A stretch of DNA of 64,000 bases. Source: Desulfofundulus kuznetsovii DSM 6115 (GTDB lineage: Bacteria > Bacillota > Desulfotomaculia > Desulfotomaculales > Desulfovirgulaceae). A program made the position numbers and the translations under genes. Below the pieces are notes generated by a model that was not told where the DNA came from, searched no databases, and saw nothing but the letters and a program-made list of their open reading frames with translations. Each line of letters starts with the position of its first letter. Within the stretch, counting starts at the first letter, position 1. Of the stretch, positions 1 through 64,000 are shown piece after piece. Where the stretch lies: positions 2,008,911 through 2,072,910 of the forward strand of contig NC_015573.1 of NCBI RefSeq assembly GCF_000214705.1. The letters are read 5' to 3'.

Positions 1-1407
1 AACCTTACCCCGGGCTTCCAGGGTATCGTAGCCCACAAAACGGGTTTCCCCCAGCTTATCCCGCAGTACTTGATAAAAGGCGTCCTTCTCGGAAAGGTAT
101 TCCGTTTCCTGGCGCGCGCGGCGGGCCCTCTCCCGCTGCTCCTCCATGGCCCGGGCAAAGGCCTCCTCATCCACGGTTAACCCTTCCTCGGCAGCCATTT
201 CCCGGGTTAACTCCAGGGGAAAACCGTAGGTGTCATAAAGGCGGAAGGCATCCTCTCCCCGGATGACCGTGGAGCCGGCAGCCCTGGCCTCCTGAACCAG
301 ACGGTTCAAAATTTCCGTACCCTGGGCCAGGGTTTCTCCGAAACGTTCCTCTTCACTACGGATTATTTTCAGTACGTGACCTTGATTGGCCGGCAGCTCG
401 GGATAGGCACCGGCCATCTGTTTGATCACCGCCCCGGCCACCTGGTAAAGGAAAGGTTCGTGCAGTCCCAGCACCCGTCCAAAACGCACCGCCCGGCGCA
501 AAAGCCGCCGGAGCACATAACCCCGCCCTTCGTTGGAAGGCAGGGCCCCGTCGGAGATGGCAAAAGTAACCGCCCGGCAGTGATCGGCAATTACCTTCAG
601 GGCCATGTCTGTTTTGCTGCCGGCACCGTATTTCACGCCCGCCAGGCCGGCAGTAAAATCCATGATCTCCCGGAACAGGTCGGTATCGAAGTTGCTGGGC
701 ACTCCCTGCAGCACGGAAGCTACCCGCTCCAAACCCATACCGGTATCAATACCTTTGCTGGCCAGCGGCGTATAATTCCCGGCCTCATCCCGGAAAAACT
801 GGATAAACACCAGATTCCAGATCTCCAGGTAACGGTCACAGTCGCAGCCCACCCCGCAGCCGGCGGAACCGCACCCCCGCTCTTCTCCCAGGTCAACGTA
901 GATCTCCGAACAGGGGCCGCAGGGACCAACCCCGATTTCCCAGAAATTGGTATCCTTGCCCATGCGCACAATACGTTCGGCGGGGACGCCCACCTCCCGG
1001 TGCCAGATGTCAAAGGCCTCATCATCATCAAGATAAATGGATATCCACAACTTTTCCTCCGGCAGTCCCAAAACCCGGGTGGTGAACTCCCAGGCCCAGG
1101 GGATGGCCTTTTCTTTAAAATAATCCCCAAAGGAGAAATTGCCCAGCATCTCAAAGAAGGTGTGATGCCGGGCCGTACGGCCAACCGACTCAATATCCGG
1201 CGTGCGCAGGCACTTCTGGCAGGTGGTTACCCTGCGCACCTCCGGTTTGGCGGCACCCGTGAAATAAGGTTTAAAGGGAACCATTCCCGCGGCCGTCCAT
1301 AAAAGGCTGGGATCGTTCGTGGGAATCAAGGAAGCGCTGGGCAGAATGCGGTGCCCCCTCGCTTCAAAAAATTTGAGAAATTTTTCCCTGATCTCCTTCC
1401 CGGTCAC
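1..1407 (-). CDS. alaS: Alanyl-tRNA synthetase, N-terminal 469 codons (runs off the window)
   Basis: Class II aminoacyl-tRNA synthetase that charges tRNA-Ala in the cytoplasm. The open frame runs from a GTG at 1407 through position 1 without a stop and covers roughly the first half of the usual ~880 residues. Seen directly: [17 protein letters not shown] near residues 82-98, the CxxC near residue 63, and [17 protein letters not shown] in the second half. The GTG start is chosen because a GGGAGGT ribosome site lies a few bases upstream and the protein begins at the family position ([15 protein letters not shown]). No T-box leader is visible upstream. It is the last visible gene of the minus-strand block that begins with the Rrf2 regulator, an arrangement common in Firmicutes. 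Confidence 0.96.
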
Positions 1408-1607
1408 TATACTTTACCTCCCGTTTAAAAAGAAAAACCGCTCTTCGCCGGTGTAAGGAAAGCCCATCATAATTTCGGAGTAATTATACAAAAAGTGCCT
1501 GTACGGTGTCAAGGGAGAGGCTTTGAACGTTCGTATTAAGATTCAGCAGGTAACTCTGTAATCGCCTGCCGTTTTGCACACGCAAAAGACACCCCTTAAA
1601 ATTTCTC

Positions 1608-1641
1608 TTGACACAATGGTACCGTATGTGGTACCATTGTG
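1608..1641 (+). promoter_or_regulatory. Promoter with a perfect 12-bp palindromic operator for the HicB unit
   Basis: A TTGACA box (1608-1613) is followed after 18 bases by TACCAT (1632-1637). A perfect inverted repeat, CACAATGGTACC at 1612-1623 and GGTACCATTGTG at 1630-1641, spans the interval between the two boxes. Such placement suits a dimeric ribbon-helix-helix repressor. HicB-family antitoxins usually repress their own promoter, so autoregulation by the gene at 1724 is the likely reading. Confidence 0.7.
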
Positions 1642-1652
1642 ATAGGTGATGA

Positions 1653-1727
1653 ATGGGAATGTCAAGATTCAAAAAAATAGCACTTGAAGCAATTAAAAAG
1701 CTTGAGGACAAAGGTGATGAGGAATGA
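1653..1727 (+). CDS. 24-residue peptide translationally coupled to hicB
   Basis: A small frame starts at ATG 1653 behind an AGGTGAT site and ends in TGA that overlaps the ATG of the HicB gene by four bases. The product is basic at the start and acidic at the end (MGMSRFKKIALEAIKKLEDK and four more residues). It occupies the place where HicA normally sits but has no HicA features. It may be a leader peptide that couples translation, or the remnant of a lost toxin. I do not recognise a family. The ribosome site and stop/start overlap are the only evidence that it is translated. Confidence 0.4.
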   Translation: MGMSRFKKIALEAIKKLEDKGDEE

Positions 1728-2095
1728 AGAGCCTGGAATATTACTTAAACTTAAACTACGAAATAAAACTGCGGAATTTGCCGGAGGACGAGGGTGGGGG
1801 TTGGCTTGCTGAGATTCCCCAACTTCCCGGCTGTATATCCGACGGTTCCACACCCGAAGAAGCCCTGGTAAACCTGGAGGACGCCAAGAAGTGTTGGATT
1901 GAAACCTGTCTTGAGCTTGGACGCCCTGTACCAGAACCGGTTCCAGAAAACTATTCAGGACAACTGAGGATTCGTATCCCAAAGTCCTTACACCGCATTT
2001 TAGCAGAAAAGGCTAAGGAAGAAAATGTCAGCCTTAATCAGTACATCAGTTACCAGCTAGCACGCAGCGTAGGTTTTGCACAAGGGGGTAAGTAA
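1724..2095 (+). CDS. HicB-family antitoxin-like protein, orphan
   Basis: A 123-residue protein with the HicB layout: an N-terminal partly degenerate RNase-H-like HicB domain (residues ~10-70, with GGGWLAEIPQLPGCISDGST and PEEAL) and a C-terminal ribbon-helix-helix DNA-binding segment (LRIRIPKSLHRILAEKAK, ~85-115). HicB proteins neutralise the HicA RNase and repress the operon. No hicA is adjacent; a 24-residue frame overlaps the start instead. The unit has its own palindromic promoter and terminator and stands on the plus strand inside a minus-strand housekeeping block, which suggests an acquired cassette or a free-standing regulator. Confidence 0.8.
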   Translation: MKSLEYYLNLNYEIKLRNLPEDEGGGWLAEIPQLPGCISDGSTPEEALVNLEDAKKCWIETCLELGRPVPEPVPENYSGQLRIRIPKSLHRILAEKAKEENVSLNQYISYQLARSVGFAQGGK

Positions 2096-2099
2096 GCTC

Positions 2100-2130
2100 A
2101 GTCCGGCCTAAAGCCGGGCTTTTTATTTTA
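2100..2130 (+). terminator. Rho-independent terminator after hicB
   Basis: The stem AGTCCGGC / GCCGGGCT with a CTAAA loop is followed by a T-rich tract directly after the hicB stop. Confidence 0.8.
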
Positions 2131-2175
2131 ATTTTTGCTCACACGCATCCACCAGATATCAGGAGCGGTTTCTAT

Positions 2176-2206
2176 AAAAAAAAGTGAGGGGTTTCCTCAC
2201 TTTTAG
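2176..2206 (-). terminator. Rho-independent terminator for the minus-strand small-gene unit
   Basis: On the minus strand, AAAGTGAGG pairs with CCTCACTTT (2181-2203) and is followed by a run of T. The stem overlaps the stop codon of the YtxH-like gene. It probably ends most transcription of the Rrf2-to-YtxH operon before alaS. Confidence 0.8.
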
Positions 2207-2406
2207 CGGATAATGTCGCTGACCCTGCTGGTCACTCCCCGGAGTATCCGTTGTGTCCTGGACCCGGGACGCCTGCTCTTCACTATCCGAAAAATGCTCC
2301 TCTGCTCCGGTTTTCTTTGTGGGGGGGCCATGAGAATACCGAGCACTGCTCCCAGTACACTGCCGGCAATGACACCGCGCCAGAAGCCCATACGCACCAC
2401 CTTCAC
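2203..2406 (-). CDS. Small YtxH-like membrane protein
   Basis: A 67-residue protein (GTG start) with one hydrophobic, glycine-rich segment near residues 8-27 (GVIAGSVLGAVLGILMAPPQ) followed by a basic tail. The glycine-rich segment ending in LMAPP is the hallmark of YtxH-domain proteins, which are general-stress-associated small membrane proteins of unknown biochemical role. It lies 14 bases downstream of the zinc-ribbon gene. A second GTG at 2400 could equally be the start. Its position between mnmA and alaS is seen in related genomes as a gene of unknown function (established order from memory, not checked). Confidence 0.65.
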   Translation of the reverse strand: MKVVRMGFWRGVIAGSVLGAVLGILMAPPQRKPEQRSIFRIVKSRRPGSRTQRILRGVTSRVSDIIR

Positions 2407-2420
2407 CCCCTGGCGAAAAA

Positions 2421-2594
2421 TTAAAGCAGGAATTCGTTATGCGGATCAAAGGCTACCAGACTGCCATCTTCAGCCAGTTCGTAAATCTGCACACCTTCTT
2501 TATTGATGCGGTATTCTACGCAACAATCCCAGCAGTAATACTGGTCCTGGCCCACTTTCCCGGTAGCTTTACCACCACAAACCGGGCAATTCAA
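2421..2594 (-). CDS. 57-residue zinc-ribbon protein (TTG start)
   Basis: A short frame begins with TTG at 2594 behind a GGAGGCGAAG ribosome site. It encodes LNCPVCGGKATGKVGQDQYY followed by CWDCC, giving two CxxC knuckles that form a likely zinc ribbon, then an acidic tail ending in FDPHNEFLL. No catalytic motif is visible. It sits between mnmA and the YtxH-like gene on the same strand and probably belongs to the same transcript. The partner is unknown. The gene is easily missed because of its length and its TTG start. Confidence 0.65.
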   Translation of the reverse strand: MNCPVCGGKATGKVGQDQYYCWDCCVEYRINKEGVQIYELAEDGSLVAFDPHNEFLL

Positions 2595-2779
2595 ATAACT
2601 TCGCCTCCTGTATCATCCTTTACACCTGCATTATGCCCGGCCGGGGCAAAAAAAATACGCCTCACGGCCCGCCATTTGTCGCAACAAACCCTAGAATCTG
2701 GAAACATTTCAGGCGTTATACAGACCGGGACAGGTCCATGGGCGTTTTCTTTTTTATGGGCTTTGTTTTACAGACATTG

Positions 2780-3889
2780 TTAAAAAACAGCAGGGGTTTT
2801 TCTTTTGCCGTTTCCAGCTATAATGCCTCCTCCGACAACGTAATCGCCCTGATAGTAGACCACCGACTGGCCGGGGGTGATGGCCCGCTGAGGTTTGACA
2901 AAACGAACCAGTACCCCGTCATCATCCAGGGGACTGATCACCGCCGGTGCCGGGCGGGAGTTGTAGCGGATCTGGGCGGATACTTCCATTGGTGCGCTCA
3001 GCTTTTCAATTAAAATAAAATTATTGTCTTCCGCCACCAGCTCATCCCCCAGGATGGCTTCTTCGGGCCCCAGTACGACGGCGTTGCGCTCGGGGTCGAT
3101 GTCCACCACATAGAGCCTCTGCCCCGCGGCGATGCCCAATCCCCGGCGCTGGCCGATGGTATAAAAGGGTATACCCCGGTGCCGGCCAATAACGTTACCC
3201 TGGAGATCGAGAAAAGGCCCCGGCTTAATTTCAGCCCCCGCCCGTTCTTTTAAAAAGTTATGGTAATCGTTATCGGGAATAAAACAGATTTCCTGGCTTT
3301 CGGGCTTTTCCGCCACCGGCAGGTTCCTTTCCGCCGCCATGCGGCGCACCTGTTCCTTGGTATAATCCCCTAAAGGCATCAACGTGTGCGCCAGTTGCTC
3401 CTGGGTCATGTTGTACAGGACATAGGTCTGGTCCTTGCGGGCATCGGCCGCCCGTTTCAAAACATAGCGCCGCCGGTACTCATCGTAAACTATCCGGGCA
3501 TAATGGCCGGTGGCCACATAACTCGCTCCCAGGGAGCGGGCCTTTTGCAGCAGGCTTTCAAACTTGATATAGCGGTTGCAGGCAATGCAGGGGTTGGGTG
3601 TCCGCCCCTTTAGGTATTCCGCACAAAAATAGTTTACCACCTTATCCTCAAAAATTTCGCGGAAATTAAGCACGTAATAGGGAATACCCAGCCGGTGGGC
3701 CACCCGGCGGGCGTCTTCAACAGCGGCCAGGGAACAACAGCCCACGTGTTCCCCGGCCACCTCGGTGACGCCGGGGTCCCAGATCTGCATGGTCACCCCG
3801 ATTACTTCATAGCCCCTTTCAACCAAAAGGGCGGCGGTGACCGAACTGTCCACACCGCCGCTCATGGCCACGATAACCCTTGGCTTCAT
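2780..3889 (-). CDS. mnmA: tRNA-specific 2-thiouridylase MnmA
   Basis: A 369-residue PP-loop enzyme that adds sulfur to U34 of tRNA-Lys, -Glu and -Gln, taking sulfur from a cysteine desulfurase. Seen: the ATP pyrophosphatase loop MSGGVDSSV (residues 9-17), the first catalytic cysteine in NPCIACNRYIKF, the second in ESQEICFIPD, and the C-terminal beta-barrel with GQRRGLGI. The start at ATG 3889 has an AGGTGAATT site; a longer upstream extension of the frame overlaps iscU and is not needed. It is 13 bases downstream of iscU, so sulfur donor and acceptor are encoded together. Confidence 0.96.
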   Translation of the reverse strand: MKPRVIVAMSGGVDSSVTAALLVERGYEVIGVTMQIWDPGVTEVAGEHVGCCSLAAVEDARRVAHRLGIPYYVLNFREIFEDKVVNYFCAEYLKGRTPNPCIACNRYIKFESLLQKARSLGASYVATGHYARIVYDEYRRRYVLKRAADARKDQTYVLYNMTQEQLAHTLMPLGDYTKEQVRRMAAERNLPVAEKPESQEICFIPDNDYHNFLKERAGAEIKPGPFLDLQGNVIGRHRGIPFYTIGQRRGLGIAAGQRLYVVDIDPERNAVVLGPEEAILGDELVAEDNNFILIEKLSAPMEVSAQIRYNSRPAPAVISPLDDDGVLVRFVKPQRAITPGQSVVYYQGDYVVGGGIIAGNGKRKTPAVF

Positions 3890-3902
3890 CCAATTCACCT
3901 GT

Positions 3903-4280
3903 TTATGCTTCTTTTTTCTTTTTGCTGAGGTAATCCTGGATGGCCGCATGCAGGGCATCAGCGGCCAGGTTGGAACAGTGCATTTTCTGGGGAGGCAGCC
4001 CGTCCAGAGCCTCGGCCACCTGCTTGTTGCTCACCTGCATGGCCTCTTCCAGGGTCTTCCCCTTGACCAGTTCGGTTACCATGCTGCTGGTGGCAATGGC
4101 CGCCCCGCAACCAAAGGTTTTAAACTTAATGTCCTCGATAATATTATCTTTTACTTTAATATAGATTTTCATGATATCCCCGCACACCGGGTTGCCCACC
4201 TGGCCCACGCCATCGGCATCGGGAATTTCTCCCACATTGCGGGGATTGGTAAAATGGTCCATTACTTTTTCTGAATACAT
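3903..4280 (-). CDS. iscU: Iron-sulfur cluster scaffold IscU/NifU N-terminal type
   Basis: A 125-residue scaffold on which [2Fe-2S] and [4Fe-4S] clusters are built from sulfur supplied by the cysteine desulfurase. The three conserved cysteines are visible in GNPVCGDIM, FGCGAAIA and MHCSNLA, with the aspartate of VGQVGNPVCGD. The start MYSEKVMDHFTNPRNVG is the standard family start and has a GGGAGG site. It follows iscS by 17 bases. The order iscS-iscU-mnmA matches the nifS-nifU-trmU arrangement of anaerobic Firmicutes. The ending is lysine-rich. Confidence 0.94.
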   Translation of the reverse strand: MYSEKVMDHFTNPRNVGEIPDADGVGQVGNPVCGDIMKIYIKVKDNIIEDIKFKTFGCGAAIATSSMVTELVKGKTLEEAMQVSNKQVAEALDGLPPQKMHCSNLAADALHAAIQDYLSKKKKEA

Positions 4281-4297
4281 CGCTTTGGCGACCTCCC

Positions 4298-5524
4298 TTA
4301 AGCACGGCAGGTATGGCTGATCCGGCAACCGTTGCACCGGTCGGAAAGGGAAAATTCCGTCTCCTGATCCAGGGGGGACATGGCCCGCAGCCTTTCCACA
4401 ATCGGCGGCATGACCTCCAGGAAGTAATCGATATCTTCTTCCGTATTATCCCTGCCCAGGGTTATACGGATGGAACCGTGGGCCACCTCGTGGGGGATGC
4501 CCATGGCCAGCAAAACGTGGGACGGCTCCAGAGAACCGGAAGTACAGGCCGAACCGCTGGAAGCGGCAATACCCTGCAGGTCCAGGCTTAAAAGCATGGA
4601 CTCGCCTTCAATAAACTCAAAACAGAAACTGGCATGGTTGGGCAGACGTTTGGTGGGATGGCCCGTTAGACGCACGTGATCTATTTTTTCCGTCACCTCA
4701 CGAATGAGCCTATCCCGCAACCTGGTGAGGTAGGCCGCCTCCTGCTCCATATTGGCCATGGCCAGCTCCGCTGCCTTGCCCAGGCCAATAATTCCGGGAG
4801 TGTTCTCCGTCCCCGCCCGGCGCAGCCGTTCCTGGGCGCCGCCATGGAAGAGGGTCTGTCTCCAGCGGGTACCTTTACGAATGTAAAGGGCGCCAATGCC
4901 TTTGGGGCCATAGATCTTGTGTCCGGAGATGGTCAACAGGTCCACGTTTAGTTCATCGACATTGACGGGAATTTTACCAAAACTCTGTACCGCATCGGTA
5001 TGGAACAAAATGCCCCTTTCCCTGGCCAGGCGCCCGATTTCGGCAATGGGCATGATGGTACCCACTTCGTTGTTGGCGTGCATAATGGTAATTAAAATAG
5101 TCTTGTCGGTAATAGCGGCGGCCACGTCTTCCACGCTGACCATGCCGTACTGGTCTACCGGCAAAATGGTAACGGTAAATCCCTGCTTGCCCAGGGCTTT
5201 CACGGTATTGAGGACGGCATGGTGTTCTACGGCGGAAGTAATAATGTGGTTGCCGCGGTTGCGGTTGGTATAGGCCACCCCGTGAATGGCCATGTTGTCG
5301 GCTTCCGTACCGCCGCTGGTGAAAACAATTTCGGCGGGATTGGCACCAATGGCCGCGGCCACCTTTTCCCTGGCTTCTTCCACCGCCTTCCGGGCCTTCT
5401 GGCCAAAGTAGTGCAGGCTGGTGGGATTGCCGAAATTATCTTTTAAAAAGCGGCACATTTCCTCCACCACTTCCGGGTGTACGGGAGTGGTGGCACTGTG
5501 GTCGAAATAAACTCGACGGGTCAT
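4298..5524 (-). CDS. iscS: Cysteine desulfurase (IscS/NifS group)
   Basis: A 408-residue pyridoxal-phosphate enzyme that converts cysteine to alanine and a protein persulfide for Fe-S clusters and tRNA thiolation. Seen: HSATTPVHPEV at the N-terminus, TSGGTEADNMAI, the PLP lysine in SGHKIYGPKGIGALY, and the catalytic cysteine in SSGSACTSGSLEPSHVLLAM. The C-terminus carries an extra segment with three cysteines (DRCNGCRISHTCRA) that is longer than in E. coli IscS and may bind metal. The start at ATG 5524 has a GGAGG site ten bases away. It lies 26 bases downstream of the Rrf2 regulator. Confidence 0.95.
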   Translation of the reverse strand: MTRRVYFDHSATTPVHPEVVEEMCRFLKDNFGNPTSLHYFGQKARKAVEEAREKVAAAIGANPAEIVFTSGGTEADNMAIHGVAYTNRNRGNHIITSAVEHHAVLNTVKALGKQGFTVTILPVDQYGMVSVEDVAAAITDKTILITIMHANNEVGTIMPIAEIGRLARERGILFHTDAVQSFGKIPVNVDELNVDLLTISGHKIYGPKGIGALYIRKGTRWRQTLFHGGAQERLRRAGTENTPGIIGLGKAAELAMANMEQEAAYLTRLRDRLIREVTEKIDHVRLTGHPTKRLPNHASFCFEFIEGESMLLSLDLQGIAASSGSACTSGSLEPSHVLLAMGIPHEVAHGSIRITLGRDNTEEDIDYFLEVMPPIVERLRAMSPLDQETEFSLSDRCNGCRISHTCRA

Positions 5525-5550
5525 ACAGCGTCTAGCCTCCTCTTTTTTGG

Positions 5551-5988
5551 TCAAAATTCCCTGCTCTGGCGGATCTTTGCGGCGTCGCGGCACATATCAG
5601 CCAGGCTGATGGAATCCAGTACCCCGGCGATACTGTCCCGTACCCGGGCCCAAACAATACGGCTAATGCAGTAGTCAGCCTGGTCGCATTCTTTTGGATC
5701 CACTTCCTTGACGCATTCCACGGGCGCAATAGGTCCCTCCAGGGCCCGGATTATATCTCCCACCTTAATATTCTCCGGCTCCCGGGCCAGGATATACCCC
5801 CCCTGGGCTCCCCTGACACTTTTGACCAAACCGGCCTTGCGTAACCTGGCAATCAGCTGTTCCAGATAGTGCTCGGAAAGGTTTTGTCTTTCGGCCACAC
5901 TCTTCAAGGGGATGGGTTCCGTCCCGTAATGTTGAGCCAGATCAAACATGGCCTTAAGACCGTAGTGCCCCCTGGTGGACAGGCGCAA
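5551..5988 (-). CDS. Rrf2-family regulator (IscR/CymR type)
   Basis: A 145-residue winged-helix regulator. The family start RLSTRGHYGLKAMFDLAQHY, the recognition helix region LSEHYLEQLIARLRKAG and the wing VRGAQGGYIL are clear. Three cysteines (ECVKEVDPKECDQADYC, residues ~97-113) are spaced like the Fe-S ligands of IscR, so cluster sensing is likely; CymR, which senses cysteine synthase, is the alternative. Start is TTG at 5988 behind GGGGGAGGTGA. As first gene of the iscS-iscU-mnmA unit it probably represses its own operon through the repeats at its promoter. Confidence 0.9.
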   Translation of the reverse strand: MRLSTRGHYGLKAMFDLAQHYGTEPIPLKSVAERQNLSEHYLEQLIARLRKAGLVKSVRGAQGGYILAREPENIKVGDIIRALEGPIAPVECVKEVDPKECDQADYCISRIVWARVRDSIAGVLDSISLADMCRDAAKIRQSREF

Positions 5989-6027
5989 ACCGTCACCTCC
6001 CCCGGGTTATGAATCCATGTTCAATTC

Positions 6028-6118
6028 ATACTAAATTACTCGGATTTCATGGGATGATTGTAACACATCCCATCAAGCGGTGTCAATAAAAACCGAGTAA
6101 AATACTAAGAATTACTCC
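6028..6118 (-). promoter_or_regulatory. Rrf2-operon promoter flanked by repeated operator-like boxes
   Basis: On the minus strand a TTGACA box (6081-6086) and a TACAAT box (6057-6062) are 18 bases apart. TTACTCGG occurs inverted on both sides of the promoter (6036-6043 and 6093-6100), and ATACTAA-ATTACTC occurs as a direct repeat at 6028-6041 and 6102-6117. The sites are A/T-rich boxes of the kind bound by Rrf2 proteins; regulation by the first gene of the operon is inferred. The outermost copy overlaps the 3' end of rarA. Confidence 0.7.
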
Positions 6119-7398
6119 TTCTCCTCCCCCTGGCCGGAAGGCTCGTAAAACACCTCGCCCGCTAATTCCGGGGGGAGGTATTGCTGGGGCACATGGTGGC
6201 CGGGGTAGTCGTGGGGGTACTTGTAGCCCTTCCCGTGGCCCAGGGCGGCAGCGCCGGGATAACTGGCATCCCGCAGGTGAACGGGCACCGGGTGGGATCT
6301 CTCCCTTTCCACCACGGCCATGGCCCGGTCAATGGCCCGGATCACCGAATTGCTCTTGGGCGCCCTGGCGATATACAGGGCGGCCTCGGCCATAATAATG
6401 CGGGCCTCCGGCAGTCCCACCCGCTCCACGGCCTGGGCCGCGGCGGTGGCCACCAGAAGGGCCCGGGGATCGGCCAGGCCCACATCCTCGGCGGCATGGA
6501 TCATCATCCGCCGGCAGATAAAGGCGGGATCCTCCCCGGCATAAATAAGGCGGGCCAGCCAGTAGACGGTGGCCTGGGGATCGGAACCCCGCATGCTCTT
6601 GATGAAGGCGGAAACCACATCGTAATGCTCATCTTCCCGGTCGTATTTGAGCACCAGGCGCCCCGAGGCCTGTTCGGCCACCGCCAGATCAATGCGCCGT
6701 ACCCCCTCCTCGTCGGGGGGAGTGGTGAGCACCGCCATTTCCAAAAAGTTCAGGGCCGCCCGGGCATCACCGTTGGCCGTCCGGACGAAATGCCGCAACG
6801 CCTCCGGATCAATCTCCACCCGGTACTCCCCGAGGCCCCGTTCCTTATCGGCAAGCGCCCGCTGCAGGATGCGGTAAATGGCTTCATCGGAAAGAGGTTC
6901 CAGGCGGTAGAGCTGTGAACGGCTTAACAGGGGGCGGTTGACGGTAAACATGGGGTTTTCCGTGGTGGACCCGATCAAGGTAATTAAGCCGTTTTCCACC
7001 GAGGGGAGGAGGGCGTCCTGCTGGGCCTTGTTGAAGCGGTGAATTTCATCTATGAAGAGGATTGTTTTTTGACCGTAATAGGCCCGCCGGTCCTTTGCCT
7101 CCTGGACCACCCGGCGGATATCGTTTACCCCGGCCATGACCGCGTTGAGACTGGCAAAATGCGCCCGGGTCATGCGGGCGATAATACGGGCCAGGGTGGT
7201 TTTCCCCGTCCCCGGCGGGCCCCAAAGGATGATGGAACGCAGCTGGTCGGCTTCGATGGCCCGGCGCAAGGGCGTGCCCCTGCCCACAACGGCAGCCTGC
7301 TCTTCAAATTCATCCAGAGTGGTCGGGCGCATCCGCTCGGCCAGGGGAGCCTCCCGCTCCAGCGTGTGCTCCAGGGAGCGGGTGAACAGGTTGTCCAT
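6112..7398 (-). CDS. rarA: Replication-associated recombination protein RarA (MgsA)
   Basis: A 428-residue AAA+ ATPase of the clamp-loader clade that acts at stalled replication forks. Seen: [13 protein letters not shown] at the N-terminus, Walker [14 protein letters not shown], Walker [11 protein letters not shown], sensor [10 protein letters not shown], arginine finger [13 protein letters not shown], and the C-terminal tetramerisation part ending with [16 protein letters not shown], which is typical of the family. Start ATG has a GAGGTGA site. It is separated from the Rrf2 operon by that operon's own promoter. Confidence 0.95.
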
Positions 7399-7551
7399 TG
7401 AGAAAACTCACCTCTGACTTCATTGTACTAAAAAACCGCCGGCCAAACCGGAAAATGTCGCTGCGTAAGTTTAAACACCACAGAGCCGTTAACGTAACCC
7501 CCATTAATTCTTGAATAGAAATCAGACAGAGCGTAGAGTTGCCTGCATCCT

Positions 7552-9081
7552 TCAATCCCGCAGTTTGTCGTATGTTTCCGCAAAAGCCGGCGCAATCTTT
7601 TGAAAAGCCCCTAAAACTTCAGGGTCAAAATGACCGGGCATTACCCGCCCGTCTCCCCTGGTGATGATGGAGTAAGCCTCCAGGTGGGAGTAGGCGGGCT
7701 TGTAGCTTCTCCTGTTGCGCAGGGCGTCGTAAACGTCGGCCAGGGCCACAATCCGGCCGCCCAGGGAAATGTCTTCGCCCCGCAGACCTCCCGGGTAGCC
7801 GCTGCCGTCCCATTTTTCGTGGTGGTGCAAGGCGATCTCCCGCGCCAGGGCCAGATGCGGCGAATCGCCCAGGATGCGTGCTCCATAGATGGTGTGCTGT
7901 TTCATAACCGTCCATTCTTCCGGTGATAGTGGGCCCGGCTTGCGCAGAATATCGGGGTGGATATGTATTTTACCCACATCGTGCATCCTGGCTGCATGTT
8001 CGATGGCCTTTGTGAAGGAAGGGGAGCACCCCAGTTCCCGGGCCAGCAACCGGGCGTAAGCACCCACCCTCAGGATGTGGTTGCCCGTGTCCTCATCATT
8101 TGCCTCCGCCGCCCTGGCCAGCGCGTCAATGGTATATAGAAAAGCTTCCTGCACTTCCCTGGACTGGTCGGAAACCACCTTTAAAAAGTGAGTGTAAGTC
8201 ATGAGGCTGCGGAAAACATCCGCTTCATATCCGCCTACCGGCTGGGGGTAATTGAATGCCATCACGACCAGGGATTCGCCATAATATCCCACAAAATTGC
8301 GGATGGTACCCAGGCGCCGGCAGAGCAGGGGGGCGAAAAGCTCCTGAAGCTCCCGGCAGCCGGCAGTACTTTCCGGCCAGTTGGCGTAGAGGATGTCCTG
8401 GTTGTGGGAATAAGCTTTTTCGAACCCAGTTAAATCCAGTGCCAGCCGTTCGGCCTTAACGTTTTGCCCTTCCCCGCCTGCTGAATATAGCCAGCCAGTA
8501 AAATGGCCATCGTTGTCACGGATTCCCAGCAGGACGGCTTCCGGCCTTTTTTCTTCGCTTTTCAACAGGGTCTGCTGCAGCAGCTCACGCAGTCCAGCCT
8601 CCAGGTTAAATTCCAGGGGATTGAAAGTTTTCAACAGCCGGGCCGTCTGATCGGCCAGGGCGTTGATGTGCCCGTGGGCGTCCAGGAGCCGGTCGTTTAG
8701 TTTTTTCACCCGCAGAAGGGAACGCACCCGTGCCGTTAACTCCTGCTCGTTGATGGGCTTGGTGAGAAAATCGTCGGCCCCGGCTTCGATTCCCCTGATC
8801 CTGTCGGTGAGCTGGTCCAGGGCGGTAACCAGGATCACAGGAATAAAACGGGTGGCTTCATCTTTTTTCAGCTCCCGGCAGACCGCAAAGCCGTCCATTC
8901 GGGGCATCATCACATCCAGCAGAACCAGGTCGGGGGACTGCCGGGCGACCTGCCGCAAGGCGTCCGGTCCATCCGTAGAAAGAATTACCTGGTAGCCCCG
9001 GGGTGCCAGCAACGCTTCCAGGAGGGCCAGGTTGACCGGGTTGTCGTCAACAACCAGGATTTTCGCCTTTTGTTCTTCCAT
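7552..9081 (-). CDS. Response regulator with HD-GYP output (REC - middle domain - HD-GYP)
   Basis: A 509-residue protein. Residues ~7-120 are a receiver domain with phospho-acceptor aspartate in LVLLDVMMPRMDG and conserved KPIN. Residues ~150-300 form a domain that may be GAF-like. Residues ~310-505 are an HD-GYP phosphodiesterase with HAARMHDVGKI and HHHEKWDGSGYPGGLRGEDI, so it probably hydrolyses cyclic di-GMP. RpfG-like proteins share this plan. It overlaps the upstream receiver gene by 35 bases and is downstream of the kinase, so kinase, receiver and output are co-expressed. Confidence 0.93.
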   Translation of the reverse strand: MEEQKAKILVVDDNPVNLALLEALLAPRGYQVILSTDGPDALRQVARQSPDLVLLDVMMPRMDGFAVCRELKKDEATRFIPVILVTALDQLTDRIRGIEAGADDFLTKPINEQELTARVRSLLRVKKLNDRLLDAHGHINALADQTARLLKTFNPLEFNLEAGLRELLQQTLLKSEEKRPEAVLLGIRDNDGHFTGWLYSAGGEGQNVKAERLALDLTGFEKAYSHNQDILYANWPESTAGCRELQELFAPLLCRRLGTIRNFVGYYGESLVVMAFNYPQPVGGYEADVFRSLMTYTHFLKVVSDQSREVQEAFLYTIDALARAAEANDEDTGNHILRVGAYARLLARELGCSPSFTKAIEHAARMHDVGKIHIHPDILRKPGPLSPEEWTVMKQHTIYGARILGDSPHLALAREIALHHHEKWDGSGYPGGLRGEDISLGGRIVALADVYDALRNRRSYKPAYSHLEAYSIITRGDGRVMPGHFDPEVLGAFQKIAPAFAETYDKLRD

Positions 9082-9448
9082 TTTTTGCTCCCCCCTGGAA
9101 ATGTTTCACCACCTGGAAAACCTCTTCAACGTCCAGCGGCTTGGTCAGGTATCCGTTGCCGCCCGCTTCAAAAAACCTCCTTTTCTCCCCCGCAAAGGCG
9201 TAGGAACTGACCGCCACCACTGGAATATCCTTCGTTTCCGGGTCCGCCTTGATAGCCCTGGTGGCCGTAAAACCGTCCATTTTCGGAAGCTGCAGGTCCA
9301 TGAAGATCAGATCCGGCTTTATGGCCCGGCTTAAGGCGATCCCTTCCTCTCCTCCCGCCGCTTCAAATATTTCCGCTCCCAATAGCGCCAGGATGTCCCG
9401 CAGCAAAATGCGGTTTATTTCATTGTCCTCCACAATCAAAATCCTCAT
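9047..9448 (-). CDS. Single-domain response regulator
   Basis: A 133-residue stand-alone receiver domain. The acidic pocket (VEDNEIN), the phosphorylated aspartate (LIFMDLQLPKMDG), the conserved serine (AVSSYAF) and lysine (LTKPLD) are all present. There is no output domain; the C-terminal ~15 residues are basic and unstructured. Its start overlaps the kinase stop (ATGA) and its end overlaps the REC-HD-GYP gene. It likely acts as a phosphate relay or sink between kinase and HD-GYP protein, in the manner of DivK-type regulators. Confidence 0.92.
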   Translation of the reverse strand: MRILIVEDNEINRILLRDILALLGAEIFEAAGGEEGIALSRAIKPDLIFMDLQLPKMDGFTATRAIKADPETKDIPVVAVSSYAFAGEKRRFFEAGGNGYLTKPLDVEEVFQVVKHFQGGAKNGRTKGENPGC

Positions 9449-10926
9449 TGTGCGTCCCCCCCGTCCTGCCTTTCAACTGGCAACGTAAAGGAAAAAGTGC
9501 TTCCCTTTCCCTCTCCCTCGCTGTATACCCGGATCCGACCGCCGTGCAGTTCCACCAGCCTCCTGACCAGCGCCAGGCCCAGCCCGGTCCCTTCGTATTG
9601 ACGGGCGTGGCCGCTTTCCAGCTGGACAAAAGGCTCAAAGATCCGTTCCTGCTCTGACAACGGAATGCCGATGCCCGTGTCGGTGACACTTATTTCCACA
9701 TAACTGCCCGCCGCCTTTTCGCCGCCGTCGGCCGCCAACCGGGCGGTCACCCGCACCGACCCGCCTTCGGGGGTAAATTTAACCGCATTGGTTAGAAGGT
9801 TGTAGATAATTTGTTTCATTTTGCGCTCATCTGCCGTAACCTGAGGTACATCCTCCGCCACCTGCCAGGAAAGAGTAATCCCGTGTCGTTTTGCCCTTTC
9901 CCGGACCATCAGCAGGCTGTTCTGTATAACTTCGTGTATAGAGACCGGGCTTAAATCCAGTTCCATTTTCCCCGCTTCGATCTTGGAAAGGTCGAGAATG
10001 TCGTTGATCAGGCTCAACAGGTGCTGGCCGCTGGTTAAAATATATTCCACGTATGTGCTTTGTTTTTCCGTCAGGGGGCCGTAATACTGCTTTTGCAGCA
10101 CCTGGGCGAAGCCGATGATGGCATTCAGGGGGGTGCGCAGTTCGTGGCTCATGCTGGCCAGGAACTCGGATTTCAAGCGGGAAGCGGCTTCCAGTTCAGA
10201 AACCATAAACCGCAAATGCTCTTCCTGTTCGGTCAGCTTAACGTTGTTTTCTTCAATTACCTGCAGGCGCCGGAATAACATAACCCCCAGGGTGAAAATA
10301 GCCAGGACGGACGCTCCGGTGGAAAGGTAAATTTCCCGGACCAGCCGCCGGTGCAGGGCGTATATTCTGGCCAGTCGCTGCTCCTGTGCGTTGAGCAGGT
10401 CTTCTTCCAGGCGGGAAATCTTCGATAGCAGGCCGTCCATCATTTCCCCGCCCTTTTCTTCCCGCCTGATGATTTCAAATTCCGCGGGGTTCAAACGGCT
10501 GCTGTCGAGCTTTTGCCGCAGGGCTATATTCGGTTCGACCACCTGCTCAACCCAGTTTCGAACCGAGCTTTGGATTTCCCTGCAGATATGCCAGGGTGGC
10601 GATTCCGGTTCCAGCGAAGCCACTAGAGCAGAAAAGTGCTTTTCTATTTCCGCCTTACCGGAGTTGTACGGTTTCAGAAACCTTTTTTCCCCGGTGAGCA
10701 GGTAGCCCCGTTCGCCTGTTTCCATTTCCAGCAGGAGAGTTTTCACCTTTTCGACCTCAAACAGCAGGCGGTAGCTCTCTTTGCCTACGGCGTAATAGTT
10801 GTCCGCCAGTTGGTTCATCTCCACCTGCAGCCAGGTTGTAAGACCGGCAATAACAAGAATGTACAGGCTTACGGTGAAAACCAGCAAAGAGGAGGGCTTT
10901 TTAAGAAAGGAAAACATTTTACCCAT
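9445..10926 (-). CDS. Membrane sensor histidine kinase with CHASE3-like sensor
   Basis: A 493-residue kinase. A membrane helix at ~12-33 and another at ~195-217 enclose an all-helical region with ETGERGYLLTGEKRFLKPY, typical of the CHASE3 domain. A coiled coil leads into HisKA with the phospho-acceptor histidine (FLASMSHELRTPLNAIIGFA) and an ATPase domain with YNLLTNAVKFTPEGG, VTDTGIGIP and GTGLGLALVRRL. The start has AAGGAGTGAC. It is the first gene of a three-gene signalling operon ending in HD-GYP. Confidence 0.93.
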   Translation of the reverse strand: MGKMFSFLKKPSSLLVFTVSLYILVIAGLTTWLQVEMNQLADNYYAVGKESYRLLFEVEKVKTLLLEMETGERGYLLTGEKRFLKPYNSGKAEIEKHFSALVASLEPESPPWHICREIQSSVRNWVEQVVEPNIALRQKLDSSRLNPAEFEIIRREEKGGEMMDGLLSKISRLEEDLLNAQEQRLARIYALHRRLVREIYLSTGASVLAIFTLGVMLFRRLQVIEENNVKLTEQEEHLRFMVSELEAASRLKSEFLASMSHELRTPLNAIIGFAQVLQKQYYGPLTEKQSTYVEYILTSGQHLLSLINDILDLSKIEAGKMELDLSPVSIHEVIQNSLLMVRERAKRHGITLSWQVAEDVPQVTADERKMKQIIYNLLTNAVKFTPEGGSVRVTARLAADGGEKAAGSYVEISVTDTGIGIPLSEQERIFEPFVQLESGHARQYEGTGLGLALVRRLVELHGGRIRVYSEGEGKGSTFSFTLPVERQDGGDAQ

Positions 10927-11826
10927 GTCACTCCTTAATTAACCACAATTACCTGTCTCCTGACACCAGTGGGCGGGGTGCAGCTCCTCCACTGAAAAAT
11001 TGCGCCCCATGCTTCCGGTGCGGCGCAGCTTGTGGCAAACCCGTCCCCGCCGCAGTGTCCCCAATCCCTGCCTGGCGCACGATCCTCCGGCGGGCCGGCC
11101 GGTTCCCACCGGGGGATCGGAAAAGGCCGAAATGGTGGCGGCTTTTGAATTTTGCGGCTCACGTTTTTATCCATAAGCAGGAAAAAATCGAAAAGCATCG
11201 AAGTTATCAGTAAATCCTGCCAGATCTTACCCCGTCCCCCGGAGAGCTTAAGGAGGCAGCCATGTTTTCATACGGTTACAGAAGAAATAGAATTTTGCCC
11301 CGGTTGTTGAGAGCGTTTTGCTCAGAGCCACAAAACATGTGTGCGGGGGGGGGGGGTATCATTTACTACTGATGGAATATCCAGGTATTTACGTCTTTTC
11401 TCCCTGGCATTCCTTCCATGTCCTTGCGACAGATCCCCGCCTTTTTTCCCGCATTTCTACCAATCCCCTCCACAGGTTTATTTCTTCAATAATAACAAAT
11501 TTCATGATGCACCCTGCAGGTGAATTTTCCAGGGGAGATTTTTCTTCACCTTTCTTAATTATGCGGGGCCTCGCACCAATTTTCAAGGGTTTTTGCCTTT
11601 TGCTGCCCGGATTCAGTGCAACTCCTGATTTGGTCCCGGCGTGATGGGAGTTTTTGCCGGATTCTGGCAAGCAGTAACGTAAACGGAAAGAAACTTTTTT
11701 GCGCCTCGGAGGGTAAGCGCTAATCCGGTTGAAAAGGCACTGGATTGGGTTTAAAGCTGTAATGAAACTGCCCGATTTCATGGACCGTCTTCCCACCGAA
11801 AATAATTATGAAAGGGGTTATATTTC
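10927..11826. other. 900-bp intergenic region, no convincing gene
   Basis: This interval separates the divergently transcribed kinase operon and the chemoreceptor gene. Frames in it lack family motifs and mostly lack ribosome sites. It contains one short frame with a strong ribosome site and a run of twelve G (listed separately), and GC-rich hairpin-forming sequence at 11020-11130. I looked for cyclic-di-GMP riboswitch cores upstream of the chemoreceptor and did not find the conserved boxes. Confidence 0.5.
11262..11372 (+). CDS. 36-residue frame with strong ribosome site and a G12 tract
   Basis: An ATG at 11262 stands six bases behind AAGGAGG. The product starts MFSYGYRRNRILPRLLRAFC and ends shortly after four glycines encoded by a run of twelve G at 11345-11356. 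Adding one G would open the frame for about 95 more codons, to the TGA at 11642. The peptide matches nothing I know. It may be a non-functional remnant; the tract length could also be a sequencing uncertainty. Confidence 0.25.
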   Translation: MFSYGYRRNRILPRLLRAFCSEPQNMCAGGGGIIYY

Positions 11827-13419
11827 GTGCGCCTGAACATCATGGGGAAGCTCATGCTCGGCTTCGGAGCGGTTCTGCTGTTGATGCTGGGCACATGCTT
11901 GTTTCTAATAATGCAAATGAGAAACATGAACAATGATTACACCGGGTTAATCAAAATAAAGGCTTTAGCCTACGGTGAATCATTCGAAGCCCTGGCGCAT
12001 TATAACGCGGCGGCAGCTTATTTAAGACAGTACATATTGACCCGGGAGGAAGACCTGGCCAGCAGGTACCAGCAATCCGTAAAGAATGGAGACGACAAGC
12101 TGGGGAAAATCGCCCCTTTGCTGGAAAGGGCGGAAGAAAAGGACCTCTTGCAGAAGTTCCAGGCGCAGGCAGCCGATTTCAAACAAGAGGCCGACCAGAT
12201 AATCTCCCTGGTAAAGGCCAGTAAATCAGCCAGCGAAGGCGAGCGGGCGGTAATTGAAGAGAGACTGGCACAGATTGAGTCCCGTAGCACAGTGGTCCGT
12301 AATCTTATCAGCGCCGGTACGGCCCTTGCCGATTTTGAAAAGCAGGTTCTGGACGATGACGCCAACCGGACTTTATCCAGGGCAAACCGTGACATAAACA
12401 TATCGATAATCCTGGTGGCCGTCACCATTGTTTTGGGTCTGATCCTGGCCCTTTTCATCGCCCGGATGATTACGGCTCCCATACGCCTGCTGGATGCCGG
12501 GGCGGCTAAAATTGCCGCCGGCGACCTCAGCGGGGAAGGCATTAATCTTAAAACGAAGGATGAAGCCGGCCGGCTGGCGGAATCTTTTAATACCATGCTG
12601 TACAATTTAAAGGAGATTGTCAGGCACCTCCAGGAAAAATCCGATGTCCTGACCTCTTCCGCCTCGGAACTCTCCGCCAGTGCCCAGAACGTTTCCGCCG
12701 GAGCCAGCGAAACCGCCTCCACCATCAGCCAGGTGGCCGGCACGGTAGAGCAGGTCACCAGCAATGTCTCGCATATCGCCGAAATGGCCGAGCTGGCCGC
12801 CGGCCATGCCCGGGAAGGCAGTGAAGGCATCCGGAATATCAGGATGCAGATGGACGCCATCCAGCAGGCTGCCGCCGGCACCGGGGAAGTCATCCGGAAC
12901 CTTTACGAAACCACCTCCCGGATTACCCAGATCGTAGAGCTGATCACCCATATTACCGACCAGACCAACCTGCTGGCCTTGAATGCCGCCATCGAGGCGG
13001 CCCGGGCCGGTGAACACGGGCGGGGCTTTGCCGTGGTGGCTGAAGAGGTGCGCAAGCTGGCCGGGCAGTCCGCCGGGGCGGCCAAAGAGATCTACGCCCT
13101 GATCACCACCATTCAGCAGGAATCCCAGAAAGCCGTCCAGAGCATGGAGATGAGCGTTACCAGGGTGGAAAATGGAGTGCAGGTAGTGGAAGAGGTGGGG
13201 GTGACTTTTGAAAGGATCATCGAGGCCGTCCAGAAACTGGCGGGGGAAATCCGGGAAGTGGCGGAAGCGGCCGAAGAAATGTCCTCGGCAGTACAGAATG
13301 TGGCTGCGGCGGCCGAGGAGCAAACAGCGGCGATGGAAGAGGTTTCATCCACCACGCAGAACCTGGCCGGCCTGGCCGGGGAGTTGGACACCCTGGCGGG
13401 GCATTTCAAGCTAGCCTGA
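11827..13419 (+). CDS. Methyl-accepting chemotaxis protein
   Basis: A 530-residue chemoreceptor (GTG start, AAGGGG site). A membrane helix at ~8-30, a helical periplasmic-side sensor region to ~185 resembling the four-helix-bundle 4HB_MCP type ([20 protein letters not shown]), a second membrane helix ~192-212, a HAMP linker, and a cytoplasmic signalling hairpin whose tip contains [20 protein letters not shown]. It signals to CheA/CheW at the membrane; no che genes are in this window. The following HD-GYP gene, 56 bases downstream, may be co-transcribed, linking the receptor to cyclic-di-GMP metabolism. Confidence 0.94.
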
Positions 13420-13475
13420 GCATCCCGCAGGCATATCCTGAAACAATTATTGTTCTTCCTTTTAGAGGTGTTTCC

Positions 13476-14096
13476 ATGAAATCTACAATGATCCACGCAA
13501 CCCTGACGCTCATCCGGATCATGGAGGCCAGGTTCAAGGAAGCCTCAGAGCATTCCCAGCGGGTGGCCGGCTACGCCCTGGTACTGGCCAGGGAACTGGG
13601 CATGTCCGGGAAGGAACAGAAGCGGGTCTACCTGGCGGGCCTGCTGCACGACATAGGCAAGCTGGGCATTGATAGCTCCATATTGTTAAAGCCGGGCAAA
13701 CTTACCGCTGCGGAGTGGGAAGAAGTTAAAAAGCATCCGGTATATAGCTATGAAATCCTCTCAGCCATCCCGGGAATGGGCCTGATCAGCCGGGCGGCCC
13801 TTTACCACCACGAACGCTACGACGGCTGCGGGTACCCGGCAGGTCTGGCCGGGGAAGACATTCCCCTGGAGGCGCGCATTCTGGCGGTGGCCGACTGTTT
13901 TGACGCCATGATTTCCAACCGGGCGTACCGTCCCAGGATGCCCCGGGAGGCAGCAGTCAAAGAACTTGAGCGCTGTGCCGGCACCCAGTATGACCCGCAG
14001 TTGGTGGAAACATTCTGCCGCCGGGTGGTTTGCGGTGGAGCGGATTTTCAACCCCACCGGCTGGCCGGGGAGGTCCTGGCGGGGAGAAAACCGTGA
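13476..14096 (+). CDS. Stand-alone HD-GYP domain phosphodiesterase
   Basis: A 206-residue protein that is essentially one HD-GYP domain: GLLHDIGKLGID (HD), KHPVYSYEIL, YHHERYDGCGYPAGLAGEDI (HHE and GYP) and AVADCFDAMISNRAYRP. The motif reads GYP in full, so cyclic-di-GMP hydrolysis is expected. No sensor domain is present, so specificity must come from partners. Its stop overlaps the GTG start of the membrane half of a diguanylate-cyclase-like gene (GTGA), so synthesis and degradation functions appear paired. Confidence 0.9.
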   Translation: MKSTMIHATLTLIRIMEARFKEASEHSQRVAGYALVLARELGMSGKEQKRVYLAGLLHDIGKLGIDSSILLKPGKLTAAEWEEVKKHPVYSYEILSAIPGMGLISRAALYHHERYDGCGYPAGLAGEDIPLEARILAVADCFDAMISNRAYRPRMPREAAVKELERCAGTQYDPQLVETFCRRVVCGGADFQPHRLAGEVLAGRKP

Positions 14097-14446
14097 TTCG
14101 TTTTTTAAAGAATCATCTTTTTCTGCTTTGCACCCTGTGTGTGATATTTTATACGCTGCCGGTGGTATTTGAGCTGGTGCTGCGCAGGGGCTGGGTATTT
14201 GGCAATGCCGTATGGTACGCCTATGTTTTCCCGGCCATCCTTTTGGGGTACTCTTTCGGGTTAAAAGGGGGCATTTTTAACGCCCTGTTTGGTACAGTTC
14301 TGGCTCTGGCCGTGGAGTACTTTGAAACACACCTTTATGCCGGTGGTTTGCGGGGAGCTGTGGATACATTGCTAATGGTGGGCCTCACTGCCTTTATGTC
14401 CGTCGGTATCGGCTATATGGCCGATATCTTTAAAAAAGGGCTTTAA
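14093..14446 (+). pseudogene. Membrane half of a frame-split GGDEF protein
   Basis: Reads from GTG 14093 for 117 residues with about four membrane helices (e.g. FLLCTLCVIFYTLPVVFELV, AYVFPAILLGYSFGL, GIFNALFGTVLALAV, LLMVGLTAFMSVGIGYMADI) and stops at TAA 14444-14446 right after IFKKGL. The GGDEF domain continues in the next frame. A shift of -1 near the A6 run at 14432-14437 would give a continuous protein. The region ahead of the break is an intact sensor membrane module. Confidence 0.75.
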
Positions 14447-14931
14447 GGGAACAATATGAAGCTGCTTCCAGGGATGCCCTGACCGGCCTGTACAATTACG
14501 GCTACTTCGAGAGGAGGCTCAGGGAAGAATTTGCTTCTGCCAGAGAGCAAAAAATGCCCCTGACCCTGCTTTTCCTGGATGTGGACCGGTTCAAGGACTA
14601 TAACGACACCTACGGCCACCCTGCAGCCAACCTGGCATTGCAGGAAATAGCCCGGGTGCTCCGGGAAAGTTTCAGGCAAACGGACATAGTGGCCCGTTAC
14701 GGCGGTGATGAATTTGTCGTGATCCTGCCCGGCACCGGGCAGGCGGAAGCAGAAACCGTTGTTCAGAGGCTGCTGCGCAACATTTCCAATATCCGCCTGC
14801 CCCAGGGCAGCATAACCGTTTCCATCGGTATGGCCACCTATCCCCAAAATGCCCGGGATATGATTGGGCTGACCCAGTTTGCCGATAACGCCCTATATCA
14901 GGCCAAAAGGGTGGGGTGCAACCGTCTGTAA
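14434..14931 (+). pseudogene. GGDEF half of the frame-split diguanylate-cyclase-like protein
   Basis: The frame opens after a TAA at 14431 and has no usable start before the domain begins (ALREQYEAASRDALTGLYNY). The domain is otherwise complete: FLDVDRFKDYNDTYGHPAAN, the active-site RYGGDEFVVILPG and ISVSIGMA-like VSIGMATYPQNA. It would make cyclic di-GMP if expressed as a fusion with the upstream half. No decay is seen after the break, so the frameshift is recent, a sequencing error, or bypassed during expression. An RxxD inhibitory site is not obvious. Confidence 0.75.
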
Positions 14932-15005
14932 GCGGCTATGGCCGGCATGCAGTTGCTCCCCGGCCGTTAAGTTCAGTTGGGGAATAATGAAAAGGAGTGA
15001 ACTGT

Positions 15006-15092
15006 ATGATTTTGCCACTGCTTAAGAAAATAGGAACCCGTCCGTCCATGGAACCCTCTTTCGATACAGTGACAGATACGGTGACAACTTGA
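15006..15092 (+). CDS. 28-residue frame, unknown
   Basis: ATG at 15006 is preceded by AAAAGGAGTGAACTGT, a good ribosome site. The peptide is MILPLLKKIGTRPSMEPSFD plus eight residues rich in Thr/Val/Asp. No family is recognised. The stop overlaps the putative -35 box of the following transporter. It may be a small remnant or leader. Confidence 0.25.
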   Translation: MILPLLKKIGTRPSMEPSFDTVTDTVTT

Positions 15093-15151
15093 TTAACAGA
15101 TAAATGTATAATAATATATATAATATAATTATCATACCTCCCGGAGGGGTA
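15089..15151 (+). promoter_or_regulatory. Promoter and CsoR/CstR-like operator of the TSUP gene
   Basis: TTGATT (15089-15094) and TAATAT (15112-15117) are 17 bases apart in an A/T-rich tract. At 15135-15151 lies TACCTCCCGGAGGGGTA, a near-palindrome of the TACC-C/G-GGTA type bound by CsoR/CstR repressors that sense copper or persulfide. Two GCGCTTATA direct repeats follow (15171 and 15183). Persulfide control of a TauE-type exporter is known from cst operons; here it is inferred from the site only. Confidence 0.5.
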
Positions 15152-15227
15152 AGTATAGGACAGCGCTGGCGCGCTTATAACGCGCTTATAATCTTATAAT
15201 AATGAGATTTTACTGGAGTAGCAGAAA

Positions 15228-15995
15228 ATGATTAGTTTATTGATAGGATTGGCGGCAGGTTTTTTTGGAGGGCTTGTTGGCCTCGGCGGCGGGGTAATAA
15301 TGATTCCCCTGATGGTGAGCATCCTGAAGATGGGCCAGCACAAGGCCCACGGCACAAGCCTTGTAGCACTCGTCTTCACCGGAATTTCGGGGGCTGTTAC
15401 CTATGCTTTAAATGGTTCGGTGGATATACTGGCCTCCGTCCTGCTGGCTTCCACTGCCATATTCACCGCCAGGGCAGGAGCGCACCTTGCCAATGCTCTT
15501 CCCGAATGGAAGCTCAAAAGGTCCTTCGGCGGGTTTTTAATCCTGGTCTCCCTGCTGTTGCTTTTAAAACCTTACCTGCCCCACGCATCCCGGCATGTCA
15601 CAGGTTGGTTAGAAATTCTTATCCTTTTATTAACAGGTATTTTTACCGGCTTCCTCTCCGGGATGATGGGGGTCGGCGGGGGTACGATAATGGTGCCTTC
15701 CATGGTGCTGCTCACCGGCTTCACCCAGTATACCGCGCAGGGCTGTTCCCTCCTCGCCATGGTTCCCGTGGGAATAGTCGGTGCTTATACCCACTGGCGT
15801 TTGGGGAATGTCAGCACAAGTATCCTGCCGGGATTGGTACCGGGCATCCTGATAGGCACATATCTGGGCGGCTCCCTCGCCCATATCCTGTCCGAAGGAG
15901 TTTTGCGTATTATATTCTCCGCCGTGCTGATCTGGACGGGTATAAGATATTTAAGAACACCAAAACCTCAGACTGGTGAGGTTAATTACAGTTGA
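15228..15995 (+). CDS. TauE/SafE-family sulfite/anion exporter (TSUP)
   Basis: A 255-residue membrane protein with about eight helices arranged as two repeats, each starting with the family signature: GLAAGFFGGLVGLGGGVIMI near residue 6 and FTGFLSGMMGVGGGTIMVPS near residue 140. The family moves sulfite, sulfonates or related sulfur anions across the membrane. Start ATG 15228 is preceded by a weak GGAG site. The gene stands alone, with its own promoter/operator and a terminator. The substrate is not readable from sequence. Confidence 0.9.
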   Translation: MISLLIGLAAGFFGGLVGLGGGVIMIPLMVSILKMGQHKAHGTSLVALVFTGISGAVTYALNGSVDILASVLLASTAIFTARAGAHLANALPEWKLKRSFGGFLILVSLLLLLKPYLPHASRHVTGWLEILILLLTGIFTGFLSGMMGVGGGTIMVPSMVLLTGFTQYTAQGCSLLAMVPVGIVGAYTHWRLGNVSTSILPGLVPGILIGTYLGGSLAHILSEGVLRIIFSAVLIWTGIRYLRTPKPQTGEVNYS

Positions 15996-16002
15996 ACAAG
16001 GG

Positions 16003-16033
16003 TAAGGAGCGGCTAAGCTCGCTCCTTTTTATT
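16003..16033 (+). terminator. Rho-independent terminator after the TSUP gene
   Basis: AAGGAGCG (16004-16011) pairs with CGCTCCTT (16020-16027) and is followed by T5. Confidence 0.8.
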
Positions 16034-16052
16034 TAATAGGAGGGTGGGTGCC

Positions 16053-18257
16053 ATGCTGAATACCAGTGATGCTCCCCGCCCGCAGCGGGGGATAATGGGC
16101 ATCATACTGGCTTTCGTTCCCTGGATTTTGTACTGGAGCCTCCCGGCTCCCTGGGGTTTGACGGGCGGGCTGGCGGGTTCGGCCCTTCTTTTAGCCCGGC
16201 AAGTGGGCCGGGGAAAGCCGAAGTTAATGGATGGGGTAACCCTGGCTTTTTTCGTGGCGGCCGGGATTATGAGCTGTGGCCTGCACTCCCCCTGGTTTGC
16301 CCGCTGGGAGGGAGTACTGGTTTTTGCCGTCCTGGCGGCCATGGCCCTGGTTTCCCTGGCTGTCCGCGCCCCTTTTACCCTCCAGTACGCCCGGGAGGAC
16401 TGGCCCCAGGAATTCTGGCACGAACCCCTGTTTGTCCGCACCAACGTACATATCACCCTGGCCTGGGCCCTGGCCTTTTTATACGGCGCCGGAGCGGCAG
16501 CTTTTAATACCCTTAACCCCCCGGGTATCTATGCTCCCCTGTTGACCCACGCCGGTACGGCTCTGGGCCTGGCGTTTACCATCATCTGGCCTGCATATTA
16601 CCCGCGCCGCACCATTGGCCGCATGCTCCGGAAAAAGGAACGCCGCCGCCCCAGGTGGCCAAATCCCGACCTGGCCTCCTGGCAGCAAATCAGGCAAATC
16701 AAGGCGGATGAAAATGACCCCCCCGGGCCCGGCCGGGATTCACCCATACCCCTGTCCCTTGTATATAAGGTTCACCCGGAGGACCGTTTTGATGTCATTG
16801 TCATTGGCGCAGGCATTGGCGGCCTTACCGCAGCCGCCCGGCTGGCCAACCGGGGTTTGCGGGTGTGCGTGCTGGAAAAGCACCACCGGCCCGGAGGCTA
16901 CTGCACTTCCTTTGTGCGCAAGGGCTATACCTTTGACGGCGGGGTGGAATCCATCAGCGGCTGCGGTCCCAACGGCCCCGTACGGTTGCTGTTGGAAGAG
17001 CTGGGGCTGGAAAGCCGCATAGAGTTCCGGCACCACGGGCACCGGCTTATCACCCCGGACGGGGTAATCGATATTCCCAGTAGTTACGTGGAATTCACCA
17101 ATCTCCTGATTGACCTGGCCCCTGCGGAGGAAGAAGGCATCCGCACTTTAATGGGTGAGCTGCATGCAGCCTACTACCAGGTCTACCAGGACACCCCCCG
17201 GACGGGAGGGGTGCCCCGCCCCCCGGCTACTGTGGACGAGATGCTGCGGTATCCCCTGGACCACCCTGATTTTTACCGGGCCATGGGCTATACCTGGGGG
17301 GATTACCTGCGCCGGAGGGTGCAGGACGAACACATCATCCGCATCCTGGGCTTGCTGACCGCCTACCTTGGGGACCGGGGCCTGGACACCCCGGCAGCCC
17401 GGATGATTCCCCTCATGGGTTATTATGTGGACGGGGGAGTTTACCCGGTGGGGGGAAGCCAGCGTCTCGCCGACGTACTGGTAGAGGCTATTCAGGAGCG
17501 GGAGGGTGAGGTACGTCTGAATTCACCGGTAGCCAGGATCCTCCTGGCGGAAGACCGGGCGGCTGGGGTCCGTCTTGAAGACGGGAGCGAATTGCTGGCC
17601 CCCGTGGTGATCAGCAACGCCGATCCCCAGCAGACCTTCCTCCGGCTGGTGGGTACCGGGCACCTGCCCGCGGATTACGTGGCCCGGGTGAAGCGCTTAC
17701 GGCCTTCCCCTTCGGCCTTTGTCCTCTATATGGCTCTGGAGCGGCCATCTGGTTTGCCGGAACGGGTTTTTGTCTTACGGGATCGCCCGCTTCCCCGGGA
17801 CACCTTTGGCATCGGCAGCTTTCTTCTGGTCAGCAATGCTTCCCTGGACCCCGGAATGGTACCGCCCAACTGCGGGGACCTGACCATGATCACCCTGACC
17901 CGGCTGACGGCGGAACATCTGAACTGCATGGCCCGCTCCGACTACCTGGCCTTCAAGGAACAGTTGGCCAGCATCATGCTGGATTACGTGGAAGAGGTGG
18001 CCCCCAGGATTCGCAGGCACATCGTGCACGTGGAGGCGGCCACTCCGCGCACCTTTTACCGCTACACATGGAACAGCCAGGGGTGTATCTACGGCCTGGA
18101 GCCCGAAGCCGGTCCGGAAGGACCGGTATGGCTGGACCGCAAAACACCCATCCCCGGCCTCTGGCTGGTGGGCGCCTCGGTGGAACCGGGACCGGGCATT
18201 GAAGGAGTGGTCATTTCTGGCACCTACTGCGCCGACGAGATCTACGCCGGGTGTTAA
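16053..18257 (+). CDS. Membrane domain fused to a carotenoid-desaturase-like FAD oxidoreductase
   Basis: A 734-residue protein. Residues ~15-185 form a membrane domain of about five helices with a conserved-looking stretch FTLQYAREDWPQEFW and RTNVHITLAWALAFLYGAG. After a charged linker, residues ~248-730 are a CrtI/CrtO/CrtISO-type oxidoreductase: VIVIGAGIGGLTAAARLANR, LEKHHRPGGYCTSF, GGVYPVGGSQRLADVLVEAI, SNADPQQTFLRLVG and the C-terminal FAD motif GLWLVGASVEPGPGIEGVV. The flavoprotein group isomerises or desaturates polyenes or related lipids. No other carotenoid genes are nearby, so the substrate is unknown. Start ATG 16053 has AGGAGGG nine bases away. Confidence 0.82.
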   Translation: MLNTSDAPRPQRGIMGIILAFVPWILYWSLPAPWGLTGGLAGSALLLARQVGRGKPKLMDGVTLAFFVAAGIMSCGLHSPWFARWEGVLVFAVLAAMALVSLAVRAPFTLQYAREDWPQEFWHEPLFVRTNVHITLAWALAFLYGAGAAAFNTLNPPGIYAPLLTHAGTALGLAFTIIWPAYYPRRTIGRMLRKKERRRPRWPNPDLASWQQIRQIKADENDPPGPGRDSPIPLSLVYKVHPEDRFDVIVIGAGIGGLTAAARLANRGLRVCVLEKHHRPGGYCTSFVRKGYTFDGGVESISGCGPNGPVRLLLEELGLESRIEFRHHGHRLITPDGVIDIPSSYVEFTNLLIDLAPAEEEGIRTLMGELHAAYYQVYQDTPRTGGVPRPPATVDEMLRYPLDHPDFYRAMGYTWGDYLRRRVQDEHIIRILGLLTAYLGDRGLDTPAARMIPLMGYYVDGGVYPVGGSQRLADVLVEAIQEREGEVRLNSPVARILLAEDRAAGVRLEDGSELLAPVVISNADPQQTFLRLVGTGHLPADYVARVKRLRPSPSAFVLYMALERPSGLPERVFVLRDRPLPRDTFGIGSFLLVSNASLDPGMVPPNCGDLTMITLTRLTAEHLNCMARSDYLAFKEQLASIMLDYVEEVAPRIRRHIVHVEAATPRTFYRYTWNSQGCIYGLEPEAGPEGPVWLDRKTPIPGLWLVGASVEPGPGIEGVVISGTYCADEIYAGC

Positions 18258-18329
18258 TGTAAACGTGAAAATGAAGCTACATTTAGCAACCTGCTTCCTG
18301 GAACAACAGGGGCATTACTATGGTAAAAC

Positions 18330-18370
18330 GGCAAAAGCCCAAAGATGGGCCGGCGGCAGCCCGGTTTTTT
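18330..18370 (+). terminator. Possible terminator after the oxidoreductase gene
   Basis: GGGC/GCCC and AGCCC/GGGCC stems at 18335-18363 can form nested hairpins and are followed by T6. The hairpins could also be part of a structured leader for the following regulator gene; no known riboswitch core was recognised. Confidence 0.4.
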
Positions 18371-18522
18371 CATCTAATTTTAATCTTTTTGTGTTACCAT
18401 AAGATTTAAGGGGGGCTCCCTGCCTTTAACCTACTCCGGGATTAGGCAAATCCAACCTGGGGGGAGGGAAAGCCTGGTCCATGGGGAGACCGCCTTCAAG
18501 CCCTTAGGTACCAGGCGGAGAT

Positions 18523-19203
18523 ATGCGAATTCTGGTCGTTGAGGACGAAACCACCCTGGCCAATACCCTGGCCCGTTGCCTGCGGGAGGAAGGATACGCC
18601 ACCGACATAGCCTACGACGGCGAAGAGGGGATCGCTTTCGCCGAAACAGTGGACTATGATTTGATAATTCTGGATCTCATGCTGCCCCGGCTGGATGGTA
18701 TGGAAGTTATCCGCCGCCTGCGGAATGAGCGCATTGATACCCCGGTCCTCATGCTGACGGCCAGGGATACGGTGGCCGACAAGGTCAGGGGATTGGATGC
18801 CGGTGCCGACGATTACCTGACCAAACCCTTTGCCCTGGCTGAACTGCTGGCCCGCGTCCGGGCCCTGCTGCGGCGGGAAAGCGCCAACAAGAGTACTGTC
18901 CTGCAGGTCGGGGACCTGGTGATGGACACGGTATCCCGCCGGGTACGACGGGGAGACCGGGAAATTAACCTTACCAATAAGGAACACGCCCTGCTGGAAT
19001 ACTTAATGCGCAATCCCAACCGGGTCCTAACCCGCACCCAGATAGCCGAACACGTCTGGGATTATGACTTTAGCGGCATGTCCAATATAGTAGATGTCTA
19101 TATTCGCTACCTGCGGCGCAAGATAGACGATAATTTTGAACCCAAGTTACTGTATACCGTTCGCGGCAGCGGCTATTGCCTCCGGGAACCTGGTAAAAGC
19201 TAG
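18523..19203 (+). CDS. OmpR-family response regulator
   Basis: A 226-residue regulator: receiver domain (VVEDETTLANTLARCL, phospho-acceptor LIILDLMLPRLDG, LMLTARD, GADDYLTKPF) and a winged-helix DNA-binding domain (LTNKEHALLEYLMRNPNRVL, VDVYIRYLRRKID, VRGSGY). It is followed by a membrane kinase 11 bases downstream and by a PepSY protein, so a cell-envelope stress or cation/peptide signal is plausible. Receiver and effector are full length. Confidence 0.95.
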   Translation: MRILVVEDETTLANTLARCLREEGYATDIAYDGEEGIAFAETVDYDLIILDLMLPRLDGMEVIRRLRNERIDTPVLMLTARDTVADKVRGLDAGADDYLTKPFALAELLARVRALLRRESANKSTVLQVGDLVMDTVSRRVRRGDREINLTNKEHALLEYLMRNPNRVLTRTQIAEHVWDYDFSGMSNIVDVYIRYLRRKIDDNFEPKLLYTVRGSGYCLREPGKS

Positions 19204-19214
19204 GGCCAGAGGGT

Positions 19215-20609
19215 ATGGGAGGTTCAAATTTGCGGCAGAAATTTTCCACCTGGCTCCGCGGTATCCCCCTGCGGTGGCGGCTGACAGCCTGGTATGTTTT
19301 CTTGCTGGCCCTGATCCTGGCCGGCTTCAGCGCTTTTATTTACTTTAACATGTCCCGAAGCCTTAAACAGGGCCTGGATGCTGTATTATTCTCCCAGGGG
19401 GAACAGGTTTTGAGCAGCCTGGATAACGAGAACGGACTGCTGCGCCTGGATCCTGAGTTGCCCCTCTTGCCTGGTACTTACTTTGGTATTTACGACGCTG
19501 GAGGTAAAGTCCTGGATACGAACATGCCGGGGGACCTGGCCGCGGGCTTCCAAGTAAAGGGCTTTACGGCCATGCAGCCCACAACAGTGGAGATTAAGGG
19601 GGTCGAATGGCGGATACTCCTGGTTCCAGTAAAGGAAAAAGGCCAACAACCCTGCTGGGTCCTGGTCGTGCGCCCGGTCGAAGAGGCCGAAGGACCGTTG
19701 GACCGCCTGCTGTTATTTATCCTTATTGCCATCCCCATGACCCTGGTGATGGCGGCGGGAGGTGGCATTTTCTTGGCCCGGCGGGCGTTGCAGCCTATTG
19801 ATGAAATTGCCGCCAAGGCCCGCCAGATCAGCGCTACTGACCTGAGCCGGCGCCTGGACCTGCCCCATGGTAACGACGAGGTGGGGCACCTGGTGGCCAC
19901 CCTGGACGAGATGCTGGATCGCCTGGACCGGGCCTTCCAGCGCCAGCGGCAGTTTACCGCCGATGCTTCCCACGAACTTAGAACCCCTCTGGCAGTTATC
20001 CGTAGCGAAGCCGAGGCAGCTTTAAAGCGGCCACATTCGCCGGAAGAATATCGCCAGGCCTTAAAGGTTATCCGTGATCAAGCCATCTGGATGGGCAATC
20101 TGGTAGCCAAATTACTGATTTTAGCCCGGAGCGACGAGCAGCAGGAAAAGCTGGAGCGGGAAATCTTGAATTTAGCCGACCTGGTAGAAGGGGTAACTGC
20201 TGAATTCCAGGGGATGGCAGAAGCTAAGGGGTTAGAGCTAGTTAAGGTAATTAAAGAAAACGTAAACATATACGGCGACCAGACGCGCTTAACCCAGCTA
20301 TTGGCTAACCTGCTGGATAATGCTATTAAATATACACCAGCGGGGAAAGTAGTCGTTAGCCTGGAGAGGCTCGGCAAATGGGCCCTGCTTGTAATAAAGG
20401 ATACAGGGGTAGGCATACCTCCTGAGCACTTACCCCACATCTTTGAGCGCTTTTACCGGGTGAATAAGGCCCGGTCCAGGGCGGAAGGAGGCTTTGGCTT
20501 AGGGCTTTCTATTTGTGAGTGGATTGTCCGGGCCCATAATGGCAAAATTGAGGTTGAAAGTTCGGTGGGGCAGGGAACAGCCTTTAAGGTATGGCTGCCG
20601 GCCTCCTAA
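19215..20609 (+). CDS. Membrane sensor histidine kinase (HAMP-HisKA-HATPase)
   Basis: A 464-residue kinase. Membrane helices at ~20-42 and ~155-180 flank a ~110-residue extracellular sensor. HAMP, then FTADASHELRTPLAVIRSEA (phospho-acceptor His), LLDNAIKYTPAGK, VIKDTGVGIPPEHLPHIFER and GGFGLGLSICEWIV. It pairs with the regulator immediately upstream. The layout resembles CusS/ArlS-type kinases; the ligand is not readable. Confidence 0.94.
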   Translation: MGGSNLRQKFSTWLRGIPLRWRLTAWYVFLLALILAGFSAFIYFNMSRSLKQGLDAVLFSQGEQVLSSLDNENGLLRLDPELPLLPGTYFGIYDAGGKVLDTNMPGDLAAGFQVKGFTAMQPTTVEIKGVEWRILLVPVKEKGQQPCWVLVVRPVEEAEGPLDRLLLFILIAIPMTLVMAAGGGIFLARRALQPIDEIAAKARQISATDLSRRLDLPHGNDEVGHLVATLDEMLDRLDRAFQRQRQFTADASHELRTPLAVIRSEAEAALKRPHSPEEYRQALKVIRDQAIWMGNLVAKLLILARSDEQQEKLEREILNLADLVEGVTAEFQGMAEAKGLELVKVIKENVNIYGDQTRLTQLLANLLDNAIKYTPAGKVVVSLERLGKWALLVIKDTGVGIPPEHLPHIFERFYRVNKARSRAEGGFGLGLSICEWIVRAHNGKIEVESSVGQGTAFKVWLPAS

Positions 20610-20863
20610 GCGGCCCGGAGTCAAAGACCTAGCACTGGATTATGTGGTTTAAAAAATCGACGCTCGTCGGCAATGCTCTTTGCGGCCATTTCCTTCCACC
20701 AGACCCGCCTCCGCATTGATCAAGAAAAGAGGCAACTGTTGGATAGACCAAGTCATATATTAAAAAAGTCTAATCTTTCATTAATGGCCCTTTAATTTAA
20801 AGGGTTTATTTTGTAATCGTCGGGTACCCGATAAACTAAATTTACGAAAGGGGAAAGGTAAAG

Positions 20864-21397
20864 ATGAACAGAAAATTGCTTGCCTCTCTAACGACAGGTG
20901 TTATGTTGCTTGGTGCGGTGGTAAGTGCCGGTGCCTTTTGTAACCAGTCAGCAAAAGCGGCTGCTCCTCCTCCGGCTCTTACCCAAAATGCTGCGCCGGC
21001 ACCAGCCAACGGGCAACAGCAGGTGCAAGATAACCAACAGCAGCCTACATACAGCGCCAGCATCAAAGTAGCCAACCCGCAAAATGATAATGATACCGAA
21101 GTTAATGACGCTATCGAAAAACAGAATGAAGCTGCTGAAAGCCAGGCTTTACAAGCCAAGGCTAAGATTACCGCTGACGATGCTAAGAATGCAGCCTTGA
21201 AGACGGTTTCGGGAACGGTGAAAAAAGTTTCCCTGGACAATGAAAATGGCAACGTCGTTTACAGCGTAGAAATCCAGACCGCCAGCGGCGTTGTAGACGT
21301 AAAGGTAGATGCCGGCAACGGGCAGGTACTGGCCCAGGACCGGGATAATGGCGAGGATAATGAAATCGATGACGACAATATTCAAGTACAACAGTAA
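20864..21397 (+). CDS. Secreted PepSY-domain protein
   Basis: A 177-residue exported protein. Signal peptide with basic start and hydrophobic core (MNRKLLASLTTGVMLLGAVV), then a Gln/Pro/Ala-rich low-complexity linker, then a PepSY domain (~100-165: ITADDAKNAALKTVSGTVKK, VYSVEIQTASGVVDVKVDAG) and an acidic tail. PepSY modules inhibit proteases or sense envelope state, and are often encoded beside two-component systems like the one upstream. The single cysteine near residue 26 is not in a clear lipobox, so lipoprotein status is doubtful. It has its own AAAGGGG ribosome site. Confidence 0.85.
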   Translation: MNRKLLASLTTGVMLLGAVVSAGAFCNQSAKAAAPPPALTQNAAPAPANGQQQVQDNQQQPTYSASIKVANPQNDNDTEVNDAIEKQNEAAESQALQAKAKITADDAKNAALKTVSGTVKKVSLDNENGNVVYSVEIQTASGVVDVKVDAGNGQVLAQDRDNGEDNEIDDDNIQVQQ

Positions 21398-21499
21398 AGG
21401 TAGAACAGTAAAAGGGACATAAGGGCGAAAGCCCAGGAGGGGATAGCCGGGCCGGGTCCTGGTTATCCCCTCCCGTTAAAGAGAAGGGGTGTTTTACCC

Positions 21500-22234
21500 A
21501 TGCGGCGAAAGCATATCCACCGCACAGAAACCATGGCGGCGGTAGCCGGACGTGTGGGAATGCTGGGGGGAACGGGCACCCGCCCCCTGCGCGGATTATT
21601 GCTGGCCGGCTTCTTAACCCTGTTTTTCTGCAAACTGGCAGAAGATGTGGTTTCCCATGAATTATACGCTTTCGATGGGATAATTGGTAATTCGATCAGA
21701 CACTATACGAACCCGCCAGTGACGGCAATCATGAAAGGGTTCACCATTATAGGCTCTGCCGGCCCAGTGTCCCTGATGGCGCTGGGGATAATCATTACCC
21801 TTCTTATCCTGCGGCGGCCTCTGTGGGAGCCGTTATTCCTTACTATTGCCACCACCGGAAGCTGGCTTACGGAGGAGCTTTTAAAATGGGTCTTCCACCG
21901 TCCCCGGCCGGCCGTGGACCAATTGGTGCACGCATCAGGCTACAGTTTCCCCAGCGGCCATTCTACGGTAGGCATGGCCTTTTTCGGAGCCGTTGCCTTT
22001 TTACTCTGGACCCACCTGCACCAGTCCCGCCTGCGCCTTTTAACAACGGGTATTTTCGCCCTGCTCATCCTCTGCATCGGCATCAGCCGGATCTACCTGG
22101 GCGTGCATTACCCCAGTGATGTGCTGGCCGGTTTTGCAGTCGGCGGAACCTGGTTAACGCTGTGTACAATGGCTCTGGGGATTGCTAGCGGCAATATAAA
22201 AAGGCCGCCGGATCGAGCAGGAGGGGGCGGCTAG
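21500..22234 (+). CDS. PAP2-superfamily membrane phosphatase
   Basis: A 244-residue membrane protein with about six helices and the three phosphatase motifs: KWVFHRPRP, YSFPSGHSTVGMAFF and SRIYLGVHYPSDVLAGFAVG. This group dephosphorylates undecaprenyl pyrophosphate or phosphatidic acid / phosphatidylglycerol phosphate at the outer face of the membrane. The first ~30 residues are basic and cytoplasmic. It lies about 100 bases after the PepSY gene on the same strand. BcrC/YodM-type undecaprenyl-pyrophosphatase activity is the most likely but unproven. Confidence 0.9.
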   Translation: MRRKHIHRTETMAAVAGRVGMLGGTGTRPLRGLLLAGFLTLFFCKLAEDVVSHELYAFDGIIGNSIRHYTNPPVTAIMKGFTIIGSAGPVSLMALGIIITLLILRRPLWEPLFLTIATTGSWLTEELLKWVFHRPRPAVDQLVHASGYSFPSGHSTVGMAFFGAVAFLLWTHLHQSRLRLLTTGIFALLILCIGISRIYLGVHYPSDVLAGFAVGGTWLTLCTMALGIASGNIKRPPDRAGGGG

Positions 22235-22353
22235 CCCCCGTCCACTCACACACACCACCGACACACCACCGGACACGCGGGCCCGCATCCAGCGGTTCAC
22301 CGGGCTTGTCGAAAATTTTGATCGCGCTCGCCCATGCTTACGGGCGCACGCAA

Positions 22354-22380
22354 ACAAAACGCCGGCTTCCAAGCCGGCGC
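22354..22380 (-). terminator. Rho-independent terminator downstream of the winged-helix gene
   Basis: On the minus strand GCCGGCTT pairs with AAGCCGGC (22361-22378), followed by GTTTTGTTT. Confidence 0.8.
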
Positions 22381-22405
22381 CAACCAGTCAGTTGAACGGC
22401 CATGT

Positions 22406-22690
22406 TTAGCTGGCCTTCTTGATCAGGGTTAAAAAGTCCCCGCCCAGTTTGGTCACACTGCAGATTTTACTCTTGCCTTCGGTGGAGACATCAACCAGGC
22501 CCAGGGCATAGAGCTGCATGACCACGTGGTCTAAAACGGCCCTTTTTACCTTTGCCGTCAGGGAAAGTTCCTCCTTATTCATGCTGCCCTGTTCCATCAG
22601 GGCAATCAGGACCCTTTCCGCTTCAGTAGGCAGGCGTTCACTCACTTTCTGAAAGTACTCCACCAGACTGATTCCCGTCACAAATTTCAC
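22406..22690 (-). CDS. Small winged-helix-like protein, unknown role
   Basis: A 94-residue soluble protein whose pattern (ERVLIALMEQGSMNKEELSL, KRAVLDHVVMQLYALGLVDV, VTKLGGDFLTLI) looks like a MarR/ArsR-type winged helix: helix, HTH, and a C-terminal strand pair. No metal-binding cysteine pair is present. It has an AGGGAGGTG site just before ATG 22690. It stands alone between two terminators upstream of nothing obvious. A DNA-binding regulator is likely by fold only. Confidence 0.55.
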   Translation of the reverse strand: MKFVTGISLVEYFQKVSERLPTEAERVLIALMEQGSMNKEELSLTAKVKRAVLDHVVMQLYALGLVDVSTEGKSKICSVTKLGGDFLTLIKKAS

Positions 22691-22779
22691 CTCCCTTTGG
22701 AATCCCTGACCTTGCTAATAGTATGGTCATTTCTCTAACGAGATAATACGGTTTATGCAAAAAATCTTTAAGAAAAAGA

Positions 22780-22816
22780 AAAAATAGTAAGGCACGTTCG
22801 TTGCCGAACGTGCCCT
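22780..22816 (-). terminator. Rho-independent terminator after thioredoxin
   Basis: GGCACGTTCG pairs with CGAACGTGCC across a four-base loop (22791-22814), followed on the minus strand by TTACTATTTTTT. Confidence 0.9.
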
Positions 22817-22846
22817 CATTTTTACCACCGTGGAATTACGAGGATT

Positions 22847-23176
22847 TTATAAGTGCTTGTCGAGTATGGCCTTGATTTCCTTTTTGGTTTTGAAGCCAAT
22901 GGAACGGTCTATTTCCTGGCCGTTCTTAAAAACGATCAGAGTGGGTATGCTGATAACTTTATAGTCTGCCGGTGTTTTCTGGTTTTCATCTACGTTAAGC
23001 TTGGCTACCTGTACCTTGCCTGCATATTCCGCAGCTATTTCCTCCACCACCGGGGCAATCATCTTACACGGGCCGCACCACTCAGCCCAGAAGTCCACCA
23101 GCACGGGAACCTGGGCCGCTGCCACAAACTCTCTGAAAGTAGCGTCTGTTAAGGTATGAATATTCTCGCTGACCAC
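22847..23176 (-). CDS. trxA: Thioredoxin
   Basis: A 109-residue thioredoxin with the active site [20 protein letters not shown], the cis-proline region [13 protein letters not shown] and normal length. It reduces protein disulfides in the cytoplasm. The start is taken as GTG 23176, preceded by GGGGAGAAAG, because the protein then begins at the usual family position ([15 protein letters not shown]); an upstream ATG would add 19 atypical residues. It has its own strong terminator. Confidence 0.95.
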
Positions 23177-23281
23177 ACCTTTCTCCCCTTTCCCAGATAA
23201 ACTGTAATCCCCCTCACTCTCCCACAGGGACAACTGACTACCTTCTAATTATAATACCCGCCAAAAGTCCCTGTCAATTCG

Positions 23282-23998
23282 TTACACAGTATACCCATTA
23301 CAGCATAACAGGCCGCGTACGACCAGCCCGGCCAGGATAAACCCGGCTACCGGCGGCACAAAAGAAATGCTCCCCGGCACCGCAGGGCTTTCGCCCCCGG
23401 ACCCGCACCGCCTGGGAGGTTCCGTAGAAAAAACCACGGTTACCCCGGAAGTAATGCCCAGCTGGCGCAAACGACGCCGGACTATCCGGGCCAGGGGACA
23501 AACGGCGGTTTGGGAAATATCCGCCACCTTAAAGGCAGTAGGGTCAAGCTTATTGCCCGTCCCCATACTGGAAACCACCGGAATGTCCCGTTGAAAACAG
23601 CTGGCAATGAGATCAATCTTGGCGGGGACATCGTCAATGGCATCAACCACATAATCCGGCGCGGGGTTGAAAAACTGCTCCGCCAGGCCGGGCAAATAAC
23701 GCTCCACTCTTGCTTCGACCCGAATGTCCGGGTTAATGAGCTTCGCCCGTTCCGCCATTAACAGGGCCTTGGGTTCTCCCACGGCAGATGTCAGGGCATG
23801 AAGCTGGCGGTTTATGTTGCTGGGGCTAACCCGGTCAAAATCCACCAGCACCAGATTCCCCACCCCGGCCCGGGCCAGGGCCTCGGCGGCGTGGGAACCC
23901 ACCCCGCCCAGGCCGAAAACGGCCACCCGGCTCCCGGCAAGTATTTGCAGCCCCCTTTCCCCGATCAGCAACTCCGTGCGTGAAAAACGCCCTTCCAC
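23282..23998 (-). CDS. tcdA: tRNA threonylcarbamoyladenosine dehydratase (TcdA/YrvM)
   Basis: A 238-residue ThiF/E1-like ATPase that cyclises t6A37 in tRNA. Seen: FSRTELLIGERGLQILAGSR, the nucleotide loop VFGLGGVGSHAAEALARAGV, LVDFDRVSPSNINRQL, DAIDDVPAKIDLI and SMGTGNKLDPT. The start is taken as GTG 23998 behind GGAGGTGTGCG. It lies next to a 6S RNA and aspS, exactly the neighbourhood of yrvM in Bacillus subtilis, which supports orthology. Confidence 0.93.
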   Translation of the reverse strand: MEGRFSRTELLIGERGLQILAGSRVAVFGLGGVGSHAAEALARAGVGNLVLVDFDRVSPSNINRQLHALTSAVGEPKALLMAERAKLINPDIRVEARVERYLPGLAEQFFNPAPDYVVDAIDDVPAKIDLIASCFQRDIPVVSSMGTGNKLDPTAFKVADISQTAVCPLARIVRRRLRQLGITSGVTVVFSTEPPRRCGSGGESPAVPGSISFVPPVAGFILAGLVVRGLLCCNGYTV

Positions 23999-24014
23999 CG
24001 CACACCTCCGGAAC

Positions 24015-24259
24015 ATGAGAAAAGGTTTCCGGCATCAGGACCGGAAACCTTCGCAAGTAACGTTACAGAAACCCCACTAATGCCGTGGACCCTCAAGTTT
24101 CTTGAACCCGGTCTCACAAGGTGGGTGCCCTCCTGGCTGCTTTTTGTGTCCTCTTAAGCGAGGCATACAAGCCACAGCCAGAGTCCGGGCTCCCTTTGTA
24201 TAGGTGTTGGCTCAAAACTTCAAGGAGTCCACGTACATAGCAGGGTAATTGCCTTTGCA
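24015..24259 (-). ncRNA. ssrS: 6S RNA
   Basis: A non-coding transcript between aspS and tcdA. On the minus strand it contains stretches I associate with clostridial 6S RNA (GTTTTGAGCCAACACC, GGAGGGCACCCACCTTG and a GGGTTCAAG/CTTGA stem) and ends in a strong terminator hairpin (AAGGTTTCCGG / CCGGAAACCTT, 24022-24051) followed by T-rich sequence. A promoter is placed correctly upstream. In B. subtilis the 6S RNA gene bsrA lies between aspS and yrvM, the same place. 6S RNA binds sigma-70-type RNA polymerase holoenzyme as a promoter mimic. Ends are approximate. Confidence 0.85.
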
Positions 24260-24265
24260 GCTATT

Positions 24266-24294
24266 ATGTTAACACAAACCGCGGCCCTTGGCAA
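24266..24294 (-). promoter_or_regulatory. Promoter of the 6S RNA gene
   Basis: TTGCCA (24289-24294) and TAACAT (24266-24271) are separated by 17 bases on the minus strand, placing the start of transcription near 24259. Confidence 0.65.
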
Positions 24295-24311
24295 GTGCCT
24301 TGTGGCTTTCG

Positions 24312-26111
24312 TTACTTTGCTTTTACTTGCGGTGGCAGGTGAACCCGGATATGCAGCTCCTTCAACTGCTCCGGGGAAACCTCCCCGGGCGCATGGGTCA
24401 TCAGGTCGGTGGCGCTTTGGGTTTTGGGGAAGGCAATCACGTCCCGGATGGTTTTCTTTCCGGCCATGAGCATGACCAGCCGGTCAAAACCAAAGGCAAT
24501 GCCGCCGTGGGGTGGCGTACCGTATTCAAAGGCTTCCAGCATAAACCCGAACTTTTCCCGGGCCTCTTCGGGGCTCAGCCCGATCGCGGCAAACATCTGC
24601 TCCTGCACGTCCCGGCGGTGAATACGGATACTGCCCCCTCCCACCTCCGTGCCGTTAAGAACCAGGTCGTAAGCCCGGGCACGCACCCGCCCCGGGTCCG
24701 TCTCCAGGAGGGGGATATCCTCTTCCCGGGGGGAAGTGAAGGGGTGATGGACGGCGACGAAACGTTTTTCCTCCTCGTCGTATTCCAGGAGGGGAAAATC
24801 CACCACCCAGAGGAAGTTAAAGGTATCCTCGGGGATCAGGTCCAGGTGCCGGGCCAGCTGCAGGCGTAACGCCCCCAGGGAAGCGGCCACCACCGCCGGC
24901 TGATCCGCCACGAAAAGCAGCAGGTCCCCCGGTTCGGCTTCCAAACGTTTTAAGATGGCCTCAATTTCCTCACCGGTAAAAAACTTGGCAATAGGCGATT
25001 TTACGCCTTCCGGGGTAACAAAAAAGTAAGCCAGGCCCCGGGCACGGTAATTGGCCACAAAGGCGGTTAGATCGTCAATATCCTTGCGGCTGAAATGAGC
25101 GCAGCCTTTGGCGTTAATCCCCTTTACCCGCCCGCCGGCCGCTACCGCCGAGGCAAAAACCTTGAAGCCGCACCCGGCCACGATGTCGGTAACGTCCCTC
25201 AATTCCATCCCAAAGCGCGTGTCGGGCTTGTCGGTGCCAAAACGATCCACGGCTTCCTGATAGGACAGCCGGGGAAATGGCCGGGGCACCTCCACCCCGA
25301 TGGTTTCCCGGAACAGGTAAGCCATCATTTCTTCCATCAGTTCCAGGATATCGTCCACATCCACAAAGGACATCTCAATGTCGATCTGGGTGAACTCGGG
25401 CTGGCGGTCGGCCCTCAAATCTTCGTCCCGGAAACAGCGGGTGATCTGGAAATACCGCTCCATGCCGGCCACCATCAGGATCTGCTTGAAAAGCTGGGGG
25501 GACTGGGGAAGGGCATAAAAGCGCCCCGGGTTTAAACGGCTGGGTACCAGGAAATCCCGGGCACCCTCGGGAGTGCTCCGGGTAAGCATGGGAGTTTCAA
25601 TCTCCAGAAAACCATGCATATCCAGAAAATCCCGCACCACCTTGGCCGCCCGGTGCCTTAAAATGAGGGCCTGCTGCATTTCCGGCCGTCTCAGATCCAG
25701 GTAACGGTAGCGCAGGCGCACGTTTTCATCCACATCCACCCCGTCCTCAATGTAGAAGGGCGGGGTTTTGGCCGGGTTTAAAATGCGCATGTCCCGGGCC
25801 ACCACCTCAATTTCACCGGTGGCCAGGTTTGGGTTTTCCGTGCCGGCCGGGCGGGCCTCCACCTGCCCGACCACAGCCAGGACGTACTCACTGCGTACGG
25901 CCCCGGCTTTTGAAAAAGCCCGACCGGCCCGGTCCGGGCTGAAGACCACCTGTACCAGGCCGGAACGGTCCCGCAGGTCAATAAAGATCAGGCCCCCGTG
26001 ATCCCGGCGGCGCTGTACCCAGCCCATCAATACCACTGTCTGGCCGGCGTGCTCACGGCGCAGCAGGCCGCAGTGATGGGTACGTTTCAAACCTTGCATC
26101 GTATCGATCAT
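24312..26111 (-). CDS. aspS: Aspartyl-tRNA synthetase
   Basis: A 599-residue class IIb synthetase. N-terminal OB-fold anticodon-binding domain ([39 protein letters not shown]), catalytic core with [34 protein letters not shown] and [20 protein letters not shown], the bacterial GAD insertion, and motif 3 [15 protein letters not shown]. The start at [12 protein letters not shown] matches the family; frame upstream of it is the antisense-free overlap with hisS and is not coding. It follows hisS by 16 bases, the standard hisS-aspS operon of Firmicutes. It may be the non-discriminating AspRS type; this cannot be decided here. Confidence 0.97.
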
Positions 26112-26127
26112 GCCACCATGCTCCCCT

Positions 26128-27411
26128 TTAGCTATACTGTAACTTGACTTCAGAACAACGTTGTTTGATCTCTTCCGCCAGGCGGTCCAGAGGCACCTCT
26201 TCCTGGTTGCCCGTGGCCATATCCCGCAGGGCGACCACTCCGCGCTCAAGCTCGTCGCTCCCCAGGATGGCCACCAGACCGACCTCCAGTCTGCCGGCAT
26301 ATTTCATCTGGGCCTTTAAGCTCCGCCCCAGGTAATCCCTGTCGGCCGCCAGCCCTTCCCGCCGCAGTTTCTGAACCAGGACCAGAGCCCGGTCCCGGGC
26401 CGCCGCGTCGGCCGTAGCCAGGAAAACATCGAGTTTCGGGGGCCGGGGAAAGGCGACACCCTGCTGCTCCATGGTGAGAAGGATGCGCTCCAGGCCCAGG
26501 GCAAAGCCAATCCCGGGGATGTCGGAGCCGCCGCATTCTTCCACCAGGCCGTTATAGCGTCCCCCGCCGCCAATGGAGTTCTGGGCCCCAATGCCCCGGG
26601 CGATAATCTCAAAGGCCGTATGGGTATAATAGTCCAGCCCCCGCACCAGGCTGCGGTCCACCGTGTAGGCAACCCACAGATTGTCCAGGTGCTTTAACAC
26701 CGCCTGAAAATGATCGCCGCACCCCGGGCAGAGATGGTCCAAAGAAGTGGGAGCTCCCTGCCCCGCCTCACGGCATCGTTCCTCCTTGCAGTCCAGGATG
26801 CGCAGGGGATTGCGCTCCAGGCGGTCCCGGCAATTGGGACACAGCCTGTCCAGCCGGGCCCGGAAAAAATCCTGCAGTTTTTCCCGCAGCACCGGCCGGC
26901 AGCGGGGGCAACCCACACTGTTGATATGCAGTTCCAGGTCCCTTAAACCCAACCGGGCATAAAGGTCCATGGCCATGGCCACCACCTCGGCATCCAGCGC
27001 CGGGTCGTGGGAGCCCAGAACTTCCACCCCAAGCTGGTGGAACTGGCGGTAACGCCCCGCCTGGGGGCGGTCATAACGAAACATGGGGCCGATGTAGTAG
27101 AGCTTTACCGGCTGGGGGCCGGCATAGAGTTTGTTTTCCAGGTAGGCCCGCACAACCGCGGCGGTGCCCTCGGGCCTTAAAGTGATACTGCGCCCCCCCC
27201 GGTCCCGGAAGGTGTACATTTCCTTCTGAACAATATCGGTGGTCTCACCCACACCCCGCTCAAAGAGCTCCGTATGCTCGAAAATGGGCGTGCGGATCTC
27301 CGAATACCCGTACTCCCGGCAGAGACGGCGGATCACCTGCTCCAGATACTGCCACTTTTCAACCTCACCGGGTAATATATCGCTGGTTCCCCGGGGTCGG
27401 GTGGTCAACAT
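26128..27411 (-). CDS. hisS: Histidyl-tRNA synthetase
   Basis: A 427-residue class IIa synthetase. Seen: [20 protein letters not shown], motif 2 region [20 protein letters not shown], the histidine-specific [14 protein letters not shown] and the motif 3 region [12 protein letters not shown], with a C-terminal anticodon-binding domain. A four-cysteine insertion ([16 protein letters not shown]) is present, as in many Firmicute enzymes. Start ATG 27411 has GGAGGGGAAGCC. It is transcribed from a clear promoter 100 bases upstream, with a hairpin in the leader. Confidence 0.97.
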
Positions 27412-27462
27412 GGCTTCCCCTCCCAAACACTGTGTTTTGCTTAAAACCAAAAACAGAATAAA

Positions 27463-27539
27463 CTCCCGCCCAGCCGGGACGGGAGCATTTCCCGTAACTT
27501 TCTGCCCTTCATTGTATGCAAAAGGAAAAGTTTTGTCAA
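27463..27539 (-). promoter_or_regulatory. hisS-aspS promoter and leader hairpin
   Basis: TTGACA (27534-27539) and TACAAT (27511-27516) are 17 bases apart on the minus strand. In the leader, CTCCCG-CCC pairs with GGG-CGGGAG (27463-27485), followed by a T-rich stretch. The hairpin looks like a weak terminator and could serve attenuation, but T-box specifier and antiterminator sequences were not found. Confidence 0.7.
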
Positions 27540-27541
27540 CT

Positions 27542-28348
27542 TTATTCAAGGCGGTCAATTAATTCGTTCATGGCCCGGGTATATTGATCTGCAATATCAA
27601 AGGACAAAAAATTTGTCGCGCCACGCAGTTGCCGCAATTCCGGATGCTCGGGCAGCACGCCCGCCAGGGGCAGCCCTAAATTGGCAGCCGCCTCCTCGGG
27701 GGACTCGTCCACCACGGAAGGCATGCGGTTATACACAAGCTGAAAATGATCTGTCTTCACGCCGGCTTCCCGCAGGCGTTCCAGAACTTCAGCCACATGC
27801 TGAATATGATAGTGATAGCCGTCTTCCACCAGAAGAACGATATCCACCATGGACAAAATACGCAAAATGTACTCCCGGACGCCCGAACGGGTATCAAAAA
27901 TAACCACTTCATAGGGCAGGCTTCTCAAGTGGGTGACCACTACTTCCACCATTCCCGCCGCCTGTCCAGGAAAATCCACGGGGCTGGTGGCCAGAACGTC
28001 CAGCCCGGTATAGTGGCGCTGGATATAAGAAGTTATCTCCTCCGGAGAAAAACGCAGCTCAAAATAGGGCCGGCCGCTTTTTATTTGCCTGTCAATTTCC
28101 TGGAGCCACTGACCCAGGTTTGGCTCGGGTGACAGTCCCAGAGCCCGGGTCACCTGACCGCCCCCCAAAACCATATCCACCAGCAGGGTTTTCTTCCCCC
28201 GCAGGTGAAAAGCCCCGGCCAGTTCCCGGGCCACCACGGTTTTGCCACTTCCTTCTCTAGCGCCGTATACGGCAATCTTTTTTTGTGCCAATGACCGCAC
28301 CTCCGAAAAAATCTCTTGTGAAATTAATTTTTCTCTCACTATATTCAA
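27542..28348 (-). CDS. ParA/MinD-like P-loop ATPase
   Basis: A 268-residue ATPase of the SIMIBI class. The P-loop is [10 protein letters not shown] (residues 28-37); it lacks the second signature lysine of MinD/ParA (KGGxGKT), so it may be a CpaE-like or divergent member. [17 protein letters not shown] and VIFDTRSG follow at the switch positions. Its start overlaps the stop of the acetyl-CoA-synthetase-like gene (ATGA), so the two are translationally coupled. Positioning or sequestration of a partner is a family-level guess; no membrane-targeting helix is evident at the C-terminus. Confidence 0.75.
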
Positions 28349-30036
28349 AAATCCTGCCTAAAAAGCACCCATTCCCGCAGTACCCGGCGATCCACCCGGC
28401 CGTCCCTGGTCAGGGGGATGGATTCCTTGACTTCAAACTCCCGGGGGGCGGCGTGGGCCGCCAGGCCCGTCTTGACAAACTCACGCAGTTCCGCGGCCAG
28501 CTCGTCTGACCAGGTATAACCGGGATTGAGGACAATAAAGGCCTTGACGATTTCCCCCCGCAATTTGTCGGGCTTTCCGGCCACCCCGGCCCGGGCCACT
28601 GCCGGGTGTTCCTCCAGTTTACTTTCCACCTCCGCGGGGCCTACCCGCTCACCGGAGGTATTGATTACACCGTCCAGGCGTCCCTGGAAATAGAAGTAGC
28701 CATCCTCATCCCTGTATGCAGCGTCACCGGAAATAAACCAGGGTTTGTGACGGAAATATTCCTCGTAACGCGCCGGGTCATTCCACACCGCCCGGATCTG
28801 GGCCGGCCAACCGGCACGGATGGCCAGGTTGCCGATCCTGCCCGGGGGCAACTCCCGGCCTTCATCGTCCACCACGGCCGCTTCAATCCCCGGGAAGGGA
28901 AGGCCAATGGAGCCAATCTTGATAGGCATGCAGCGGTAATTGCAAATCATGTTCATGCCCGTTTCGCTCATCCACCAGGTGTCGTAGATGGGCTGCCCCA
29001 GCTTGGCCAGGCTCCATTCCATGACCTCTTCCGTGAGGGGTTCACCCACACTCAAAATGTGGCGCAGGCGGCTTAAGTCGTACCGGGACAAGAGCTCATC
29101 GCCGCCGGACATGATCATGCGGAAGGCCGTGGGGGCGCTGTACCACACCGACACCCGGTATTTGGCCAGGGTGGCGCACCAGTCTTCGGCATTAAACCGG
29201 CCCCCCCGCACCACCACCGGAATCCCCAGCAACCAGGGGGCCAGGAAGCCGTAGGCAATACCGGTGATCCAGCCCGGATCCGCGGTACACCAGTAAACGT
29301 CGCCGGGCCGCAGGTCGTGCACCCAGCGGGCGGTAATCAAAAGGCCGACCATGATGTTGTGCACGTGTACCAGGCCCCGGGCCTTGCCGTCCGCCCCGGA
29401 TGCGTAAAGGATAAATAAAGGATGCTCCCGGCCCACCCATTCCATGGGGGGCGTTTCCGTGACCAGGGAAATTTCCCTGTGCCAGTCCAGCGTACCGGCC
29501 GGGACGTTTTCCCCCACCACAAAAACGTGCTTTAAAGCCGGCAACTGATCCAGGGGCAGGCGGGGATAAAGTTCGGGTGTAGTTACCACGGCCACCGCCC
29601 CGCAGTCCCCCAGGCGGTCCTTCAGGGCTTCAGCCATAAAGGCCTCAAAGAGGGGCACAACCACCACGCCCAGCCGGGCGGCCCCCAAAAAGCTGATATA
29701 GAGCTCCGGGCTGCGGGGCATAAAAATACCCAGCCGGTCACCCTTTTGCAGGCCGTATTTTTTTAAAACCGCGGCAAACCGGGCCGTCTCCCTCTGCAGG
29801 CGACCGAAGGTATACTCTTCCTGTTTTTCTCCTGATTCGAAATAAAGGGCAACCTGCTGCTCCAACCCCTTTTCTTCCACCTGCCGGTCCACAGCCTCAT
29901 AAACAACATTGACCCGTCCGGTGGTGTACCAGCTGAACTCGGGTTCCACACTGGCAAAGTCAAACTCTTTCCGCGCCCGCACGTAATCTTTCAAATTGTG
30001 TTCGCCCGGCCGGGCGGGAATGATTTTCCCTCTCAT
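28345..30036 (-). CDS. Acetyl-CoA-synthetase-like protein with altered catalytic motifs
   Basis: A 563-residue member of the AcsA/ANL adenylating family by length and overall sequence (PEFSWYTTGRVNVVYEAVDR, CTADPGWITGIAYGFLAPWL, YDTWWMSETGMNM, GDAAYRDEDGYFYFQGRLDG). Key positions differ from active enzymes: the P-loop reads YASGADGKARG instead of YTSGTTGKPKG (211-221), VIKTSGYRIG reads VINTSGERVG, and the C-terminal PxTRSGKIMRR reads PLTRDGRVDRR with Arg547 in place of the adenylation lysine. Adenylate formation is therefore doubtful; thioesterification, binding or regulation are alternatives. It is coupled to a ParA-like ATPase downstream. Confidence 0.85.
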   Translation of the reverse strand: MRGKIIPARPGEHNLKDYVRARKEFDFASVEPEFSWYTTGRVNVVYEAVDRQVEEKGLEQQVALYFESGEKQEEYTFGRLQRETARFAAVLKKYGLQKGDRLGIFMPRSPELYISFLGAARLGVVVVPLFEAFMAEALKDRLGDCGAVAVVTTPELYPRLPLDQLPALKHVFVVGENVPAGTLDWHREISLVTETPPMEWVGREHPLFILYASGADGKARGLVHVHNIMVGLLITARWVHDLRPGDVYWCTADPGWITGIAYGFLAPWLLGIPVVVRGGRFNAEDWCATLAKYRVSVWYSAPTAFRMIMSGGDELLSRYDLSRLRHILSVGEPLTEEVMEWSLAKLGQPIYDTWWMSETGMNMICNYRCMPIKIGSIGLPFPGIEAAVVDDEGRELPPGRIGNLAIRAGWPAQIRAVWNDPARYEEYFRHKPWFISGDAAYRDEDGYFYFQGRLDGVINTSGERVGPAEVESKLEEHPAVARAGVAGKPDKLRGEIVKAFIVLNPGYTWSDELAAELREFVKTGLAAHAAPREFEVKESIPLTRDGRVDRRVLREWVLFRQDF

Positions 30037-30160
30037 GAAATGTCCCCTCCCCCATCATTTTTTGGACATCAGCGCATTTACCCTTGTTTATTTCGCCCTC
30101 CTGTCTGAATTTTCCTGCATGCTGCAATATTTAATCAAAGGGTTCTGTAATTAAAGCAAT

Positions 30161-30193
30161 CAAAAAGATAAAGGCCGGAACATTTCCGGCCAT
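30161..30193 (-). terminator. Rho-independent terminator after the MBL hydrolase gene
   Basis: GGCCGGAA pairs with TTCCGGCC across a three-base loop (30173-30191), then TTTATCTTTTT on the minus strand. Confidence 0.9.
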
Positions 30194-30196
30194 TGG

Positions 30197-30829
30197 TTAC
30201 CACCGTCCGTTCAGGAAGGGATTGTACCTGGCTTCTTCACCAATAGTGGAGGCCGGCCCGTGGCCGGGGAGCACTTTGGTTTCCGGCGGGTAGCACAGGA
30301 GTTTTTCTTTAATCGATTTGATCAACTGCTGGTGGCTGCCCCCCGGAAAGTCGGAACGGCCCACTGAACCGGCAAAAAGGGTGTCCCCGGTAATGAGGCT
30401 GTCCCCCACCTCCAGGCATATGCCGCCGGGAGTGTGGCCGGGGGTATGTATAACCCGCAGGGTTTGCTTGCCTACGTTAATCACATCTCCGTCCTCTAAA
30501 AGGCGGTCCGCCGGGGAATAACTGATGGACAGGCCCATATAGAGGGAAAGGTTGCTGCCGGCGCTGGTAAGCATGTGGGCATCATCCCGGTGGATGAGCA
30601 CCTCGGCCCCCGTGGCCTCTTTAACCTGTCCCAGGGCACCGATGTGATCCACGTGGCCGTGGGTTAAAATGATGTAGCGGCATTTCAGGTCCAATTGTTC
30701 CAGGCGGCGTAAAATGCGGCCCCCCTCGGCCCCGGGATCCACCACGGCGGCTTCCTTGGTCTCCGGACAACCGATGATGTAACAGTTGGCTTCCATAGAC
30801 CCTACGGGAAATCCCTCTAAAATCAACAA
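30197..30829 (-). CDS. MBL-fold hydrolase, glyoxalase-II-like (YcbL type)
   Basis: A 210-residue metallo-beta-lactamase-fold enzyme. Metal ligands are in LTHGHVDHIGA, HTPGHTPGGICL, ITGDTLFAGSVGRSDFPGG and VLPGHGPASTIGEE. The short C-terminus lacks the substrate-binding helical domain of glyoxalase II, which fits the YcbL/type-II group. Substrate unknown; thioester hydrolysis is likely. Start is TTG (30829 or 30826) with GGGAGGT. It lies 37 bases after dtd and shares its promoter; dtd and a hydrolase of this type are commonly neighbours in Firmicutes. Confidence 0.88.
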   Translation of the reverse strand: MLILEGFPVGSMEANCYIIGCPETKEAAVVDPGAEGGRILRRLEQLDLKCRYIILTHGHVDHIGALGQVKEATGAEVLIHRDDAHMLTSAGSNLSLYMGLSISYSPADRLLEDGDVINVGKQTLRVIHTPGHTPGGICLEVGDSLITGDTLFAGSVGRSDFPGGSHQQLIKSIKEKLLCYPPETKVLPGHGPASTIGEEARYNPFLNGRW

Positions 30830-30866
30830 GCATACCTCCCCATTTTCTTTGATTAACGTAGCTCCA

Positions 30867-31316
30867 CTAGAATTCCTTCTTACTGTCCAGGAGCATGGTC
30901 ACAGGGCCGTCGTTGATGATCTCCACCTGCATGTAGGCGCCAAAGACGCCGGTGGCCACTGCCAGGCCCTCTTCCCGCAGCAGGCGGACAAAAAGCTCGT
31001 AGAGCTCCCGGGCCTGTTCCGGCCTGGCGGCCCGGTCAAAACCGGGCCTCCTGCCCTGCCGGCAGTCGCCGAAAAGGGTGAACTGGGAGACCACCAGCAC
31101 TTCACCCCCGGTGTCCAGCACCGAGCGGTTCATTTTGCCCTGTTCGTCCTCAAAAATGCGTAAACGGGCCACTTTTTGCGCCAGGTAACGGGCATCACCG
31201 GCGTCATCTTCCCGCCCGACCCCCAGCAGCACCACGAGCCCGGGCCCAATAACCGCCACCCGTTCCCCGTCAACCGTGACCGAACCCCTGGCTACCCGCT
31301 GTACTACCGCCCGCAT
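30867..31316 (-). CDS. dtd: D-aminoacyl-tRNA deacylase
   Basis: A 149-residue enzyme that removes D-amino acids (and glycine from tRNA-Ala) from mischarged tRNA. Both signature motifs are present: [17 protein letters not shown] and the C-terminal [15 protein letters not shown] with the cis-Gly-Pro. It starts at ATG 31316 ([18 protein letters not shown]) behind GAGGGATT. First gene of a two-gene transcript with the MBL hydrolase, driven by the promoter at 31484-31513. Confidence 0.96.
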
Positions 31317-31483
31317 GACCAATCCCTCTTTTAGCTGTAGCCACTCCCCGCGAACTATAGAAAGTCAAAGGACCGGTTGGACAAACCACCGGCTCCGAAC
31401 CTGAATTTTGCTGCGTTCCGTGCGCCAGAAACCAGCCTGTATTGCCACCGGAATTCCGTCTTCCGGCGGTCTCGTACAGGTAA

Positions 31484-31513
31484 ACTATAACAACGAGATA
31501 TAATCGTTGTCAA
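31484..31513 (-). promoter_or_regulatory. Promoter upstream of dtd
   Basis: TTGACA (31508-31513) and TATAGT (31484-31489) are 18 bases apart on the minus strand, leaving a leader of about 165 bases before dtd. Confidence 0.65.
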
Positions 31514-31593
31514 GGATTCTTCCAAGTCGCTCAATAATTTACGAATACCGCTAACCTGTTTCCCCGCAAAGCCAGGACCATCAGACCTTCTTT

Positions 31594-32385
31594 CTACCGC
31601 GCGAACTTCCCCAGAAGCGCCTGCAGGAAACCTTTTCTGCCGGTTCGCACCTTCCTGGCCGTCTCCAAAGGAATGGCCTGTCCCTCCAGCACCCGCCGGG
31701 AGTTGTCCACCAGTTTTCGGGCTGCATCAACCCCCAGCCGGCGCTCCACCTCCGCAAGGGCAGGGGAGAGCACGGGAGTGCGCCCGATAGAGGAATGGGC
31801 ATCGGAAGCCACAAAGTGGGCCAGACCGCACTCCAGGAAATAAAAGGCCATTCTGGCTGCTTCCCGCCCGAACCTCCCGGTCAGGCTGCCCGCGGTAACC
31901 TGGGCCGGCACACCCCGGGAAACCAGGGCCTGCAGCAGGTCCGGGCGGCGGCAGAAAGAGGCGTTCCTTTCCGGGTGGGCAATGATGGGCGTAACCCCCT
32001 GGAGCTGCAGCTCGTAGAGCACCCGCTCCGTATAAGGAGGCACAAAAGCGGCCGGCAGTTCCACCAGCAAATAGCGACCCCCGTCGTTTAAGGTGAGCAG
32101 TTCCCCCCGGGCCAGGCGTTCCGGCAGGTCCGGTTCCAGGCGGTACTCGGCGCCCGGCAATATTTTCAGGGGAATCTGGTATTTATCCAAATGGTTGTTC
32201 AACTGCTCTACAGCACTGAGAATTGTCGTCCGGTCCGTGCGGTAATGATCTCCGGTGACGTGGGGTGTGGCTACCAGGGAAACGATCCCGTCCTCCACCG
32301 CCAGCCAGGCCATGGACAAAGCCTCGCCCAAATCCGGCGCGCCGTCGTCAAGGCCGGGCAAAATATGCGCGTGCAGGTCAATCAT
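31594..32385 (-). CDS. CpsB/YwqE-type PHP-domain tyrosine-protein phosphatase
   Basis: A 263-residue PHP-fold phosphatase. Metal ligands are visible in MIDLHAHILPGLDDGA, LVATPHVTGDHY, PGAEYRL, IIAHPERNASF and FVASDAHSS. This family dephosphorylates the BY-kinases that control capsule and exopolysaccharide export, consistent with glycosyltransferase genes near the window end. Its ATG overlaps the stop of a 51-codon galE remnant by four bases, so a disrupted polysaccharide operon once ran through here. Full length. Confidence 0.9.
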   Translation of the reverse strand: MIDLHAHILPGLDDGAPDLGEALSMAWLAVEDGIVSLVATPHVTGDHYRTDRTTILSAVEQLNNHLDKYQIPLKILPGAEYRLEPDLPERLARGELLTLNDGGRYLLVELPAAFVPPYTERVLYELQLQGVTPIIAHPERNASFCRRPDLLQALVSRGVPAQVTAGSLTGRFGREAARMAFYFLECGLAHFVASDAHSSIGRTPVLSPALAEVERRLGVDAARKLVDNSRRVLEGQAIPLETARKVRTGRKGFLQALLGKFAR

Positions 32386-32537
32386 AAAAACCTACCTCCG
32401 GCACTGGGTGAACAACAAGTCCCATCTCCATAACCTTCCGGGTGACGCCGGTACCACTCCCAGGCCGTGTGGACGATGGAATCCAGGTCCGTGTGGCTGC
32501 CGGTGTAGCCGGCCCCGCCGGTAACCAGAACGTGCAT
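32382..32537 (-). pseudogene. In-frame miniature of galE: N-terminus joined to C-terminus
   Basis: An open frame of 51 codons. It starts MHVLVTGGAGYTGSHT, the NAD-binding start of UDP-glucose 4-epimerase, and jumps directly to DLDSIVHTAWEWYRRHPEGY, which matches the C-terminal end of the galE copy at 53871-54536 ([20 protein letters not shown]). About 270 residues are missing, yet the frame is kept and its stop overlaps the start of the cpsB-like gene. It cannot be an active epimerase. Confidence 0.85.
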
Positions 32538-32546
32538 AATAAGCCC

Positions 32547-32680
32547 CCCTTTTGTCCATTTTACCCAATTCCCGGTAAAGTTGTTCTTCTTCCTCGCGGT
32601 TCAGCTTCAGGTAAGTCTCGAAAAAGACGGCCAGCAACTCCATCCGCGCCGGGTCCAGTTTCATCCGGGCCAGCATGCTA
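32547..32680 (-). pseudogene. Fragment of an Rpn/YhgA-type nuclease gene
   Basis: About 134 bases closely matching 53389-53521, encoding MKLDPARMELLAVFFETYL and LNREEEEQLYRELGKMDKR. Both ends break abruptly into galE sequence. Only the middle of the gene is present. Confidence 0.85.
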
Positions 32681-32734
32681 TTTAGCCCCCTAATCCGGTT
32701 GGAGAATCCGTGTTAAGGTTGTACAATCAGGTTA

Positions 32735-32983
<249 letters not shown>

Positions 32984-33385
32984 CTAATTTCTTTCCTGGC
33001 AGCGCCCCTTTCTCCTTCTTACGTACTGCAGGGCCAACTCCCAGTATTCGGCCAGAGCTTTCCTTTCTTCCCCGGTGAGGCCTGACACCTGCCTGAGAAG
33101 ATCGACAAAAAGGGGATCGACGGCAACTGCCCGTAGTTTCTCATCCAGAAGCGGGCCTTTCTCGCGCTCACCCAGGTGAGGCTGATCACTGCGCCCCAGG
33201 AGATAGTCAGTGGACACACCAAAAAAGTCCGCCAGGCGTATAAGCGACTGGTGATCCGGCGAACGCTTGTTTTTCTCGTACATGGCAATGGTGCTCTGCC
33301 CCATATCCAACAGGCGGGCAAGCTCCGCCTGGGATAATCCTCTTTGATTGCGTAAATAGGCCAGCCTTTCGCCAAAAGAAGGCAT
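32984..33385 (-). CDS. XRE-family transcriptional regulator
   Basis: A 133-residue regulator with an N-terminal Cro/C1 helix-turn-helix (FGERLAYLRNQRGLSQAELA, MGQSTIAMYEKNKRSP, SLIRLADFFGVSTDYLLGRS) and a C-terminal helical segment (~80-133) seen in phage- and sporulation-type regulators. A TCACA...TGTGA inverted pair (33399-33421) lies just upstream and may be its operator. The target is unknown; it stands beside rearranged DNA. Confidence 0.88.
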   Translation of the reverse strand: MPSFGERLAYLRNQRGLSQAELARLLDMGQSTIAMYEKNKRSPDHQSLIRLADFFGVSTDYLLGRSDQPHLGEREKGPLLDEKLRAVAVDPLFVDLLRQVSGLTGEERKALAEYWELALQYVRRRKGRCQERN

Positions 33386-33602
33386 GGGGTCACCTCGCTC
33401 ACATCATAACACGCTTTGTGATAATGGGAAAATCGTAAGGCCTTCCCCTTGCTGCCGGCCGGCCATCACGGAGCTCGATGTCCATTAGTAAAGCGCCCTG
33501 CCAGGTGATGTATCCCGCGAAAGGAATTTTTATCCCCTGTTTTACCCGGGGGAAGATCTCAGCCGCCGAGATAACCTGCCTTCTTCAAGGGTAGGGAGGA
33601 AA
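33386..33602. other. Intergenic region between the XRE gene and the SLH gene
   Basis: About 215 bases without a gene. It holds the XRE promoter region and GC-rich inverted sequence near 33450-33475. No known riboswitch core was recognised. Confidence 0.4.
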
Positions 33603-36600
33603 TCACTCATTTGTTTTTTCCAAAAGACGTAAAATCATAGATGCTGCTTCAGCACGGGTTACTGCGCTTTTAGGCCGGAAGGAGCCGTCCGGGTACCCGC
33701 TTACAATCCCGCTTGCCGCGTCTTCCTCGACGGCGTTCCTTGCCCAAACCGGGATTTCTGCCGCGTCGGCAAATGCCGGTGCCCGGCCTGCCACCGCAGT
33801 GCGCCTGGTCTCAACAACCCGGCTTAGGAGGGCCGCCAGCTCAGCCCGGTTAATTGGGCTATTGGGCTTAAAAATCACGTTTCCATGAGGCGCAGGATAG
33901 CCTTTGAAAAGGCCATCCCTGGCCGCTGCAGCAACTGCCCCGCGAGCCCAAGCGGGAATCTCGCTTTTATCCGCAAAGGTCAGAGCAGATCCGTCCCCAG
34001 GTGCAAGCTTCAATACCCGTGCCATGATGCAGGCCATTTCAGCCCGGGTAATCGTGTTGTCGGGCCGGAAAGTGCCATCAGGATAGCCAGAGATGATGTC
34101 CATATCCGCCAGCTTTCTTACGGTGTCAGCCGCCCAGTGATCCCGCATATCCTTGAAGGTGATCACTTCGGGTTTGGATGCCTTCTTGGCTACGGCAAAA
34201 ACGGCAAACATGGTGAGGTGGTCAACTGTCACCGTTATCTTACCCTTATCGAAATCCACAGTACCCCCAAGGCATACCCACCTGCTCTTTGCTTCGTTGT
34301 AGTAATAAACAGCTGGCTCCCGATTGGGCAAAATCTTTGCTCGGTCGAAATAAAGGGTGATGTCCACTTGCCCAGTAAGGGTACCGTTTTTTATAGCGAC
34401 GTCCACCACCTTGCTCAGGGCGGTCATCTCTGCACTTGGAACCCGGTTTTCGCTCACGATCTCCACCTTTATGGCGGCGTTTGTTCCGCTTACCGCCCCG
34501 GCAGGAACCTTAACATCTATCGCACCGGCTATACTGGCCACGGTAACGCTTCCCGCCAGCACGGGCTTTTCCACCCTGTCTGCGGCCAGCACGGCTGCAC
34601 CTCCGCCGCCACCACCGCCGGAACCACCGCCACTATCCCGGCCGCCGGTTGAGGCCGTGCGGAACACGATTTTCACCGTTGTGGAAAGCGCGTTCCCGAT
34701 AATGTCGGTCAGCGCCCCGGCAGGGATGATAACCTGGTACTCCGTGCCCGGCGAAAGGGCAACTTGCGGCCGCAAAAAAAGGGCTTCTTTGACAGTGCTG
34801 CAGTTAAATGCTACTTCCTGCTCATCGGAACCGATAAACTTGATTTCCCCGAAGTGCCCGCCAGGTTTGATCCTTTCGTCGAAGGTTAGCACAAGCGTTG
34901 CATTAGGCGAAAAGTCGCGGGCGCCATCACCGGGCATAGAGGAGACCAGGATCGGCGCCTGCCTGTCCGCATCTGGATGGGCCAGGTAGATGCCTCCGCT
35001 GTCTTCGTCAAAAATGTAACCAAACGCAGCGGCCAGATGCGCTGCAGGAACGTAAACCCTGCCTTCGGCAATTTCCGGTGCCACGTCAATTTCGCGAACC
35101 TCGTCACCCACGTACACTATCCTGCTTCCCACACGCATGCGCACGGTGTGCCCGCGCTCAAAGGTAATCACCTGGGTGTAACCGCTCCAGGAAGTGGCCA
35201 GGTTGAGGGCGTCGCTTATCGCCCGCACCGGAACCATCACCCGCCCTTCCCGGAGGTAAGGTGCCACATCCAGTCTAACGGTTTTACCACCCACCCTGAA
35301 TTCAGGAGAGCCGGTGAAAAATTCCACCGGTGTCGGCCAGACAAGGGGTTCGGTGGTAAACCCAAAGGAAAAAGGCTCGTTTGGGGTGCCGGTAAGATCG
35401 CGCACGGCCCCTGCGTCCACGTAAACGGCGTAGTGCGTGCTGTACGAAAGGCGCTCGTAAGGGGCAATGATGAGTTCGTCGTAGTACGTGTCCACCCCAA
35501 AATTGATTTCTCTGCCCAAAGTATCAGCAATACGGATGGTCAACCTCGCATTGGGATCCTTTTGCACAGGCTCACCAAAGCGAACGGTAATGACTGAATC
35601 GACTGGTACATTGCTCGCACCGTCAGCCGGGCTTGTGGCAACAACATCAGGCGGTGTCCCGTCTATGTGCCAGGCAACGGCAATTTCCTCCGGCGCCACA
35701 CGGCTGGCGCCAGCGCAGGCGGCCATAACTTTGCCGTAGATTGCTCGTTCGGGATCGCTCACCTCAAACGTCAGGGGAAGGGAAAAACCGGTAGGAGAGC
35801 TCGTGGTATATGCCTCTCCTACTACTGTATCAATGATGATCTCCCGTCCCTCTGGACGGAACCGCACTTTACTCAGCCAGGCCAGATCTCCATACAGGAA
35901 CTCCGGGGCACCCGCCCCGGTCCACCTGTACCCTTCCGGCAGCCGCAGGACTACGCTGGCTGGGTCAGCCGCAAATGAACCGGCAGTTTTTTCCCACAAG
36001 CGCAACTTAACTGTTGTCTCATTTACCAGTAGCGGCAAGTCGCCATCAAGGGATACCTCTACCTCACCCTGTACGCACCGCCCCACCACCACCTGCCCTG
36101 CCAGTACCACCTCACCCGGTGAATTAAAGACCTCGCCGGTGAGAATTATATCGCCCGGTATACCGTAAGGAACGGCAATCTTTTGAAGAGAAAGACAGAA
36201 TACGCCATCATACGCAGCAAGCCGCACGGAGTCCTCCGCCCTCACCAGAGTAATGCGCACCTCGTTATCGGCCACTTTATAAGCCGCCCACTGTTGACCC
36301 CAGAAGGCGTTGGGCACATCACCCCAACTAGCTGGGAAGCTAACTAAATTATTGAGATTCCTCACTTCGCCTGTTGCGGGGTCCACGTCCAAAACATCCG
36401 AGCTCCAGTTAAAGCTGTAACCCTCCAGCAGCTTAAAAATCGCCCCGCCCCCTTCCGTAAATGTACCGGCATATGTGTGCACTACAACCGTGCCGAGATC
36501 GGCGTAAGTGCCCCCGCTCACGGAGGGCACCCACAACACGGTGAACCCGTGCGATGCGGCAGCAACCGGCCGGCAAATACCGCACAAAAGTACGATGAGG

Positions 36601-36653
36601 GCAAAAAAGCCGGCCACCAGGTAGACCACGCGCCACAAAAAACTCAGCCGCAT
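33603..36653 (-). CDS. S-layer-homology surface protein with Big_5 and copper-amine-oxidase-N-like domains
   Basis: A 1016-residue exported protein. Signal peptide ~1-33 (VVYLVAGFFALIVLLCGICR). Two beta-rich modules to ~320 resembling cohesin-like folds, an Ig-like Big_5 domain (~333-430, TSPADGASNVPVDSVITVRF), a copper-amine-oxidase N-terminal-like domain (~437-555, VMVPVRAISDALNLATSW), a second Big_5 (~565-665), a glycine linker (~668-683), a beta domain, and three SLH repeats at the C-terminus (e.g. SGYPDGTFRPDNTITRAEMA). SLH repeats anchor it to pyruvylated wall polymer. Ribosome site AGGAGGAGGAG. Adhesion or wall binding is inferred. Confidence 0.88.
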   Translation of the reverse strand: MRLSFLWRVVYLVAGFFALIVLLCGICRPVAAASHGFTVLWVPSVSGGTYADLGTVVVHTYAGTFTEGGGAIFKLLEGYSFNWSSDVLDVDPATGEVRNLNNLVSFPASWGDVPNAFWGQQWAAYKVADNEVRITLVRAEDSVRLAAYDGVFCLSLQKIAVPYGIPGDIILTGEVFNSPGEVVLAGQVVVGRCVQGEVEVSLDGDLPLLVNETTVKLRLWEKTAGSFAADPASVVLRLPEGYRWTGAGAPEFLYGDLAWLSKVRFRPEGREIIIDTVVGEAYTTSSPTGFSLPLTFEVSDPERAIYGKVMAACAGASRVAPEEIAVAWHIDGTPPDVVATSPADGASNVPVDSVITVRFGEPVQKDPNARLTIRIADTLGREINFGVDTYYDELIIAPYERLSYSTHYAVYVDAGAVRDLTGTPNEPFSFGFTTEPLVWPTPVEFFTGSPEFRVGGKTVRLDVAPYLREGRVMVPVRAISDALNLATSWSGYTQVITFERGHTVRMRVGSRIVYVGDEVREIDVAPEIAEGRVYVPAAHLAAAFGYIFDEDSGGIYLAHPDADRQAPILVSSMPGDGARDFSPNATLVLTFDERIKPGGHFGEIKFIGSDEQEVAFNCSTVKEALFLRPQVALSPGTEYQVIIPAGALTDIIGNALSTTVKIVFRTASTGGRDSGGGSGGGGGGGAAVLAADRVEKPVLAGSVTVASIAGAIDVKVPAGAVSGTNAAIKVEIVSENRVPSAEMTALSKVVDVAIKNGTLTGQVDITLYFDRAKILPNREPAVYYYNEAKSRWVCLGGTVDFDKGKITVTVDHLTMFAVFAVAKKASKPEVITFKDMRDHWAADTVRKLADMDIISGYPDGTFRPDNTITRAEMACIMARVLKLAPGDGSALTFADKSEIPAWARGAVAAAARDGLFKGYPAPHGNVIFKPNSPINRAELAALLSRVVETRRTAVAGRAPAFADAAEIPVWARNAVEEDAASGIVSGYPDGSFRPKSAVTRAEAASMILRLLEKTNE

Positions 36654-36817
36654 ACCTATCTCCTCCTCCTCCTAATTTCCAAATTAACCCGCCGGAACGC
36701 AACAGCCCATCAACAAAATAAGTCTATCCCCGCATAATCCTCTTCAACGCCGGTGAGCAAAAAGTGTTAAGGTAATTCCTCTCCCTTAACGTCTTCATTG
36801 ATAATGGCCTGTGCTTC

Positions 36818-37163
36818 TTACAATTTCAACTTTTTTAATTCTTCTATATGCCTTTGCCTCATGTCTTGTAAAATAACTTTACCGTCCGTTTCCGGATATC
36901 CTATTTTCCGTGCCAGTAACATTTCTATTGCATCATTGCCAAGAAATGTTATTAACAGGATCCTTACAATACAAACGGCCAATTTCAGTTTGAATACATG
37001 CTACATCAAAATATTTTCTCTTGGCTGCATCGATAATAATGTCTACTTCTCCATTCCGGGCATTGTATCTTTTGGGGACTTCTGTTAACTTTATCCCTAG
37101 TAAACAACGATTTTTCCTTGCAAGCCTAATAAATTTTCTTTTATCCTTCACTATTCGGCACAT
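36818..37163 (-). pseudogene. Frame-split small gene of unknown function
   Basis: One frame (37163-36933) encodes 76 residues beginning MCRIVKDKRKFIRLARKNRC with EVDIIIDAAKRKYFDVACIQ. It stops at 36933, while the overlapping frame continues as FLGNDAIEMLLARKIGYPET to a stop at 36818. The two parts read like one protein of ~115 residues broken by a frameshift near 36945. I do not recognise the family. The base composition is more A/T-rich than the neighbours, suggesting foreign origin. Confidence 0.4.
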
Positions 37164-37205
37164 CCAATCTTGTATTATTAAAGATTAGGATTTTGATATA
37201 GGAAG

Positions 37206-37253
37206 GTAGGAAAAGCTTACCGGCGGCAGTTCCCGAACCTTTTCCACAAGGCC
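37206..37253 (-). pseudogene. 48-bp fragment of vanZ
   Basis: Matches the intact vanZ at about 54857-54904 with few mismatches (shared GGAAAAGCTTACCGGCGGCA). It lies about 160 bases from the left end of the IS1634-type element. Confidence 0.75.
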
Positions 37254-37413
37254 AGTGTGTTCATCCTGAACCTCCAGGAAAGCCTCTTTACATGGCTTTA
37301 CTTTTGTTGCTATACTTTACTCAACTTTGACAGTAAAAGCCGGTTTTAGGCTCCATCAAGTCTTGAAAACCCAGTAAAATCAAGGGTGTATATTGGGATT
37401 ATCAAAAAATGTT

Positions 37414-39092
37414 GTGCCACGTATACCATTTACTGTCTTTGAATATCCAATATTGCCATGTTATAATGATTATGCTATGTTTGTCAGGACTAAAACTTTC
37501 GCCAATAAAGATGGCACCAAAAGGACGTACTTACAAATAGTCGAAGGTGTTCGTGAAAACGGTAAAGTACGCCAGAAAGTTGTTGCTAACCTGGGCCGCA
37601 TTGAAGATGTCCAGTCGGGTAGCCTCGACCGTTTAATTGAAAGCCTGGCTAAATTCTCAAAAAAGAGGTGGGTTCAAGCTGAAGCCGCCAGGCTCATGAT
37701 TTTAGAGGCAAAAGAATGGGGTACCGAGCTGATCTTCCGGCACCTGTGGGAAAAGCTGGGACTGGCTGCCATTATCAAAAACCTTCTTGAGAAAACAGAA
37801 ATAACCAGCCCTCTTGATGAAGCCATATACGCCATGGTCCTAAACCGTATCAGTGATCCATTGTCCAAGCGGGCGGTCAACGAATGGGTCAACGAGATCT
37901 ACCGGCCCGCCTTTAAGGAACTGGAGTTACACCATTTTTACCGGGCATTGGATTTTCTCATCTTACATAAGGAAACCATTGAACTGGAGTTGTTTGAGCA
38001 AACGAAAAATCTATTTAACCTGGAACTGGATCTGGTTTTCTGGGACACCACCTCCACCTACTTCACTGGAAATGGTCCCGAAGGTCTGGCGGAATACGGG
38101 TATTCCAAAGACTACCGCTCCGACCGGGTGCAGATTATTGTAGGAGTGCTTATGACCCGGGAAGGAATACCGGTGGCTCACCAGGTTTTTCCCGGTAATA
38201 CTGCCGACATCGAGACCTTCAAGAAGGTCATCCATGATACCCGAACACGGTTTCTACTCCGGCGGGTAATCTTCGTAGCCGACCGGGGAATGGTTAGCAC
38301 AACACTTCTGGATGAGTTGTATAAAGAACATATCGAATATATCGTCGGCGTAAAAATGCGCCGGATGCAGGCGGTTGCGGAAGTGTTGAAAACGGGCGGC
38401 CGTTATAAAGAAGTAGCCGAGAACTTGAAAGTAAAAGAAGTCTGGCATGATGCCAATCGCTACATTATCTGCTATAACCCGATGGAAGCCGAACACGACC
38501 GAAAAGCCCGGGAAGAGATTGTCAAGAAATTGGAAAAACAGCTCAACGAAAAAGGTCTTAAATCAATGCTATCAAACAGTGGCTACAGCAGGTTTCTGAA
38601 AATATCAGGCGCCAATGTTGCCGTGGATCAGAAGGCTCTGGAAGAAGATGCCCGTTATGACGGGAAGTATGTTCTCAGGACCAACTCCCAACTGGACACC
38701 GCAGAGGCAGCCCTGGCATACAAAGAACTCTGGCGGGTGGAAAGGGCCTTCCGGGAATTAAAATCCACCCTTGATTTAAGGCCAATCTACCACTGGAAAG
38801 ACCGCCGGGTAAGGGCACATGTCATGGTTTGTTTTCTGGCGCTGGTGTTGGAATCGGCTTTTTACCGGTATCTCAAGCTGGCCGGCAGCCAGGTTGAATA
38901 CTTGTATCTCATGAGAGATTTAAAAAATCTAAAAGCTGTTGAGTTAACCCTGGAAGGCATAAGATACTTGTGCCGAACTGAATTACCAGGAAATGCTTTT
39001 CAAGCTTTTAAAGCATTGGGAATAGGAGTTCCAAATCATGTAATAATCATTAATTAACATATCTACCACAATAAGGGATAATGTTGTGGCAC
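37414..39092 (+). mobile_element. IS1634-type insertion sequence
   Basis: One transposase gene flanked by short inverted GTGCCAC (37414-37420) and GTGGCAC (39086-39092). The ends are approximate, since the inverted repeat is short as read. It separates a vanZ fragment on its left from a broken AbrB/PIN pair on its right. Confidence 0.6.
37477..39057 (+). CDS. IS1634-family DDE transposase
   Basis: A 526-residue transposase of the IS4-like superfamily. The start MFVRTKTFANKDGTKRTYLQ is the typical family start, so ATG 37477 is chosen over an upstream codon. First Asp in LDLVFWDTTSTYFTGNG, second in VIFVADRGMVSTTLLDEL, and Glu in ELWRVERAFRELKSTLDLRP with the usual HWKDRRVRAHVMVCFLAL tail. No frameshift or stop; probably active. 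Confidence 0.93.
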   Translation: MFVRTKTFANKDGTKRTYLQIVEGVRENGKVRQKVVANLGRIEDVQSGSLDRLIESLAKFSKKRWVQAEAARLMILEAKEWGTELIFRHLWEKLGLAAIIKNLLEKTEITSPLDEAIYAMVLNRISDPLSKRAVNEWVNEIYRPAFKELELHHFYRALDFLILHKETIELELFEQTKNLFNLELDLVFWDTTSTYFTGNGPEGLAEYGYSKDYRSDRVQIIVGVLMTREGIPVAHQVFPGNTADIETFKKVIHDTRTRFLLRRVIFVADRGMVSTTLLDELYKEHIEYIVGVKMRRMQAVAEVLKTGGRYKEVAENLKVKEVWHDANRYIICYNPMEAEHDRKAREEIVKKLEKQLNEKGLKSMLSNSGYSRFLKISGANVAVDQKALEEDARYDGKYVLRTNSQLDTAEAALAYKELWRVERAFRELKSTLDLRPIYHWKDRRVRAHVMVCFLALVLESAFYRYLKLAGSQVEYLYLMRDLKNLKAVELTLEGIRYLCRTELPGNAFQAFKALGIGVPNHVIIIN

Positions 39093-39190
39093 GCCAACTC
39101 GTTATGTCCCGGAAGCCTTGATTTTCCGGGGTTTTGTTGGGATTGGGTGTTAAAGTTCAGCTTTACATAGTTAAAGAAGGAGGTGAAATT

Positions 39191-39430
39191 ATGGAAACAC
39201 GCCTCTCTTCAAAAGGGCAAATAACTCTACCTTCAGAGGTCCGGCGCCGGTTAAAAATTCGAACCGGCGATGTCCTGGTAGTAAAAACAGTGGGAGAAAA
39301 CAGCATTATCTTAGAAGTAAAAAGAAAAGACTTTGTTACAACGACAAAACAAGAGGAAGATATCCTTACTGCCACTGCCGGTCTATGGCGAGATCGAAAC
39401 GACATTGCGCGGCTATCGCCCCGCCACTGA
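39191..39430 (+). CDS. AbrB/VapB-type antitoxin with altered C-terminus
   Basis: A 79-residue protein with a swapped-hairpin AbrB domain (RLSSKGQITLPSEVRRRLKI, GDVLVVKTV) preceded by GGAGGTGAAATT. The tail ILTATAGLWRDRNDI is typical of VapB/AbrB antitoxins and then ends abruptly. A PIN toxin remnant continues in another frame, so the toxin gene start was lost by a deletion that also replaced the antitoxin end. The DNA-binding half is intact. Confidence 0.8.
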   Translation: METRLSSKGQITLPSEVRRRLKIRTGDVLVVKTVGENSIILEVKRKDFVTTTKQEEDILTATAGLWRDRNDIARLSPRH

Positions 39431-39512
39431 TTTTCTCCGCCAGGATTTCAGCGGTGAATATTCAGGTCACATCTCTGTGCTTACTGAAATGGAACTGTTG
39501 GCCACACCAGCT
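39393..39512 (+). pseudogene. Remnant of a PIN-domain toxin (VapC-like)
   Basis: A frame without its own start reads TLRGYRPATDFLRQDFSGEY and SGHISVLTEMELLATP, matching the early-middle part of PIN toxins, but the first catalytic aspartate segment and everything after ~45 residues are missing. It runs into a 78-bp segment repeated upstream of murJ. Confidence 0.65.
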
Positions 39513-39581
39513 CACCAATTAATTCATTCAGCCAGGCTTATCCCGGCCCACAAACCCACAATTTTTTTGATTTACCACTCC
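39504..39581. repeat. Dispersed repeat, copy 1 (other copy 57663-57737)
   Basis: About 78 bases shared with the region just upstream of the intact murJ, including CACCAATTAATTC-type and TTTTTTTGATTTACCACTCC stretches, with small indels. It shows that this locus and the murJ locus exchanged or duplicated DNA. Confidence 0.8.
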
Positions 39582-39627
39582 TCTGGCTTTTCAATTACCT
39601 TTACTGCCGCCTCTCCCGACATGACTT

Positions 39628-40743
39628 CTAAGCGCCAATGCTAAAGAAACTTTCGAAGCCTTCGTAATAAAAATCTGTATCGAATAGATCCAATAGGCTC
39701 TTGTAGCGAAATTCTGGACAAGAAGTATTACGTTCAGCCCGAACTGGCCGATCACTTTCATGAAGGATCACTTTAACTTTTGTGTTTTGCGAGATGCTTC
39801 GCCTTAATAAATATCTCAAATCATGATCGGCGAGGGGCAACGAATAGCCAATAAATATCACCTCCTTGGCTGTTCTCAGTGCGCAGAAGGCCTCGTCCCA
39901 AATCAACTCGAGGGTTGGATTTTTTACAGACTTAAGCAACGATGGGGTTAAGAACAGGGGCCGAAGGAGCGGTTCAATGGTCTCGATCGGGTACGCGCAA
40001 CACCGTGGGCAGCGGACAGGGTCGAAAATATCACGTACTCCTAAACCTTTGGGCCAGACAAATATGGTATGGCACTGGGGGCATGTAAGCCAATTAAAAG
40101 AACCATGAAGTTTGAGCAATCTCGGCCCTAAACGGCCTCCTTCAGGTCTCTGGGCTGTGCCGTCCAGTTCAATCCAGAATATATTGGGCCCATAATCGAG
40201 TACTAGGTTATTCTGCCTACAAATCGATAATATAACTTCATCCCATACTGTGTCCCAGTTTGTACTGATCACTATCCAGTCGTTACCGTAATCTGTCAGC
40301 AATTTGTGGTATAACCGCTCGTAAAGTCTTTGTTTTTCAGGGCTTAAATTGGTTTCAAGATAATTTAGATAGTACATAATACACCTATCCAAAGCATCCC
40401 TCACATTAACAAGTTCAGTTTCGGAAAACGGGGGCAGAACATCCCCTTTGCTAATCGCCCTATCCAGGATAGAGTAGATATCTTCTAACTGAAGGTTGCC
40501 TAACTTTTGTACAACCTGCTCGCTACGCTCATCTTTATCAGGGTCTCGCAGAAAAATAGTTCTTAAAAATCTGTTTACTACTCTTTTGGCCTGTACAAAC
40601 TTCAGGTAGCCAGGTTGGAATATATCTGGCTCGAATCTTTCTATTTGATACAGAAGTTCTCGCTGGGTTGGAATTCCCGCTGGCAACGAAAAACCAGCTC
40701 CGGTAACTATAGCTACTTTAACCTCTGCCCTGCCAGACGTCAT
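39628..40743 (-). CDS. SIR2-domain protein with a four-cysteine zinc site, candidate defence effector
   Basis: A 371-residue protein of the SIR2/NADase superfamily. Seen: the NAD-binding VTGAGFSLPAGIPTQRELLY (residues 13-32), VISTNWDTVWDEVI, the catalytic histidine LLKLHGSFNWLTC, a zinc knuckle CPQC...CPRC, and the C-terminal VIFIGYSLPLADHDLRYLL. SIR2 proteins of this stand-alone kind act in several antiphage systems by depleting NAD+. It is the last gene of a tight four-gene minus-strand cassette, 14 bases after the TIM-barrel-like gene. NADase activity is inferred. Confidence 0.85.
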   Translation of the reverse strand: MTSGRAEVKVAIVTGAGFSLPAGIPTQRELLYQIERFEPDIFQPGYLKFVQAKRVVNRFLRTIFLRDPDKDERSEQVVQKLGNLQLEDIYSILDRAISKGDVLPPFSETELVNVRDALDRCIMYYLNYLETNLSPEKQRLYERLYHKLLTDYGNDWIVISTNWDTVWDEVILSICRQNNLVLDYGPNIFWIELDGTAQRPEGGRLGPRLLKLHGSFNWLTCPQCHTIFVWPKGLGVRDIFDPVRCPRCCAYPIETIEPLLRPLFLTPSLLKSVKNPTLELIWDEAFCALRTAKEVIFIGYSLPLADHDLRYLLRRSISQNTKVKVILHESDRPVRAERNTSCPEFRYKSLLDLFDTDFYYEGFESFFSIGA

Positions 40744-40757
40744 GCTCGTATACTCCT

Positions 40758-42074
40758 TTACCCCCCCTCTAACACTTTAGCCCACCGTAAACAGTGAGCG
40801 GTGAAAGCATTCCCTACTGCTTTGCATTCCTCTGCCGCCTGGTTTAATTCCCTGGCTATTTGCAAAGGGGACTGCTCCGCCTCTTGGTATTCCTTGGCTT
40901 TGCACCACATGTAGTGCTTGACACAGAGATTTCTAGCTTCAGTAGTAGGGTAATTCAGTACCACCATCTGGTTATTACGGCGTGACACTGCTGGACTGGT
41001 TTCACCGTAATGGGCAAAACCCTCTTCAACACTCAAAGCCCGGCCAATTAACTCAGTGCACGTTTTGCAGTCACAAACATGACGAAAATAATCTTCTTTA
41101 CTATCAAGAAAAGGCCTAACTAAAAAAACTACCTCAACATAAGGAATGCGGATATGAAGCGAAGGATAATAGAATTTGGATACCGGGAGACCTCCTCCTA
41201 CGGGTATCACAGGTCGATATTCGGCATATTCTAGGCCATGACAGACGCCTTTAATGTTTAACTCAGGAAGAGACTTCATCAGGGCCACTGAGAAGTAGGA
41301 ACCATAAAGAATAAGCACTTCCTTTTTACCGCCTAGTTTTCTTAACATTTCTTTGTACATCGTTAGTTCAGTTATAGTAGCCGAGGTTTCATCAAAATCA
41401 TCAATCCATATAGCTACCATATCCGCAGGTGTAGATATAACCCTTTCGATAACCTTTGAAAGTTCCTGGGAAAGAAGGAGCCCTTTTCCGATTACTAGCT
41501 GCATAACCACTTTTTCGTCTGGGTATTTGGTCTTGGCAATTTCAACCGCTTTCGCATTTATTTCTAACCACTGCCCAACCGACAATTCGTCCATAAAAAA
41601 ATACGGAGCTATTACAGCCCAAGGTGTAAGAGGGTTAATGTTTATGAACTCATAATATTTCTGCCATTCTCCTTTTTGAGCGCTGAATACGTTCCTCTGA
41701 AACTCAATAACCCTTTCCACTGCCGAGGCCAATATTCCATTGTCCTTAAAGTCATCTGGACTGACCGGACGACCAGCGTTGATACTTCTTTTGAAAGGTT
41801 CTCCGTACTGTTCTAAGAGTCTTGCGATTGATGATTTTATTTCCTCCGTTTTTGACGATCTAATATATCTAAGGTCATGTTGGAAAGCATGGGTCTGGGG
41901 GTCAATAATATAAGGCTTGTTAAATACTTGCTCGGCTATAAATCTTGCCATTGCTGCTGGGTAATACGCAGCCATATTGCCGTTGACCACCAGTAGATGG
42001 TAAGCATCCCAAAAGTCTCCAGTCAAGAGTATAGATTCGGCGTGCGTACCATATCTGACCATGTGCAATTTCAT
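40758..42074 (-). CDS. 438-residue protein with CxCxxC motif, possibly TGT-like
   Basis: I do not recognise this with certainty. Alternating strand/helix segments (VIAPYFFMDELS, VVMQLVIGKGL, MVAIWIDDFDET, VLILYGSYFSVAL, IKGVCHGLEYAEY) fit a TIM barrel. A C-terminal HVCDCKTCTEL followed by a Cys/His segment (NLCVKHYMW) resembles the CxCxxC-His zinc site of tRNA-guanine transglycosylases, whose DpdA branch modifies DNA in phage-resistance islands. The spacing to the histidine is longer than in classical TGT. Its ATG overlaps the stop of the upstream nuclease-like gene. Position between a nuclease-like and a SIR2 gene points to defence. Confidence 0.5.
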   Translation of the reverse strand: MKLHMVRYGTHAESILLTGDFWDAYHLLVVNGNMAAYYPAAMARFIAEQVFNKPYIIDPQTHAFQHDLRYIRSSKTEEIKSSIARLLEQYGEPFKRSINAGRPVSPDDFKDNGILASAVERVIEFQRNVFSAQKGEWQKYYEFININPLTPWAVIAPYFFMDELSVGQWLEINAKAVEIAKTKYPDEKVVMQLVIGKGLLLSQELSKVIERVISTPADMVAIWIDDFDETSATITELTMYKEMLRKLGGKKEVLILYGSYFSVALMKSLPELNIKGVCHGLEYAEYRPVIPVGGGLPVSKFYYPSLHIRIPYVEVVFLVRPFLDSKEDYFRHVCDCKTCTELIGRALSVEEGFAHYGETSPAVSRRNNQMVVLNYPTTEARNLCVKHYMWCKAKEYQEAEQSPLQIARELNQAAEECKAVGNAFTAHCLRWAKVLEGG

Positions 42075-42496
42075 CTAATCACCTCCATTTCAAGGGCTTT
42101 TCGCAGCCACTTTTCTCCAATGGACCATTTGCGCCTGGAAGGTTTTGCCGGAAACACGAACTTGAAAAGCCGAGGGTATTCTACATCCAACATCAGCAAT
42201 CCTACATCGGATTCGTTAAACATTTTTTCCATCTTGGGGGTCACTTCTCTCACGGGTAAGCAGACGTATGAGAAATCAACAGCTACCAAATGGTGCTCTG
42301 CTTGGATTAAGCCTCTCCGCCAATCACGTAGTTTAAATTCAACAGCCACCAGTTTATCATTCTCTAGCAGGACCAAGTCGATACAACGAGAAAAACAGGG
42401 AACGCTCATATAAGCAGGAACACCCAAGCTAGCCAGAGTACGTTTGGCTAGCTCTACCATCTCGTTTTCCGTATGGAACCTAATACTGGTAGACAC
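42071..42496 (-). CDS. PD-(D/E)XK nuclease-like small protein
   Basis: A protein of ~141 residues (GTG 42496; ATG 42460 is the alternative start). The core CIDLVLLENDKLVAVEFKLR has the D-(x)n-ExK arrangement of PD-(D/E)XK enzymes, followed by LIQAEHHLVAVDFSYVCLP, typical of the strand-helix after the active site. The C-terminus is basic. The frame extends upstream into the preceding gene but without a ribosome site. A DNA- or RNA-cleaving subunit of the cassette is inferred; it is small and likely acts with partners. Confidence 0.6.
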   Translation of the reverse strand: MSTSIRFHTENEMVELAKRTLASLGVPAYMSVPCFSRCIDLVLLENDKLVAVEFKLRDWRRGLIQAEHHLVAVDFSYVCLPVREVTPKMEKMFNESDVGLLMLDVEYPRLFKFVFPAKPSRRKWSIGEKWLRKALEMEVIR

Positions 42497-43094
42497 TGAT
42501 TGAAGCTTCGTCACGTAGGATCTCTTCCTTGATCTTTGAGTTTTTGGCAGTCTCAGGGTACTTCTCGTATACATAACGTAAGATAGTCCTTAGACTGGCC
42601 TTGGTACAGTTCAATTTTAACTGAGCAAGGGCTTGCTTTTGGTTCTCGCTGAGCATTGGCCACAACTTCTTTTCTACGAAGTCACGGCCTATCTTTGACA
42701 AGACATATGCTTTTTTCTCGAACACTATACCACCATCTAGAGCAGAGCCATCTTCTAAGCCTGTCATTTCTTCCCACAACCAGTATTCCGCTTCTTCTCC
42801 CTGTTCTACCTGCTCACTAGTAGCCTCTGTCTCGACAAACCCAAGGCCTATAAGGAATTCTAAGTCATCGTATACCTGCTTGGAAAAAGGACCGTAATCA
42901 TACGGTATAAACCTTGGGAGGTCTTCTTCTGTGATTAACTTATTCTGCTTAAACTTCGGATACACTTCTTTTTCAAAGAGAAATACCATCTTCTGTAAAC
43001 GAGTGCGCCCTTCTATTTTTTCTGCATACTCCCCTGTCTTCCCCGGCGCATATAACAGCAGAAGTATCAAATCTTTCCCTGTGATCTTAGACAA
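42480..43094 (-). CDS. SocA/Panacea (DUF4065)-like protein
   Basis: A 204-residue soluble protein starting with TTG 43094 behind AAGGAGGTGAAG. The pattern EGRTRLQKMVFLFEKEV, RFIPYDYGPFSKQVYDDLEF and LIGLGFV matches the helical SocA/Panacea fold found in antitoxins and chaperone-like neutralising proteins. The C-terminal half carries a Glu-rich insert and a helical tail. As first gene of the cassette it may be the antitoxin or regulator of the downstream nuclease-like and SIR2 proteins. Assignment is by motif shape only. Confidence 0.6.
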   Translation of the reverse strand: MSKITGKDLILLLLYAPGKTGEYAEKIEGRTRLQKMVFLFEKEVYPKFKQNKLITEEDLPRFIPYDYGPFSKQVYDDLEFLIGLGFVETEATSEQVEQGEEAEYWLWEEMTGLEDGSALDGGIVFEKKAYVLSKIGRDFVEKKLWPMLSENQKQALAQLKLNCTKASLRTILRYVYEKYPETAKNSKIKEEILRDEASISVYQY

Positions 43095-43135
43095 GGGTTC
43101 TTCACCTCCTTGCCTTGCCCTGTTGTATTATTATT

Positions 43136-43522
43136 TTAGCAAATATTAAGGTGTCCTAAAAAGGACAACTCGCAGCTATGTCGCCCTAAGCTTTCTGTAG
43201 AACTTTTATTCACCCTTTCCAGAGCAGCAGCCAACGACAGACCCAGTGCTTCGTAAATTACCACATGGGTACCTTTACGTAGCCAGAACTGGATGAAATC
43301 CACCGGAGCTCGGCGGTTGTCTACCAGCTGACCGCTGTAGGAAAAGCTTACCGGCGGCAGTTCCCGCACCCGTTCCACGAGGCCGGCATGGCGCCCGATC
43401 TCCGGCCGCAAATCCTGCTCGGCAAAAGGCTGGCTGGAAAAATAAGTGATGGCCAGCAGGCAGGCCCCAACCAGCAGCCACCGCCACCATTGTTTTTGAA
43501 CTTTTAATGCCAACAGCAACAC
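43136..43522 (-). pseudogene. Truncated vanZ copy
   Basis: The first ~105 residues match the intact VanZ (54549-55034): WWRWLLVGACLLAITYFSSQ, SFSYSGQLVDNRRAP, FIQFWLRKGTHVVIYEALGL. Homology ends near 43205 and the frame closes in unrelated residues, so the C-terminal helices and the DEWHQ motif are missing. Confidence 0.88.
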
Positions 43523-43600
43523 CCGACCCGTCCCAGTTTAATTACCGCCATGTAAACAGTGAGGAAACGTCTTTATGCTACAATATACAATCGGTAGAGT

Positions 43601-43690
43601 TCACCTTCCCGGAAACCGATGCCTATCTTTTTCAAGAAAAGTATCAATGTATTTTAACACATCTTCCAGGGTCATCTCGTTTGAGGCCAT
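43601..43690 (-). pseudogene. Truncated 29-residue frame downstream of the antitoxin-like gene
   Basis: Starts ATG 43690, seven bases after the upstream stop, and reads MASNEMTLEDVLKYIDTFLE then ends after KDRHRFPGR. It looks like the start of a partner protein cut off by the junction with the vanZ fragment. No family assigned. Confidence 0.35.
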
Positions 43691-43697
43691 CCTGGAC

Positions 43698-43973
43698 TTA
43701 TTCAGCAATTCTAATATCTTGAGCACGATCTATTTCACCAATCTTTTTTTTAAGCCCTTCAAAGCTACGCTGATAAGCCTTCCACTCAAGATAGTCGTCC
43801 CAGCTCTCAAAGTCTTCTGCCGTCTGTTTGATGCGCCTCTCAAACTCTATAAAGCTACATCCATATTTTTGTTCAAAAAGCTTAATATGTTCCTTTAAAA
43901 GGACCATCTCAGAAATAATCTTCAACTTCTGATATTCTTTTATCTCACTTTTCGAAACTTCCAGGATACCCAT
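43698..43973 (-). CDS. 91-residue charged helical protein, possible antitoxin
   Basis: MGILEVSKSEIKEYQKLKII then a helical stretch with HIKLFEQKYGCSFIEFERRI and EDFESWDDYLEWKAYQR. Proteins of this shape usually precede a small toxin gene in Firmicutes. Here only the start of a downstream partner remains. Start ATG 43973 is preceded by an AAGAGGTGGTATC site and overlaps the murJ pseudogene end. The function is inferred from context only. Confidence 0.5.
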   Translation of the reverse strand: MGILEVSKSEIKEYQKLKIISEMVLLKEHIKLFEQKYGCSFIEFERRIKQTAEDFESWDDYLEWKAYQRSFEGLKKKIGEIDRAQDIRIAE

Positions 43974-44044
43974 GATACCACCTCTTAATTGTATTATAAC
44001 AAAACAGGGGTACCATGTATAGCAACAATGCTACTATAACAGAT

Positions 44045-45020
44045 GCCATCCCTACCTGGACCGGTACGACGGTCTCGCGCGGATAAAGCTCATCCCGCGC
44101 AGAAAGGCCCGCCAGGCCAAAGGAAAAGCACAATAGGGCAAAAACGGTCATGGCCACGTCGCTTTCGTCAAAGGCACCCCGGGCAAAAAGCAGCCTCACC
44201 ACCGGCTCCCGCAGGGCGGCCAGGCCCACACCCGCGGGCAGGGCGACAAGCAAAACTGTTTTCACCGCCCGCAGCAAGGTATGGCTAAAACCGGTATCGT
44301 CCCCGGAAGCGGCCTTATTCTACAGCGCAGGAAAAATAGCCGTGCCCAGGGCCATCACAATCACCCCCTGGGGCAGCCAATCCCTGTACCAATCATCACC
44401 GGGAACATCAGGCCAAAGGCCTGCTTTAAGCCCGGGTGATGGAAATCCAGCGCGGGGCGAAAGGGAAAACCCGCCCGCCGCAGGTAGGGCAGCTGCAGTA
44501 CCATGGCGGCAATATTACCCAGCAGGGCTCCCACGGCCACGGCCACAATGCCAAACCTCAGGCCGGCCAGAATGGAAGCAATGATAAATATATTGGTAAC
44601 CACGGGACCCAGGGCCGGGGGCCCGAAAATGCCGTTGGCGTTTAAAAGGCCGTAGAAAAGGTTGGCCATGGAAAGGAACAGCACGCCCGGCAGCATGACC
44701 GCAAGCAAAGCTGCCGCCAGCCGGGCCGTGCCTTCCGGCAGGCCCGGGGCCACCAGCCACACGATCTGCCGCGCCAGGGGCACACCGGCCAGCACCACCG
44801 CCAGGAGGACCATGCTCAGCAGAGTGGAAAAGACGGCAAAAAGCCGCCAGGCCTCGTCCCTTTTGCCCGCCGAAGCATAGGAGGCAAACAGCGGCACCGC
44901 CGTCACGGTCAGCGCCCCGCCCAGCACGGCAAAGACCACATTGGGTACGGTGTACGCCACCAGGTAGGCGTCGGTGGCCGCGCTGGCTCCGAAAACGTAG
45001 GCCAGGGCCATTTCAAAATG
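44045..45020 (-). pseudogene. Broken second copy of murJ
   Basis: Nearly identical to murJ at 56066-57655 but damaged in four ways: the N-terminal ~35 residues are missing; ~95 bases are deleted near 44380, shifting the frame after VMIGTGIG; an in-frame TAG replaces a serine codon near 44320 (PAL-stop-NK); and a large internal deletion near 44115 joins the middle of the gene to its last codons out of frame. Remaining pieces read MALAYVFGASAATDAYLVAY and AVKTVLLVALPAGVGLAALR. It cannot make a flippase. Confidence 0.93.
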
Positions 45021-45037
45021 GTTTTGTGCCGGAATGT

Positions 45038-45175
45038 CTACTTCAAACCAAGGCTAATTTTTAAAGCCCGGTCCACTTCGATTATTTTTTCTTTCGGAAG
45101 ACTGCCAAGTTTTTTGACCAGGCAGGATTTGTCTATTGTGATAACCTGAGCAGCGTTAACCGTGCTCTGTTTCAT
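45038..45175 (-). pseudogene. C-terminal fragment of a MazF/PemK-type toxin
   Basis: 45 codons from ATG 45173-45175 to TAG: KQSTVNAAQVITIDKSCLVK and IIEVDRALKISLGLK match the end of MazF endoribonucleases (the ...TIDK...IG.L...ALxxxLGL tail). The N-terminal barrel with the catalytic residues is absent. It abuts the murJ pseudogene on one side and the TnpB element on the other. Confidence 0.7.
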
Positions 45176-45200
45176 TTTTGCTATCAACTTCTATCAAGTA

Positions 45201-45681
45201 GCGATAAAAGTGACAGCAAAAGCAGTTCACGCTCTCCGAGAGGCCGGGTATCCCCACCTGCCCGGCTGACGGGGCAGGTGAACCACGGGCTTCTGGAGTC
45301 CCGCCCGAAACAGTCACCGCTCAGGCCGGTACGTCATCCGGCAGACCCGAAAGGCCCACCGTCTTTATCCAGCCTGACGGCTTCCAAACGGCGGGGTGGT
45401 TTTATCGCCCCGGCACTCAACACCCATCGCAACACTCAGCTTCCGTGTTGAGTGCTGGGCTCCCACCTGAAGAACAGGAACGGTTTGGCCGACCGGAATG
45501 CCGTTTCCCGTACATCCCAGTGCAGGCTACCCGGCAGTGCTCCGCTTTCCGTGTGATCAGCGTCATCGTTAAAGCCGTCCTCGCGTGCAGCCAAAAGCCA
45601 GCCGGCCGCACGTTCCAGCGGTCTTTCTCCCACCGGGCCAGCCCCTGCCCTTTCCCGGGAACATCCCGGGAGAATAAAGAA
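45201..45681 (-). ncRNA. Probable omega-RNA / right-end region of the IS607-type element
   Basis: The 480 bases downstream of the tnpB stop have no credible gene but several stable hairpins: CACCTGCCC/GGGGCAGGTG (45255-45280), an 11-bp perfect stem GCACTCAACAC/GTGTTGAGTGC (45413-45455) and a TCCCGGGA-type palindrome near 45655-45672. In IS200/605 and IS607 elements the RNA guide of TnpB comes from the 3' end of tnpB and the adjoining element end. Exact ends and the guide are not determinable here. Confidence 0.5.
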
Positions 45682-47115
45682 TTAATTGGCTTGCTGTTTC
45701 TGATAATAACGCTGAAACAAAAGCTCCTTCACATTTTTATAGGGCATGTAACGGGTTATCTTTTCGTCGTACAGTCTCAACTTAAGGTTCAGCGCGGCTA
45801 CGTTGTCCGCATCGGCTTCAAAATTACATTTCCGGCACTTAAAAACGTCCCCGCAGCGATTCTTCGCGTCCACCCACCCGCACACGGGGCACGTCTGGCT
45901 GGAGTACGCCGCATTCACCGGACCGGGGTCGGTGACGGAGTAAATGTAATTTTTGTATCCCAGCCGCTCTTTGATGATGCTGCGCTGCCAGCCGCTCACC
46001 TTGCGGGAGAGACCCCTGCTCCCGGCCTTCCCGCGCAGGTGGGCGAGGTCTTCGTAGGCAATTATCTTCGGCCGGCGTTCTTTGTAGAATTCGTTAAACG
46101 CCCGGTTGATTTCGTTTTCGCACCTGGTCCGGTATTTTTTGTTCCTCTTGGTTTGCTTGATAAGGCCCAGGTTGTGTTTTAAGATGCGCCGGGCTTTGGG
46201 TGGGTCCTGCTCCAAAAATTTTCGGCGCAGTGCCCGGAGCTTGCCGCGCTTCCGGCTCTTGTCCAGGATATGGTCGGACATTTCCTGCAGGGCCTCGCCG
46301 TATTCGGGCCGGTATTTTCTGCCCGTGTCGTCGGTGAACACTTCCGTTACGCCCAGGTCGATGCCCGCTTCTCCCTCACCGGGCGGGTAAGTCCGCGGTT
46401 CCCTGGTCAGGTGGATTTCTACCGCCCGCTCGTTAGGCAACAGTATCACCCGCAGGTTGCCTTCTACGGCATGTACCCCGGCCAGCGGGATGACCACCCT
46501 CTCGCCGGGGGTTAAAGTAGCCACGGCAATGTACTGCCGCTTTCCGGTGGCAAACACCCGGTACATCTGCTGATCGACGGCGAAACTGCGGGCTTTTTTA
46601 ACGCGGGGCTTTCTGCCCAGGACGCGCCGAAAAACGCGCTTTAAGTACTTTCTCACCCTGGCGCGGCCTTCCGCGTCCAGGTTTATCTCTTCGTTGGCCA
46701 CGTCTTCGCCGGTGAAGACCGCCTGGATGCGTTTCCAGTCACGGCTGTGCTTCTCGTGCCTGTACAGCAACCAGAAGGCGTAGTGCTTTTCTTCATCGGT
46801 CAGTTCTTCGTGGCGGTAAAGGCGTTCTTTGACTTCGACAACGGCGGCCTCCCACTGCCTCTCCAGGGTGTAAAGAGCATCTTCCAGGGCCAGCTTCCAC
46901 TGCCGGGCCTGCAGGCCAAAGGGACTGACAAAACCGGCGGAAACCAGTTCGTCCCGCAGCTTGCGCTTTTCGCCCAGATAGTGCAGGTATTTTACATGCC
47001 CGTACTCCACCAGGAAGGCGTCCTTCTGCCGGGCATATGCTTCGGCAGTTTCAGTTATCCTGGCCCACTTCTCATTGTTCAGCGGCAGGCTCTTCTGTCT
47101 TACCGTCTGCTGCAT
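45682..47115 (-). CDS. tnpB: TnpB RNA-guided endonuclease of an IS607-type element
   Basis: A 477-residue TnpB with the full RuvC-like triad: Asp in GEAGIDLGVTEVFTDD, Glu in KIIAYEDLAHLRGKAG and Asp in FEADADNVAALNLKLR, plus the zinc finger CPVCGWVDAK...CRKC. The N-terminal half is helical and basic. TnpB cuts DNA at sites specified by its omega-RNA and aids transposon retention. It overlaps tnpA by 44 bases. All catalytic residues are present, so it may be active. Confidence 0.93.
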   Translation of the reverse strand: MQQTVRQKSLPLNNEKWARITETAEAYARQKDAFLVEYGHVKYLHYLGEKRKLRDELVSAGFVSPFGLQARQWKLALEDALYTLERQWEAAVVEVKERLYRHEELTDEEKHYAFWLLYRHEKHSRDWKRIQAVFTGEDVANEEINLDAEGRARVRKYLKRVFRRVLGRKPRVKKARSFAVDQQMYRVFATGKRQYIAVATLTPGERVVIPLAGVHAVEGNLRVILLPNERAVEIHLTREPRTYPPGEGEAGIDLGVTEVFTDDTGRKYRPEYGEALQEMSDHILDKSRKRGKLRALRRKFLEQDPPKARRILKHNLGLIKQTKRNKKYRTRCENEINRAFNEFYKERRPKIIAYEDLAHLRGKAGSRGLSRKVSGWQRSIIKERLGYKNYIYSVTDPGPVNAAYSSQTCPVCGWVDAKNRCGDVFKCRKCNFEADADNVAALNLKLRLYDEKITRYMPYKNVKELLFQRYYQKQQAN

Positions 47116-47728
47116 CTTTCAGCGCCTCCCGGACGGTTCTGGTGAGCTTTCGCGCCTTATATGTCCTCTGGCCGTACAACCTGGCCGCGAAGTGCTGGAC
47201 GATGCTGATCAGGTCTTCCGTCAGCTCCCGGGCCGGGGACATGTCTTCGGCTTTGTTGACCACCAGTATTTCGCAGCCGAATTTGGCAAACAGGTCTTCA
47301 AAAAATTCAAAGCCGAACCGCACCAGACGGTCCTTGTGGGCAACAATAACAGTCTTGATTTCTCCCCGGGTGACCATGCCGCACAGCTTCAGGAAATTCT
47401 TGCGCTTATAATTGAGGGCGGAGCCGACGTCGGCAAGTATTTCGTCCACGGTCAGCCCCCTGCCGGCGGCAAAGTCCTTCAGGTACTCAAGCTGGTTTTC
47501 CAGGTCCGGTTTCTGGCCGGCTGATGACACCCGGGCGTATAAAACGATTTTCTTTGGCTCCTGGCGGTTCTTTATGCCCAGTGCCCGGTAGAGCATCTCT
47601 TCAGTATACCTTCGCTTGTTGGTTGGTGTACGTAAAGCAACCAGTTTACCTTCTTTATCCCAAGCGCGGAGCGTTGATACGCTGACGCCAAGTTTTTCGG
47701 CAAACTCGCTTATTGTGTAAAGTTTCAT
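47072..47728 (-). CDS. tnpA: IS607-family serine recombinase TnpA
   Basis: A 218-residue recombinase. N-terminal MerR-like helix-turn-helix (YTISEFAEKLGVSVSTLRAW) and a serine resolvase domain with the nucleophile in LYARVSSAGQKPDLENQLEY, followed by VIVAHKDRLVRFGFEFFEDL. It transposes via a circular intermediate without strong target specificity. Upstream is a palindrome that may be its operator. It and tnpB form the complete IS607-type pair. Confidence 0.93.
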   Translation of the reverse strand: MKLYTISEFAEKLGVSVSTLRAWDKEGKLVALRTPTNKRRYTEEMLYRALGIKNRQEPKKIVLYARVSSAGQKPDLENQLEYLKDFAAGRGLTVDEILADVGSALNYKRKNFLKLCGMVTRGEIKTVIVAHKDRLVRFGFEFFEDLFAKFGCEILVVNKAEDMSPARELTEDLISIVQHFAARLYGQRTYKARKLTRTVREALKDAADGKTEEPAAEQ

Positions 47729-47731
47729 AAA

Positions 47732-47765
47732 ACACCACCTGATATTAATTTATATCAGATGGTGT
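47732..47765. repeat. Palindrome upstream of tnpA
   Basis: ACACCACCTGATAT (47732-47745) is repeated inverted as ATATCAGATGGTGT (47752-47765) with one mismatch. It starts four bases before the tnpA start and may be an operator for the MerR-like domain or part of the element end. Confidence 0.65.
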
Positions 47766-48051
47766 TGGTTGGCAATGCCTATTTAGGATAATTATTAAAA
47801 GAGAAGAAGCTGTTTTCTACCTCCAGGTTACACTCTATCATACCAGGAGCCATAACGTTAACCATACTTTTCTTCATTCCTTCAGGAATACTGCGTTGCC
47901 ACATCACTGAACGTGGCGTCCTGAAAATAGAAGTGAACCTGGACGCTGAACTTCCAGTAAAAAATTACAGGAATACCACCTTGCTTTTTCATCTGGCGAT
48001 GGTTATAATGTGACTGATATTATTAAATATTTGCAGGACGAGGTGAGATAT
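47766..48051. other. Intergenic region between the IS607 element and an AbrB/PIN module
   Basis: No convincing gene. Frames on both strands are interrupted. It probably contains the outer end of the element and the promoter of the following toxin-antitoxin pair. Confidence 0.4.
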
Positions 48052-48315
48052 TTGAATGACAATGCAATACAAATGACAGCTACTGTGCGACTGGGACGAA
48101 GGGGGCAGATGGTTTTGCCCGCTGAAGTCAGGCGGGCCTTAGCGGTTAAAGAGGGAGATGAACTGCTGATCGCTGTCTGGCCGGGCGGCAAAGTAACCAT
48201 GATCCGCAAGCCCCGAAGTTTTGCGGAAGCCCTGGCCGGCCTGTACGGACATTTATGGAAAGGAATAGACCCGCTTATTTACCAGAAGACGGAGCGAGAA
48301 ACATGGGAGAGATAG
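48052..48315 (+). CDS. AbrB/VapB-type antitoxin
   Basis: An 87-residue protein from TTG 48052 (GAGGTGAGATA site; GTG 48010 is another possible start). AbrB swapped-hairpin domain: VRLGRRGQMVLPAEVRRALA, KEGDELLIAVWPGG; the C-terminal half (SFAEALAGLYGHLWKGID) is the usual toxin-binding tail. It overlaps the PIN toxin by 13 bases, the normal vapBC arrangement. Confidence 0.85.
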   Translation: MNDNAIQMTATVRLGRRGQMVLPAEVRRALAVKEGDELLIAVWPGGKVTMIRKPRSFAEALAGLYGHLWKGIDPLIYQKTERETWER

Positions 48316-48770
48316 CAAAAACGCTCGTCAATTTTGAATTGGTCGCTATAGATACAAATATTTTCATCTATTATCTCCAGAAAGAGGAGTTCCCCGCCTA
48401 CCATACGGTTCTTGCGGCTATCTTTCATGCCCTGGAAAAAGGCGATTTTCAAGGTGTTTCCAGTGTGCTGATGCTTACCGAACTGCTAACCCTCCCCCAA
48501 AAGCTGGGCGAAGAACACGTCGCGCAGCATTATTATCTGCTATTGAAAAATTTTCCTAATTTGAAACTTTTGCCGGTAACAGAAAAGGTCGCCCTCCGGG
48601 CCGCCGGGATCCGCGGTAAATGGGGTCTAAAGACACCGGACGCCCTGCACATAGCGACGGCCATCGAAGCAGGCGCAAAGGCCTTTCTTACTAACGACCG
48701 CTCCATTGGCAAAGGGTTCCCGGGGTTACAAATAATCTACCTTTCAGATTTTTTACCGTCACACAACTAA
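48303..48770 (+). CDS. PIN-domain toxin (VapC-like)
   Basis: A 155-residue PIN-domain ribonuclease. Catalytic acids are visible in VAIDTNIFIYYL, LMLTELLTLPQ, TPDALHIATAIEAGAKAFLT and TNDRSIGKGF. Full length and adjacent to an AbrB-type antitoxin, so it is probably an active pair. Start ATG 48303 lies inside the antitoxin end. Confidence 0.88.
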   Translation: MGEIAKTLVNFELVAIDTNIFIYYLQKEEFPAYHTVLAAIFHALEKGDFQGVSSVLMLTELLTLPQKLGEEHVAQHYYLLLKNFPNLKLLPVTEKVALRAAGIRGKWGLKTPDALHIATAIEAGAKAFLTNDRSIGKGFPGLQIIYLSDFLPSHN

Positions 48771-48850
48771 TGAACACCGGGCGTTGCTTGAAAAGCAGAC
48801 TGGTGCTGCCTCACCTGTAATGGACTTTCGCCACCAGACGCACGTTTAAA

Positions 48851-48885
48851 GACCCCCGCTGACGTAATGGCAACGGGGGTCTTGA
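48851..48885. terminator. Strong hairpin after the PIN toxin
   Basis: AAGACCCCCG and CGGGGGTCTT form a perfect 10-bp stem with a 15-base loop. There is no T run, so it may be a bidirectional pause site or the end of a lost element. Confidence 0.4.
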
Positions 48886-48893
48886 GAATCTGT

Positions 48894-49036
48894 GCCGGCC
48901 TGGGGTGCACTTTACTGCACACCGAACCTTTTGCTCCGCAGGCCAAGGGTAAAGTGGAACGTTTTTTCCGCACCGTCAGGATGCGTTTTTTAAGCTGCCT
49001 GGAACCGGACAAGATTAAATCCTTAGAGGAGTTGAA
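48894..49036 (+). pseudogene. Transposase/integrase (rve) fragment
   Basis: About 47 codons read ICAGLGCTLLHTEPFAPQAK, GKVERFFRTVRMRFLSCLEP and DKIKSLEEL, matching the segment around the catalytic glutamate (KGKVERFF) of rve-type transposases. Both ends are lost; the downstream end is replaced by galE sequence. Confidence 0.8.
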
Positions 49037-49040
49037 CCTT

Positions 49041-49119
49041 GGGAGGAGGCCACCAGCACCGCCGGGTCCCCCGGACGCCGACCCCCTTCCACCACCGGGA
49101 AACCGCGGCCGGTAACGCG
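49041..49119 (-). pseudogene. 79-bp fragment of galE
   Basis: The first ~34 bases are identical to galE near 54003-54037 (GGGAGGAGGCCACCAGCACC and on), the rest has scattered changes. It lies between a transposase fragment and the methyltransferase stop. Confidence 0.8.
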
Positions 49120-49135
49120 AATGTTTTGTTTTTTT

Positions 49136-49825
49136 CTACTTGACCAACACCGCGCAAATAAACCCGCCGTCGGTGCGCCCGGCTTTGACGGCGGCAGTTT
49201 CCAGTTCCTGCGCAGCCTGCTCCTGCCGGTAGTCAAAGTCCGGTGGGGTGAACAGCACCGCACGAACCCGCACCGAGCCGCCCGGCATAACGCGCCGCAG
49301 CTCGTCCAGAGTATAAAATCGTGCCCGGTTGAAGACACTGCCGGGATCCCGGCAGGCCTTTCCCGCGTAAAAATGGCCCCAGCTGCTGTCCCTGCCGATC
49401 ACTCCCACCACCAGCCTGCCGCACGGTTTCAGAACCCGGTAGGCTTCCCGCAGGGCCGCGCCCGGGTCAGGCAGAAACTCCAGGGCGGACACGGAAATAA
49501 CGCCGTCGAAGCTGTTGTCCCGGAAGGGCAGCTGCCCGGCGTCCCCCAGGACAAATTCCACCGGCAATCCCTCAGCCTCCGCTTTGGCGCGCGCCTTCGC
49601 CAGCATTCCCGGTGAAATGTCAAGCCCCGTTACTCTCAGTCCCCGCCGGGCCAGTTCCAGGGAATAATTGCCTGTGCCGCAACCTATGTCCAGCACGCTC
49701 ATTCCGGGCCGCGGCTCCAGGTAAGCCAGGACGGCCTCCTTTTCCACCCGGTCCACGAAACGGCCGGCGGCAGTCTGGTACCATGAATCGTAGCTGCCAG
49801 CTTTGTCGTCAAACAGCTGTTTCAT
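49136..49825 (-). CDS. Class I SAM-dependent methyltransferase (Methyltransf_11 type)
   Basis: A 229-residue methyltransferase. SAM-binding motif [21 protein letters not shown], motif II acidic [32 protein letters not shown] and [20 protein letters not shown]. Start ATG 49825 ([16 protein letters not shown]) has an AGGAAGAGAG site and overlaps the SEC-C gene end by 17 bases. Substrate unknown; UbiE-like small-molecule methylation is most common for this group. Confidence 0.9.
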
Positions 49826-50732
49826 TTGTTCTCTCTTCCTCCAGCATCTGCAACCTTTCCAGAACATCTTCTCTCCCGTCAACGTTTCTTTCCAGGGCCA
49901 TACGATAAATGTTTTCCGCCCTGTCGTAATCGCGCGGGGCCTTGCTGTCCCGAAACAGCCAGTACATATCTCCCCAGCCAATGTACACCCACGCAGAGTC
50001 GGGGAACTCTTCCACCAGATCCCGGAAGGCCCTGTCTCCTTCTTCAACCATACCAAGCGTGAAGTAAGATTCTGCTTCCGCTCGCTTCATGTTTTCGATA
50101 ATCAGTCTATCTGTTTCCGGGAATAGCCTGCAGAACTCCCGGCAGTATTCTATCCTCTTCTCGTAGAAAGAAGGTTCTTTTAAGCCAGCGTTGCCCAACT
50201 CCATCTCCAGATCCTGGCACCAGTTAAAAAGGTTCTGCAGCCCTGAAAAGACTTTTTCCGCGTCATTGATGGACTTCATCTCCGGAGTAAAGCGTTTTTT
50301 CAGATGCTCCCACACTTCCAGCCAGATCCGGCAACCCTCGTCCTCTTTTCCCTCGCTGCAAAGACGGTACCCCTCCTGCATCATGTCATTCAGCTTCTCG
50401 GAATTAATTATGTGCGGGGCCAGCCTTTCCCACAGGACAACTGCGGCCATCCACGGAAAGTCCCGGTCGAAGCCCCTTGCAGTAACATGGCTGGTTTTCC
50501 ACCATTTTTCGGACAAATCATAGGCGGAGTAAAAGTTTTCAACTTCCCGGAGGAAATTCTCTTCAGTAATATGAATTCCCATCGTACCGAGTCTAGAGAC
50601 TATCTCTTTCGTTGAAAGCGAGCGAACCTCTTCCAAACTCCAAGGCTTTCTTCTCTCTACGAGAAGGCAACATTTCTTGTACTTCTTTCCGCTCCCGCAG
50701 GGGCAGGGGTCATTTCTGCCGATTTTACCCAA
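49809..50732 (-). CDS. SEC-C zinc-motif protein with TPR-like helical region
   Basis: A 307-residue protein. It starts with a SEC-C metal-binding motif, [20 protein letters not shown] followed by CC (CxCx8CC), and continues as an all-helical protein with tetratricopeptide-like spacing near the C-terminus ([36 protein letters not shown]). SEC-C motifs bind zinc and mediate protein contacts; many such proteins are of unknown role. Coupled to the methyltransferase. Confidence 0.82.
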
Positions 50733-50816
50733 ACAACACTCCCCCTCACCAGGTATACGTAAAAGAAAACGCCGGCAACTCTACACCTGCCGGGTCCGAC
50801 CGTTTTCTGTGTTCGT

Positions 50817-51701
50817 CTAATTATTCTTCCGCACCGCCTCGTTAAGAGCCTGCATGAATTCATCAATTGTTTTCGCTTTCACCGCCCTGCGGTGCAGTAA
50901 TTTTAATGTATCAATATCACGTATAGCCCGTAGGCTGTTCACCAGGCTCTCAGGGCAGCGGCCTATATTTTCCTCCAGGGCATCCAGTATGGTATCCTGT
51001 ATTCCTTGCTGTATTCCCTGCTGTATTCCCTGCTGTATCCCCTGATCAATCCACTTTTCCCGAATACCGTCAAACAGCGGGGAGGTCTCCATTTTGCTCA
51101 CCTCGATCACTTTTAAAATTACTTCCCTGGTAAACCGGAGCGACGAAAATATTGCCAGCCCAAGATACAAGTCCGCCTGCCATTCAACGGGGGCTTCTGC
51201 AATCCGTTCTACGCACCGGGCCAGTATTTCTTCGGCAGAAAATTCATGCCGCATTAACGGTACCAGCGGTATAATCCCCACCGGAGCATGATGCAGCAAG
51301 TGCTCCCCGGGCAAATCTGCCAGGTTGATAGTCCGGAAATTAAACGTCACCACATTGAGGCCCAGGCAGTCAAAAGAGTACCTCTCCTCCTGAAGCCGGC
51401 CCGTAAGGTTAAGCACCACCGGGTAAACCGGTTTTTTGAACTCCCGGTGCTGCATCGCCGTATATTCCAGCAACCGCCGGGGCATTTCTCGCTCGGCTTT
51501 AGTCTGTACTTCAAGGAGCATCAGATATTCATAGCCATTTTCCATAACTTTAAGCAGTATATCCGATTCCCGCTCCACGGCCACTGCTTCTTTTTCCATG
51601 CGTTCAACCTTTTCCACGGGCATACCGCGCACCAGTTGTACCAGGTGGGCCGGATAACGTTCCGCCAGTGCTTTGATAACCAGATCAAACTCCCGGGCCA
51701 T
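50817..51701 (-). CDS. Rpn-family (YhgA/PD-(D/E)XK) nuclease-like protein with GIQQ repeats
   Basis: A 294-residue protein. The N-terminal nuclease-like core has ESDILLKVMENGYEYLMLLE followed by VQTK (D...ExQxK), typical of Rpn recombination-promoting nucleases. A four-residue repeat GIQQ occurs three to four times near residues 225-240, encoded by 12-bp repeats, followed by a helical C-terminus. Start ATG 51701 with GAGGTTTGGT. This family is often repeated in genomes and a part of this gene recurs at 52851-52959. Whether it is active is unknown. Confidence 0.8.
   Translation of the reverse strand: MAREFDLVIKALAERYPAHLVQLVRGMPVEKVERMEKEAVAVERESDILLKVMENGYEYLMLLEVQTKAEREMPRRLLEYTAMQHREFKKPVYPVVLNLTGRLQEERYSFDCLGLNVVTFNFRTINLADLPGEHLLHHAPVGIIPLVPLMRHEFSAEEILARCVERIAEAPVEWQADLYLGLAIFSSLRFTREVILKVIEVSKMETSPLFDGIREKWIDQGIQQGIQQGIQQGIQDTILDALEENIGRCPESLVNSLRAIRDIDTLKLLHRRAVKAKTIDEFMQALNEAVRKNN
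51001..51042 (-). repeat. 12-bp tandem repeat inside the Rpn-like gene
   Basis: ATTCCCTGCTGT-type units repeat about 3.5 times with single-base variation and encode GIQQ. The unit length keeps frame, so copy number can change without breaking the gene. Confidence 0.8.
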
Positions 51702-51759
51702 ACCAAACCTCAACTTTCTGCCGGTTCTGGCTTTAGTTTACACTATCCCCGAATCTTTT

Positions 51760-51990
51760 TCAATATGAGCTTTGGCTCAGTTCCTCCCATATGATGTTCC
51801 GGGCTTCTTCCAGGGTGTTGGCGGCAAACAGCTGCTCCAGTACACGGTCCAGCACATCCATGTCGGTCAGTTGCGGCACTTTTTCCTGCACACTGGCAGA
51901 ATCCGCTCCAAACCTGCGAGCCAGGTACTTGCATATGACCCTCCTGCTTGGCTTCAATCTTCCCTTCCACACGGCCTTCCGCACGGCCTT
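51760..51990 (-). pseudogene. C-terminal fragment of an Rpn/YhgA-type gene
   Basis: Encodes VICKYLARRFGADSASVQEK and LFAANTLEEARNIIWEELSQ, matching the end of the copy at 53078-53626. A frame change occurs at the junction with the EGKIEAKQE segment, so it is not a simple C-terminal domain gene. The nuclease core is missing. Confidence 0.82.
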
Positions 51991-52050
51991 TTTTTGCTTG
52001 ATATTGCGCACTATTTCATGTAGAATAATCCTCAAATGGAGGTGTTTTCT

Positions 52051-52341
52051 GTGCTTTCATTCGACCTCGACAGCCTGGTCAGCGCCACCGCCCTCTCCAG
52101 GTCACTGGGGAAATATCTGGCCAAGTGTAAGGAGAAGCCGCTGCTGATCCTCAGGAACAACGAGGTAGAAGGGGTGCTGCTAAGCGCAGAGGCCTACAGG
52201 GAACTGCTGGAGTCCTACGAGCTGGTCCAGGACATCAGGCTGGCCCGGGAGACCTTCGAACAACCCACCGATAACCCCGAGGATAAGGACGTGTTCGAGA
52301 TAATGCGGGAAGTTGAGGAACAGGGTCGTGTACAGCGTTAA
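52051..52341 (+). CDS. Phd/YefM-type antitoxin
   Basis: A 96-residue antitoxin from GTG 52051 behind GGAGGTG. LDSLVSATALSRSLGKYLAK and PLLILRNNEVEGVLLSAEAY fit the Phd/YefM DNA-binding fold; the acidic C-terminus (EQPTDNPEDKDVFEIMREVE) would bind the toxin. It overlaps the RelE-like gene by 14 bases. Confidence 0.85.
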   Translation: MLSFDLDSLVSATALSRSLGKYLAKCKEKPLLILRNNEVEGVLLSAEAYRELLESYELVQDIRLARETFEQPTDNPEDKDVFEIMREVEEQGRVQR

Positions 52342-52606
52342 ACCCAAGAATGCCAATCGCTTCCGCCACGATTACGCGAGGCTAACACCAGCAGAGCGAG
52401 AGAAAGTGCGGCGCGCCCTGGAAGGGCTGGCTGAAGATCCGCGACCGCCAGGCTGTATCTGCCTCGAAAAGAACTACTACAGGCTGCGTGTCGGGAACAT
52501 CCGCATCCTCTACCAGATTCTCGACGCCGAAAGAACGGTTCTCATCGGGGCCATAAGCAGGCGGGATGAAAGAACGTACAAGGACTGGAAGAAGTGCTTC
52601 AAATAG
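52328..52606 (+). CDS. RelE/ParE-superfamily toxin
   Basis: A 92-residue protein: VKPKNANRFRHDYARLTPAE, then a short sheet with YYRLRVGNIRILYQILDAER and the final basic segment SRRDERTYKDWKK. The Arg/Tyr-rich layout is typical of RelE mRNA interferases. Start GTG 52328. The pair is complete and looks intact, set between Rpn and vanZ fragments. Confidence 0.88.
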   Translation: MYSVKPKNANRFRHDYARLTPAEREKVRRALEGLAEDPRPPGCICLEKNYYRLRVGNIRILYQILDAERTVLIGAISRRDERTYKDWKKCFK

Positions 52607-52651
52607 GGGTCTCCAGGTCACCGCAGCGGTAACGCCGGCCCAGTGCGGCAA

Positions 52652-52765
52652 AGTGGAGCATTGCTCCGCAAAGGGCTGACCGGAAAAATAGGCGATGGCC
52701 AGCAGCCAGGCCCCAACCAGCAGCCACCGCCACAAATGTCTTTGCTCCCTGCAAGCCACCCGCAA
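52652..52765 (-). pseudogene. N-terminal vanZ fragment
   Basis: Reads HLWRWLLVGAWLLAIAYFSG and QPFAEQ, the VanZ start, then leaves the homology. Matches 54930-55030 of the intact copy. Confidence 0.85.
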
Positions 52766-52850
52766 AACCTACCCCGTCTCCTTTATTTCGAGTCAGCACC
52801 GGTAGACAAACGTACGGAGCCCCGCTGCCCATCACAACTACGCCGACCTT

Positions 52851-52959
52851 GCCGTATATTCCAGCAACCGCCGGGGCATTTCTCGCTCAGCTTTAGTCTG
52901 TACTTCAAGGAGCATCAGATATTCATAGCCATTTTCCATAACTTTAAGCAGTATATCCG
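52851..52959 (-). repeat. 109-bp duplicate of part of the Rpn-like gene
   Basis: Identical to 51457-51565 except for one base. It carries the segment encoding VMENGYEYLMLLEVQTKAER but no complete gene. The sharp ends and near identity mean recent duplication. Confidence 0.92.
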
Positions 52960-52980
52960 GTACATCTCTTAAAACCGTCA

Positions 52981-53072
52981 TGATCCCCGGAAGCGGCCTT
53001 ATTCGACAGTGCGGGAAAAATGGCCGTACCCAGGGCCATGACGATCACCCCCTGGGGCAGCAAAATGAGCTT
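52981..53072 (-). pseudogene. Fragment of murJ
   Basis: About 92 bases matching murJ near 56765-56857 (ILLPQGVIVMAL, TAIFPALSNKAASGD). It is joined directly to the end of the Rpn-type pseudogene. Confidence 0.88.
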
Positions 53073-53077
53073 TTCCA

Positions 53078-53770
53078 CTAATGAGTGAACCTGCTCAGTT
53101 CCTCCCATATGATGTTCCGGGCTTCTTCCAGGGAGTTGGCGGCAAACAGCTGCTCCAGTACACGGTCCAGCGCATCCATGTCGGTCAGTTGCGGCACCTT
53201 TTCCTGTATAGTGGCAGAATCCGCTCCAAACCTGCGAGCCAGGTACTTGCATATGACCTCCTGCTTGGCTTCAATCTTCCCTTCCACACGGCCTTCCGCA
53301 CGGCCTTCCGCACGGCCTTCCGCACGGCCTTCCGCACGGCCTTTTTCATACCAGCTGGTGGTCATCTGCATAATGGCATCAACCTCCCTTTTGTCCATTT
53401 TACCCAATTCCCGATAAAGTTGTTCTTCTTCCTCGCGGTTCAGCTTCAGGTAAGTCTCGAAAAAGACGGCCAGCAGTTCCATCCGCGCCGGGTCCAGTTT
53501 CATCCGGACCAGCATGCGCAGGAATTCCAGCTTTACGCGCACCCTTTCTTCCGGCCTGAAGCCCATTTTGCTCAACAACGCCGCTGCTACCGGATTATCA
53601 CTATGTATGTACTCGCAACCAGTCAAGTTTTTTCAACTCCAGCTTGTAAAACCGGAAATTCAGGACATCCAGGAAGGGGAAGGCAATCCCGAAACTGTCC
53701 GGTTCATCCCGTACCCGGTCGTAGCCGAACACGGCCACCGGTAATATCTTCCGCCGGTACTTCTCGTCTC
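53078..53770 (-). pseudogene. Frameshifted Rpn/YhgA-type gene lacking the nuclease core
   Basis: The main frame (53626-53078) reads SDNPVAAALLSKMGFRPEER, LEFLRMLVRMKLDPARMELL and LYRELGKMDKREVDAIMQMT, then EGRA repeats and VICKYLARRFGADSATIQEK. Upstream, another frame reads VAVFGYDRVRDEPDSFGIAF and FRFYKLELKKLDWLRV, which is the normal preceding part, so a frameshift lies near 53605-53625. The true N-terminal catalytic part is absent. This copy is the source of several fragments elsewhere in the window. Confidence 0.85.
53286..53342 (-). repeat. 12-bp tandem repeat (EGRA coding)
   Basis: ACGGCCTTCCGC-type units occur about 4.5 times in a row, encoding (EGRA)n. The partial copy at 51960-51990 has fewer units, so unit number differs between copies. 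Confidence 0.85.
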
Positions 53771-53870
53771 CTTATATTCTTTCTGGTTACAGTTTACATC
53801 AGGTCCAGAAGGGTTTCAAGAAGCGCGGTCATTCCCCTTCTGGTACCTGCTTAAATTTTACACGACCACG

Positions 53871-54536
53871 TCAATCATGAAAGCACGTCTTAGTCTCATC
53901 TCCATAGCCCTCCGGGTGCCGCCGGTGCCACTCCCAGGCCGTGCGGACGATGGTTTCCAGGTCGCCGTAACGGGGGCACCAGCCCAGCTCTTCCCTGATG
54001 CGCCGGGAGGAGGCCACCAGCACCGCCGGGTCCCCCGGCCGCCGGTCCCCTTCCATCACCGGGAAATCGAGGCCGGTAACGCGGCGGGCGACCTCCACCA
54101 CCTCCCGCACCGAGTAGCCCCGCTCGTTGCCTAAATTGTACACACCCGGAGGAAGCCCGCCCTCCAGGGCCCGCAGCGCCAGCACATGGGCCGCCGCCAG
54201 GTCGGTGACGTGGATGTAGTCCCGGATGCAGGTCCCGTCCGGCGTGGGATAATCGGTGCCGAAAATGGTCACTTTCGGGCGCAACCCCAGGGCCGCCTGC
54301 AGCACCAGGGGAATGAGGTGGGTTTCGGGCTGGTGGTCCTCGCCCAGTTCGCCCTCCGGGTCGGCTCCGGCGGCGTTGAAGTAGCGCAGGATGATGTACT
54401 TTAAACCGTAGGCCGTGCCGTACCAGCGCAGCGCCTCCTCAAAGGACAGCTTGGTGGCCCCGTAGGGATTGGTGGGGACCAGGGGGTGATCTTCTTCAAT
54501 GGGTACATTCACCGGCTCGCCATAAACAACGTGCAT
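53871..54536 (-). pseudogene. galE: galE with in-frame deletion of the NAD-binding start
   Basis: A 221-residue frame. It begins MHV, the galE start, then jumps to [20 protein letters not shown], so about 115 residues holding the GxxGxxG cofactor loop are gone. The rest is normal: [18 protein letters not shown] (YxxxK), [40 protein letters not shown] and the C-terminal end. Without the Rossmann start it should not bind NAD and is unlikely to be an epimerase. The start codon and AGGAGG site are kept. It follows vanZ by 12 bases. Confidence 0.88.
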
Positions 54537-54548
54537 AAAAAGCCTCCT

Positions 54549-55034
54549 CTACGCCTGCAGGTTTTTGCTTTTTTTGGAAAAGAAAAAGGCCAAAACCACA
54601 AACCCTGTCAGGTCCACCAGCACGTCAACCGCCCGACCGGTGCGGCCGGGCACAAAGGTCTGGTGCCACTCGTCCAGGGCGGCCACCAGAACCAGGATCA
54701 TCCCCGCCACAAACCAGCGTCTCTTATTCAGCCCTTGCAGGGCAGCGGCCAGCGACAGGCCCAGTGCCCCGTAAATTACCACATGCGCCCCTTTACGCAG
54801 CCAGAACTGGATGAAATCCGCCGGAGCGCGGCGGCTGTCCACCAGCTGGCCGCTGTAGGAAAAGCTTACCGGCGGCAGTTCCCGCACCCTTTCCACCAGG
54901 CCGGCGTGGCGCCGGATCTCCGGCCGCAGGTCCTGCTCGGCAAAGGGCTGGCTGGAAAAATAGGCGATGGCCAGCAGGCAGGTCCCAACCAGCAGCCACC
55001 GCCACCAACGCTTTCTATATGCCACCTGCAACAC
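54549..55034 (-). CDS. VanZ-family membrane protein, intact copy
   Basis: A 161-residue membrane protein with a helix at the N-terminus (WRWLLVGTCLLAIAYFSSQP), a middle region with APADFIQFWLRKGAHVVIYG, two more helices and the family motif DEWHQTFVPGRTGRAVDVLVD. VanZ proteins confer low-level teicoplanin tolerance in VanA operons; the biochemical role is unknown. It sits between galE and an Mrr-type gene. At least four partial copies occur in the window. Confidence 0.9.
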   Translation of the reverse strand: MLQVAYRKRWWRWLLVGTCLLAIAYFSSQPFAEQDLRPEIRRHAGLVERVRELPPVSFSYSGQLVDSRRAPADFIQFWLRKGAHVVIYGALGLSLAAALQGLNKRRWFVAGMILVLVAALDEWHQTFVPGRTGRAVDVLVDLTGFVVLAFFFSKKSKNLQA

Positions 55035-55686
55035 CTGACCTGCTATGAGTTTCTTTGATTAGTTTTTTGATTTGAGGCCGATCCCAAAGGGCAATGCCAA
55101 ATTTTCTAGCTTCTTCGATGGCCTGGTCGGTAAAATATTGATTGGTAATAACTATTCCGCCATCGCAACCATACCACTTCATACCCCTGTAAAGTTCTCC
55201 CAATGCTTTAACGCCCACCCTGTTTTTATTATCTCGCAATTTTTTTGCCTGCACAGCAATTTTACGCCCGTTTGAATCTATTATGATTATATCCGCACCA
55301 TGATCTTTCATCTCTGGCGTAAGAATGGTTTTATAACCCAGTCTTCGAAACATCAAATCCAAAAACCTTTCAAAATCCTGCCCGCGCATCTGGTCAATTA
55401 ACCTCATACAAGCCCTGGCGCTGTGCCAGGGGAAATCGCATTCACCAATCTTTCCAGAAGAACTTGATTTTGCAACACTGTTGCGTCTTGCAACACCATA
55501 TTTTCCTCTGTTCCTACTTTTACCATCAAATACTGTTGTTATCACCCTTCTAACAGAACGTAAAAAATGATATATGACCTCTCGTAAAACATAAGGTATT
55601 GAAGCTATGAAAATAGCTATCGCCGCAAAGATTAATGCCCACTTAATTATATCAACAGCATCAGAGAAGCTAACTAACGGTTTCAT
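55015..55686 (-). CDS. Membrane-anchored Mrr-type restriction endonuclease-like protein
   Basis: A 223-residue protein. One membrane helix near residues 13-35 (IIKWALIFAAIAIFIASIPY), a basic linker, then an Mrr_cat domain (~100-215): QMRGQDFERFLDLMFRRLGY, the PD-(D/E)XK core DHGADIIIIDSNGRKIAVQA followed by KK, and GIVITNQYFTDQAIEEARKF. It would cleave DNA (often modified DNA) at the membrane. It overlaps the intact vanZ start by 20 bases. Anchored Mrr-like proteins are candidates for defence against incoming DNA. Confidence 0.85.
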   Translation of the reverse strand: MKPLVSFSDAVDIIKWALIFAAIAIFIASIPYVLREVIYHFLRSVRRVITTVFDGKSRNRGKYGVARRNSVAKSSSSGKIGECDFPWHSARACMRLIDQMRGQDFERFLDLMFRRLGYKTILTPEMKDHGADIIIIDSNGRKIAVQAKKLRDNKNRVGVKALGELYRGMKWYGCDGGIVITNQYFTDQAIEEARKFGIALWDRPQIKKLIKETHSRSGVAGGI

Positions 55687-55773
55687 AATCTGTGCACCTT
55701 TAGATTATTTTCGATCGTCTTTCAACATGATCCTTGAGGCTGCCCGTATATTCCTGGCCCGTAACAACATTTC

Positions 55774-55872
55774 TCAGTCCATAATGTCGTCCCAGATGAA
55801 CCGGCACCATCCAGCGACTACCACCCTCCGGTGGCCTCGGGAAAGGTTATCTAGCACCGTCACCTTATATCC
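55774..55872 (-). pseudogene. N-terminal galE fragment (residues ~25-57)
   Basis: Reads GYKVTVLDNLSRGHRRVVVA and FIWDDIMD, the second strand and the Asp-containing loop of GalE that follow the NAD loop. This is part of the segment deleted from the copy at 53871. It is joined to a vanZ fragment after 20 bases. Confidence 0.8.
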
Positions 55873-55891
55873 CAACCAGATCACCCGCCCT

Positions 55892-55990
55892 CCGGCCGCA
55901 GGTCCTGCTCGGCAAATGGCTGGCCGGAAAAATAGGCGATGGCCAGCAGAGGCCCCAACCAGAAGCCACCGCCACCATTGTTTTTGAACT
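55892..55990 (-). pseudogene. N-terminal vanZ fragment, third copy
   Basis: Matches the first ~100 bases of vanZ with a 2-base deletion that breaks the frame after WRWLLVG-like WLLVGA. Located between the galE fragment and the murJ stop. Confidence 0.8.
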
Positions 55991-56065
55991 CCGGAAAACA
56001 CATGCAACACCTGGCCTGAACGTTTTCCCTGGAAAAACAATCAACACGTATCCCCAAAAGCTTTC

Positions 56066-57655
56066 CTATCTGGACCGGTAAGATGGTCTCGCGCGGATAA
56101 AGCTCATCCCGCGCTGAAAGGCCCGCCGGAGGATACCTTCCAGGTACAGGTACTCGTCCAGCCTAAGGAACCGGCAGGTTCCGGCGAATACCAGCAGCCC
56201 GGCCAGGGCATCCATAACCAGCCTCAGGGCCAGGGCCGCCGTGCCCCCCGCCAGCACCCCGGCCAAAAACCCGTCCGCCAGCGCCGCCGCGCCGCCAGCC
56301 AGAAAAGAGGCCATAGCCGTGCCGGCGGCAAAAAAGAGAACGCTCCTCGCGCCCAGGCCGGCCACCCGCCGGACCAAAAGATAAAATAGCACCGCCACGT
56401 TAAATATCGCCGCCAGGGAATTGGCCAGGGCCAGCCCGCCGTGGGCCAGGGGCCGGATGAGCACAAGGCTCAGGGCAAGGTTCAAGGTCACCGTGGCCAC
56501 CCCCACCTTCACCGGTGTGGCCGTGTCCTGGAGCGCATAAAACCCCCGCGTGAACACCGGCCCCAAACACTGCCCCGCCAGACCAAGGGAAAAGCACAAA
56601 AGGGCGAAAACAGTCATGGCCAGGTCATTCTCGTCAAAGGCACCGCGCATAAAAAGCAGCCTCACCACCGGTTCCCGCAGGGCGGCCAGGCCCACACCCG
56701 CAGGCAGGGCGACAAGCAAAACCGTTTTCACCGCCCGCAGCAGGGTATGGCTAAAACCGGTATCGTCCCCGGAAGCGGCCTTATTCGATAATGCAGGAAA
56801 AATGGCCGTACTCAGGGCCATGACGATCACCCCCTGGGGCAGCAGGATGAGCTTGGAAGCATAATTGAGTGCCGAAATGCTGCCCTCGGGCAGGCCCGAA
56901 GCCAGGACGCGGTCGATGATAAGGTAAACCTGGCCAATCCCCGTACCAATCATCACCGGGAACATCAGGCCAAGGGCCTGCTTTAAGCCGGGGTGGTAGA
57001 ACTCCAGCGCGGGGCGAAAGGGAAAACCCGCCCGCCTCAGGTAGGGCAGCTGCAGTACCATGGCAGCAATATTACCCAGCAGGGTCCCCACGGCCACGGC
57101 CACAATGCCAAACTTGAGGCCGGCCAGAATGAAAGCAATTATAAACACATTGGTAACCACCGGGCCCAGGGCCGGCGGCCCGAAGATGCTATTGGCGTTT
57201 AAAAGGCCGTAGAAAAGGTTGCCCAGGGAAAGAAACAGCACGCCCGGCAGCATGACCGCAAGCAAAGCTGCCGCCAGCCGGGCCGTGCCTTCCGGCAGGC
57301 CCGGGGCCACCAGCCACACGATCTGCCGCGCCAGGGGCACGCCGGCCAGCACCACCACCAGCAGGACCAGGCCCAGCAGGGTGGAGAAAACGGCGAAAAG
57401 CCGCCAGGCCTCCTCCCTCTTGCCCGCCGAAGCGTAAGAGGCAAACAACGGCACCGCCGTCACGGTCAGCGCACCGCCCAGCACGGCAAAAATCACGTTT
57501 GGCACAGTGTAGGCCACCAGGTAGGCGTCGGTGGCCGCGCTGGCCCCGAAAACGTAGGCCAGGGCCATTTCCCGTACAAAGCCCAGTATTTTGGAAAGCA
57601 AAGTAAAAACGGCGATCACCGCCGTAGCCCTGGCAATGGTATTAGAACGGCTCAT
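56066..57655 (-). CDS. murJ: Lipid II flippase MurJ, intact copy
   Basis: A 529-residue MOP-superfamily transporter with about 14 helices that flips lipid II (or, in polysaccharide loci, acts as a MurJ-like Wzx flippase). Seen: GFVREMALAYVFGASAATDA, GALGPVVTN-like PPALGPVVTNVFIIAFILAG, INDRVLASGL-like IIDRVLASGLPEGSISALNY, and VRLLFMRGAFDENDLAMTVF. Start ATG 57655 (MSRSNTIARATAVIAV) is behind AGGAAA. Location beside glycosyltransferases suggests a surface-polymer role, but peptidoglycan function is not excluded. A broken copy and a fragment lie upstream in the window. Confidence 0.92.
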   Translation of the reverse strand: MSRSNTIARATAVIAVFTLLSKILGFVREMALAYVFGASAATDAYLVAYTVPNVIFAVLGGALTVTAVPLFASYASAGKREEAWRLFAVFSTLLGLVLLVVVLAGVPLARQIVWLVAPGLPEGTARLAAALLAVMLPGVLFLSLGNLFYGLLNANSIFGPPALGPVVTNVFIIAFILAGLKFGIVAVAVGTLLGNIAAMVLQLPYLRRAGFPFRPALEFYHPGLKQALGLMFPVMIGTGIGQVYLIIDRVLASGLPEGSISALNYASKLILLPQGVIVMALSTAIFPALSNKAASGDDTGFSHTLLRAVKTVLLVALPAGVGLAALREPVVRLLFMRGAFDENDLAMTVFALLCFSLGLAGQCLGPVFTRGFYALQDTATPVKVGVATVTLNLALSLVLIRPLAHGGLALANSLAAIFNVAVLFYLLVRRVAGLGARSVLFFAAGTAMASFLAGGAAALADGFLAGVLAGGTAALALRLVMDALAGLLVFAGTCRFLRLDEYLYLEGILRRAFQRGMSFIRARPSYRSR

Positions 57656-57662
57656 TTTCCTG

Positions 57663-57737
57663 CACCAGCTTACCAATTAATTCAGCCAGGCTTTCCCGGC
57701 CCATAAACCCGCAAATTTTTTTGATTTACCACTCCCA
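57663..57737. repeat. Dispersed repeat, copy 2 (other copy 39504-39581)
   Basis: The stretch upstream of murJ repeated beside the PIN remnant. The 3' boundary is shared at TTGATTTACCACTCC. Confidence 0.8.
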
Positions 57738-57808
57738 TTCAAAATCTCCGACGCCGGCCTGGGTGAGCAGTGTCCGGCTTGATTGCGAATGCTGAAGGTT
57801 TTTATCGT

Positions 57809-58051
57809 TTATGAAAAAAGTTCCCTGACTAAGGCTTCCTTGGAGATTTTCAAATGATTGGCTACATCGGTTAAAATACCGTTAAGTGTCCCAACCTTCA
57901 ATGGATCATGTAGAGGTATGGTAATATGGTGTTCTCCTTGTATAGTCGTAGTAAGACGAAGATGACTTCCTGTTTGACGTGTTACGCGGTATCCATATCG
58001 GGCCAAAAGTTTTGCTAATTTCTCTCCGCTTACGTCTCTGGGCGCCCTCAC
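57809..58051 (-). CDS. hicA: HicA-type toxin
   Basis: An 80-residue double-stranded-RNA-binding-fold protein: VSGEKLAKLLARYGYRVTRQ then TGSHLRLT with the catalytic histidine, and HHITIPLHDPLKVGTLNGIL. HicA cleaves mRNA. GTG start overlaps the hicB-like stop by four bases. Here the antitoxin comes first, the reverse of the usual hicAB order but common in YcfA/HicA-YcfB pairs. Confidence 0.88.
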   Translation of the reverse strand: MRAPRDVSGEKLAKLLARYGYRVTRQTGSHLRLTTTIQGEHHITIPLHDPLKVGTLNGILTDVANHLKISKEALVRELFS

Positions 58052-58257
58052 ACTGCCATAACCTCATCTTTCACGATATGCAAGCGGATCATCCGGGGCA
58101 TATCTTTATCTTCAAAATGACAGCGTACCGCGTCCCGAACAGCAGCCCTTATTTCGTCCAAATTCTCGCCTTCCGTGAATATAGAGTGGCCGAGGGCTCG
58201 TGCTGTATAACCGCCTTCCGGGGCTTCCTCGACCAAAAAAATTATCTCTTGGGCCAA
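58048..58257 (-). CDS. HicB-like antitoxin (short)
   Basis: A 69-residue protein: IIFLVEEAPEGGYTARALGH, FTEGENLDEIRAAVRDAVRC and HFEDKDMPRMIRLHIVKDEV. It has the HicB-like fold but no C-terminal DNA-binding domain, as in the DUF1902/short HicB group. TTG start with AGGAGGGAG. First gene of a two-gene module with its own promoter. Confidence 0.82.
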   Translation of the reverse strand: MAQEIIFLVEEAPEGGYTARALGHSIFTEGENLDEIRAAVRDAVRCHFEDKDMPRMIRLHIVKDEVMAV

Positions 58258-58296
58258 TACAACTCCCTCCTATCGTCAGATACTCGACTCACGACC

Positions 58297-58325
58297 AATA
58301 TACCACACTTTGACACAACGCTCAA
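58297..58325 (-). promoter_or_regulatory. Promoter of the hicBA-type module
   Basis: TTGAGC (58320-58325) and TATATT (58297-58302) are 17 bases apart on the minus strand, 40 bases before the antitoxin start. Confidence 0.6.
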
Positions 58326-58373
58326 TTATAGTTGATGGCCCCACAAAACACCGCCCCATTGGTTGACGCCAGC

Positions 58374-58973
58374 TTATTCCTCCACCGGGAAAACCCATTG
58401 GAATTCCTTTACTCCCGCACAGATAAGAGTATTCTTCAATTTATCCGCAATCTCTTCCAATTCCGCCAGGCTCCTTGCCTCGCACCTGGCTACCAGTACC
58501 GGCTGGGTGTTAGAAGCCCGGACCAGGCCCCAGCCGGAAGGAAACTGGACGCGCGCGCCGTCTACATCAATTACCTCATAGCCTTCCCGACGAAAAGATT
58601 CGACAACAGACTTTACCACTTCCCCTTTGCGCTCTTCCTCGCAGGGGATACGGGTTTCAGGAGTAGAGTAAAGCCTGGGGATGTCGGCCAGAAGTCCCGA
58701 CAAGGACTGTTTTGACCGGCCCAGGATCCTCAGCAGACGGGCTGCGGCGTAGGGCGCGTCGTCAAAGCCGAAATACTCATCGGCGAAAAAGAAATGCCCG
58801 GACATCCATTTTCGGTTAACAAACATCTCGATTTCCCGCTTGAACCGCTCCCGGCTGAAGCACTCCGCATTGCGCCGCAGCACCTCCGGCCGGAAACAGC
58901 CTTCACACTGCAAAAATTGCCGCACCGCCGCTGGAAGCGCCGCCGGGGTCTGCTTCTGGAAAAAAACGCCCAC
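58374..58973 (-). pseudogene. Chimeric frame: glycosyltransferase end joined to phosphomannomutase end
   Basis: A 199-residue open frame. Residues ~5-55 (FLQCEGCFRPEVLRRNAECF, FKREIEMFVNRK) match the C-terminal end of the GT4 glycosyltransferase at 59688-60284. From WMSGHFFFADEYFGFDDAPY on it matches the last third of phosphomannomutase/phosphoglucomutase (with the LVRASNTQPVLVARCEA phosphate-binding loop). The join is in frame. It has neither active site complete. It is either a deletion scar between two polysaccharide genes or an odd fusion. Confidence 0.85.
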
Positions 58974-59090
58974 AGACGTCTTTCAGTTACGGGTGCTTGC
59001 CAGGACCCCCGCAAATCAGTTCTCGGCTCCCGGCTTTTCCTTGGAGTTCAGCCGCATCGGGATCACATCGGCTGCAGTGTATTATTGAAC

Positions 59091-59585
59091 TCAACTAATG
59101 ACAGGGACACCCACAATGTAAGGGGCCAACCCGTTTGGATAACGCTGCATGAATTTCCGCATGTTGCGTTTAAACAGTTCTGTCCCCTCTACTTCGCCCA
59201 GCCACCGCCGCGCAGCCGCAACCATACCCAGGCAAAAAATTCTGATATCTATATTGAGGGCGTCGTTTAGCACATTGCAATGGAAGACGTTTGTCGTCGC
59301 GGTGGGCTCGATAAACAGTACGCGGCAATAACTACTCCTTTCGTCCTGCGAGGAACCCTGGTGGAGCAGTGAGCAGCGAAAACGCCAGCAGTCCTCACCG
59401 CTAAGGAAAGGACAGATATTCGAAGCATACTTCGCAAACCAATTAATATACTTCTCCCTGGATGATCTTCCATTTTTAGATCCAGCTGCGCCACATATAT
59501 CGGGAATTAACAAGCTGCCGGCAAGAGCCAGGAAATAAAGATTGGCATCGAGAGCGCTCTCAATCTGATCCAGGAGATCCTTCAA
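59091..59585 (-). CDS. HEPN-like protein of unknown function
   Basis: A 164-residue, mostly helical protein (TTG start) with LDANLYFLALAGSLLIPDIC near the start and the motif CWRFRCSLLHQG at residues ~65-76. RCSLLH fits the Rx4H-type catalytic motif of HEPN RNases. Proteins with ALAGSLLIPDICGA and EDCxRFRCSLLHQG occur as hypothetical genes in many genomes (from memory). Partner not seen: adjacent genes are the chimera and a glycosyltransferase fragment. RNase function is a guess from the motif. Confidence 0.5.
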   Translation of the reverse strand: MKDLLDQIESALDANLYFLALAGSLLIPDICGAAGSKNGRSSREKYINWFAKYASNICPFLSGEDCWRFRCSLLHQGSSQDERSSYCRVLFIEPTATTNVFHCNVLNDALNIDIRIFCLGMVAAARRWLGEVEGTELFKRNMRKFMQRYPNGLAPYIVGVPVIS

Positions 59586-59687
59586 AAAACGTTCGCCCCC
59601 TTTTAACGTAAGAATTTCCTTACGGTAATAGTATGTACTTGTCTCCTGTCCTTGGCAATCTGTCCGGCGAAGCTGCGGTCGCGCCTT

Positions 59688-60284
59688 TTAACTTCGGACT
59701 CCCGTTAAAGACTCCCGCCACTTAGCCGCCACAAACGCTACGATCTCCCGCCGGAACCGCTCCCGTCCGAATCGCTCCGCATTGCGGCGCAGCACCTCCG
59801 GCCGGAAACGTCCTTCCCAGGCGAGAAACTGCTTCACCGCTGCTTCCAGCGCCTCCACGCTTTGCTCGTGGAAGAAAAGCCCGGTGGCTACCTCCCAGTT
59901 ATCCCCGGTTGCAGGGACTATCGTATCCTCCACCCCGCCTTTGCCGTAGGCGATCACCAGTGTACCGCAAGCTTGGGCCTCCACGGGCACAATGCCGAAA
60001 TCCTCCTCCGCAGCGAAGACCAGCGCCCGCGCCCGGAACATCAAGTCCGCCACAGTAGCATCGTCCTGATACCCAAGAAATTCTACGTTCTTCCCCGCCA
60101 GCCTCCGGCACTCCTCAAATTGTGGGCCGTCGCCTACGACTACAAGGGGCAGGCCCAACCTGGTAAGCGCCGCCACCACCAGGTCCGCCTTCTTGTACGG
60201 CACGAGCTCCGTGACGAAGAGGAAGAACTCCTCCTTTTTCCCCCCCACTCGAAACCGCTCCACGCCCGGCGGATAAATCACCAC
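59688..60284 (-). pseudogene. C-terminal half of a GT4 glycosyltransferase
   Basis: 198 residues: VIYPPGVERFRVGGKKEEFF, KADLVVAALTRLGLPLVVVG, AEEDFGIVPVEAQACGTLVI (ExFGIxxxE) and the C-terminal helix. The N-terminal donor/acceptor domain is missing, cut at the junction with the WYL gene. The in-frame start GTG GTG has no ribosome site. A second, independent copy of its last 55 residues is in the chimera at 58374. Confidence 0.8.
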
Positions 60285-60287
60285 CGC

Positions 60288-60557
60288 TTACAATTCAACG
60301 GGCCACCGTGGCACAAACGACTCGTCAAGCTTTCTTACTTCCAGGATGTTTCGCAAATAAAACTGCCGGGTTCCCTGCTTGCGTACATCGTAACAGTAAA
60401 ATCTCTCGTATGTACCTGGTGGGCGGAAGCTATATGGTTCAACAACCCGCTCCTCAACGGAACCGTCCTTCTCTCTGGCTCGCATCCATAACAACTTGCG
60501 CTCTCGTCCTGCCTGAATGATTGTTTCCAAAATACTCATACCGTTCATAACGTCCAC
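60288..60557 (-). CDS. Small stand-alone WYL-domain protein
   Basis: An 89-residue protein: ILETIIQAGRERKLLWMRAR, RVVEPYSFRPPGTYERFYCY and FYLRNILEVRKLDESFVPRW. This is the WYL core (I..AI.ekr-type helix, Y.P strand, terminal RTYxxxRI-like strand) without a helix-turn-helix. WYL domains bind ligands or nucleic acid ends and are common in defence islands. It is seven bases downstream of an OLD nuclease and probably co-expressed. Confidence 0.65.
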   Translation of the reverse strand: MDVMNGMSILETIIQAGRERKLLWMRAREKDGSVEERVVEPYSFRPPGTYERFYCYDVRKQGTRQFYLRNILEVRKLDESFVPRWPVEL

Positions 60558-60564
60558 CTCACAG

Positions 60565-62394
60565 TTAGTTAGCTAAGCTAAGGGCAGCAGCGAAGCAGTC
60601 GCAAATTTCCTTCGGTATCTCTTCCTTGGCGACCTCCTGGGCGAGTCTATAACCAATATCTTTTTTAGAAGCATCCTTTTTACTTTCTCTCTGCAATAAT
60701 ATTTTCAGTGCATCGGAAAACTTTTCACTCGAGCGAATCGCCTCAAAGTCGGATTCTACCCAAGGAGTTCCATCGTGTTTAGGCCAGAATTTTTCCGCCA
60801 CTTTAACCCATACCGCATTAGGAAAAGAATCCTCGAACTCCTTTATCCCCACATAATGCACCTGCTTCGAAAGGTCGAATCCGTCAGCCCTCAATTGCTC
60901 CTCAGTAAAAATGCGGCTTCTCGGCGAATTCTTAACATCGTTGTCCAGTAAAAATAAAACGTTTCTGCGCATCTTCTGTAAGTGCCTGGCGACCGTTCTT
61001 GCTCCGGTATCGCTCTCACCGTTAACGAGACAGATGCCTGCAGCTTGAAGCTGCATACCGTAAAGTTTGTAAAACAGCCCGGGCAGGGCGTTCATTTCCG
61101 TGTCACCCTCTACGACGAGGAAACACCTTTCGTGCAAGAGGATACTGTTCTTAAGACCCATCGTTTGGCTTATCACATACAAGAATTCTTGAACCTCCGG
61201 ATCGGTAACACCCGGCCCGGAGAGCCGTTCAACGTAAGTAGCTGAAGAGCTATCCAGGTTGAAGTGGTTAATTTGTTCCAGCGGCACCCTGTCAATAAGG
61301 TTAAGTGAATGTGTAGCCACAACTACCTGTACGTTGGGCATACCGGCAAAACTTTTTATAATCCCGAATATTTTCCGCTGCTGGTTATAATCCAGGTGGC
61401 TGTCCGGTTCGTCGAAGGCGATTAGTAATGGCTGGCTGTCCTTTGTCCGGTTTTGGAGCAACTGTCTGCCCCACTCCAGAGCAGCCAAGCTTAACCGCCG
61501 CCTAATACCGGCACCAGAACGCATTAGATCAACAACCTGACCTCTTTTTTTGATCTCTAACGAACAATGGCCCAGACCGGATTCAAAAGTGAAGCGCGGT
61601 CGGATCGAAACCGCTTCGATGTCGGGAACGTACTTTTGGATAATGGGCACAATCTTTTCGACCTCTGCATCCAAATCACTTTGGATCTCGCTTTGGATTT
61701 CACCAAGCCTGCCGGCATACTTCTCATTGCGCAGCAACTCAGGAAAAAAGGATTTCAAGTATTTATTAATTTCATTCTCCGGATCTAATGCTGACTCCGA
61801 GCTAAACAGTTCGATAAGAGGAAGAAACTGTCTTAAGGAGGCGGTTACCGGCACCCATCCCTCCACAAGATGCTGTTCGCTTCTCCACTGCCGAAGTTTT
61901 TCCAATCTATGTTCCTGATTTCTGCTATCCGAAATATCGATCCCAAGCTCGTTGCACAGGTCGATTACTTCTTGAGCTCTAACTCTAGGCTGGACAAGAA
62001 TCTGCTCAACACGGATATCCTCACAAACCATCTTTTTAACATCGAGCGATTGGCTGCCATCTTTGGCAATCACTTTTCTAATATACAGGCAATCGTCAGT
62101 TATTAGCTCCGCCGCATTGCTCTCTATCTCTTTAAGTTTCTTAATTTCTTCCGTATTTAACCTGAGCCGACCCTCAATAACGATTTCTCCGGCTTGTTCA
62201 CTGACGAACCGTGAAAAGTCTTGTTCTGAAAGCCTGTTCCTCTCACTAAAGAGAATATTTACAGCCTCTATAAAAGAAGATTTTCCGGTATCGTTGCCAC
62301 CCGTTAAAATCGTGATGTTATAGAGTGGAACCCAGTCTAGCTCGCGAAGGGAACGAAATCCTTTCACTCTAATAGCTTCTAAGATCATCTGCAA
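60565..62394 (-). CDS. OLD-family ATP-dependent nuclease (AAA + TOPRIM)
   Basis: A 609-residue protein of the overcoming-lysogenisation-defect family. ABC-like ATPase: VKGFRSLRELDWVPLYNITI, Walker A GGNDTGKSS (32-40), signature region MRSGAGIRRRLSLAALEWGR, Walker B LLIAFDEPDSHLDYNQQRKI and VVVATHSLNLIDR. TOPRIM nuclease domain: FLVVEGDTEMNALPGLFYK and VLFLLDNDVKN. GajA of the Gabija system belongs to this family, but no UvrD-like partner follows; a small WYL gene does. Candidate antiphage nuclease. Confidence 0.9.
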   Translation of the reverse strand: MQMILEAIRVKGFRSLRELDWVPLYNITILTGGNDTGKSSFIEAVNILFSERNRLSEQDFSRFVSEQAGEIVIEGRLRLNTEEIKKLKEIESNAAELITDDCLYIRKVIAKDGSQSLDVKKMVCEDIRVEQILVQPRVRAQEVIDLCNELGIDISDSRNQEHRLEKLRQWRSEQHLVEGWVPVTASLRQFLPLIELFSSESALDPENEINKYLKSFFPELLRNEKYAGRLGEIQSEIQSDLDAEVEKIVPIIQKYVPDIEAVSIRPRFTFESGLGHCSLEIKKRGQVVDLMRSGAGIRRRLSLAALEWGRQLLQNRTKDSQPLLIAFDEPDSHLDYNQQRKIFGIIKSFAGMPNVQVVVATHSLNLIDRVPLEQINHFNLDSSSATYVERLSGPGVTDPEVQEFLYVISQTMGLKNSILLHERCFLVVEGDTEMNALPGLFYKLYGMQLQAAGICLVNGESDTGARTVARHLQKMRRNVLFLLDNDVKNSPRSRIFTEEQLRADGFDLSKQVHYVGIKEFEDSFPNAVWVKVAEKFWPKHDGTPWVESDFEAIRSSEKFSDALKILLQRESKKDASKKDIGYRLAQEVAKEEIPKEICDCFAAALSLAN

Positions 62395-62413
62395 TCTTTC
62401 CTTTCAAAGCGTA

Positions 62414-63514
62414 CTACGTGGTTAGTTCCAGGAATAACCTCTCATACGCCTCTGTCACCATCTCCCAAGAGTAATTATTCCTTACCCTATCTACTGCAGC
62501 ATGGCGGTACTTGTCCAGTTCAGCGGGATGATCAACGGCCCACTGCAGCTTGGCTGCCAGATCTGCAACATCGTTTTTCCGGTAGATCAGACCTGCGTCG
62601 CCTACCACCTCCACATTTTCCGGTGTTCCGTTAGCTATAACCAAATTCCCAAAACCCATCGCTTCCACAAGGGCAGGATGTGTGCCACCTACCTCCGTGG
62701 CCTGAATGTAGCAATAGGCGTGAGACTGCAACTCCTTATACCCTTCGCCGAAAACGAAACCGGTCATCACTATCCGCGGGTCATCGCTGGCTAAGTGTTT
62801 AAGGTAAGCCTTATAGGAGGTAGCATACGGAGCATCTCCCACCACCGCCAGTTTTAGGTCCGTTTTCACTTGTTTAAAAGTCTGAATCACGATATGGGCG
62901 TTATTTTCCGGCTCCAGACGGCTGACATAGAGGATATAACGCTGGGGTTTGAGGCCAAAGCGTTCGAGAACCTGTGTGGTTTGAACCTTGGTGATATTGG
63001 CGCCGTAAGGTATCATCACCGATGCAGCCCCGTACTTTTCCCGATAGTACTCCTGAATCACCCGTGCATCGGCAACTATGGCATTAGGCAGTTTCGCCGC
63101 CAGCCACTCGCTTATGAGATACCAATTCTGCCCTAGCCGGTTCCACTTTTTGCGGAGCCGCTCGATCCCGTCCACATTGAGCGCCACCTTCACACCACGC
63201 AGGCGCGGGATGATGGTAAAGATGGCGTTGGCAGCGTTGCACATCAATATAACATCGTAGCGGCAAAAAAGAGAATGCAGTACCGACAACAGGGTATGCA
63301 CTGGCGTATCCAGGTACTTATGGCTAATGGTAGGCAGCTTAACCAGGCGGACGCCTATGTAAAATTGCTCCGGATATTTTACATTGTTCGTACGGCAGTA
63401 AACGGTAACCTCGTGACCGCGTTGCACCAAGCGCGGCGCAAGCTCCTCGGCGAACGTCTCGTAACCGCCGTAGCTTGCCGGGATACCCCGGATGCCCATG
63501 ATGGCAATTCTCAA
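62414..63514 (-). CDS. GT4-type glycosyltransferase (DUF1972 N-terminus)
   Basis: A 366-residue enzyme. LRIAIMGIRGIPASYGGYET and FAEELAPRLVQRGHEVTVYC are the DUF1972 start; LYVSRLEPENNAHIVIQTFK, VVGDAPYATSYKAYLKHL and ATEVGGTHPALVEAMGFGNL (ExGGTHPALxE) form the GT4 nucleotide-sugar domain. This group includes rhamnosyltransferases of surface polysaccharides. TTG start at 63514 behind AGGGGGTTACTGC. It is 20 bases upstream of the OLD gene and 28 bases downstream of another glycosyltransferase, so the OLD-WYL pair lies inside a polysaccharide operon. Confidence 0.88.
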   Translation of the reverse strand: MRIAIMGIRGIPASYGGYETFAEELAPRLVQRGHEVTVYCRTNNVKYPEQFYIGVRLVKLPTISHKYLDTPVHTLLSVLHSLFCRYDVILMCNAANAIFTIIPRLRGVKVALNVDGIERLRKKWNRLGQNWYLISEWLAAKLPNAIVADARVIQEYYREKYGAASVMIPYGANITKVQTTQVLERFGLKPQRYILYVSRLEPENNAHIVIQTFKQVKTDLKLAVVGDAPYATSYKAYLKHLASDDPRIVMTGFVFGEGYKELQSHAYCYIQATEVGGTHPALVEAMGFGNLVIANGTPENVEVVGDAGLIYRKNDVADLAAKLQWAVDHPAELDKYRHAAVDRVRNNYSWEMVTEAYERLFLELTT

Positions 63515-63542
63515 GTAGCAGTAACCCCCTTGCGTCATCTTA

Positions 63543-64000
63543 TTATGTTTGCCCAAGAACTCTTTGGTACGCCGTCAAAGTAATCTCTGCCGCCTTCTCC
63601 CATGTGAAATTCCTCAAAATATGCTCGCGCAGGTTGGGATTTGCCGGTTCATGCCAGGCCCGGTCGATGGCTTCCCTGATAGAGTCCACCGAAGCAGGAT
63701 CGCAGTAGTACGCGTAGTCGCCGAAGTATTCTCTAGTATCGCCTTTGTCTGTGATGACGAGGTTGCAACCCATCATACCGGCCTCCAGCGAGGAAAGCCC
63801 TGTTGTTTCCATCCAACTGGCAAGGACGTGCACTTTGGCTAAGTGATATAATTCCGGTAGCTCTTCGTGCGGCACTTTCCCCAGGAAAATGACGTTGGGC
63901 GGTGCCGACCGCCTTACCGCCTCGGCATACCGGCGGTGGTTGGGCGCGGGCTCGCCAACAAGTACCAGTCTGTAGGGACCACCCCTGACCGCTTCTACTA
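63543..64000 (-). CDS. GT4-type glycosyltransferase, C-terminal part (runs off the window)
   Basis: The frame is open to the window edge. It reads LVLVGEPAPNHRRYAEAV, VIFLGKVPHEELPELYHLAK and ASWMETTGLSSLEAGMMGC, the typical GT4 segment with the ETTGLSSLE donor-binding loop, then a normal C-terminus. N-terminal domain not in the window. Confidence 0.88.
   Translation of the reverse strand, partial: VEAVRGGPYRLVLVGEPAPNHRRYAEAVRRSAPPNVIFLGKVPHEELPELYHLAKVHVLASWMETTGLSSLEAGMMGCNLVITDKGDTREYFGDYAYYCDPASVDSIREAIDRAWHEPANPNLREHILRNFTWEKAAEITLTAYQRVLGQT

Follow-up and report, generated by a model that had tools for sequence, protein, structure and literature searches.

An OLD-family nuclease gene adjoined by a short WYL gene in Desulfofundulus kuznetsovii, and the small neighbour genes of related OLD loci

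OLD-family nucleases are divided, in a passage of PMC10568477, into class 1, encoded by single genes, class 2, found with a helicase, and class 3, found with retrons; the same passage gives one established defence role for class 1, that of P2 Old. The text of PMC12796447 counts at least 11 uncharacterised OLD clades and gives an archaeal one among them the name class 5; neither WYL nor KTSC is mentioned in its main text. With regard to small accessory domains, WYL1 of the type VI-D CRISPR-Cas13d system is described in a section of PMC6547453 as boosting the effector nuclease and binding ssRNA, and PafBC, in a section of PMC11804915, as switched on by ssDNA through its WYL domain, where two arginines are essential for the binding of ssDNA. 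KTSC is presented in a passage of PMC9503650, as an unpublished observation of its authors, as the DNA-binding partner of HerA and a nuclease in conflict systems, and is called RNA-binding in a passage of PMC7824862; WYL is not mentioned in the former passage on HerA–KTSC. The PDB holds entries whose titles name ssDNA with DriD and with CapW, and also HerA with a C-terminal KTSC domain. Anti-phage effects of a lone Escherichia coli ybjD have reportedly been the subject of a note from 2026 (PMC13261556). A pair of OLD with WYL or of OLD with KTSC was not named in the titles and abstract beginnings covered by a literature search that included few subscription papers and no bioRxiv preprints, and this silence speaks weakly for the novelty of the pairing.

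The window, that is, the whole stretch of 64,000 nucleotides of Desulfofundulus kuznetsovii DSM 6115 that was analysed, belongs to a genome of one contig (3,601,386 bases). In its preliminary description, an OLD ATPase/TOPRIM gene was said to be followed after 7 bases by a gene for an 89-residue WYL protein. Open reading frames and Pfam both agree with this, the OLD frame extending over 60565–62394 (minus strand, from a TTG at 62394) and the WYL frame over 60288–60557 (minus strand, from a GTG at 60557), with 7 bases between them as read. Shine–Dalgarno-like sequences recognised by eye, GGAAAG at 62396–62401 (minus strand, 7 nt 5' of an ATG at 62388) and GAGGTGG at 60554–60560 (minus strand, 5 nt 5' of an ATG at 60548), favour the ATG starts, so that the proteins most likely have 607 residues (60565–62388, minus strand) and 86 residues (60288–60548, minus strand), with a gap of 16 bases between the genes.

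The OLD frame matched the Pfam families AAA_15 (4.3e-25) and OLD-like_TOPRIM (3.6e-9), the latter domain covering residues 421–484 (60937–61128, minus strand) and being found in all 24 aligned OLD members. Residues G35, K36, D326-E327 and H360 of the ATPase were invariant in 24/24 aligned members, as were E427, D482 and D484 of the TOPRIM domain (n = 24). We take these ATPase columns to be the Walker A motif (about residues 30–36), the Walker B motif (D326-E327-P328-D329) and the H-loop (H360). An N-terminal ABC-type ATPase and a C-terminal TOPRIM domain with the acidic E and DxD residues place the predicted protein in the OLD family, and the conserved residues of both domains suggest an ATP-driven, metal-dependent DNA nuclease. 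The best PADLOC model was Old (4.6e-32), the best GajA model scoring 1.6e-29. Among PDB sequences, the OLD protein of Thermus scotoductus was matched best (2.5e-18). The structure model (pLDDT 83.6, pTM 0.63) retrieved the same protein (6p74) first with Foldseek (E 3.9e-17), and the best eight rows comprised T. scotoductus OLD, GajA and the retron-Eco8 OLD; matches to whole OLD proteins had an rmsd of 18.6–25.6. With a second aligner the top places went to the ATPase heads of SMC and Rad50 (Z up to 22.6), T. scotoductus OLD reaching Z 19.3 at an rmsd of 14.8 over 416 residues. Because of these large deviations and of the first rank of the SMC/Rad50 heads, the individual domains of the model are relied upon here, and not their arrangement.

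The short WYL frame matched the WYL family of Pfam at 2.2e-5 (24.8 bits, over a cutoff of 21.8). Its model (pLDDT 90.8) consists of one helix and five strands in an Sm-like arrangement, with no room for the HTH or WCX parts. Among the best 12 rows of the fold comparison it matched the WYL domains of PafBC, BrxR, CapW and DriD at Z 9.9–12.2, with an rmsd of 2.5–3.1 Å over 78–83 residues; two further DriD entries followed at Z 8.8–8.9, and Hfq and Sm proteins at 7.3–8.3. KTSC was absent from the best 50 rows, an absence that excludes nothing. A WYL fold is thus well supported by the predicted model and, with an Sm-like barrel and a Pfam score over the cutoff, the protein belongs to the WYL domain family. 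The W-Y-L tripeptide itself is not kept, its place being taken by E48-R49-F50 in the alignment with PafC read by eye. The two arginines of the PafC ligand groove, R201 and R204, are missing, as they align with Tyr64 and Asn67, and only one of four WYL members, that of locus L051, keeps one arginine of this type (R64). On the other hand, R34, R49 and R61 are invariant in 4/4 members; R61 aligns with R198, a further groove arginine of PafC, R34 lies in an R-x-V-x-P motif, and a correspondence with R181 and R208 of PafB was read by eye. A basic groove for nucleic acids is possible, and sensing of ssDNA in the manner of PafBC is not supported by the residues of this protein. The C-terminus, PRWPVEL, is common to distant homologues, so the gene looks complete, and the signature PRWP(V/I)E is present in 4/4 members.

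In comparison with the described systems, the protein resembles class 1 OLD (T. scotoductus OLD and P2 Old) in being a one-chain ABC ATPase with TOPRIM and in the lack of an adjoining helicase or reverse transcriptase. Class 1 OLD proteins are, however, products of lone genes, whereas a WYL gene, presumably a working partner, adjoins here, a KTSC gene is attached in relatives and a SAP-like insert is present in part of them. The likeness to Gabija proposed in the preliminary description is confined to the OLD fold, GajA too being an effector of the OLD ATPase/TOPRIM type encoded beside a partner: GajB is a helicase, while no UvrD/PcrA/Rep-like helicase adjoins here. Membership in Gabija (class 2) was rejected on the neighbours, WYL and glycosyltransferase genes, and so was membership in the retrons (class 3), since no reverse transcriptase stands among them. 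PafBC, DriD, BrxR and CapW share the WYL fold but are multi-domain regulators, and WYL1 of Cas13d is a three-domain protein that assists an RNase, whereas the protein described here is a WYL domain alone beside a DNA-type nuclease. The HerA–KTSC systems likewise unite an ATPase, a nuclease and a KTSC module, the ATPase being HerA and not OLD.

The pair separates an intact glycosyltransferase gene from a halved one, as had been described. On its 5' side lies a family 4 glycosyltransferase gene (62414–63556, minus strand; 380 aa), full length by its Pfam domains; on the other side, in the WYL frame and directly after the WYL stop, lies a remnant with the C-terminal half only (59688–60287, minus strand). 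The remnant aligned at 80% identity with residues 182–378 of the roughly 380-residue homologue of L112. Similarity of the proteins begins at the codon next after the WYL stop, and that of the DNA to L112 at 60282. Full-length homologues were found in L112, of the same family (about 380 residues from the likely start), and in L113, of the same order (382 residues). The N-terminal half of the L112 glycosyltransferase had no match in the window, nor was it found in the rest of the genome in a search run without a positive control. The full-length relatives and the missing half indicate that the truncation is real and that no glycosyltransferase start is disguised as the WYL gene. The case in which a full-length glycosyltransferase would begin within the WYL gene in relatives was not encountered; the N-terminal half in them is ordinary glycosyltransferase sequence, not WYL. 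Both genes of the pair have a GC content (0.46 and 0.48) below that of the window (0.54) and of the truncated glycosyltransferase (0.62). A further fragment near the pair consists of a phosphomannomutase C-terminus fused to a glycosyltransferase tail.

The truncation fits the insertion of the pair that had been suggested. Signs of the event were not seen at the edges, where the two stretches of 55–60 bases compared had no common direct or inverted repeat of at least 7 bases, and no exact empty site for the pair was seen. The fragmentary state of the adjoining genes, namely the glycosyltransferase remnant and the phosphomannomutase C-terminus with its glycosyltransferase tail, could also be that of a decaying island without current function, left behind when a hypervariable polysaccharide locus recombined. 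This explanation is considered highly improbable, since both frames are intact, the catalytic residues are conserved, ribosome-binding sites can be recognised by eye and the C-terminal WYL signature is kept in all four members.

Among the six genomes of the genus, a strong OLD match was obtained only in the genome of the window. The five congeners gave none or weak partial matches, the best (2.3e-6, 21% identity) in a frame of 608 residues in G005, possibly a different OLD-like protein. The WYL gene was present in one of nine genomes of the family, that of the window, and in none of the five congeners, which lack a close OLD as well. At the level of the class, one genome of 113 had an OLD match of E 1e-30 or better, and the short WYL gene was seen in the window only; the WYL profile matched in 13 of 113, the listed matches besides that of the window lying in frames of 230–415 residues. 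At the level of the phylum the WYL protein had matches in 11 of 398 genomes, outside the window in frames of 145–374 residues, which are read as larger WYL proteins. The nearest OLD relatives, 39–40% identical over near full length, belong to an archaeal MAG (L031) and to two Chloroflexota MAGs (L032 and L051), and further relatives, mostly at 29–34% identity, occur in Streptomyces plasmids and in many actinobacteria. An OLD profile matched in 1 of 400 Chloroflexota genomes, a scan in which no more than three candidates were scored for the listed genomes. Scans of genome contigs and of viral contigs with the single OLD protein gave no relative, scans of viral contigs with the OLD and WYL profiles gave no match, and no match was obtained with the WYL protein of the window against plasmids and phages or with that of L051 against plasmids. 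Judged from these sequences, the patchy occurrence of both genes fits horizontal transfer.

The pairing of OLD with a bare WYL protein, which the preliminary description had made depend on its recurrence, is real and recurs. In L051, from a Chloroflexota MAG, the OLD gene is followed by a WYL gene of 54% identity with a 4-bp ATGA overlap, and in the Arthrobacter locus L061 the WYL gene, with 34% identity, lies about 340 bp from OLD and points towards it. A search of 396 actinobacterial genomes with the WYL profile only, in which up to 13 candidates were scored per genome listed, gave two genomes with matches at 1e-10, that of the known L061 and a new one, G1117. In the latter (locus L127) the WYL gene lies 12 bp upstream of a gene for a 630-residue OLD protein (Pfam AAA_15, 6.5e-40; OLD-like TOPRIM, 1.3e-16), which represents a different subfamily, about 21% identical to the OLD of the window over part of its length. 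As this locus was not chosen by OLD, it supports the pairing independently, though as a single case. Within the order to which G1117 belongs (391 genomes, at most 13 candidates scored per genome listed), the WYL profile matched only in G1117 itself.

A larger set of 90 loci, picked for the similarity of their OLD proteins (10 of 36 matches in plasmids or phages and 80 of 112 in genomes), was scanned for KTSC genes and for both types of short WYL gene; many of these loci come from relatives of Streptomyces and cannot be counted as independent. One of the two kinds of gene, short WYL or KTSC, was present in 22/90 loci, and both together in none. Within 400 bp of OLD, WYL was found in seven loci (L026, L033, L051, L061, L083, L086 and L102) and KTSC in 13 (L025, L029, L032, L036, L053, L057, L070, L077, L094, L096, L099, L104 and L106), the remaining 70 having neither at that distance. 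Two genes were more remote, a weak WYL at 644 bp in L058 and a KTSC at 1.6 kb in L087. The orientation was that of OLD for 13/13 near KTSC and for 5/7 near WYL genes, the WYL genes of L033 and L061 being opposite, and KTSC was upstream in 11/13 loci, 17–131 bp before the aligned OLD start. The KTSC domain was confirmed in Pfam for L032, L036, L106 and L094 only (4.9e-27 to 3.4e-6). A fusion of OLD and KTSC in L036 was rejected, as the 787-residue frame in question has KTSC and no ATPase; it is therefore a shadow frame, KTSC being encoded downstream by a gene of its own.

The second type of short WYL gene was delimited by a profile with L026 among its seeds. Members L033 and L086 had no Pfam match, and L083, L102 and L026 fell under the WYL cutoff; L033, L086, L083 and L102 were counted as WYL because the profile of the type finds them at 2.1e-14 or better. 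Comparison of the profiles of the two types (E 0.004, probability 8%) leaves kinship unproven beyond a common fold family. The Deinococcus WYL protein matched 16 plasmid records, of which 11 were read, including that of the query. OLD occurred within 4 kb in two of these 11 loci, L026, itself picked by OLD, and L132, and in L128 SbcD- and SbcC-like genes adjoin; with OLD near only 2/11 of them, the second WYL type is not specific to OLD. One further plasmid search gave four matching records, two of which were read. Plasmids with an OLD of the L127 type were also considered, and 6 of their 13 records were read: five had no WYL or KTSC gene nearby, and the sixth (L132) had a divergently oriented WYL gene of the second type at a distance of a few hundred bases.

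The small genes could accordingly be passengers, OLD acting alone as in class 1 and both being merely common cargo of mobile elements or defence islands. The 70/90 loci without WYL or KTSC within 400 bp, the 9/11 second-type WYL loci away from OLD and five of the six plasmid loci with an L127-type OLD speak in this sense. The genes are not spread along the flanks, however: 20/22 lie within 400 bp of OLD, an interval that makes up 8.8% of the flank bases and in which about 2/22 would be expected (binomial p 1.5e-19, a value that related loci make too small). With five seed loci removed the proportion was 15/17 (p 1.7e-14, likewise made too small by related loci). Furthermore, KTSC and WYL never occurred together in the 90 loci, and the sole new locus from the search with WYL only had an OLD neighbour. 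The passenger explanation is thus judged rather improbable.

A third small gene, encoding a CxxC protein of about 50–70 residues, converges on OLD in 78/90 loci at a median distance of 51 bp, one of the 78 standing 1.9 kb away. Two members had no significant match in Pfam, and the same two matched phrog_20506, a phage family of unknown function (best 4.2e-16). Among the 12 loci without the CxxC gene, KTSC was nearby in three and WYL in six, L058 had its weak distant WYL, and L031 and L043 had neither. A WYL or KTSC gene within 400 bp was present in 9/12 loci without the CxxC gene versus 11/78 with it (Fisher p 3.5e-5, phylogeny ignored). The small genes, WYL, KTSC and CxxC, may substitute for one another; alternatively, kinship of the loci may be the reason for the pattern. 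The view of WYL as the partner of OLD is partly supported but incomplete, as KTSC is near more OLD loci (13/90 versus 7/90) and CxxC is found in 78/90.

A tree was built with the OLD of the window and 87 of those of the 90 loci, L057, L069 and L101 being left out for lack of a clean frame; its deep order is unsure and its branches are long. The window grouped with L031, which has neither partner, L032, with KTSC, and L051, with WYL. At least four changes per partner label were counted on well-supported branches among the partner-bearing rows, and the labels were not clearly clustered, as 92/500 and 95/500 shuffles were as low. The data define a class 1-like OLD clade whose small partners are apparently interchangeable.

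The small proteins could also be neutralisers or modulators that keep a toxic OLD silent until infection, in the style of toxin–antitoxin systems. The linkage is tight, with overlapping reading frames in L051, and a similar WYL-like segment lies within AbiEii-family toxins of type IV toxin–antitoxin loci, although that segment belongs to the toxin itself. The WYL model, moreover, is a barrel alone, with no DNA-binding HTH part, and the gene order varies, the small gene being convergent in L033 and L061. Most antitoxins are not known to show such varying order or convergent placement, and this explanation is considered improbable.

For the window, chances that we regard as evenly poised are given to an acquired OLD effector with a small gating WYL subunit and a likely defence role. 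A two-gene nuclease unit would have been acquired horizontally and have landed in a polysaccharide locus, where a glycosyltransferase gene would have had its N-terminal half replaced by the incoming pair. The OLD protein would be the effector nuclease, and the WYL protein a dedicated accessory subunit reduced to a bare Sm-like barrel, which would bind a nucleic-acid ligand or dock on the nuclease and thereby recruit or gate OLD; a KTSC-domain protein would fill the same role in related systems. The biological role would be defence against phages or plasmids. It is likely that OLD and its small partner act together, and a defence role is plausible; the sequences show the domains, the predicted WYL fold, the recurrence and exchange of the small neighbours and the truncated glycosyltransferase, while we infer the physical complex, the ligand, the gating and the defence. 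The model draws support from the conserved catalytic residues, the pair in L051 and that found with WYL only in L127, the closeness of 20/22 small genes to OLD and their orientation, the label changes on the tree, the low GC content of the pair, its absence from the congeners and the described role of KTSC beside HerA and a nuclease. Counted against this model are the 70/90 loci without a near WYL or KTSC gene, the five of six L127-type plasmid loci with neither, the 2/11 second-type WYL loci with a near OLD, the opposite strand of WYL in L033 and L061, the replaced PafC arginines and W-Y-L tripeptide, the partner labels that are not clearly clustered on the tree and the relatedness of many loci.

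A broader reading, put forward tentatively and less likely than not, is that of a separate OLD defence class commanded by a swappable small sensor (WYL, KTSC or CxxC), whose chassis would have been retuned several times through the exchange of a gene of 50–100 codons. The sensor would decide which nucleic-acid sign of invasion unleashes the nuclease. The OLD of many relatives would, in addition, carry an inserted SAP-like motif; SAP is a DNA-binding motif. A SAP match in Pfam was obtained in 6/24 OLD relatives at E up to 0.1 (best 1.1e-8). With the segments alone, 6/8 members matched at E up to 1, and only L079 (1.8e-7) passed the Pfam cutoff. The aligning segment of the window, at about residues 120–170 (61879–62031, minus strand), and that of L031 gave no SAP match when compared in isolation with Pfam.

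If OLD nucleases close to class 1 form a clade whose small neighbours recur and can be exchanged, this would give an indication of how these nucleases are controlled, and the question of control would become testable with two small genes. The range of WYL domains, so far promoter regulators, would come to include bare subunits with an accessory role, and KTSC, a little-studied domain, would gain a second nuclease context.

A small gene of the CxxC type, about 50–70 codons in length, was located downstream of the gene for the OLD-family nuclease (ATPase plus TOPRIM), in convergent orientation, in 78 of the 90 loci selected by OLD similarity (L021–L110). In the two members tested, this small gene matched phrog_20506. 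The OLD gene and the small gene on a contig labelled Vibrio cholerae (L044) grouped with those of actinobacteria; the label is perhaps wrong, or the contig perhaps represents contamination. Several actinobacterial OLD proteins, including that of locus L079, carried a SAP motif within the ATPase half (at 5298–5540 in L079). In the congener genome G005, a frame of 608 residues (locus L003, C50:9142–10311) showed a weak match to OLD (21% over residues 3–382, E 2.3e-6), and is perhaps another OLD-like gene.

Within the window, a Mrr-type restriction endonuclease gene (55015–55686; Mrr_cat, 1.7e-28) was found about 5 kb from the pair formed by the OLD gene and the short WYL gene. A HicA toxin gene (HicA, 1.2e-11) and its adjoining ORF occupied positions 57809–58257; the adjoining ORF was HicB-like in appearance when inspected by eye and had no Pfam match at 0.01. 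A mosaic ORF (58374–58973) combined a glycosyltransferase tail, 54% like the protein of a comparison locus from the same family with a full-length glycosyltransferase homologue (L112), with the C-terminal domain of a phosphomannomutase, and a VanZ-like gene (54549–55034) was accompanied by a partial second copy (55774–56040), recognised by eye from the translations.

A literature search for AbiEii together with WYL returned no title on a WYL-like segment inside AbiEii toxins. A segment similar to the short WYL protein was detected, at about residues 316–391, inside two AbiEii-family toxin proteins, of 482 residues (L151:1056–2504) and 474 residues (L152:993–2417). A second-type short WYL gene, belonging to the wider group situated mostly away from OLD, was located on an Aliarcobacter plasmid (L128, 4001–4294), where it was adjoined by SbcD- and SbcC-like genes, another ATPase-nuclease context.
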